DNA of 32,782 nt from assembly GCA_021806645.1 (NCBI GenBank), contig JAJZQX010000025.1:1-32782 (forward strand), written 5' to 3'. This document shows, piece by piece, positions 1-32,782 of the stretch (within the stretch, counting starts at the first letter, position 1; each line of letters starts with the position of its first letter). The translations under genes were made by a program, and so were the position numbers. Below the pieces are notes generated by a model. It saw nothing but the letters and a program-made list of their open reading frames with translations, had not been told where the DNA came from and did no database searches. This DNA comes from Myxococcales bacterium. Lineage in GTDB: Bacteria; Myxococcota; Myxococcia; Myxococcales; Anaeromyxobacteraceae.

Positions 1-106
1 GCCCAGGGCGGTGACCAGGGACTACATGGAGGAGCTGGACCGCGAGGTGAGGGTCCGCGAGGCCAAGGAGGCCGCCGCCGCGGCCAGGGCGGCCGGGAAG
101 AAGTGA
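1..106 (+). CDS. Lipoprotein C-terminus (partial, copy 1)
   Basis: This is the last 34 codons of a gene whose start lies before the window. The frame runs from base 2 to TGA at 104-106 and ends in a charged, Ala/Lys-rich tail. All of it is identical to the end of the complete 137-residue lipoprotein at 6082-6495, so this is presumably a second copy of that gene. Its stop overlaps the GTG start of the cytochrome gene (GTGA), which suggests translational coupling. The function is unknown, and nothing in the visible part identifies a domain. Confidence 0.75.
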   Translation, partial: PRAVTRDYMEELDREVRVREAKEAAAAARAAGKK

Positions 107-975
107 CCCCCGGATTCACCAGCGCCGCGACGCGGCTCGGGGCCATGGCGCTGCTCGGCCTCGCCGGGTGCACCTACTACGAGGTGCCGCGCTTCGACTC
201 CGACCAGGTGCTGGGCGGCGTCACCGTCCCGGCCGCCACGCTCGACCGCGGCGCCGCCGCCTTCATGCGTTCCTGCCGGCCGTGCCACGGCGCGCTCGGC
301 GACGGACGGGGGCCGCAGGCGGTCGGCATGGACCCGCCGCCGCGCGACCTGCGGCTCGGGATCGTCTCCTTCGCCTCGGTCCCGGCCGGCAGCCTCTGGC
401 GCGACGAGGACGTGGTCCGGATCGTCCGCGCCGGCCTGGCCGGCACCGGCATGCGCGCCTGGAAGGACATCCCCGACGACGACCTCTCCGCCATCGTCCA
501 GTTCCTCAAGACCCTGTCCCCGCGCTTCCGGGACGAGCGGCCCGGCGAGCCGATCGCCAGCTCGCCGGACCCCTGGGCGGGCCGGGCGGCCGACGGCGCG
601 GCCCGCGGCCGGGTGGTCTACCACGGCCTGGCCCGCTGCCAGAGCTGCCACCCGGCCTACGCCACGCCGGCCGAGATCCAGGCCTTCGCCCGCGACGCCG
701 GGGTGGTGATCGAGCCGCGGCCGAACCCGGGCCTTCCCCTCGACATCCGCAGCGACTTCGGCCGCGCGCTGCGGTCCACCGACTTCCGGGCCGGGCCGCT
801 TCGCGCCGTCCGCCCCGCCAGCCGGACCGAGGATCTCTACCGGTCCATCGCCGCCGGCCTGGGCGGCACCGCCATGCCGACCTGGAAGGGGGCGCTCGAC
901 GAGGCCGATCTCTGGGCCCTGGTCCACTACGTGGACGCGCTCTCGCGCACCGGAGACGCCGGGCCGGCGCGGTGA
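103..975 (+). CDS. Dihaem c-type cytochrome lipoprotein
   Basis: This is a predicted periplasm-facing, membrane-anchored electron carrier of 290 residues. The GTG start overlaps the stop of the upstream lipoprotein gene. The N-terminus has Arg11, a short hydrophobic run and a lipobox LAGC with Cys23 as the lipidation site. Two class-I cytochrome c domains follow. The first has CRPCH (58-62) and a likely distal Met in GTGMRAW. The second has CQSCH (179-183) and the matching Met in GTAMPTW. The repeated spacing of CxxCH, Met and helix supports an internal domain duplication. The redox partner is not evident from the neighbours. An internal ATG at 145 is an alternative start but would leave a very short signal. 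A broken second copy lies at 6492-6612. Confidence 0.88.
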   Translation: MTPGFTSAATRLGAMALLGLAGCTYYEVPRFDSDQVLGGVTVPAATLDRGAAAFMRSCRPCHGALGDGRGPQAVGMDPPPRDLRLGIVSFASVPAGSLWRDEDVVRIVRAGLAGTGMRAWKDIPDDDLSAIVQFLKTLSPRFRDERPGEPIASSPDPWAGRAADGAARGRVVYHGLARCQSCHPAYATPAEIQAFARDAGVVIEPRPNPGLPLDIRSDFGRALRSTDFRAGPLRAVRPASRTEDLYRSIAAGLGGTAMPTWKGALDEADLWALVHYVDALSRTGDAGPAR

Positions 976-1020
976 CCGGCCGGCCCGGGCGGAGGACTAC
1001 TTCCTCGCCGCGGCGACGAT

Positions 1021-1146
1021 GGCACCGTGCTCTACGCCATCCACCCGGTGGCCGGCCGCACGCCCGGCCACATGAACGTGCTGCTGGCCGAGGCCGACAT
1101 CCCCTACGACCGGCTCAAGGAGATGGTGGAGATCAAGCAGGCCTGG
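1021..1146 (+). pseudogene. pntB: pntB fragment (NAD(P) transhydrogenase beta)
   Basis: Read in frame from 1021, the translation contains [20 protein letters not shown] followed by a stretch resembling PYDxxxEMxEI. That is the highly conserved NADP-binding segment of the beta subunit of proton-translocating transhydrogenase. Only about 40 residues are present. There is no start codon or ribosome site, the upstream side is the 3' end of the duplicated locus, and after about codon 42 the similarity stops. The full subunit is about 460 residues, so this is an orphan fragment left at a rearrangement junction, not a working gene. Confidence 0.8.
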
Positions 1147-1213
1147 AGCACATCCCGTAACCCCCGGCCGGACCCACCGATGGGACGATGACGCCCGCCC
1201 GGCGGCCCGCAGC

Positions 1214-1242
1214 ATGACTTGCCTGCCCGGCCCTGCTAGCCT
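1214..1242 (+). promoter_or_regulatory. Candidate sigma-70-type promoter of the kinase gene
   Basis: ATGACT (1214-1219) and TAGCCT (1237-1242) are separated by 17 bases and resemble -35 and -10 boxes. Transcription would start near 1249, about 20 bases before the GTG at 1271. This supports the GTG start over the upstream ATG at 1214, which would fall inside the -35 box. Confidence 0.35.
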
Positions 1243-1270
1243 CGCTGCGCGAACGGCAGGGAGGGCGCGA

Positions 1271-4171
1271 GTGACCAGGCGGCCGCCTCCACCCGATGGC
1301 TCCAGCCTGGTTGAACCCGGGCAGGTCACCGCCCTGCTCGCCGCGCTCGCCGCCGCACCCGCCGGCCGGGAGGGATCCTGGCGCGAGGAGCCCCTCCCCG
1401 GCGACCAGGTCGATCGCTTCCGGCTGCTCCGTCGCATCGGGAAGGGCGGCTTCGGGGTGGTGTTCGAGGCGCGCGACGAGGTGCTGGGACGGCTCGTTGC
1501 CCTCAAGCTGGTGCGATCCGTCCACCGCGTGACGCCCGCCTCGGAGCGGCTCTTCATGGAGGCCGAGGCGGCGGCCCGGCTCTCCCACCCCAACATCGTG
1601 ACCCTCTTCGACGTCGGGCGCTGTGACCGGGGTCCGTACCTGGTCCTCGAGCTGCTGCGAGGTGAGTCGCTGGCGGCCCGCCTGGATCGCGGATCGGTCC
1701 AACTCCCGGAGGCGGTCCGGATCGGCTGCGAGGTCGCCAAGGCCCTGGCCCACGCGCACCGGCACGCGGTGGTCCACCGCGATCTGAAGCCGGGCAACGT
1801 CTTCCTCGGCGAGGACGGCCAGGTGAAGGTGCTCGACTTCGGTATGGCCCACGCCTTCGGCCTCCCCCGGGTCGACGGCGGCACGCCGGCCTACATGGCG
1901 CCCGAGCAGCGCTCGGGGGCGCCCGAGGACGAGCGGACCGACGTCTACGCGCTCGGCGTCACGCTCTACCAGTTGCTCACCGGCAAGCTGCCGCACGGAG
2001 ACGACGGCCGCCAGCACGCCCGCCTCCCCACGGCGCGGCTCGCCATTCCCGAGGCACCGGCCCTCTCGGACCTGGTGCACCGGATGCTGGAGCGCGACCC
2101 GGTACGGCGGCCGCGCGATGGCGCCGAGGCGGTCGATGCGCTCGAGGGCGTGTCCAGCTCGCTCAAGGTGGCGCCGGTCCGCCCGGCACGGCCGGTGAAG
2201 CGCCGGCGCCGCTGGCCGGTGGCGGTGGCGGTGGCCTGCGCCGGGATCGCGGCCACGTTGGTCATGCACCGGGTGTGGCCCACCACGCCGCCCGCCGCGA
2301 CCGGCCGCCTGGTGCTGGCCGTGGCCGACATCGCCAACGAGACCGGCGAGAAGGAGCTGGAACTCTCCGGGCTGCTCCGCATCGTCCTCGAGCAGTCCAC
2401 CTACCTCGAGGTCCTGCCCCGTGGGCGGCTGGTGGACGCGCTGCCGAAGACCCAGGCGGAGGGGCTGGTGCACCTCGACGAGACGGTGGCCCTGGCGGCG
2501 GCCCGCGCCGTTCACGCCCGGTTCGTGCTGGTGGCGCGACTCATGAAGCTGGGGGAGACCTACCTGATGGAGGTCCGGGCCATCGAGCAGGCCTCGGGAC
2601 TGAGCCACTTCTCTTTCAAGGAGCAGGTCCTCGGGAAGGACCTGCTGTCCGGACTGGTCGACCGGGTCGGTGAGCGGGCGCGACTGCTGTTCGGCGAGGA
2701 TCCGGCTGCCATTCGCACCAGCACCATTCCGGCAGGCATGGTGACCGCCAGCCTGTCGGCCTGGCAAGCCTACTCGGGCGGCATGGCCTGCCTTGAGCGG
2801 GGCTACTTCGCCGGCTCGTTCGGCGCGTGCCTGGTCGATCTGGAGAGGGCGGTGGGCATCGATTCCGGCTTCGGCCTGGCCTACCTCCAACTGGCGGTGC
2901 TCAGGTTCCTCGAAGGAGAGCCACTGGCCCTCCAGAAGGCGGCGCTTGGGAAGGCACGAGCCAACTTAGACCGGGTCCCGCCACACAATCGCCAGCGACT
3001 CGAGGGCCAGGTGGCCCTGCTGGACGGAAACGAGGTCAAGGCGAAGCAGCTCTTCCGCGCCTCGGCCGAGGCCTCTCCGGACGACAAGTTCGCCTGGTGG
3101 CTGGCTGCCGAGATCCCCTTCCACCGCGATGAGTACGCAGAGGCGCTACCCCTCTTCCGGCGCATCCACGAGCTCGACCCGACCTGGCTCGACGCCACGC
3201 AACACCTGACCTTCGCACTTGGCGTCACTGGCGACCTGGATGGCGTGCGCGCGCTGGTCAGCGAGCTGGACACCCCTGGCCAAGGGGCCAGGGCCCAGGC
3301 AGCCACCTGCTACGCGCGGCTCTGGATCGACCCGTCCAACGCCGTGACCACATGCCAGCGCGCGCGGCGGGTTGAGGCCAGCGAGACGACCGACGGCTTC
3401 CTCGCCATCGCCCTCCTGAACGCCGACCGTCCCGGCGACCTCGGCCTACACCTCGATGCCATGCAGCGAGCCAGGAGAGGGATGGTCCGCGGCTTCGCCT
3501 GGTACATGCGCCTCTGGCTCCTCGCCCAGGAGGGGCGCTGGTCGGAGGTCGAGCAGGTCGCCGCGGCAGAGCGGGACCCCGCTGATGCCTGGTTCCACAG
3601 CACCTATGCAGAGGTCATCGCCGGCGCGGGCGATCCTGGGCTGGTCCGCCGGGAAGCATTGCGCCTCCTGGAGCTCAACCGGTCGCTGGCGTCGAATCTT
3701 GCGGTCCACCTCGCCTACCTCGGCGACCTCCGTGGCGCCGCGGACCTCGAGCGCTACCTGCCGCCCGACTCCCCGCGCGTGGAAGCCTATCGGGCCCTGG
3801 TCCGGTGGCGCTCCGGCGACCTTGCGGGGGCCATCGAGCCGTTGCGACGGGTGGCTGCCAAGGCGCCCGCAGGTACCACCCCCGAAATCCCTCCACCTCT
3901 CTACCTGCTCGGCGAAGCCTTGTCCGAGGCGGGCCACGATGCAGAGGCGGTGGACGCCCTGCGCAAGTACCAGCGCATACCGGTGCTGGTGCCGACCTGG
4001 TTCAGGCCACTCAGTTCCTGGTTCCTGGCCCGCTCACTCGATCGGCTGGGCGATCGTGACGGGGCGCGGCAGGCCCTGGCCCCGTTGCTGAAGCTCTGGC
4101 GCCAGGCAAATGGGAACCAGCCTCACCTCGCCGAGGCTCTGGCACTTGGGAAGCGGCTTGGCATCGAGTGA
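1271..4171 (+). CDS. Ser/Thr protein kinase with TM helix and TPR sensor
   Basis: This is a Hanks-type receptor kinase of 966 residues. The GTG at 1271 is chosen because GGGAGGG lies just upstream. The kinase domain covers about 50-310: glycine loop GKGGFGVV (57-64), ATP lysine K79, catalytic loop HRDLKPGN (169-176), DFG 189-191 and APE 210-212, so all key residues are present. A basic linker leads to one transmembrane helix (about 315-333). The C-terminal part begins with a FlgO/adenylate-cyclase-associated type beta/alpha segment (about 345-460) and continues as TPR-like helical pairs to the end. The topology implies a cytoplasmic kinase with the large C-terminal part across the inner membrane. 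This layout is common in myxobacteria. The ligand and substrates are unknown. The next gene encodes an exported protein and could be a functional partner, but they are 102 bases apart. Confidence 0.9.
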   Translation: MTRRPPPPDGSSLVEPGQVTALLAALAAAPAGREGSWREEPLPGDQVDRFRLLRRIGKGGFGVVFEARDEVLGRLVALKLVRSVHRVTPASERLFMEAEAAARLSHPNIVTLFDVGRCDRGPYLVLELLRGESLAARLDRGSVQLPEAVRIGCEVAKALAHAHRHAVVHRDLKPGNVFLGEDGQVKVLDFGMAHAFGLPRVDGGTPAYMAPEQRSGAPEDERTDVYALGVTLYQLLTGKLPHGDDGRQHARLPTARLAIPEAPALSDLVHRMLERDPVRRPRDGAEAVDALEGVSSSLKVAPVRPARPVKRRRRWPVAVAVACAGIAATLVMHRVWPTTPPAATGRLVLAVADIANETGEKELELSGLLRIVLEQSTYLEVLPRGRLVDALPKTQAEGLVHLDETVALAAARAVHARFVLVARLMKLGETYLMEVRAIEQASGLSHFSFKEQVLGKDLLSGLVDRVGERARLLFGEDPAAIRTSTIPAGMVTASLSAWQAYSGGMACLERGYFAGSFGACLVDLERAVGIDSGFGLAYLQLAVLRFLEGEPLALQKAALGKARANLDRVPPHNRQRLEGQVALLDGNEVKAKQLFRASAEASPDDKFAWWLAAEIPFHRDEYAEALPLFRRIHELDPTWLDATQHLTFALGVTGDLDGVRALVSELDTPGQGARAQAATCYARLWIDPSNAVTTCQRARRVEASETTDGFLAIALLNADRPGDLGLHLDAMQRARRGMVRGFAWYMRLWLLAQEGRWSEVEQVAAAERDPADAWFHSTYAEVIAGAGDPGLVRREALRLLELNRSLASNLAVHLAYLGDLRGAADLERYLPPDSPRVEAYRALVRWRSGDLAGAIEPLRRVAAKAPAGTTPEIPPPLYLLGEALSEAGHDAEAVDALRKYQRIPVLVPTWFRPLSSWFLARSLDRLGDRDGARQALAPLLKLWRQANGNQPHLAEALALGKRLGIE

Positions 4172-4273
4172 GCGTCGCCTCCCCCGACCGACCGAACCCC
4201 CATTGCCGCGCACTCCGCGTGACTGCGCCTGGTCGGGGCGTGGTGAAGTGTGGCACCTGGACTGGAGGTTGAC

Positions 4274-5986
4274 ATGCATTCCCTCACCGGGGTCGCGCTG
4301 TCGCTGTTGCTCGCTTGGGGTCCAACCAACGGTTTCGATCCCACCTCGATGTCCATCATCAGGGAGGCGGGCAACCTGGGCGTCAACCTGGACGGCTCCA
4401 GGCCCTTCCTGGAATGGCTCGGCCAAGGAACCTCCGAGGAGCGGGATGACCGCATCCGAACCGTCGCATATTTTTTCGCGTGCGCGTTCGGCACGGACGC
4501 CAAGTTTCACTTCAAGGTCGACATCGAGGGCAAGACCGAGGAGCACACCTGGCGGGGCGAAATGGGGTTGGCCCCCTCGTTGAGTTCCTCGATCATGGGC
4601 CTGGGGGCTGGCCACGGCGCCAGGCTGCTGCCGACCCCGGACGAAGGAAGGTGGATCTCGGCCTGCCTCATGGCCTTCGCCAACCTGAAGGGGAGCCACG
4701 AGTACATCCTGCTCCGCGCCAACCCGCCTGGCGAGGCCGGGAAGCGGCTTGAGCTCACTTCAGGGGAGCGCTGGACAATGGGCTATCCCGAGGGCGTCTT
4801 CTTCGCCGATGTCCTCAACTTCAACGTGGTGGAGCAGAAGAACGCCTCCTCCCGGCTCGCCAGGGAGGTCCGGGAGGAGTGTCGGGTGTTGGTCCAGAAG
4901 GAGGTCAATCGGGTCTGGCGCAAGGAAGACCTGGAACGAAGCTACACGCTGAGCCTCAACCTCCCGGAAGGCTATTCCAGCTACCCCACCGACCGATGGG
5001 CACCGCCCAACTCCTCCAATGGACGAACCCTCGACTTCGACAGGAAGACCAGCCTCGCCGTGCATCGTGACTCCCCTCCGCCCGCTCCCAGCCATGGGGC
5101 ACGGGCCCCGTGGCCGGCCGAGGTGGTTCGCGTCGCCGAGCGTCTCGGTTCCTTCCAGGCCTTCCAGGGGTTCTTCGAGGCTCCATGGAAGCCGACCGAC
5201 CCGAACTACGACTTCGACTCGGTTTGCGTCGCCGATCGGAAGATCGTCCGGTGCGCCACTCCGAAGTCGGATCGGTTGCGGCCCATCTTCGTTCACGCGC
5301 CACGAATCGTCCCGCTCGCCTCTGCGACCACGGCCATCGTCCCTGCCTCCACCATGCAGGCCATCTTCTCGGGAAGCCCGGCGCTGGACGGTTCCCAGAA
5401 GAAGCAATGCACCGACGAGTCCCCCTGCACCAGGCCCTTCGCACTCACTTCCGTCGGCGAGGCGCCGCGCGCCCCGGCCCGCAAGAGGTGGCGCACGCTC
5501 ACCGAACTCAAGAACGGGCAGTCGGTGGTCGCCGTGCTCCGCTTCGACCAGAGGAAGGAAGGCTACAAACTGGACCTGACCGAGCCCTTCACCGCCATCG
5601 TCCGTTACCGGAGCGCCGGCAACTCCAGGGCGACGATGGCGGCGAGCAGGCCTGACGGGTCCTGGCGCGACTTCGGCGAGGTCTGGCGAGCCACGGGCAC
5701 GAGATGGGAGTGGATGCAGCTCTTTCCGGTCCATGCCTTCAGGGACCCGGAACAGGGCGGACGACCTGCCGTCAAGGTCAAGATCTCCGGCCTCGGCGAC
5801 GGCCAGACCGCGCCGGTGCTCGACGTGGCCGGCTTCGTGAGCGGCCCGCCCTGGTGCTTCGACACCGGCAAGGACGAGTTCGCGGACTTCTGCTCCGACG
5901 ACGCCGCCAGGGCGGTCCCCGAGGCCGCCAGCGTGCCGATGCTGCGACGCGCCCCGGTCAAGTTCAACGCCCCCATTGCGCCGTAG
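4274..5986 (+). CDS. Large exported protein of unknown function
   Basis: The protein has 570 residues and I do not recognise the family. The ATG at 4274 is preferred over the in-frame GTG at 4250 because TGGAGG precedes it at good spacing and it gives a clean signal-like N-terminus (hydrophobic residues about 5-15, cleavage near 20). The mature part has no further membrane helix. It carries scattered cysteines late in the chain (VCVADRKIVRC, QCTDESPC and a WCFDTGKDEFADFC region), which could form disulphides in the periplasm or outside the cell. It lies downstream of the kinase-TPR receptor on the same strand, so co-expression is possible. No enzyme motif is visible. Confidence 0.75.
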   Translation: MHSLTGVALSLLLAWGPTNGFDPTSMSIIREAGNLGVNLDGSRPFLEWLGQGTSEERDDRIRTVAYFFACAFGTDAKFHFKVDIEGKTEEHTWRGEMGLAPSLSSSIMGLGAGHGARLLPTPDEGRWISACLMAFANLKGSHEYILLRANPPGEAGKRLELTSGERWTMGYPEGVFFADVLNFNVVEQKNASSRLAREVREECRVLVQKEVNRVWRKEDLERSYTLSLNLPEGYSSYPTDRWAPPNSSNGRTLDFDRKTSLAVHRDSPPPAPSHGARAPWPAEVVRVAERLGSFQAFQGFFEAPWKPTDPNYDFDSVCVADRKIVRCATPKSDRLRPIFVHAPRIVPLASATTAIVPASTMQAIFSGSPALDGSQKKQCTDESPCTRPFALTSVGEAPRAPARKRWRTLTELKNGQSVVAVLRFDQRKEGYKLDLTEPFTAIVRYRSAGNSRATMAASRPDGSWRDFGEVWRATGTRWEWMQLFPVHAFRDPEQGGRPAVKVKISGLGDGQTAPVLDVAGFVSGPPWCFDTGKDEFADFCSDDAARAVPEAASVPMLRRAPVKFNAPIAP

Positions 5987-6081
5987 GCCGGTCCCTTGGA
6001 GCAGGACCTGGAGCGCGGGTCCACTGGCGAGCCGCCTCGAGACGACGACGCCCGCCACGCGCCGCGCTACCATGCCGGTCC

Positions 6082-6495
6082 ATGCGCGCCCTCAGCCCCG
6101 CCCTGCCCGTCCTGCTGGTCGCCGCCTGCGGCGGCCCGGTCCGCGTCGAGCTCGAGCTGGCCGACGACCGCCGACCACTCACCGTGAAGCTGCAGGCCTG
6201 GGACGACCAGGGCGCTCCGGTGGCTGGGCGGCTGATGCTGACCCGCTGCGACGACGAGGAGGTCTGCCGCGGCGACACCCGCGGCCAGCTCTGGGCCACC
6301 GGTCCGGGAAGGACCACCGCCACCGTCGAGGTCGAGGGGGTGAAGGTCAAGCTCCCGGTGACGGTGAAGGACCTGCGGGTCCACTCCAGGCCCAGGGCGG
6401 TGACCAGGGACTACATGGAGGAGCTGGACCGCGAGGTGAGGGTCCGCGAGGCCAAGGAGGCCGCCGCCGCGGCCAGGGCGGCCGGGAAGAAGTGA
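6082..6495 (+). CDS. Small lipoprotein of unknown function (copy 2, complete)
   Basis: The protein has 137 residues. It starts MRALSPALPVLLVAAC, a lipoprotein signal with the lipidated Cys at 16. The mature part reads like a small beta-sandwich (alternating short strands, GPGRTTATVEVEG), which recalls an Ig-like or carboxypeptidase-regulatory fold, though this is only an impression. It ends in a charged Ala/Lys-rich helix. The last 35 codons are repeated exactly at 1-106. The following cytochrome gene is reduced to a remnant in this copy, so the original gene pair is broken here. No strong ribosome site is visible before the ATG. Confidence 0.75.
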   Translation: MRALSPALPVLLVAACGGPVRVELELADDRRPLTVKLQAWDDQGAPVAGRLMLTRCDDEEVCRGDTRGQLWATGPGRTTATVEVEGVKVKLPVTVKDLRVHSRPRAVTRDYMEELDREVRVREAKEAAAAARAAGKK

Positions 6496-6660
6496 CCCCC
6501 GGATTCACCAGCGCCGACCTGGAAGGGGGCGCTCGACGAGGCCGATCTCTGGGCCCTGGTCCACTACGTGGACGCGCTCTCGCGCACCGGTGACGCCGGG
6601 CCGGCGCGGTGACGGGCCGGCCCGGGCGGAGGACTACTTCCTCGCCGCGGCGACGATGGC
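6390..6660 (+). repeat. Duplicated segment, copy 2 (with internal deletion)
   Basis: This 271-bp segment equals bases 1-127 joined directly to 880-1023 of copy 1. The join is at GCCG, a tetranucleotide present at 124-127 and 876-879 of copy 1. The difference is a 752-bp deletion, which is not a multiple of three. Downstream of 6660 the sequence continues into the intact TPR gene, whereas copy 1 continues into the pntB fragment. Confidence 0.92.
6492..6612 (+). pseudogene. Cytochrome c remnant (deleted copy 2)
   Basis: The GTG start and first eight codons of the dihaem cytochrome gene are fused, out of frame, to its last 32 codons (GTAMPTW region onward). Both haem-binding CxxCH motifs lie in the missing 752 bp. 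The shifted frame stops at 6591-6593 and the original frame's stop is at 6610-6612. No functional product is expected. Confidence 0.88.
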
Positions 6661-8883
6661 CTTGGCCGCGGTCACGTTGACGTCCCGCGGGCAGACCTGC
6701 ACGAAGCGCTCGAGCCGGCTCCGCGCGGTGTCGCGCGCCTTCCGAGACTCCTCGTCCCGGCCCCGCGCCGCGTCCCAGCCCATCTTGCCGGCGTTCCAGA
6801 GCGCCTGGCAGGAGGCCGGATCCCTGTCGAGCGCCTTCACGTAGAGCGAGAAGACCAGGTCGGCCCGGGCCCCGCGCGTCCGCTCGATGTCGGCCATCTC
6901 GACGAAGGCCTGCGCGGCGCTGCCGGCCCCGCCCTGCCCGTACTCGGTGATGGCCAGGTCGAGCTCGGCCAGCGCGGCCGGCACGTTCTTCAGCTCCCGG
7001 AGGAGCCTGGCCAGGGCCACCCGCGCGTCGGGGTACGGCTTCCCGAGCTGGATGGAGCGCTCGTACTGGCCGCGGGCCCGGTCGGTGTCGCCCTGCGCCC
7101 GGTAGGCGTCGCCCAGCAGCAAGGCGATGCGCGGGTGGTCGCCGGCGCGCGCGGTGGCCTTCCGCAGCACCTCGATGGCCCTCTTGCCGCCGTCGGGGGT
7201 GGCCAGCAGGGCGCGGTTCAGGTCGACGTAGAAGGCCACCCGCCTCGGATCGCCATTCACCGCCCGCTGGATCGAGGCCACCGCCGCGGCCACCTCGCCG
7301 TCGCGCAGCTGCCGCCGCCCGATCATCCACGGCAGGTCGGGGTTCCGGGGATCGAGCTCGAGGGCCTTCTTCTCGTCGGCGGTCCCCGCGGTCGCCTTGC
7401 CCTGCGCGAAGAGGACCGAGCCTCGCACCGCGTAGGCCAGGGCCTGCTGGGGGGGACTGGCGTCTCCCCCGGTCAACACCAGCTGGACGTGCTGCGCCGC
7501 CTGCTCGAAGAGGCCGCGCTCCAGCAGCAACACGGCCCGTCCCAGCAGCGACGGGACGTGATCCTTCTGCAGCCGCAGGGCCAGCTGGTAGGCGTTGTCC
7601 GCCTGCTGCTCGTACCCCTCGCCGCGGCGGCGGTACTGCTCCGCCAGCTGCTGGGCGATCCGCACGTCGTTGGGGTTGAGCTTCTGTGCGCGGACCAGCC
7701 ACTCGCGCGCGCCATCGAGGTCCCCGGAGGCCATGAGCAGCACCCCCATGGCGCCGGAGAGCAGCCCGGTCTGCCGCGCCGGGTCCTCCAGCTCCGCCTT
7801 GAGCCCGGAGATGCCGCCGGGGAGATCGCCGGTGGCCGCCTTGAGGTAGGCCTCGGCGGCGATCAGGTGCGAGTGGTTGCCCAGCTTCCGCCCGGCCTCC
7901 AGGTTGGCGATCGCCTCGCCCTTCACCGCGTCGCCCTCGGCGTGCTCCATGAAGCGAATCGCGTCGATGTAGGAGAGGAAGGCATGGCCGGCCAGCGAGC
8001 CCGGGTCCTCCACGAGGATGGCGTGGGCCTTCTCGGCGGCGGTCCGGTAGGCACCGAACGAGTCGCGTGCCACCTGCTCCTGCGTCTCCTTGAGCAACGC
8101 GGCGATGGCCTCCACCTGGTGCTTGTGGGCGCGAGAGACGAGCTGCCAGGCCACCAGCGAGACCACCAGCACCACCGCCAGCCCGATGGTGGCGAACACC
8201 GTTGTCCGGCTCGCTCCCTTGCGCGGCCTGGCCGGGCCGGGGCTGTTGAGGCCCCAGGACTGCGTGCCGTACTTCTCCGCCAGCTGCCGGGCGTAGGCGT
8301 CACCGGCGCGCGGCACCGGCGTCGGGATGGGCTGCTCCTGGGAGGCCAGACGAGGCGCGACTGGCGGCTGGCCGGGCGAGCCGGGACGGCCCAGCACCGG
8401 CGGACCACCGGCTGGCGGCGGCGGGCGCGGCGGCGGCGGCGGCGGCGGTGGAGGCGGGGCGACCGTGACACCGTGCTTCTCCAGGGCGGCCAGCACGTCG
8501 GGATCGGACGGCCCGGCTTCGGCGGCCCGGCGGAGGGCGGCCTCGCCCTCGGCGCGCGCGCCACCGCGGAAGTGGAGCGTGGCGGCGAGCAGGTTGCCGG
8601 CGGCGTAGTTCGGGTAGGCGGTGAGTACCAGCGTCACCTCCTCGATCGCCTTCTTGTCCTTTCCCTGGTCGGCGTAGACACGCGCCAGCAGCACCTTGGC
8701 GGCCGGATCGTCGGGGTGCGTCTTGACCCCCTTCTTGCAGACCACCATGGCCTCCATGAAGCGGCCGGCGGCCAGGTAGGCCTCCGCGAGCTGGCGGTAG
8801 GCGTCGGACGCGGGATCCGCGGCGAACGCGTGCTCGAGGCTGGCGAGCTCCGCGGCCGTGAACTGTCTCTTGGGGCCGGACAT
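6634..8883 (-). CDS. TPR-repeat membrane protein
   Basis: The protein has 749 residues, counted from the ATG complementary to 8881-8883 (MSGPKRQFTAAEL). An in-frame ATG at 8904 is the alternative. Residues 10-135 form N-terminal TPR-like helices. A proline-rich segment (about 143-165) and an extended linker lead to one transmembrane helix (about 227-246). The remaining 500 residues are TPR pairs on the other side of the membrane. The protein probably acts as a scaffold in envelope protein assembly; no catalytic motif is visible. The last codons of this gene are duplicated at 997-1023. The gene is convergent with the lipoprotein/cytochrome pair. Confidence 0.85.
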   Translation of the reverse strand: MSGPKRQFTAAELASLEHAFAADPASDAYRQLAEAYLAAGRFMEAMVVCKKGVKTHPDDPAAKVLLARVYADQGKDKKAIEEVTLVLTAYPNYAAGNLLAATLHFRGGARAEGEAALRRAAEAGPSDPDVLAALEKHGVTVAPPPPPPPPPPRPPPPAGGPPVLGRPGSPGQPPVAPRLASQEQPIPTPVPRAGDAYARQLAEKYGTQSWGLNSPGPARPRKGASRTTVFATIGLAVVLVVSLVAWQLVSRAHKHQVEAIAALLKETQEQVARDSFGAYRTAAEKAHAILVEDPGSLAGHAFLSYIDAIRFMEHAEGDAVKGEAIANLEAGRKLGNHSHLIAAEAYLKAATGDLPGGISGLKAELEDPARQTGLLSGAMGVLLMASGDLDGAREWLVRAQKLNPNDVRIAQQLAEQYRRRGEGYEQQADNAYQLALRLQKDHVPSLLGRAVLLLERGLFEQAAQHVQLVLTGGDASPPQQALAYAVRGSVLFAQGKATAGTADEKKALELDPRNPDLPWMIGRRQLRDGEVAAAVASIQRAVNGDPRRVAFYVDLNRALLATPDGGKRAIEVLRKATARAGDHPRIALLLGDAYRAQGDTDRARGQYERSIQLGKPYPDARVALARLLRELKNVPAALAELDLAITEYGQGGAGSAAQAFVEMADIERTRGARADLVFSLYVKALDRDPASCQALWNAGKMGWDAARGRDEESRKARDTARSRLERFVQVCPRDVNVTAAKAIVAAARK
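8428..8448. repeat. CGG trinucleotide tract
   Basis: Seven uninterrupted CGG units on the plus strand encode part of the polyproline linker of the TPR protein on the other strand. Such a tract can change length by slippage in frame, which would vary the linker. Confidence 0.8.
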
Positions 8884-8894
8884 GGGGCGTCCGA

Positions 8895-8922
8895 GGATTA
8901 GCATGGGTATGATTCGAGTCAA
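8895..8922 (-). promoter_or_regulatory. Candidate promoter of the TPR-protein gene
   Basis: On the minus strand TTGACT (8922-8917) and TAATCC (8900-8895) are separated by 16 bases, a good sigma-70-type match. Transcription would start near 8888, only about five bases before the ATG at 8883. The message may therefore be nearly leaderless, which agrees with the lack of a ribosome site there. Confidence 0.45.
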
Positions 8923-8994
8923 TCGAGCCTTGACACCCTCGGGGCCGACCCGCTAAGTCACGCATCCCCCGCATGACCACGGGGGCGCCTTTCG

Positions 8995-9071
<77 letters not shown>

Positions 9072-9075
9072 TCTC

Positions 9076-9118
9076 GAGAAGGCCCGGACGCCCCGCGCGA
9101 CCGGGCCTTCTCTTTTTC
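9076..9118 (+). terminator. Rho-independent terminator after tRNA-Ala
   Basis: A perfect 12-bp stem (GAGAAGGCCCGG at 9076-9087 with CCGGGCCTTCTC at 9101-9112) encloses a 13-nt loop and is followed at once by TTTTTC. It lies four bases after the CCA end of the tRNA. Confidence 0.92.
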
Positions 9119-9207
9119 GGGGGATGGCAGCGACTCGACGTTAAGGGTCCTGGTCGGGAAGGCGAAGCCGGCGCCGTGCCGGGGTAGGCTGGAACCGGGA
9201 GGAGCGC

Positions 9208-9492
9208 ATGCCACGGCAACCGCTGGATCAGTTCGGTGAGGGGACCTCGGTGGTGCGGGTCTACTTGGCGCTCGGCCTCGACGAGGCGCAGCGAGCCGAG
9301 GCGATCCTCGACGGGGCCGGCCTCGCCTTCGCCGTCGAGGTGGAGGAGGTGGGCGGCCCGACCCTGTTCGGCTTCGGGAAGCCGCGCCGGGGGGCCGGCG
9401 TCTGGGTCCTCGAGACCGAGGTGGACGCCGCCTGCGCAGCGCTGGAGCACGCCGGGATGCTGAAGGGGCTCGTCGACCGGGGCGAGGCCTAG
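9208..9492 (+). CDS. Small DUF2007-like putative signal-transducing protein
   Basis: The protein has 94 residues and an ATG preceded by GGGAGGAG, a strong ribosome site. The pattern VVRVYLALGLDEAQRAEAIL followed by DGAGLAF resembles the DUF2007 fold, a small beta-alpha-beta domain of unknown role seen alone or beside transporters. The C-terminal half repeats the beta-alpha theme (VWVLETEVDAACAAL). The gene ends only 10 bases before the P-type ATPase gene, so the two are probably co-translated and this may be an accessory or regulatory subunit of the pump. The family call is by eye. Confidence 0.65.
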   Translation: MPRQPLDQFGEGTSVVRVYLALGLDEAQRAEAILDGAGLAFAVEVEEVGGPTLFGFGKPRRGAGVWVLETEVDAACAALEHAGMLKGLVDRGEA

Positions 9493-9502
9493 CTCGAGGA
9501 CC

Positions 9503-12271
<2,769 letters not shown>

Positions 12272-12296
12272 CCGTCAGAGGAGGAGCCGGGCCCGA

Positions 12297-12623
12297 TCAC
12301 GGATTCGTGGGCGGCCGGGGCCTGGCGCGCGCCCCGCTCGAGGTCGACGCGCTCCCCGGCGGCTTCAGGCCGCAGAGGCGGGGCGCCGGCCTGGTGCCCG
12401 GGCGCCCTCCGGCGGGCCTCGCTCGCGGAGGGGTGTCGGCCGCAGGGGCGCGGCCCGAGCATGAGGCGGGTGCCGCCGGCCGCGAGCCGGAGAGCGGCCC
12501 GGCTGGCGGCGGCCAGCTCTCCCGAGCCTTCCCGGTCAAATCCGGCAACCCGGCGTCGGCCGCGCCACCGACCGGGGGGAAGGCGAGCGCTACGGCCAGG
12601 GCGAACCAGGTGACTCGGGGCAT
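12297..12623 (-). CDS. Possible small exported protein, perhaps frameshifted
   Basis: The minus-strand ATG (complement of 12621-12623), preceded by GAGGGA, opens a convincing signal peptide: MPRVTWFALAVALAF then PPVGGAADAG. About 34 codons in, the frame turns into low-quality Pro/Arg/Ser sequence and ends at 12297. From about the same point another frame reads more like protein (ELAAASRAALRLAAGGTRL) and stays open past 12290. Either a base is missing or extra, or only the signal-like start is real. No family is recognised. Confidence 0.35.
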   Translation of the reverse strand: MPRVTWFALAVALAFPPVGGAADAGLPDLTGKARESWPPPAGPLSGSRPAAPASCSGRAPAADTPPRARPAGGRPGTRPAPRLCGLKPPGSASTSSGARARPRPPTNP

Positions 12624-12690
12624 GTTCCCTCGGAGCCTGGCCACCTCGTGAAGGTTCGAGCTCAGCAGCGGTCCGCCGGCAGTCGGCAAG

Positions 12691-12726
12691 ACAGGGTATA
12701 ACCCTGTAGAGGTAACCCTGTAGAGA
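12691..12726. promoter_or_regulatory. Palindrome plus tandem half-site (operator-like)
   Basis: ACAGGGT-ATA-ACCCTGT (12691-12707) is a perfect 7-3-7 inverted repeat. A further ACCCTGT half-site at 12715-12721 lies 14 bases on, within a 14-nt tandem repeat (12699-12712 and 12713-12726, 13 of 14 identical). The element stands between the minus-strand exported ORF and the plus-strand DUF6125-like gene, so it could control either. The half-site resembles CTACAGGGT of MerR-family CadR/PbrR operators, but the arms are arranged differently and no regulator is adjacent. Confidence 0.55.
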
Positions 12727-12891
12727 AGCCAGCGACGTGAACCCTCGGGTGCGGGGGCCTCTCTCACGAGGACGGACCCACTGCGGGTCGCTGGCGCCGC
12801 AGCCAGGAGACCCGCATGGCTCGCGTTCTGGTGCTGGGCGTGGGTATCACGTGTAGCCTGATCCGGTCTGTTCCCGAGCGTGGGAGGTTCC

Positions 12892-13485
12892 GTGAAGGTC
12901 GACGAAGCGAGGCCGGCGGTGGCTGGAGCCGACGCGCTGGAGCTGCTCCGGGCCCTCGACAAGGAGGACCTGGTCCGGATCGTCATGGACGACGCCAAGA
13001 ACTGGCTGGCCCACGATGGCCTCTGGTTCCAGGCCGTCGAGGCCGGGCACGGGATGGAGCAGGCCATCGCCGCCGACCGGGCCGCCTGGGAGCGGTTCAC
13101 GGTCATCGAAGCCCGCCGGATCATGGAGCGGCTCGCGCTGGCACCCGGCGGCGGCATCCCGGCGCTCCTCGAGTGCTTGCGCCACCGGCTCTACGCGCGC
13201 CTCAACGCGCAGGATGCCATCGAGGTGACCGACCGGCGCGCCATCTTCAGGATGCGCGACTGCCGGGTGCAGTCCGCCCGGCGGCGACAGGGGCTGCCGG
13301 ACTTCCCCTGCAAGTCGGTGGGGCTCGCCGAGTACGCCGGCTTCGCCCGGACGGTTGACCCGCGGATCGTGACCCGTTGCCTGGCCTGCCCGCCGGACGC
13401 CCATCCAGACGATGTCTGGTGCTCATGGGAATTCTCCTTGCCGGAGCAGGCGCCGGGGACGTCCGCGGCGGGTCCGAGCACGTGA
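12892..13485 (+). CDS. DUF6125-like cytosolic protein
   Basis: The protein has 197 residues. The GTG at 12892 is chosen because GGGAGG ends four bases upstream; a GTG at 12880 is the alternative. The chain contains NWLAHDGLWFQAVE, then FTVIEARRIM, then the strongly conserved-looking CRVQSARRRQGLPDFPCKSV block, FARTVDPRI and CLACPP, ending in WCSWEF. This matches my memory of DUF6125 proteins common in anaerobic deltaproteobacteria. The cysteines may bind a metal or cluster. The function is unknown. There is no membrane segment or signal, so it is cytoplasmic. It is followed 70 bases later by the SDR gene on the same strand. Confidence 0.7.
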   Translation: MKVDEARPAVAGADALELLRALDKEDLVRIVMDDAKNWLAHDGLWFQAVEAGHGMEQAIAADRAAWERFTVIEARRIMERLALAPGGGIPALLECLRHRLYARLNAQDAIEVTDRRAIFRMRDCRVQSARRRQGLPDFPCKSVGLAEYAGFARTVDPRIVTRCLACPPDAHPDDVWCSWEFSLPEQAPGTSAAGPST

Positions 13486-13555
13486 TGACGCCCTAGGCGC
13501 GAATCCCGCCCTCCCCCCCCTACCCGCCGCGGCGCCCAACGGGTATGGAGGGCGC

Positions 13556-15265
13556 GTGTCCAGCGCCGACCACGCCGAGAACCAGCCTTCCCCGCCCGCC
13601 ACCGCACCCGCCGCCGCCCCGGAACCCACCGGGCCGGCGCCTTCGGCCGCCGACATCGAAGCCGCGGCGCGGGTCCTCGCCGCCGTGGCCGGGGACCGGG
13701 CCCTCCTCGCGAGGGTGGACACCGCCACCCGGAACGCGCTGCAGCGGTTCGCCGGCGAGATCGCGAGGCCGGACCTCAAGGCGCGCAAGCGGCTCCAGAA
13801 GACGCTGCTGCGCAAGGCGAGGTTGGCTCGGAAGGACGGGGACGAGGCGCTGCGGCGCTCGAGCGGGATCCGCCGCCTGCGCGAGGAGCCGGTCTTCCGG
13901 ACGCCGTTCCCGCCCATGCCGGCGCGCGGCACCGACGCCTCGGGCTGGTGGCCCGCCCTGCCGGGCGCCGTGACGGCGGCCGGCGCCGTCCTGCCGGCGG
14001 GCCAGGGCCGGGGCGGGGAGCCTGGGCGCGACGATGGCGCGCCGGGCGCGAAGGCGGGCCCCGAGCTGCACGCGCCACGCCGGTGCTACGTGTGCAAGGG
14101 GGAGTACCGCCGCATCCACCACTTCTACGACCAGCTCTGCCCGGCCTGCGGCGACGAGAACCAGCTCCGGCGGGAGGCGACGGCGGACCTGCGAGGCCGC
14201 GTGGCCCTGGTCACCGGGGCCCGGGTCAAGATCGGCTACCAGGCGGCCATCCTCCTCCTCCGCGCCGGCTGCACGGTGGTCGCGTGCTCCCGCTTCCCGC
14301 GCGACGCCGCGGCCCGCTACGCCCGCGAGCCGGACTTCGAGACCTGGCGCGACCGGCTCGTCATCCACGGCATCGACCTGCGCCACACGCCGAGCGTGGA
14401 GCACCTCTGCCACTGGCTCGACGCGACGCTCCCCCGGCTCGACTTCCAGATCCACAACGCCTGCCAGACGGTTCGCCGCCCGCCCGGCTACTACACCCAC
14501 CTCATCGAGGACGAGCACCGGCCGGCGGCCACGCTCCCGCCGGCGATCCAGCAGCTGCTCCGCAGCGACGAGGCGCTGCGGATCGAGCACGACGGGCGCC
14601 ACAGCGCGGCCGGCCTGACCCGCTCCGCCCAGCTCTCGCAGGCCAGCACCGCGGCCGACCTCCTCCTCACCGGGGCCGGTCCGGAGGCGCTGGAGATCTT
14701 CCCGGAGGCGGTCCTCGACCAGGACCTCCAGCAGGTGGACCTGCGCGCCCACAACTCCTGGCGCCTCCCGCTCCACGAGGTGCCGACGCTCGAGCTCCTC
14801 GAGGTGCTCCTCGTCAACGCCACCGCCCCCTTCGTCATGACCGCCCGCTTGAAGCCGCTCATGCTCCGCTCGGCGACGCCGCCGCCGGGAACGGCCACCA
14901 GCGCCGACTCCGCCCGCCACGTGGTCCTCGTCAGCGCGATGGAAGGGCAGTTCTACCGGGCCCTCAAGACCGACCGGCACCCGCACACCAACATGGCCAA
15001 GGCGGCGCTGAACATGCTCGTCCGGACCAGCGCGCCTGACCTCCGGAAGGACGGCATCTTCCTCAACGCCGTGGACACCGGCTGGGTGACCGACGAGGAC
15101 CCGGCCCACATCGCGGCGCGCAAGGCCGAGGAGCACGCCTTCAGCCCGCCGCTCGACATCGTCGACGGCGCGGCCCGCATCGTGGCCCCCATCATCGAGG
15201 GCTTCACGACCGGGACGCACCAGGCCGGCCACTTCTACAAGGACTACCGGCCCGCCCCCTGGTAG
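13556..15265 (+). CDS. SDR-family oxidoreductase with N-terminal zinc finger
   Basis: The protein has 569 residues. The GTG at 13556 follows GGAGGG and is preferred over the longer open frame. A Pro/Ala-rich start and a charged helical region (to about 125) precede a four-Cys zinc-binding motif (C177, C180, C195, C198; CxxC-x14-CxxC). A Rossmann SDR domain then runs from about 213 to the end. The cofactor motif reads TGARVKIG (220-227), so the middle Gly of TGxxxGxG is Lys225. IHNACQT replaces NNAG. The usual YxxxK reads T478-NMA-K482: the lysine is kept but the catalytic tyrosine is threonine. It may use a different acid or be a non-catalytic SDR. The substrate is unknown. It is convergent with the stomatin gene, with an 8-base gap. 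Confidence 0.8.
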   Translation: MSSADHAENQPSPPATAPAAAPEPTGPAPSAADIEAAARVLAAVAGDRALLARVDTATRNALQRFAGEIARPDLKARKRLQKTLLRKARLARKDGDEALRRSSGIRRLREEPVFRTPFPPMPARGTDASGWWPALPGAVTAAGAVLPAGQGRGGEPGRDDGAPGAKAGPELHAPRRCYVCKGEYRRIHHFYDQLCPACGDENQLRREATADLRGRVALVTGARVKIGYQAAILLLRAGCTVVACSRFPRDAAARYAREPDFETWRDRLVIHGIDLRHTPSVEHLCHWLDATLPRLDFQIHNACQTVRRPPGYYTHLIEDEHRPAATLPPAIQQLLRSDEALRIEHDGRHSAAGLTRSAQLSQASTAADLLLTGAGPEALEIFPEAVLDQDLQQVDLRAHNSWRLPLHEVPTLELLEVLLVNATAPFVMTARLKPLMLRSATPPPGTATSADSARHVVLVSAMEGQFYRALKTDRHPHTNMAKAALNMLVRTSAPDLRKDGIFLNAVDTGWVTDEDPAHIAARKAEEHAFSPPLDIVDGAARIVAPIIEGFTTGTHQAGHFYKDYRPAPW

Positions 15266-15273
15266 GGCGGGGA

Positions 15274-16251
15274 CTAGGTGGCCGGCGTCACCGGCGGCGG
15301 ACGGGGTGCCGGCACGGTCGCCAGGGGCCCCGCGCCCGGCGTCGATCCCTTCAGGACGTTGGTCGCCAGCGCGATCATCGAGCCGACGTCGGAGAGGGTG
15401 GCGGGCAGGACCAGGGTGTTGCCGGCCTTGGCGAGGTGGCCGAACTGCTCGATGTACTTCTCGGCCACCCGCAGCTGCACCGCCTCCACGCCGCCCTGGG
15501 CCTTGATGGCCTCGGCCACCTTGCGCAGCCCGTCGGCGGTGGCGGCGGCGATGGCCTGGATGGCCGCCGCCTGCCCCTCGGCCTCGTTGATCTGCTTCTG
15601 CCGGACCGCCTCGGAGGCCTTGATCACCTGCTGCTTCTGCCCTTCGGCGTTGTTGATGGCGGCGTCGCGCACGCCCTCCGAGGTCAGGATCACGGCGCGC
15701 TTCTCCCGCTCCGCCCGCATCTGCTTCTCCATGGCGGCCAGCACGTCCTGCGGCGGGGTGATGTTCTTGATCTCGTAGCGCAGCACCTTCACGCCCCAGG
15801 GGGCGGAGGCCTTGTCGAGCTCCTGCACCAGCTGCGAGTTGATGTAGCCGCGCTCCTCGAAGGTCCGATCCAGCGTGATCTTGCCGATCTCGCTGCGCAG
15901 CAGGGTCTGCGCCAGCTGGGTGATGGCGTAGTAGTAGTCGGAGATGCCGTAGCTGGCCCGCTCCGGATCGAGCACCTTCAGGTAGAGCAGGCCGTCCACC
16001 GCCACCTGCACGTTGTCGTTGGTGATGCAGATCTGCTCGGGGATGTCGAGCGCCTGCTCCTTGAGCGTGTGGCGGTAGCGGATGGCGTCGAAGAAGGGGA
16101 GCAGGATGTGGAACCCGGGCACCAGCACGACGTGGAACTTGCCGAGCCGCTCCACCACGTAGGCGTTCTGCTGCGGCACCACCACCGCGGTCTTGGCGAC
16201 CACGATGGCGACGAAGACGGCGACGGCGATCAAGACGTAGATGCCTGGCAT
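15274..16251 (-). CDS. SPFH/stomatin-like membrane protein (QmcA-type)
   Basis: The protein has 325 residues and GGAGAG ahead of its ATG. One N-terminal membrane anchor (about 4-25) is followed by the SPFH/band-7 domain (VVPQQNAYVVERLGKF, then the VPGFHILLPFFDAIRY region) and a long Ala/Glu/Gln-rich coiled coil (about 190-265). A proline-rich tail ends the protein. Family members oligomerise as rings on the inner membrane, organise microdomains and modulate proteases such as FtsH. It is the second gene of an operon with nfeD (30-base gap), the classic pairing for this family. Confidence 0.93.
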   Translation of the reverse strand: MPGIYVLIAVAVFVAIVVAKTAVVVPQQNAYVVERLGKFHVVLVPGFHILLPFFDAIRYRHTLKEQALDIPEQICITNDNVQVAVDGLLYLKVLDPERASYGISDYYYAITQLAQTLLRSEIGKITLDRTFEERGYINSQLVQELDKASAPWGVKVLRYEIKNITPPQDVLAAMEKQMRAEREKRAVILTSEGVRDAAINNAEGQKQQVIKASEAVRQKQINEAEGQAAAIQAIAAATADGLRKVAEAIKAQGGVEAVQLRVAEKYIEQFGHLAKAGNTLVLPATLSDVGSMIALATNVLKGSTPGAGPLATVPAPRPPPVTPAT

Positions 16252-16281
16252 GTGTGCTCTCCCTGGTTCAGGTGTGCGCCG

Positions 16282-16701
16282 TCACTCGGCGCGAAGCCAC
16301 AACGTCAACCCTTCGACCCGCTCCACCCGGCAGCGGCGGCCCACCGGCAGCGCCACGCCGCCCGCCGACCGCGCCGACCAGGGCACGCCGCGCAGCTCGA
16401 CCCGCCCCTGCCCCTCGGCCGGGACCTCGGTGAGGACCACGGCCGACTCGCCCACCAGCTCCACCTGGGCCTTCGGGCTCCTCGCCAGGGCCTGCGTGAG
16501 CCGGCGGCGCAGCGCCAGCAGCGAGGCCACCGAGACGACCGTGAAGGCCAGCCACTGCCAGGACTCAGGCACGCCCAGGGCCGCCAGCGGGGCCACCACG
16601 ATCGCTCCGGCTCCGAAGAAGAGCGCGAAGAGCCCACCCGGCGTGGCCACCTCGACCGCCAACAGCGCGATTCCCAGCAACACCCAGGCCCACCAGGTCA
16701 T
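16282..16701 (-). CDS. nfeD: NfeD-like membrane protein
   Basis: The protein has 139 residues. The ATG is preceded by GGAGGG on the minus strand. Three to four membrane helices fill residues 3-75 (MTWWAWVLLGIALLAVE, then FALFFGAGAIVV, then WLAFTVVSVASLLAL). A C-terminal OB-fold NfeD domain (about 85-139) contains GESAVVLTEVPAEGQGRVEL. This is the short NfeD form without the ClpP-like protease. It is co-transcribed with the stomatin-like gene; the pair is thought to act in membrane quality control. Confidence 0.9.
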   Translation of the reverse strand: MTWWAWVLLGIALLAVEVATPGGLFALFFGAGAIVVAPLAALGVPESWQWLAFTVVSVASLLALRRRLTQALARSPKAQVELVGESAVVLTEVPAEGQGRVELRGVPWSARSAGGVALPVGRRCRVERVEGLTLWLRAE

Positions 16702-16797
16702 GCGCCGCTCCCTCCGCGTGGATGCGTGGATGCTAGCACCTGCACCGCCTCCCGCCCACGACCATCGGCCACGGCTGCTCGCTCCCTTGGCAGGGCC

Positions 16798-16831
16798 AGC
16801 CTCCCGGACGGGCGCTCCGGAGCGGGAGGCT
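16798..16831. other. Inverted repeat between nfeD and glnB
   Basis: A perfect 9-bp inverted repeat (AGCCTCCCG at 16798-16806 with CGGGAGGCT at 16823-16831) encloses 16 bases that include the smaller palindrome CTCCGGAG. There is no T-tract. It lies between two divergent genes, so it could be a regulator site rather than a terminator. Confidence 0.45.
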
Positions 16832-16863
16832 CGCCAATGGCCGGGACTCACGGGCCCGGCCGC

Positions 16864-16880
16864 GCGGCGCGGCGGTTGCA
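16864..16880 (+). promoter_or_regulatory. Candidate sigma-54 promoter of the PII gene
   Basis: GG (16866-16867) and GC (16878-16879) are separated by exactly ten bases in GGCGCGGCGGTTGCA. Compared with YTGGCACGRNNNTTGCW, 11 of 14 specified positions agree. Transcription would start near 16891, about 48 bases before the GTG. This fits NtrC-controlled expression under nitrogen limitation. Confidence 0.6.
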
Positions 16881-16935
16881 ATCCCTCGGGATCCAGCCGG
16901 CGGCCCGACCGGCCGGCAACCATGGAACGAGGTGA

Positions 16936-17277
<342 letters not shown>

Positions 17278-17288
17278 GCTCTCCACCG

Positions 17289-17317
17289 CCCCGGGCGTCG
17301 CCGCAGGGCGCCCGGGG
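17289..17317. terminator. GC-rich hairpin between glnB and amtB
   Basis: A perfect 9-bp stem (CCCCGGGCG at 17289-17297 with CGCCCGGGG at 17309-17317) encloses an 11-nt loop, 12 bases after the glnB stop. It has no T-tract, so intrinsic termination is unproven. Its position favours ending the glnB transcript before the convergent amtB gene. Confidence 0.4.
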
Positions 17318-17423
17318 CCGCCTCACCTCGCTGGTTCGCCAGGGCGGAAAGCGGTTCGGCGAGGCGCCCCGGGACCGCGACCCGGAGTGCCCCGCCGTTC
17401 CTGCCGCACACCGCGCGGCCGGG

Positions 17424-18812
17424 TCAGTTCTTCTGCACCATCGGCCCGGCGTCGTTGGCGTAGCCGAGCACGCCCATCTCGCCCAGGTCCGCGCCATTCA
17501 CCTCGTCCTCGGCGCCGATCCGGTTGCCGACCAGCTTCCCGATGATCCAGAAGGCCAGCGCGCCGACCGGGGCCACCCAGAGCAGGTTGGCGGCGATGCC
17601 GACCAGCTGGGCGAGGAGCTGGCTCGCGTCGCCGTAGAGGAGGCCGGTGACCTTGCCGGCCACGCCGTTGAAGCCGTCGCCGTAGCCGCCGTTGGCGAAG
17701 AGGCCCAGCGCCACGATGCCCCAGGCGCCGTTGACGCCGTGCACCGCGCTGGCGCCGACCGGGTCGTCGATCTTCAGCCTGGTGTCGATGAAGAGCGCCG
17801 CCACGATGACCAGCACGCCGGCGACGGCGCCGATGAGGGCCGCGGCCCAGGCCGATACGAAGGCGCAGGGGGCGGTGATGGCCACCAGGCCGGCCAGCAT
17901 GCCGTTGGCCAGCCAGGACGGGTCGGCCTTGCCCCACCTGGCCTTGACGAAGAGGAAGGCGGCGAAGGCGCCGGTGGCGCCGGCCAGCATGGTGTTGACG
18001 GCCACGATGGCCAGCTGGCTGTCCATGCCGGAGAGCGTCGAGCCGGCGTTGAAGCCGAACCAGCCGAAGGCCAGGATGAAGGTGCCGACCATGACCTGCG
18101 GGATGTTGTGGGCCGGGATGGGGTTGACCTTGCCGTCGGCCGTGTACTTGCCGATGCGGGGGCCGATCATCTTGCCGAGCACCAGCGCCAGCACGCCGCC
18201 GGTCATGTGCACCACCGAGCTGCCGGCGAAGTCGACGTGGCCGTGGCCGAGGCCGAAGTTCTTGCCGAGCTGAGACAGCCAGCCGCCGCCCCAGACCCAG
18301 TTGCCGTAGATCGGGTAGATGAGCATGGAGACGACGAAGCTGAAGAGGACGAAAGAGGAGAACTTCCACCGCTCGGCGCAGGCGCCGGTGGGGATGGTCG
18401 CCGTCGTGTCCATGAAGACCATCTGGAACAGGAAGGTGGCGGCCACCGCGGCCGTGTACATGCCGGTCGGCAGGCCGAACCCGCTCAGGCCGAAGAGACC
18501 GAACTCCTTGCCGAAGAGGGTCACCACGAACTCGTGGTTGAGCGTGGTCTCGCCGAAGGCCGAGCCGACGCCGCCCATCTGCAGGCCGAAGCCGACCAGG
18601 TAGAAGCCGATGATGCCGATGGCGTAGACGAGGAAGTTCATGCCCATGGTGTGGGCGACGTTCTTGGCGCGGGTGAGCCCGGTCTCGACCAGCGCGAAGC
18701 CGGCCTGCATGAACATGACCAGGAAACCGGCCACCATGGTCCAGACGATGTTGAGCGCGGTCTGCGTGTCCGCGACGCTCTTCGCGAGTTCGGTGATCGT
18801 GGGGTCTGCCAT
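17424..18812 (-). CDS. amtB: Ammonium transporter
   Basis: This Amt/Mep/Rh-family inner-membrane channel has 462 residues, and its ATG is preceded by GGAGAAG. About eleven membrane helices are visible. The Phe-gate region, the pore twin histidines (VHMTGG and VHGVNGAWG) and the family signature around GFALVETGLTRAKN are intact. The acidic N-terminal stretch (MADPTITELAKSVADTQTAL) is not a signal peptide with basic residues, though the first helix follows directly. The channel conducts ammonium and is gated by PII through its T-loop; the PII gene is convergent 146 bases away. A good sigma-54 promoter candidate lies upstream. The C-terminal tail is longer than a minimal AmtB tail. Confidence 0.95.
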   Translation of the reverse strand: MADPTITELAKSVADTQTALNIVWTMVAGFLVMFMQAGFALVETGLTRAKNVAHTMGMNFLVYAIGIIGFYLVGFGLQMGGVGSAFGETTLNHEFVVTLFGKEFGLFGLSGFGLPTGMYTAAVAATFLFQMVFMDTTATIPTGACAERWKFSSFVLFSFVVSMLIYPIYGNWVWGGGWLSQLGKNFGLGHGHVDFAGSSVVHMTGGVLALVLGKMIGPRIGKYTADGKVNPIPAHNIPQVMVGTFILAFGWFGFNAGSTLSGMDSQLAIVAVNTMLAGATGAFAAFLFVKARWGKADPSWLANGMLAGLVAITAPCAFVSAWAAALIGAVAGVLVIVAALFIDTRLKIDDPVGASAVHGVNGAWGIVALGLFANGGYGDGFNGVAGKVTGLLYGDASQLLAQLVGIAANLLWVAPVGALAFWIIGKLVGNRIGAEDEVNGADLGEMGVLGYANDAGPMVQKN

Positions 18813-18894
18813 CTCTTCTCCTCTGGAGGTGACTTCGTTTCGGGCTGGCGTCGAGCGGGGCCGGACCGCGCGCGAGTCGTTCGCGGGGACCGAT

Positions 18895-18911
18895 TGCAGC
18901 GGTCGTGCCGA
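18895..18911 (-). promoter_or_regulatory. Candidate sigma-54 promoter of amtB
   Basis: The minus strand reads TCGGCACGACCGCTGCA. GG and GC are ten bases apart, and 12 of the 14 specified positions of YTGGCACGRNNNTTGCW agree. Transcription would start near 18884, giving a leader of about 70 bases before the ATG at 18812. This is one of the better promoter calls in the window. Confidence 0.7.
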
Positions 18912-18979
18912 CCACGGGAAGGCCTTCCGGGGCGCGGTTTCGCCACTCCGGCGGCCCGGCTGGGCGGCGGGCGTGCATC

Positions 18980-19004
18980 GGCCTGCCCGATACCCGGGCA
19001 GGCC
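18980..19004. other. Perfect hairpin after the response-regulator gene
   Basis: A 10-bp stem GGCCTGCCCG / CGGGCAGGCC encloses the 5-nt loop ATACC. It begins 33 bases downstream (minus-strand sense) of the regulator's stop at 19038. It has no T-tract. It may stabilise the 3' end of that transcript or help terminate it ahead of the amtB promoter. Confidence 0.45.
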
Positions 19005-19037
19005 GCGGCGCCGACGGGGCCGGGCGAGGGCGGGCGG

Positions 19038-20453
19038 TCAGCCCAGCAGCGCCAGCAGGTCCTGCTTGATGACGGCGCGGGTGGCGTCGTCGGCGGCGGC
19101 GCCCAGGGCGCGCTCCAGGGTCTCGGCCGCCTTGCGGCGGAAGCCCTTCTCCTCGTAGAGCGCCGCCAGCGCGCGCAGCGACGGCAGGTGCCCGGGCCTC
19201 AGCTCGGCCGCCTTCTCGAAGGCGGTCATGGCGCTGAAGGCCTCCCCGCCGGCCCGCAGCGTCCGGGCCAGCTGCGCGTGGGCCTCGGCCGAGTAGGCGT
19301 CGGCGGCGATGGCCGCCTCGAAGGCCGCCCGGGCCTCGGGGAGCCGGTTGGCCAGCAGCAGCTCCTTGCCGCGCGCCACCTCGGTCGCCGCGGCCGCGCC
19401 GTCGCCGCGCGAGCGGCTGGCGGTGGCCTCGAGCACCGCGTCGATCCGGCGCAGCACGTCCTCGAAGCGGAACGGCTTCTCGATGTAGTCCTCGGCGCCG
19501 TAGGTGTCGCGGGCGTCCTGCGCGAAGCGCCAGCCGCGGTAGATGGCCGTCATCATGATGACCGGGACGTGGCGGCTGCGCGGCGACGCCTTCATGCGCT
19601 GGCAGGCCTCGAAGCCGTGCACCTTGGGGAGCATGGCGTCGAGCAGCACCAGGTCCGGCACCAGCGCCTCGGCCTTGGCGATGGCCTCGGCCCCGTCGGA
19701 GGCCGTCTCCACGGCGTAGCCGTGCTTCTCCAGCGACCGCTGCAGCAGCAGCCGGATCTCCGGCTCGTCGTCCACCACCAGCACGGTGCGCCGGCCGGCC
19801 GGCCGCACCTGGATCGGCACCTGGGGAGACCCCGCCGGGGCGGCCGTGGGCGGCGGTTCGTCCCCGGCCGGGAGCGTCGCCTCCTCCGCGCCGAGCGGCG
19901 TGGACTCCGCCTCGAGGATGACGTCCTCGGAGATCTCGACCTCCACCTCGCCGCCCGGCAGCACGGCGGCCAGCAACGGCGGCAGCCCGGCCCCGGCGGC
20001 GTGGCCGCGCCAGACCTCCTCGCCCCGCTCGCGCGCGCCGTAGGCCTCGCCGATGGCCTGGGCGAGCGCACCGTCCACGGCGACGTAGGCCGAGACCTCC
20101 CGCCCGGTGACGAAGCGGACCTCGGAGATGAGCCGTTGGTCGTCCGGCTTGACCATGGCCAGGTGGAGGCGCCCACCCTCGTCGGAGAGCGGGAGGATCA
20201 GGTCCTGCTCGGCCACCGCCCGCGGCACCAGCTCGAGCAGCGCGAGGTCGACGATGCAGCGGGAGAGGTCCACCCCCGGGCCGCGGTGCTGCTCGGCCAG
20301 CACCGCCGCCAGGTGGGCCTCGTCGACGCCCAGCTTGAGCAGCCGCGTGCAGAGCCGCTCGCCGGTCCCCGAGGCCTCCCGCCACGCCCGGTCCACCAGC
20401 GCCTGGGTGGCGGCGCCGCGCTGGACCAGGAGGACGCCGACCGGTACGTCCAT
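19038..20453 (-). CDS. MshEN-REC-TPR response regulator
   Basis: The protein has 471 residues and begins 5 bases after the XRE-cupin gene, so the two are in one operon. Residues 1-138 resemble the N-terminal domain of type II secretion/MshE ATPases: GVLLVQRG, then LAAVLAEQHRGPGVDL and the AVAEQDLILPLSDEGGRLHL block. In MshE this domain binds c-di-GMP. A Pro/Glu-rich linker leads to a receiver domain (223-340) with the acidic pair D228/D229, phospho-acceptor D272, T302 and K326, all intact. The C-terminus (355-471) is made of TPR helices. There is no DNA-binding or enzymatic output, so it probably acts by protein contact and may combine phosphorylation with nucleotide sensing. The cognate kinase is not adjacent. 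Confidence 0.82.
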   Translation of the reverse strand: MDVPVGVLLVQRGAATQALVDRAWREASGTGERLCTRLLKLGVDEAHLAAVLAEQHRGPGVDLSRCIVDLALLELVPRAVAEQDLILPLSDEGGRLHLAMVKPDDQRLISEVRFVTGREVSAYVAVDGALAQAIGEAYGARERGEEVWRGHAAGAGLPPLLAAVLPGGEVEVEISEDVILEAESTPLGAEEATLPAGDEPPPTAAPAGSPQVPIQVRPAGRRTVLVVDDEPEIRLLLQRSLEKHGYAVETASDGAEAIAKAEALVPDLVLLDAMLPKVHGFEACQRMKASPRSRHVPVIMMTAIYRGWRFAQDARDTYGAEDYIEKPFRFEDVLRRIDAVLEATASRSRGDGAAAATEVARGKELLLANRLPEARAAFEAAIAADAYSAEAHAQLARTLRAGGEAFSAMTAFEKAAELRPGHLPSLRALAALYEEKGFRRKAAETLERALGAAADDATRAVIKQDLLALLG

Positions 20454-20458
20454 GGCCC

Positions 20459-21121
20459 CTACCCGACCGTGTCCGCGTAGGTCATGACCAGGAACATGAC
20501 CGCGTCCCGGTCGCCCCGGTTCCGGTAGACGTGCGGGACGTCCGCCTCGAAGACGATGGCGTCCCCCGCGTCGAGCGGCTCGCGCCGGCCCGACACCTCG
20601 ATCTCCACCTGCCCCTGCGCCACCACCAGGTTCTCGGTGGTGCCCGGGTTGTGGGCCTCGGCCTTCTCGACGCCGCCAGGCCGCACCGTCAACTGGTAGA
20701 ACTCCACCCGCCTCGGCGAGTCGAAGGGAAAGAGGGCCCGCGAGCTGAAGGTGCCGTCGTGGCTGGTGAGGAGCTTGGCCTGGGCGGCGCGCAGCACCTG
20801 GAGCCCGCCCTCGCTGCGCGCGCTGATGAGACCGGAGAACGGGACGCCGAGCGCGGAGGCGATCTTCCAGAGCACGTTTATGGTCGGCGCGCTCTGGCCC
20901 AGCTCGATCTGGCCGAGCATGGCGCGCGACACGCCGGAGAGCTTGGAGAGCTTCTCCAGCGAGAGGCCGCGCTGGCCCCGCAGCCGCCGGAGGTTGTTGC
21001 CGACCACCGGGGTCAGGTCGGTGGCGCCCAGGCTCTCACGATGCTCCGGGGCCACCGACTCCGGCTCGGGGGCGGCCCGGCCACGCCTCTTTCTGGTCCC
21101 GCTGTCGCGCGTGCTCTTCAT
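20459..21121 (-). CDS. XRE-cupin transcriptional regulator
   Basis: The protein has 220 residues. The ATG complementary to 21119-21121 is chosen because it is the first start before the HTH. The start region is basic, and the HTH_3/XRE domain is at about 38-95 (VVGNNLRRLRGQRGLSLEKL, then LSGVSRAMLGQIELGQSAPT). A small-molecule-sensing cupin barrel fills about 140-215 (VRPGGVEKAEAHNPGTTENL, then DAGDAIVFEADVPHVYRN). Family members sense amino acids, polyamines or similar ligands and usually repress their own operon and a divergent one. Palindromic sites lie immediately upstream. The neighbouring regulator gene is co-transcribed. Confidence 0.88.
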   Translation of the reverse strand: MKSTRDSGTRKRRGRAAPEPESVAPEHRESLGATDLTPVVGNNLRRLRGQRGLSLEKLSKLSGVSRAMLGQIELGQSAPTINVLWKIASALGVPFSGLISARSEGGLQVLRAAQAKLLTSHDGTFSSRALFPFDSPRRVEFYQLTVRPGGVEKAEAHNPGTTENLVVAQGQVEIEVSGRREPLDAGDAIVFEADVPHVYRNRGDRDAVMFLVMTYADTVG

Positions 21122-22178
21122 GGTCAGGGACTTTTCCGTTACAACGGACTGGTTGTCAACGCGTCTCCCCATCCCCGAAGGGCCCTGGCGGCTGACCCTG
21201 GTCACCGATCCGGACGACTGCAACCTCGCCTGCGACATGTGCGAGTGCGGCCGGGCGCGACGGGAGCCCGCGCCGGGCCGCCCGCCGCGCCGCATGGACG
21301 CGGCGCTGGCGCTCGCCCTGGTGGCCGAGCTGGGCGGCGGCACCTTGCGGGAGGTGATCCCTTCGACCCTGGGCGAGCCTCTTCTCTGGTCGGGGTTGGA
21401 CGCCCTCCTCGACGCCTGCGCCGCCGCCCGCGTCCAGCTCAACGTCACCACCAACGGCACCTGGCCGGGGCGCGGGGCGCGCCGCTGGGGCGAGCGGCTC
21501 GCTCCGCTGGCCAGCGACGTCAAGGTCTCCTGGAACGGCGCCACCGCCGCCACCGCCGAGGCGATCATGACCGGGCTCGACTTCGCCGCCGCCGTCCAGG
21601 GGGTGCGCGACTTCGCGGCCGCCCGCGACCAGGTGTCGGCGCGGACCGGCCACCGCTGCCGCCTCTCCTTCCAGGTGACGGCGCAGGCCGCCAACGTCGG
21701 CGAGCTGGGGGCGCTGGTGGCGCTGGCCGCCTCCCTGTCGGTGGACCGGGTCAAGGTGAACCAGCTCCAGCCGCTTGTGCCCGCCCTCGAGGCGCGCGCC
21801 CTCCCCGCCACCGAGGCGGGGCGGGACCGCTGGAACCGGGCGGTCGAGGCGATGCGGAGGAGCGCGTCCGAGGCGGCCACGGCGGGCCGGGCCGTCGAGC
21901 TGCAGAACGTGACCCCGCTCCCGCCCCTGGGTGCGCCACCGGCGCCTCCCGGGCCGTGCCCCTTCGTCGGGCGCGAGGCCTGGGTGCTCCACGACGGGAC
22001 CTTCGCCCCCTGCCCCCACCCGGCCGCATGGCGCGGCGAGCTGGGTGAGTTCGGCTCGGTGGGGGCGCAGCCCCTCCTGGCCATCTGGGGCGGCCCGGCC
22101 CTGGCCCGCCTGGCCGCCGGTTACGAGGATCATCCCGTCTGCCGAGCTTGCCCGCTGCGACGTCCCGGCGGCGCCTGA
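21120..22178 (+). CDS. Radical SAM enzyme with partial SPASM domain
   Basis: The protein has 352 residues from the ATG at 21120. That start overlaps the divergent regulator's start by two bases, so TTG at 21153 (11 codons later) is a serious alternative. The 4Fe-4S/SAM motif CxxxCxxC is at C34, C38, C41 (CNLACDMC). The TIM-barrel body includes the VIPSTLGEPLLW and LNVTTNGTW segments. Near the C-terminus C280-x12-G-x4-C298 fits the CX9-15GX4C element of SPASM domains, followed by C341-x2-C344. That is four cysteines, as in a twitch-type domain for one auxiliary cluster. Such enzymes often modify peptides or proteins. The next gene, 59 bases on, encodes a Cys-rich protein that could be the substrate, but this is inference. 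Confidence 0.85.
   Translation: MVRDFSVTTDWLSTRLPIPEGPWRLTLVTDPDDCNLACDMCECGRARREPAPGRPPRRMDAALALALVAELGGGTLREVIPSTLGEPLLWSGLDALLDACAAARVQLNVTTNGTWPGRGARRWGERLAPLASDVKVSWNGATAATAEAIMTGLDFAAAVQGVRDFAAARDQVSARTGHRCRLSFQVTAQAANVGELGALVALAASLSVDRVKVNQLQPLVPALEARALPATEAGRDRWNRAVEAMRRSASEAATAGRAVELQNVTPLPPLGAPPAPPGPCPFVGREAWVLHDGTFAPCPHPAAWRGELGEFGSVGAQPLLAIWGGPALARLAAGYEDHPVCRACPLRRPGGA
21136..21160. promoter_or_regulatory. Paired palindromes at the XRE/radical-SAM divergence
   Basis: CCGTT-AC-AACGG (21136-21147) and GTTG-T-CAAC (21152-21160) are adjacent palindromes sharing the GTT...CAAC theme, about 14-15 bases centre to centre. They lie just upstream of the XRE-cupin start and over the first codons (or leader) of the divergent radical SAM gene, the right place for an autoregulatory operator. 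Confidence 0.5.
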
Positions 22179-22237
22179 CGGCGGTGGCGGCGAGCGTCGG
22201 AATTCACTTCGGCGGGGAACCGGGGCAGGATCGCCGC

Positions 22238-22693
22238 ATGGAGGAACTCCTCTCACCGGACCGGCTCGACCGCCGCGGCTTCGACGCCGCGCTCCAGGGG
22301 CTGCTCGAGGCGCACGCGGAGAGCGACGAGAACCCCGGCTCGGTCCGCTGCGAGCGGTGCCGCGCCTGTGTCTCCTGCACGTTCTGCACGGACTGCGAGG
22401 CCTGCCACCACGCCACCCACTGCACCGGCTGCCGCGCCTCCTCGCACCTCACCCACTGCCACGACTGCACCGGCTGCCACGACAGCGCCTACTGCGAGCA
22501 GTCGGAGAACTGCGCCGGCGCCTCCTACCTCGTGCTCTGCCGCGACTGCTCCGACTGCACCTACTGCTTCGGCTGCGTCGGCCTGGCCAGGAAGGACTTC
22601 CACATCCTCAACCGTCCCTACACGCGCAGCGAGTACTTCCGGATCATGGAGAAGCTGCGCGGCGTGCTCGGCCTGGCCGCTAGGCGCCGCTGA
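22238..22693 (+). CDS. Cys-rich protein with CxxCxxC arrays
   Basis: The protein has 151 residues; its ATG is preceded by GGCAGGA. An acidic helical leader of about 35 residues precedes a core (38-113) with 19 cysteines. Seven follow each other at every third residue (38-56), three at 74-80 and five at 101-113. Many His, Asp and Thr fill the gaps. The tail FGCVGLARKDFHILNRPYTR is reminiscent of an uncharacterised bacterial family ending CFGCVGL..K.Y.I.N..Y..EEY. Metal binding (zinc or iron-sulphur) in the cytoplasm is likely; there is no signal or membrane helix. It lies between a radical SAM gene and an M23 peptidase gene, and its stop is 5 bases before the latter. The function is unknown. 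Confidence 0.85.
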   Translation: MEELLSPDRLDRRGFDAALQGLLEAHAESDENPGSVRCERCRACVSCTFCTDCEACHHATHCTGCRASSHLTHCHDCTGCHDSAYCEQSENCAGASYLVLCRDCSDCTYCFGCVGLARKDFHILNRPYTRSEYFRIMEKLRGVLGLAARRR

Positions 22694-22698
22694 CCGCC

Positions 22699-23589
22699 AT
22701 GACCAGCCCCCTGCTGCTCCTGCTGCTGCTGTCGGCCCCCACCGCCGAGGTGGCGCCGCCCCTGGCCCGGCCCGGTGACGCGGTGCTGGTCTCGGTGCGC
22801 GACGCCACCGCCCTGCCCACCGGCACGCTGGCCGGGCGCCCGCTCCACTTCTGGCCCGCCGGCGAAGGGCGCTGGCTGGCGGTGGCGCCCCTCCCCACCG
22901 AGACGGCCCCCGGCCCCGCGGAGGTGGAGGTGACGGCCGACGGCCTGCCGTACGCGCCGGCGCTGGAGCTGGTGGCGCCTGGCTTCGCCTCGACCACGCT
23001 GGCCGTCCCGCCCCGGTTCCTGGTGCCGCCCCCGGCGGCCCGCCGCCGCATGGCGCTCGACCGGGCCGCGCTCGAGCAGGCCTACCACCAGCCCTTCGGC
23101 CCGCCGCGGCTCGGCGGGCCGCTCACCGTGCCGCTCGAGGTGGAACCCTCCAGCCGGTACGGCGACCAGCGGGTCTACAACGGCAAGGTCACCGGCGTTC
23201 ACTACGGGTTGGACCTGCCCGGCGCCGCCGGCGACCCGGTCGGCGCCGCCGGTGACGGCGAGGTGGTGCTGGCCCGCGACTGCTACATGTCGGGGAAGAC
23301 GATCCTGGTCTGGCACGGCGCCGGCGTCTTCACCGCCTACTTCCACCTCTCGCGCATGGAGGTGAAGGCCGGCGACACGGTCACGTCAGGGCAGCGGCTC
23401 GGCCGGGTCGGCTCCACCGGCCGATCAACCGGTCCGCACCTGCACTGGGGCGTCAAGGTGGACGGCCTCTGGGTCGATCCGCTGGCGGCCACCCGGCTCG
23501 ACCTGGCCGCCGGCGAGGTCAGCGTGCCGCCAGCGCCGCCTTCGCCAGCGCCGCCATCTGCGGATGGAGCCGCGGCGCCGCCGCGATGA
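22699..23589 (+). CDS. M23-family metallopeptidase (LytM-like), exported
   Basis: The protein has 296 residues. MTSPLLLLLLLSAPTAEVAP is a hydrophobic export signal, although it lacks the usual basic residue. Residues 20-120 form an N-terminal beta-rich domain. The LytM/peptidase M23 domain lies at about 150-275: HxxxD with H168 and D172 (GVHYGLD) and HxH with H247 and H249 (HLHWG), so the zinc ligands are intact and activity is expected. The likely substrate is peptidoglycan cross-bridges in the periplasm. The C-terminus is Pro/Ala-rich and overlaps the end of the convergent phosphatase gene by 71 bases. It probably shares a transcript with the Cys-rich gene. Confidence 0.9.
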   Translation: MTSPLLLLLLLSAPTAEVAPPLARPGDAVLVSVRDATALPTGTLAGRPLHFWPAGEGRWLAVAPLPTETAPGPAEVEVTADGLPYAPALELVAPGFASTTLAVPPRFLVPPPAARRRMALDRAALEQAYHQPFGPPRLGGPLTVPLEVEPSSRYGDQRVYNGKVTGVHYGLDLPGAAGDPVGAAGDGEVVLARDCYMSGKTILVWHGAGVFTAYFHLSRMEVKAGDTVTSGQRLGRVGSTGRSTGPHLHWGVKVDGLWVDPLAATRLDLAAGEVSVPPAPPSPAPPSADGAAAPPR

Positions 23590-24328
23590 TTCCGCCGCTC
23601 TCGAGGATCCGCGCTCCTCCTTCGAGATCGCTCGCCACCGCCCCCGCCTCCCGGGCGATGAGCACGCCGGCGGCGAGGTCCCACGGCTTCAGCTTCGACT
23701 CCCAGAAGCCGTCGAAGCGGCCGCAGGCCACCCAGGCGAGGTCGAGCGCCGCCGAGCCGAGGCGGCGCACCCCGCGGGCCCGGGTGACGAAGGCCTCGAA
23801 GAGGTCGAGCGCCCGACGGTGCTCGACGTGGATGTCGTAGGGGAAGCCGGTCACCAGCAGGGCGTCCACCAGCGCGCCGCAGCCGGAGTGGCGCACCGGG
23901 GCTCCGTTGAGCGTGGCCCCGCCGCCACGCCTGGCCAGGAAGAGCTCGTCTCGCATCGGGTCGTAGGTGGCGCCGGCCGCCAGCCCGCGCTCGTCCTCGG
24001 CCGCGACCGTCACGGCGAAGTGGGGCAAGCCGTGGGCGTAGTTGGTGGTGCCGTCGAGCGGATCGACGATGAAGCGGAGGGCCCCGCCGCCGCCCGACCG
24101 CCCCGACTCCTCGGCCAGCACCGCCACGCCGGGGAACCGTTCAGACAGGAGCCCCAGCACCGCCGCCTCGCTGGCCCGATCGGCGTCGGTGACCAGATCG
24201 ATGGTCCCCTTCTTCTCGACGGTCCGGGCCAGGCCCCACCTCTCGCGCAGCACCGCGCCGCCACGGCGGGCGGCGTCGGCGCAGGTGTTGGTGAGGTCGG
24301 TGGACGTCGTCACCCGCGGATCTTGCAC
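23519..24328 (-). CDS. Inositol monophosphatase family protein (SuhB-like)
   Basis: The protein has 269 residues. The GTG complementary to 24326-24328 has AGGA five bases upstream; GTG at 24313 is the alternative. The Li+-sensitive phosphatase signature is complete: E73/E74 (AEES), D89-P-L-D92-G-T-T (IVDPLDGTTNYAHG) and the C-terminal WDLAAG, which supplies the third metal Asp. Cytoplasmic Mg2+-dependent hydrolysis of inositol-1-phosphate or a related sugar phosphate is expected; SuhB, CysQ and HisN types cannot be separated here. Its 3' end overlaps the M23 peptidase gene on the opposite strand, so the two messages would be complementary over 71 bases. Confidence 0.9.
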   Translation of the reverse strand: MQDPRVTTSTDLTNTCADAARRGGAVLRERWGLARTVEKKGTIDLVTDADRASEAAVLGLLSERFPGVAVLAEESGRSGGGGALRFIVDPLDGTTNYAHGLPHFAVTVAAEDERGLAAGATYDPMRDELFLARRGGGATLNGAPVRHSGCGALVDALLVTGFPYDIHVEHRRALDLFEAFVTRARGVRRLGSAALDLAWVACGRFDGFWESKLKPWDLAAGVLIAREAGAVASDLEGGARILESGGIIAAAPRLHPQMAALAKAALAAR

Positions 24329-24842
24329 CAGGTCCTGGCTCGGTGACCACCGGGGCGAGGGCTCCTGACTGGGCGCTGCGGGGGAGGCGCCGAAGGAGTC
24401 CGTTCCGGCAGCGAGAGGCGTAGCGAGCGGGGCGGCGACGCGGGCACGGCCGGTGCCGCGTGGGACGAGCAGTGCGGTTCGGGCGGCGAGAAGCGCGGCG
24501 AAGGGGGTGGCGGCGCTGGGCGGCCGTTCCGGCGGGATCGGGCGATGGAGCGGGCGGGAAGGTTGGGCTAGCAGCGTGGCCGTGAGTGGAATGCACTGTC
24601 CCCGTGGCGTTTCCTGCGATCTCTGTACCCAAATGGCCGCGGTTCTTGCTTGACGCGTTTCCGGCCGAATTCACGTTCGGTCAGTGAGCCGCTGCGTAAT
24701 GGCCCACCAGGCAGCGCCGCCGCCTCGCTGGCGGGGGCGCCGTGCGCGTGACGGGGTCGAGACGGTGCTGGGCGCCTGCGCGTGTCAGCGGGCCATCTCG
24801 CGCGTTCCAGGAGCGCCGGAATTCCCGTGAGAGGATCGCTTC
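24329..24842. other. Long intergenic stretch without a gene
   Basis: I see no credible gene in these 514 bases: open frames here are Arg/Pro-rich and lack ribosome sites. The part from about 24590 to 24700 is less GC-rich than its surroundings and contains a TTGACG (24650-24655) and the inverted repeat CCGAA-TTCACG-TTCGG. These could belong to a promoter region for the downstream HNH gene, but the -10 box is not convincing. Confidence 0.5.
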
Positions 24843-25568
24843 ATGGAGAACACGACCATGACCACCACCTCCCTTGACCTCCCCTCCGCGCGCCAGCTCC
24901 GCGACGCGCTCGCCACCCTCCTCCGCACCGAGCAGACCGCCATGGCCGAGTTCCTAGTCGCGCTGGCCGATTTCGACCGGCGACGCGGCTGGGAGCCGCT
25001 CGGGCACGCGTCACTCTTCGCGTTCCTGCACGTGGAGTTGCGGCTCTCCAACAGCGCGTCCTTCTGGCGGATGAGCGCGGCTCGGCTGCTGCAGCGCTTC
25101 CCGGACCTCATCGAGCCGCTCGGCGACGGGCGGTTGTGCCTCTCGACGACCGCGGAGCTGGCCAAGGTGCTGACCAAGGAGAACCGGGCCGAGGTGGCCC
25201 CTCGCTTCTTCGGCCTCTCCGCGCGGGAGGCCAGGGAGGTCGTCGCCGAGTTGCTCCCGCGGGATGTTCCGCCGCTCCGCGCGGTCGTGACCAGCATGAA
25301 CAAGCCCGCGACGATTCCGGGATTGACGCTGGCGCCGGCGCCCTCGCCGTCCGAGGCCAGCCGGGCTGAGGCGTACTCAGGGTCACTTCTGACGTCAGAA
25401 GTCACGCCGACCCACCCCGCGCGGGACGCGGCTCGCCGCGACGACGTCGAACCGCTCACCGCTGAGCTGCGCCGGCTGCACATCACGGTGGACCGCCAGT
25501 TCCTGAAGCTGCTCGACGCCGCGCGCGACGGCCTCTCCCACTCCATTCCCGACCTCGCCCGCGTCTGA
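24843..25568 (+). pseudogene. HNH endonuclease gene, N-terminal part (broken)
   Basis: This frame of 241 codons starts at an ATG preceded by GAGAGG and encodes the helical N-terminal region typical of myxobacterial HNH endonuclease family proteins: LRDALATLLRTEQTAMAEFL, then HASLFAFLHVELRLSNSASF and LHITVDRQFLKLLDAARDGL. In intact relatives this is followed by a helix of 30-40 residues and a C-terminal HNH domain. Here the frame stops at 25566-25568, and the HNH part continues in another frame at 25597. A deletion plus frameshift fits. A truncated protein could still be made. Confidence 0.75.
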
Positions 25569-25596
25569 GCCGCTCCACCGCAGGATCGGCCCGCGC

Positions 25597-25854
25597 GTGA
25601 CCATCCCCGCCGAGGTGCGCCGCGCCGTCTGGGAGCGCGACGGCGGCCGCTGCACCTGGCCGCTCGACGGGGGTGGATGCTGCGGTTCAACCCACCGGCT
25701 GGAGTTCGACCACGTCATCCCGTGGGCCCGTGGCAGCGAACCGGCGGTGGACGGACTCCGCCTCCTCTGCAGACCGCACAACCTCCTGGCGGCGCGCCGG
25801 ACGTTCGGGGCGCGGTGCATGGATCGGTACGCCGGTCGAGCAGCGGCCGGATGA
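25597..25854 (+). pseudogene. HNH nuclease domain, detached C-terminal part
   Basis: This frame of 85 codons from a GTG encodes an HNH-like domain: VRRAVWERDGGRC, then CGSTHRLEFDHVIPWARG and LRLLCRPHN. The Cys pairs and the first and last His are present. The middle position, usually Asn in a ...ENLRLLC context, reads DGLRLLC, so the central Asn is replaced by Gly. There is no good ribosome site before the GTG. It is probably the detached tail of the gene at 24843 and inactive. Confidence 0.75.
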
Positions 25855-25926
25855 TGGCGACCCGCGCGGGCAGGTCATCGTGCCCGGGGCATGCCCCCGC
25901 CCGCCCCCCGGCGCTATGGTGGCGGC

Positions 25927-26400
25927 GTGTCCAAGGCCTTCACCAGCGAGGAGACGCCCGACCTGGGGCCGCTCGGGCGGACGGTGCCGCGGCTGGCGCC
26001 CGGCGAGGTGCGCTATGTGACGCCCGAAGGGCAGGCAGCGCTGCGCGCCGCGCTCGAGGCGGCCCGGTCCGATCCCACGCCGGCCGCGCGGTCCCGCGCC
26101 GCCCTGCTCGAGGCTACGCTGGCCACGCTCACGGTCCTCGCCGGCGACGCCGCGCCCGCGGGCGAGGCCGCCTTCGGGCGCTGGGTGACGGTGGAGGACG
26201 ACGCCGGCGCCCGCACCACCTGGCGGCTGGTCGGCCCCGACGAGGCCGACGCGCGCCGCGGCCTCATCGGCGTGAGCGCCCCGGTGGCCCGCGCGCTCCT
26301 CGGCCGGCGGGCCGGCGAGCAGGTGGAGGTGGAGCGGCCCGACGGCGTGAAGGTCTTCACCGTGGTGGCGGTCGGCGACGCCGCTCCGGCCGGCTCGTAG
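25927..26400 (+). CDS. GreA/GreB-like factor with shortened coiled coil
   Basis: The protein has 157 residues. The GTG at 25927 gives SKAFTSEE, the typical GreB start. The C-terminal FKBP-like domain (about 82-150) is clear: FGRWVTVEDDAG, then WRLVGPDEADARRGLIGVSA and PVARALLG. The N-terminal region between (about 32-72) is about half the length of the Gre coiled coil and lacks the DLxEN acidic tip that inserts into the RNA polymerase secondary channel to promote transcript cleavage. It may therefore bind polymerase without stimulating cleavage, as Gfh1 or Rnk-type proteins do. It is a single gene located before moaA. Confidence 0.8.
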   Translation: MSKAFTSEETPDLGPLGRTVPRLAPGEVRYVTPEGQAALRAALEAARSDPTPAARSRAALLEATLATLTVLAGDAAPAGEAAFGRWVTVEDDAGARTTWRLVGPDEADARRGLIGVSAPVARALLGRRAGEQVEVERPDGVKVFTVVAVGDAAPAGS

Positions 26401-26477
26401 CGCCCGGCCCTGGCAAGCGTCCGTTTGCGCCGTACGAGGAGGCGCCGCGCCGGAGACCCGGTTAGGCTTCGAGAGCG

Positions 26478-27500
26478 ATGGAGACCAGCACCGCGCCCCT
26501 GCCCCACGAGCCGCGCCCGGCCGGACCGGCCTCGGTGGACGGCCTCACCGACGCCCAGGGGCGGAGCATCCGCTACCTGCGGGTCTCGCTCACCGACCGC
26601 TGCAACTTCAAGTGCACCTACTGCTCGCCGGCCGAGACCGAGTCGCCCCAGGGGCTCCTCACCCGCGCCGAGCTGGCTCGGCTCTTCCGGCTCTTCGCCG
26701 GGCTGGGGGTGCGGCGGATCCGGCTCACCGGCGGCGAGCCGACGCTGCGGCGCGACCTGATCGAGATCGTGGCCGACGCCGCCGCCACGCCCGGCGTCGA
26801 GGACGTGGCGCTCACCACCAACGGCCACCGGCTCGACGAGCTGGTCGAGCCGCTGCGCGCGGCCGGGCTGGGGGCGCTCAACGTCTCGCTCGACACGCTC
26901 GATCCGGCGCGCCTCCCCGGCGTCTCGGGGCGCGCCGCCCGGCTCGATCGCATCCTGGCCGGCATCGACGCCGCAGCCGGCCGCTTCCGCTCGCTGAAGC
27001 TCAACACCGTGGTGATGCGCGGCGTGAACGAGGACGAGTGCGGGGCCCTGGTGCGCCACGCCTGGGCGCGCGGGGCGCTGCCGCGCTTCATCGAGCAGAT
27101 GCCCTTCGCCGGCGGTGAGGTGGTGCCGCTGGCCGAGGTGCGCCGCCGGCTGGAGGCGGACGGCTTCACGCTCACCCCTGACCCCTGGCGCGGCTGGGGG
27201 CCGGCGCGCCACCTCCTCGGGCGGGACCGCGATGGGCGCGAGGGGCTGATCGGCCTCATCGGCGCCATGACCGAGAACTTCTGCGAGGACTGCAACCGGG
27301 CCCGCGTCGCCGCCGACGGCGGGTTCCAGGCCTGCCTGGGCGGCCACGACCGCGTCCCGCTGCGCGAGCTGCTGCGCGCCGGCGCGCCGGACGAGACGCT
27401 CGCCGAGGCGGTCCGGGGGGGGCTCTGGCGCAAGGCGCCGCGCCACCAGATGGACGAGGCGGGGCTGGTGCTGCTCCCCATGCGCGGCCTGGGCGGGTGA
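26478..27500 (+). CDS. moaA: GTP 3',8-cyclase MoaA
   Basis: This radical SAM enzyme of molybdenum-cofactor synthesis has 340 residues and converts GTP to 3',8-cyclo-dihydro-GTP in the cytoplasm. The N-terminal cluster motif is C42-NFK-C46-TY-C49, followed by RIRLTGGEPTLR. The C-terminal second-cluster motif C269-x2-C272-x13-C286 (CEDCNRAR and the later CLGG) is intact. The chain ends in GG, as the catalytically needed MoaA tail does. No other moa or moe gene is adjacent, so it is isolated from the rest of the pathway in this window. Confidence 0.95.
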   Translation: METSTAPLPHEPRPAGPASVDGLTDAQGRSIRYLRVSLTDRCNFKCTYCSPAETESPQGLLTRAELARLFRLFAGLGVRRIRLTGGEPTLRRDLIEIVADAAATPGVEDVALTTNGHRLDELVEPLRAAGLGALNVSLDTLDPARLPGVSGRAARLDRILAGIDAAAGRFRSLKLNTVVMRGVNEDECGALVRHAWARGALPRFIEQMPFAGGEVVPLAEVRRRLEADGFTLTPDPWRGWGPARHLLGRDRDGREGLIGLIGAMTENFCEDCNRARVAADGGFQACLGGHDRVPLRELLRAGAPDETLAEAVRGGLWRKAPRHQMDEAGLVLLPMRGLGG

Positions 27501-27536
27501 GCTACCGTAGTCGCCGGGCCACGACGTGGAGGCGAC

Positions 27537-28478
27537 ATGAAACCCTTGCTCTACCTGGTGCGGGCGCTCCCCGGCGGCCACTTCGACCGCCTGGCGGCTC
27601 GCTTCGAGGTCCGTGGCGGCCGCCAGCAGCCGGCGGCTCGCCCCGAGCTGATGGCCGAGGCGGCCGAGGCCGAGGTGCTGGTGACCAGCTACCTCGACCG
27701 CGTCGACGAGCCGCTGCTGGCCGGGCTGCCGCGGCTCCGCCACCTGGCCTCCTACGGCGTGGGTGTGAACCACCTCGACCTGGACGCCTGCCGGCGGCGG
27801 GGGCTCCTCGTCACCAACACGCCCGGGGTGGTCACCGAGGCCACCGCCGAGCACGCGGTGGCGCTCCTGCTCGCCTGCGCGCGCCGGGTGGTCGAGGGGG
27901 ACCGGGTCATCCGCCGCGGCGGCTGGACCGTTCCCGACCCGGCCTTCATGCTCGGCACCGGGCTCGACGGCAAGACCCTGGGGCTGGTCGGCTTCGGCCG
28001 CATCGGCCAGGCGGTGGCGAAGCGCGCCCTCGGCCTGGGCATGAGCGTGATTTACGCCGGGCCGCGCGAGGTCGAGTTCCCAGGCGCGCGCCGCCGGCCG
28101 CTCGAGGCGCTGCTCGCCGAGTCGGACGCGGTCTCGCTCCACGTGCCCCTCACGCCCTCCACCGAGCGGCTGCTCGATGGCGCGCGGCTCGCCCTCATGA
28201 AGCCCGGGGCCCTGCTGGTCAACACCGCCCGCGGCACCGTGGTGGACGACGCCGCCCTGGCCGAGGCGCTGCGCCAGGGGCGGCTGGCCGCGGCCGGGCT
28301 CGACGTCTTCCGCGACGAGCCGCGCGTGCCCGCCGCCTACCTGGCGCTGGAGAACGTGGTCCTCACGCCGCACCTCGGCTCCGGCACGCGCGAGACCCGG
28401 AGCGCCATGGCCGCCATGGTGGTGGACGAGGTCGAGCGGGTCGCCAGCGGCGAGCCGGCCCGGCACGCCGTTCCGTAG
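27537..28478 (+). CDS. D-isomer-specific 2-hydroxyacid dehydrogenase
   Basis: The protein has 313 residues, with GGAGG before the ATG. The catalytic set is complete: R232 (NTARGTVVD), E261 (FRDEP) and H279 (TPHLGSGT). The nucleotide-binding GFGRIG is at 152-157. After strand beta-2 the sequence is YAGPR without the Asp that favours NAD, so NADPH preference is plausible. This suggests a glyoxylate/hydroxypyruvate reductase-type enzyme rather than phosphoglycerate dehydrogenase, which would carry a regulatory ACT domain. It follows moaA by 36 bases on the same strand. Confidence 0.9.
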   Translation: MKPLLYLVRALPGGHFDRLAARFEVRGGRQQPAARPELMAEAAEAEVLVTSYLDRVDEPLLAGLPRLRHLASYGVGVNHLDLDACRRRGLLVTNTPGVVTEATAEHAVALLLACARRVVEGDRVIRRGGWTVPDPAFMLGTGLDGKTLGLVGFGRIGQAVAKRALGLGMSVIYAGPREVEFPGARRRPLEALLAESDAVSLHVPLTPSTERLLDGARLALMKPGALLVNTARGTVVDDAALAEALRQGRLAAAGLDVFRDEPRVPAAYLALENVVLTPHLGSGTRETRSAMAAMVVDEVERVASGEPARHAVP

Positions 28479-28507
28479 CGTAGCCCGGTTCCGGTAGACT
28501 CCCGGTC

Positions 28508-28792
28508 ATGAACCTGCTCATGGCCCTGCTCCGGAGCGCCTACCTGGCCTTCCTGGTCGGCTACACCCTGGCGGTGTCGCCGCTTCAAATGCTCTGGAGC
28601 GGAGCGGAGGCCCACCAGGGCGCCACGGTGCCGGTGCCGATCGTCGAGAAGGTCTTCATCGCCGCCTGGCTGGCCATCGGCTGGATCGCGGTCGAGGCGG
28701 TGGTGGCCTGGGTCCGCGTCTGGCTCGAGGCCCGGGCCCGCCGGCGGGCCGCCACCTCGCCGGCGCCCGCGACCCCGCTGCCCCCTCCATGA
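28508..28792 (+). CDS. Small two-helix membrane protein
   Basis: The protein has 94 residues and no recognised family. There are two hydrophobic segments, about 5-30 (MALLRSAYLAFLVGYTLAVS) and about 47-70 (VFIAAWLAIGWIAVEAVVAW), then a basic stretch (EARARRRAA) and a Pro/Ala tail, so the C-terminus is probably cytoplasmic. Its stop overlaps the start of the deacetylase-fold gene (ATGA), implying translational coupling. It could anchor or partner that protein at the membrane. Confidence 0.65.
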   Translation: MNLLMALLRSAYLAFLVGYTLAVSPLQMLWSGAEAHQGATVPVPIVEKVFIAAWLAIGWIAVEAVVAWVRVWLEARARRRAATSPAPATPLPPP

Positions 28793-30531
28793 TCCTCCGC
28801 TCCATCGGGCGGAAGCTGAGCGGCCTGCTCCTGCGGCGGCCGGCGACGCTCTGGCACGACCCGCGCTACCGGCTGCCGCTCGGAGGGCTGGAGTCGACGG
28901 TCGGCATCGAACCGCGCCGGGCCGACTTCGCCGCCTGGTGGCTCACCGGCACCAAGGTGATCTCGCCCAGGTACGTGCGAACCCCGAACCGCATCGCCGT
29001 CCACCGGCTCGCGCGGGTCCACACCCCCGAGCTGCTCGAGTCGCTGGGCCGGCCGGAAGGGCTGGCCAACGTCTTCGGCGCCGACCCGGCCGACCTGCGC
29101 ACCGACGAGCTGATGGACACCATCCGGCTCGCCTGCGGCGGCACGCTGGGCGCCACCCGCGAGACGCTGCGGACCGGCGAGCCGGCCCTCAACCTGCTGG
29201 GCGGCTTCCACCACGCCGCCCCCGGCGTGGCCGGCGGCTTCTGCCCGGTCAACGACATCGCCGTGGCCATCGTCGCCATGCGCGACCGCGGCTTCACCGG
29301 CCGCGTGGTGGTCCTGGACCTCGACGCCCATCCTCCCGACGGCCTCTCGGCCTGCCTGCTCCAGGACCCGCGCACCTTCATCGGCTCGCTCTCCGGGTCG
29401 GACTGGGGGCCGCTCCCGGGCGTGGACGAGACGCTGCTGCCCGAGGGGACCGGCGACGAGCCCTACCTGGCGGCGCTGCGCCGGCTCCTCCAGCGCGCCC
29501 CTCGTCCCGACCTGGCCTACGTCATCGCCGGCGGCGACGTGGTGGCCGGCGACAAGATGGGGCGGCTCGGCCTCACCTTGCGCGGCGCGCGCCGTCGCGA
29601 CCTCATGGTGGCCGACTGGCTCGACGACGCCCCGCAGGTCTGGCTCCCCGGCGGTGGCTACTCCGGCCGCTCCTGGCGGGTGCTGGCCGGCACCGGCATG
29701 GCGGTGGCCACCGGCTCCCTCAAGGCCATCCCCGAGGACTACTCGCCGCTCGCCGCCCGCTTCAGCGGCATCTCCGAGGGGCTGAGCCAGGCCGAGCTCG
29801 GCGACGCCGGCGACCTCACGCTGGCCGACGTCGAGGAGTCGCTCGGCCTGCGCCCGGCCGGGCAGCGGCTGCTGCTCGGCTTCTACACGGCGCAGGGGAT
29901 GGAGGTGGCGCTCCAGCAGTACGGGATCTTCCGGCACCTGGCGCGGCTCGGCTACCGCAACTTCCGGCTCACCTTCGATCGCGAGGGAGCCGGCGAGCGG
30001 GTCCGGCTGGTCGGCACCGCCGACGACCTGGTGGGCGAGCAGCTGCTGGTCGAGCTGATCCTGGAGAAGCGGCGCTGCCTCGGCGTCCCGGTCCTCTACG
30101 TCCACTGGTTCTCGCTGCGCCACCCGCGCGCCCACTTCAGCGAGCGGCGGCCACGGCTCCCGGGGCAGGAGGTCCCGGGGTTGGGGCTGGCCCTGGAAGC
30201 CGGGACCATGCTGGCGCGGATGGCCATCCGGCTCGGCCTGGGGGGCGTGGTCTTCCGCCCCTCGACCTACCACGTCGCCTACACCTCGCGGAAAGGCTTC
30301 GCCTTCGTCCAGCCGGAGCGGCAGGGGCGCTTCGAGGCGCTGGTGCGCGACCTGGCCGCCTACCCGCTGGCCCAGGCCACGCAGCTGGTCGCCGACGGCA
30401 AGGTCTTCCTCGGCGACCATCCGTACGAATGGGAAGCCGACGAGATGGTCTACTGGCTTCGCGAGTCGCCGGCGGACGCCGGCGAGGTGGAGCGCGTCAA
30501 GGCGCTCACCCACTTCACCGTGGCTCGCTGA
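28789..30531 (+). CDS. Histone-deacetylase-fold protein with extra C-terminal domain
   Basis: The protein has 580 residues and overlaps the upstream small membrane-protein gene by four bases. Residues about 50-320 form a class I/II HDAC-type (AcuC-like) amidohydrolase domain: tandem H141-H142 (GGFHHAAPG), zinc ligands D179 and H181 (DLDAH) and D250 (AGGD), and the active-site Y291 (GGGY). All match the HDAC8 set H142/H143, D178, H180, D267, Y306, so activity is expected. The usual HHGDG following the zinc His reads HPPDG. The last 230 residues form a second domain I do not recognise (LLLGFYTAQGMEVALQQYGI, then RNFRLTFDREG). The substrate might be an acetylated lysine, polyamine or small molecule. 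It overlaps the convergent TlpA-like gene by 17 bases. Confidence 0.85.
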   Translation: MILRSIGRKLSGLLLRRPATLWHDPRYRLPLGGLESTVGIEPRRADFAAWWLTGTKVISPRYVRTPNRIAVHRLARVHTPELLESLGRPEGLANVFGADPADLRTDELMDTIRLACGGTLGATRETLRTGEPALNLLGGFHHAAPGVAGGFCPVNDIAVAIVAMRDRGFTGRVVVLDLDAHPPDGLSACLLQDPRTFIGSLSGSDWGPLPGVDETLLPEGTGDEPYLAALRRLLQRAPRPDLAYVIAGGDVVAGDKMGRLGLTLRGARRRDLMVADWLDDAPQVWLPGGGYSGRSWRVLAGTGMAVATGSLKAIPEDYSPLAARFSGISEGLSQAELGDAGDLTLADVEESLGLRPAGQRLLLGFYTAQGMEVALQQYGIFRHLARLGYRNFRLTFDREGAGERVRLVGTADDLVGEQLLVELILEKRRCLGVPVLYVHWFSLRHPRAHFSERRPRLPGQEVPGLGLALEAGTMLARMAIRLGLGGVVFRPSTYHVAYTSRKGFAFVQPERQGRFEALVRDLAAYPLAQATQLVADGKVFLGDHPYEWEADEMVYWLRESPADAGEVERVKALTHFTVAR

Positions 30532-31051
30532 GCAGCGCCCGGACCTCGCGGTCGAGCTGCTCCGCGTCCCGCGATCGGTAGCCCTGGTGGACGAAGCGGA
30601 TGCGCCCCGTCCGGTCCACCAGCAGCGTGGTGGGGAGCCGTTCGATGCCGAGCCGCTCGGCGTGGCGCGCCCCGCCCTTGTCCCAGAGCACCTTGAACGG
30701 TAGCGGGGTCCTCTCCAGGAAGGCCGCCACCTGGGCCTGGTCCTCGTCCACCGCCACAGCGTAGACGGTGAGCCCTTCGGCCTGGTGGGCCCTCGCCAGC
30801 AGCTCGAGGACCGGAAACTGTTCCCGGCAGGGCTCGCACCAGGTGGCCCAGAAGGCTACGATCCGGACCTGGCCGGCCCGGTCTGCCACCCGGTACTCCT
30901 CGCCGCGCAGGTCGGGGGCGGCCACGTCGATGCGCCGTCCAAGCGCTGGAGAATTGACGAGCGGGGGGCGCCCCGCGACACATCCGGCGCCCAGCATGAA
31001 GAGGAGCGCGACGGGGATGGCGTCAGGGAATGCTCGCATCGCCAACATCAT
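30515..31051 (-). CDS. TlpA-like thioredoxin lipoprotein
   Basis: The protein has 178 residues. ATG at 31051 is used because AGGA lies upstream; ATG at 31039 (MRAFPDAIPVALLFMLGAGC) gives the more typical signal. Lipidation is likely at Cys24 of the longer form (GAGC; the -3 Gly is unusual). The TlpA/ResA-type thioredoxin fold carries the redox motif WCEPC (C72, C75) and the cis-Pro in RLPTTLLVD. It should act in the periplasm as a disulphide reductant, for example for cytochrome c maturation, which fits the neighbouring cytochrome gene. It is divergent from the beta-barrel/cytochrome operon, and an FNR-like site lies between them. Confidence 0.88.
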   Translation of the reverse strand: MMLAMRAFPDAIPVALLFMLGAGCVAGRPPLVNSPALGRRIDVAAPDLRGEEYRVADRAGQVRIVAFWATWCEPCREQFPVLELLARAHQAEGLTVYAVAVDEDQAQVAAFLERTPLPFKVLWDKGGARHAERLGIERLPTTLLVDRTGRIRFVHQGYRSRDAEQLDREVRALLSEPR

Positions 31052-31078
31052 GGCTTAAGTGGTCCTTTTGTCGATTTC

Positions 31079-31092
31079 GTGATCTTGATCAA
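31079..31092. promoter_or_regulatory. FNR/CRP-family box between divergent redox genes
   Basis: GTGAT-CTTG-ATCAA matches the FNR consensus TTGATNNNNATCAA at nine of ten positions. It lies 102 bases before the beta-barrel gene and 28 bases before the TlpA-like start on the other strand. A TATGCT (31104-31109) could be the -10 box of the rightward promoter. Oxygen- or redox-dependent control of the electron-transfer operon is a reasonable inference. Confidence 0.65.
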
Positions 31093-31193
31093 CCCCGCAA
31101 CCGTATGCTTTGTGCCATGTTCCCCGGGGTCGCCCCGCCGGACCTCCCCGGCGAACCGGGCACCGCTTGCACCAACGAGCTGTCGAGGTTCCG

Positions 31194-32525
31194 ATGCGCT
31201 CCTCAGCACACCTTGTCGCCTCCACCTTCCTCCTGGCCACGTCGCTGGTTGCCCGTGCGGACGTGATCGAGGGCTCCTCCACCACGCTGCTGGCGGCCGG
31301 CCAGCAGCTGCGCGGTGCGCCCGCCGGCCAGCAGCCCGACCTGGTCACCGTCGTGCCGTTCTACGAGCTCATCCGCGTCTCGGCTCGCGAGATCCGGAAC
31401 CCGCTCTTCCAGGACCTGGAGATCAGCTTCTCGGGCTGGGGCTCCGCCGATCTCGGCGAGGTCCGCTGGGACGCCGGCACCTCGGGAAGGCTCACCGGCG
31501 ACGTCACCACCGCCTACGTCCTCGGCTCGCTGCTGAACCGCATGGTGCAGCTCCGCGCCGGGCGCGAGTTCGTGTCCGCCGGGGCCGGCCGGATGCTCCA
31601 GCTCGACGGCGCCGACCTCTTGGTCCGGCTGCCGGCCGGCTTCTCGGTCTCGGCCTTCGGTGGCGCCCCGGTCTCGCAGCGCTTCTCCTCCCGCAAGGGG
31701 CTGACCAGCTGGAACCCGGCCGGTGGCGACCTCGCCTGGGGCGGCCGCCTCGGCTATGCGCTGGCGCTGCCCGGCGCGGTCGGCCGCGGCCTCGTCGTCG
31801 GCGTCTCGCTGGTGTCGATCTCCGACCACTCCGACCCGGTCCGCCAGGATCTCGGCCTCGACTTCCGGGTCCAGCCGGTCGACCGGCTCTCGCTGGTCGG
31901 CAACGCCACCTACAGCCTCTACGCCGAGCGGCTCGCCGAGTTCAACGTCACCGCGCTCTTCACCGCCGTCAGGGCGCTGACCATCAACCTCGACGTCCGC
32001 CACTACTCGCCCGACCTCTTCCTGGCGCGCAACTCGATCCTCTCGGTCTTCACCGACACCAACCGGACCGACCTGGGCGGCGGCGTGCGGTACCAGTTCA
32101 CCAGGACGCTGCACGCCAGCGTGGACTACCACGCGCTCGTCGAACCGGCCGAGGTGAACAGGACTGAGCTCGGCGGCGAGGCCGCGGGCCGCGCCGAGTG
32201 GGAGCGCCACGGCACGGTGGCCGGCGGCGAGGTCACGTACCTGAAGACCGGCCAGCGCGGCTACACCGGCCTGCGTGGCTACGGCCGCCTGGGCTTCGGC
32301 AGGCTGTTCGTCGCCGCCGACCTGATGAAGGTCGCGTTCAAGCAGGAGGTGAACGGCCAGAAGGACTCGCTGACCGGCTCCCTCTCCGCCGGGTACCAGC
32401 TGGCCAACGCCTGGAGCGTGGTGCTGGCCGGCCGCGCCGGTGTCACCCCGTTCTTCGAGCGGCAGGCCGACGCCATGGTCAAGCTGGTCTACAACTCCGT
32501 CGTCCGCGTTCGGGAGGTGAAGTGA
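31194..32525 (+). CDS. Outer-membrane beta-barrel protein, cytochrome partner
   Basis: The protein has 443 residues. The ATG follows GAGG and opens a standard signal peptide (MRSSAHLVASTFLLATSLVA, cleaved near ARA-DV). The mature chain is built of alternating amphipathic strands with aromatic girdles and Gly/Asn turns (LVGNATYSLYAERLAEFNVT, then GGGVRYQFTRTLHASVDYH), typical of an outer-membrane barrel of about 20 or more strands. The stop codon overlaps the start of a multihaem cytochrome gene (TGATG). A barrel plus lipoprotein cytochrome in one operon suggests a porin-cytochrome conduit for extracellular electron transfer. It is smaller than MtrB/PioB and I see no clear match to either. Confidence 0.8.
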   Translation: MRSSAHLVASTFLLATSLVARADVIEGSSTTLLAAGQQLRGAPAGQQPDLVTVVPFYELIRVSAREIRNPLFQDLEISFSGWGSADLGEVRWDAGTSGRLTGDVTTAYVLGSLLNRMVQLRAGREFVSAGAGRMLQLDGADLLVRLPAGFSVSAFGGAPVSQRFSSRKGLTSWNPAGGDLAWGGRLGYALALPGAVGRGLVVGVSLVSISDHSDPVRQDLGLDFRVQPVDRLSLVGNATYSLYAERLAEFNVTALFTAVRALTINLDVRHYSPDLFLARNSILSVFTDTNRTDLGGGVRYQFTRTLHASVDYHALVEPAEVNRTELGGEAAGRAEWERHGTVAGGEVTYLKTGQRGYTGLRGYGRLGFGRLFVAADLMKVAFKQEVNGQKDSLTGSLSAGYQLANAWSVVLAGRAGVTPFFERQADAMVKLVYNSVVRVREVK

Positions 32526-32782
32526 TGAACCGCCACCTGGGGCTGGTGGTCGCGGCGGCCCTGCTCGCCGCTTGCTCCGCCAGGGAGACCAAGCCGGAGG
32601 CGCGGCGCGATCCGCCCTTCGTCATGCCGCACAGCCCGCACGTCGAGGCCGAGGTCGACTGCCTGGAGTGCCACGCCTCGATCGCCAAGGCCAGGGCGCT
32701 GCAGAGCCACGTCCGCCACGTCCAGCTCCCGAAGAAGGGCGAGATCTGCTCGGGCTGCCACGACACCGTTCCCAAGCTGCAG
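32525..32782 (+). CDS. Multihaem cytochrome c lipoprotein (partial)
   Basis: The first 86 codons are visible before the window ends. The start ATG shares a base with the upstream stop. The lipoprotein signal MNRHLGLVVAAALLAAC places the lipidated Cys at 17. Two haem-binding motifs appear already, CLECH and CSGCH, separated by about 34 residues, and an intervening HVRHV could supply distal His ligands. The spacing recalls DmsE/MtrA-like or NrfB-like multihaem proteins, so more haems are expected downstream. With the barrel gene it probably forms an outer-membrane electron-transfer complex. Confidence 0.88.
   Translation, partial: MNRHLGLVVAAALLAACSARETKPEARRDPPFVMPHSPHVEAEVDCLECHASIAKARALQSHVRHVQLPKKGEICSGCHDTVPKLQ

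Follow-up and report, generated by a model that had tools for sequence, protein, structure and literature searches.

Introduction

The closest described counterpart, by predicted structure, of the protein analysed here is the insect antifreeze protein TmAFP (1EZG/1L1I, PF02420), a tight β-helix with a TCTxSxNCxxAx repeat and a TxT ice-binding face. In coils of this type the residues point out-in-out-out-in and so on, with C2, S5, C8 and A11 on the inside and with disulfides between C2 and C8 (PMC8038014). β-Helical rods are also formed by the pentapeptide repeat proteins, such as Qnr and MfpA, for which one account gives a period of five residues, with four repeats to the coil (PMC8145042). 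Repeating Cys-Xaa-Xaa units are on record in bacteriocin precursors of the heterocycloanthracin type, where repeats are inserted or deleted among strains (Haft 2009, PMC2674419). Cys-rich proteins have been described in Peribacteria (PMC4736985); these are large and mostly exported, and so are different from the family presented below. A search of the open literature for a β-helix with Cys at every third residue, for the name 'CaiB/BaiF' in this context and for the family in myxobacteria found nothing.

The cysteine array and its family

The window (the whole stretch of 32,782 nucleotides that was analysed) encodes a protein, P0001, in which the cysteines are spaced with striking regularity:

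22238..22693, forward strand: gene for P0001, a 151-residue Cys-rich protein (open reading frame from ATG to TGA and its translation; orthologues)

All 19 cysteines of P0001 (C38, C41, C44, C47, C50, C53, C56, C62, C65, C74, C77, C80, C86, C92, C101, C104, C107, C110 and C113) fall within the 76 residues 38–113 and in a single three-residue register, for which the exact probability is 5.2e-12; in 200,000 shuffles of the sequence no more than 15 of the 19 ever shared a register. The count of 19 in 76 residues and the two unbroken runs, seven at 38–56 and five at 101–113, are thus exactly as the initial annotation had read them. A codon pattern for five Cys spaced by three has four matches in the 4.14-Mb genome, all at the two runs of P0001, and the gene is present there in single copy. 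Neither the translation nor the alignment of homologues reveals a visible hydrophobic signal sequence at the N-terminus.

Relatives were found at 38 loci in a search of a genome collection, under labels such as Myxococcota or 'deltaproteobacteria', and a profile search detected one copy each in 127 of the 195 Myxococcota genomes. The matches span 402–414 bases in all 127, nearly the full 138 positions of the model, and so the length of the body of the family is essentially fixed. Two sets of sequences were used for the analysis of conservation: an alignment of 29 members (A1), ungapped in the body, and a set of 77 distinct orthologues chosen by the motif C.YCF.CVG, for which reason the invariance of those letters is taken from A1 only. 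The period-three spacing, whose absence from homologues would have spoken against the initial annotation, is kept in both sets, and Cys fills 78% of the in-register positions of the 77 orthologues, Ser 13% and Leu 7%. The C-terminal end is nearly invariant in A1 (DCTYCFGCVG..(K/R)(K/E)DFhILN..Y.R.EYF), so that the family suspected earlier from its CFGCVGL...EEY tail is a real one. Residues L22, C44, C47, F49, C92 and Y97 are also invariant in A1.

No Pfam or NCBIfam model, metal-binding ones included, matches P0001, and the same holds in Pfam for the 29 members of A1. Homologues on plasmids were not found, and a scan of viral contigs with the family alignment gave no confirmed member. A related tail may also occur in candidate-phyla-radiation bacteria; a DNA pattern for it had no match in the viral contigs. 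In close orthologue pairs outside the window dN/dS is 0.01–0.16 (L009/L013, L021/L022, L038/L039) or 0.24–0.29 (among L076–L078), which indicates purifying selection, strong in some pairs. Values of 0.4–0.6 were obtained for the window's copy against L002 and L076–L078 by the Nei-Gojobori method, which is unreliable at this GC content, and constraint may be weaker within P0001's own family of bacteria than in the other pairs. The protein family is real, conserved and uncharacterised.

Predicted fold

AF2, run on the A1 alignment, predicts a tight β-helix that is capped at both ends and makes seven coils of 12 residues. The seven strands recur with an exact period of 12 residues, block pLDDT is about 86–93 over residues 41–100, and the model as a whole has a mean pLDDT of 78 and a pTM of 0.62. 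The predicted parts are as follows, all on the forward strand:

22238..22345, forward strand: N-terminal cap, residues 1-36, with helix 12-28 and then an NPGS turn (AF2)
22346..22381, forward strand: coil 1, residues 37-48, strand 37-39; inward C38, C41, C44, C47
22382..22417, forward strand: coil 2, residues 49-60, strand 49-51; inward C50, C53, C56, A59; outward F49, invariant
22418..22453, forward strand: coil 3, residues 61-72, strand 61-63; inward C62, C65, S68, L71; outward H61
22454..22489, forward strand: coil 4, residues 73-84, strand 73-75; inward C74, C77, C80, S83; outward H73
22490..22525, forward strand: coil 5, residues 85-96, strand 85-87; inward C86, S89, C92, A95; outward Y85
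22526..22561, forward strand: coil 6, residues 97-108, strand 97-99; inward L98, C101, C104, C107; outward Y97
22562..22585, forward strand: last turn, residues 109-116 (YCFGCVGL), strand 109-111; inward C110, C113, L116
22586..22690, forward strand: C-terminal cap, residues 117-151, with short strands and then helix 130-144 (KDFHILNRPYTRSEYFRIMEKL...) (AF2)

VIA-align, which ranks chains preselected by Foldseek, placed TmAFP (1EZG) at the top with a Z of 9.5 (2.7 Å over 81 residues, 24% identity), followed by an NMR entry of TmAFP at Z 6.4 and by all other proteins at Z 5.6 or less; the top score is only moderately above the Z of 7–8 reached by models without clear matches. Foldseek alone gave no PDB match to the model at E<0.001. 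In a sequence-profile search of the PDB, which is independent of the structure search, 1EZG was again the top hit, though a weak one (E 0.025). Periodicity was also tested on the outward residues, without recourse to the structure or the cysteines: these residues resemble each other at a lag of 12 (p=0.0002), more faintly at a lag of 24, and not at lags 3, 6, 9, 15, 18 or 21, which supports a coil length of 12. Both the fold and the coil length are therefore predictions, drawn from a structure model and from periodicity.

A tight 12-residue β-helix in which every third residue faces inward explains the spacing of the cysteines. The inward positions of the family form four columns, and in the model every third residue of P0001 most likely points inward, with the thiols making up the core of the rod. 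The suggestion that a period of three would bring all thiols to one face of a helix or coil thus agrees with the predicted geometry; the second half of the same suggestion, that they bind a chain of metal ions or clusters, fares differently and is taken up below. On the outside, one residue per coil forms a ladder along one edge, F49-H61-H73-Y85-Y97-Y109. F49 and Y97 are found in 77 of the 77 orthologues, H61 in 71, H73 in 72 and Y85 in 71; Y109 is fixed by the motif that selected this set, yet it is invariant in A1 too. The caps are likewise conserved: F15, L22, N32 and G34 in the N-terminal one, and F121, L124, N125, R130 and F134, all invariant in A1, in the C-terminal one. The last turn is invariant in A1 as well, except for the nearly invariant L116.

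The likeness to TmAFP thus consists of a predicted 12-residue tight β-helix with inward residues at every third position and Cys inside. However, P0001 has neither the TCTxSxNCxxAx repeat nor a TxT ladder (the residues flanking the column are R/E, F/T, H/T, H/H, Y/E, Y/V and Y/F) and shows the aromatic/His ladder instead; it has coils with as many as four inward Cys, conserved N- and C-caps, a fixed number of coils and no visible signal peptide. None of the 29 members of A1 matches PF02420 at E<=0.1. Identity as an antifreeze protein was rejected on the lack of a TxT face, of a visible signal peptide and of a PF02420 match. Pentapeptide repeat proteins also appear in the structural match lists, as β-helix rods, but P0001 differs from them in its period of three, its 12-residue coil and the lack of a Pfam match. 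On the predicted model, P0001 is best regarded as a novel form of the narrow β-helix known from TmAFP.

State of the cysteines

Since the predicted coil geometry is that of TmAFP, whose coils carry C2–C8 disulfides, i/i+6 disulfides could be expected to staple each coil of P0001 in the same way, and at the pairs 38–44, 50–56, 62–68 and 86–92 both residues are indeed Cys in most orthologues. However, cysteines six apart show no joint loss (mean phi of -0.06; 3 co-changes on shared branches, where 5.1 are expected); the residue opposite C110, at position 116, is Leu, Met or Ile, and the one opposite C104, at position 98, is Leu or Val; and the invisibility of a signal peptide probably places the protein in the reducing cytoplasm. 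With no joint loss at i/i+6, a Leu facing C110 and no visible signal, obligate disulfides of the TmAFP type are unlikely, and we regard a disulfide-stabilised helix as a very improbable reading of the family.

Could the inward thiols bind metal instead? As a metal-thiolate protein, P0001 would hold Zn, Cu(I) or Fe-S at one or two local sites or in an axial chain, the sites lying in coils 1–3 and perhaps at C107, C110 and C113 near the cap, together with position 122. All four inward positions are Cys in 65 of the 77 orthologues in coil 1 and in 58 in coil 2, and A1 has C107, C110 and C113 without exception; at position 122 the residue is His in 66 sequences, Tyr in 6 and Cys in 5, in part the His/Cys exchange that is seen at metal ligands. 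Against this, Tyr is no such exchange in the six sequences that carry it, Leu takes the place of Cys at 71, 80 and 104, and position 98 is always Leu or Val. The four-Cys arrangement, present in 52 of the 77 in coil 3, drops to 27 in coil 4 and is found in none of them in coil 5, which is mostly CSCS, or in coil 6. Coil-wide joint loss of Cys was not seen, and no metal-related gene recurs throughout beside the Cys gene among the loci examined. Since Leu and Ser replace Cys at so many positions, it is unlikely that every coil holds a metal site of four Cys. Binding of metal in one form or another is on the whole unlikely, although not to the degree of the disulfide reading; a local site is possibly present in coils 1–3 or near the cap.

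The most ambitious form of the proposal is a metal-thiolate wire, in which as many as four inward thiols from each coil would be stacked so as to keep metal ions in a line inside a predicted cytoplasmic β-helix conserved across Myxococcota. Coils of a β-helix usually rise by about 4.8 Å, which would be the spacing of the stacked thiols. Such a wire seems to us very doubtful, and the chain of metal ions or clusters in the initial annotation is not borne out: Ser and Leu replace inward Cys, joint loss is found neither within nor across coils, and a tight core would readily explain the arrangement. Of that reading as a whole, the one-face coil geometry is supported, as a predicted fold, and the metal chain is not.

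With 19 Cys among its 151 residues, a very high share, P0001 would also fit a thiol reservoir or redox buffer, the cysteines reacting with oxidants or electrophiles. However, all of them are predicted to face inward, and a simple thiol store would not need a fixed length, conserved caps and a ladder, so that we give this role little credence.

Cysteine arrays in phages

Long CxxC arrays are also found in Campylobacter phages (17 records), in Vibrio phage 1.238 and in Flavobacterium phage FL-1, and they resemble P0001 in their long runs of Cys at every third residue. The only family model to match is phrog_15341, a phage family of no assigned function, which matches 29 of the 29 members of A1 (best E 7e-11); with P0001, 49 of the 276 positions of the profile align, within the Cys repeat, where composition may drive the match. 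The sequence match of the phage arrays to the P0001 family could come from composition alone. The phage proteins differ in having N-terminal domains of their own, in being longer and variable (up to 76 Cys) and in lacking the CFGCVG...EYF cap. One of them, a structural match to the P0001 model in BFVD, is named 'Caib/baif family protein' and another is annotated 'insect antifreeze protein'. AF2 gave no confident model for one phage array, run on a two-sequence alignment (pLDDT 41, with 25–39 in the array), and so the 12-residue coil is not something that AF2 returns for every CxxC array. The lag test on one phage array found no significant period.

The metal-wire reading would have a parallel in phages. 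At one phage locus (L114) two tandem paralogues, at 2418-2936 and 3001-3855, have 47 and 76 Cys, nearly all three apart, and share the N-terminal domain MxLIDGYYxDSxNNKWDA. In Flavobacterium phage FL-1 (L040, 2788-3492) the annotated protein, APZ82901.1, lies in another frame of the CxxC array, and the frame that continues the homology to the Vibrio phage is a 234-residue open reading frame with Cys at every third residue.

Gene neighbourhood

Two genes lie upstream of the Cys gene:

20459-21076, reverse strand: XRE-cupin regulator, divergent from the radical SAM gene, which it abuts or overlaps
20937-22178, forward strand: radical SAM protein of the SPASM type without an assigned subfamily, present here in the own genus alone

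The SPASM gene just upstream on the same strand, together with the known CXX-repeat bacteriocin precursors, raises the question whether P0001 is a RiPP precursor, akin to the Cys-Xaa-Xaa heterocycloanthracins, or is acted on by the radical SAM enzyme. However, among the loci examined the radical SAM gene adjoins the Cys gene only in the own genus (L002/L075), and a partnership between the two was rejected on this ground. Nor is a YcaO cyclodehydratase co-distributed with the Cys gene, which occurs without YcaO in G058, G102, G104, G106 and G111, with YcaO present and the Cys gene absent in G031, G032 and G037; the YcaO link was likewise dropped. The family is of fixed length, in contrast to the repeat indels of the precursors, and its conserved capped fold, as modelled, is unlike a precursor. 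A RiPP role is, in our estimate, the least credible reading, with next to no probability.

No neighbouring gene is conserved throughout the loci examined. An M23 peptidase gene downstream of the Cys gene is limited to the own genus and to relatives in the same family (L076–L078), and a UvrD/PcrA-like helicase and an RlmI-like methyltransferase lie beside it at many loci of one family. At seven loci (L007, L020, L032, L033, L035, L038 and L039) a D-aminoacyl-tRNA deacylase follows directly; in all seven it either overlaps the Cys gene slightly or begins no more than 12 bases beyond its end, which suggests that the two genes are co-transcribed in that clade. The Cys gene precedes an ABC-F-like ATPase at L008 and has a BadF/BcrA-type activase next to it, on the opposite strand, at some loci. 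The translation flavour of some of these neighbours is only a lead. Separately, an HNH-motif gene at 24843-25854 is divided between two frames, while L002 has one intact 445-residue frame at 7556-8893; the split probably reflects a broken copy or a sequencing frameshift.

Proposed role of P0001

What would the buried cysteines then be for? The explanation that we prefer, and to which we give slightly better than even credence, is that P0001 is a cytoplasmic, capped β-helix rod of fixed length, in which the Cys core is mainly reduced and serves packing, and the ladder and cap provide a binding face. The rod would consist of the seven 12-residue coils, closed by the N-terminal helix cap and the conserved C-terminal strand-helix cap. 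Cys, sometimes replaced by Ser, Ala or Leu, would be used inside because its small, mildly hydrophobic side chain fits a narrow interior with no room for an ordinary core; Ser and Leu are the replacements of inward Cys seen in orthologues. On the simplest reading, Cys serves well to fill so narrow a core when the cell is reducing, and an occasional disulfide or local metal site could be accommodated within this reading. The near-invariance of C41, C44, C47, C50, C53, C56, C65 and C92 is stricter than packing would seem to need.

The conserved Phe/His/Tyr ladder suggests a binding rod, as far as can be read from sequence, and together with the cap it would present a face to a partner, so that P0001 would work as a rigid adaptor or ligand-binding rod. 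Both the reduced state of the thiols and this binding role are what we infer from the predicted fold and its conservation.

If this proposal is right, the narrow β-helix of an extracellular insect antifreeze protein would also be found as a conserved, single-copy intracellular protein in a bacterial phylum, and a thiol core would replace the conventional hydrophobic core in a β-helix that has no Pfam or NCBIfam family. P0001 would then also supply a naturally capped scaffold whose length is fixed, and would offer a clear, testable case for the role of buried Cys rows in a reducing cell.
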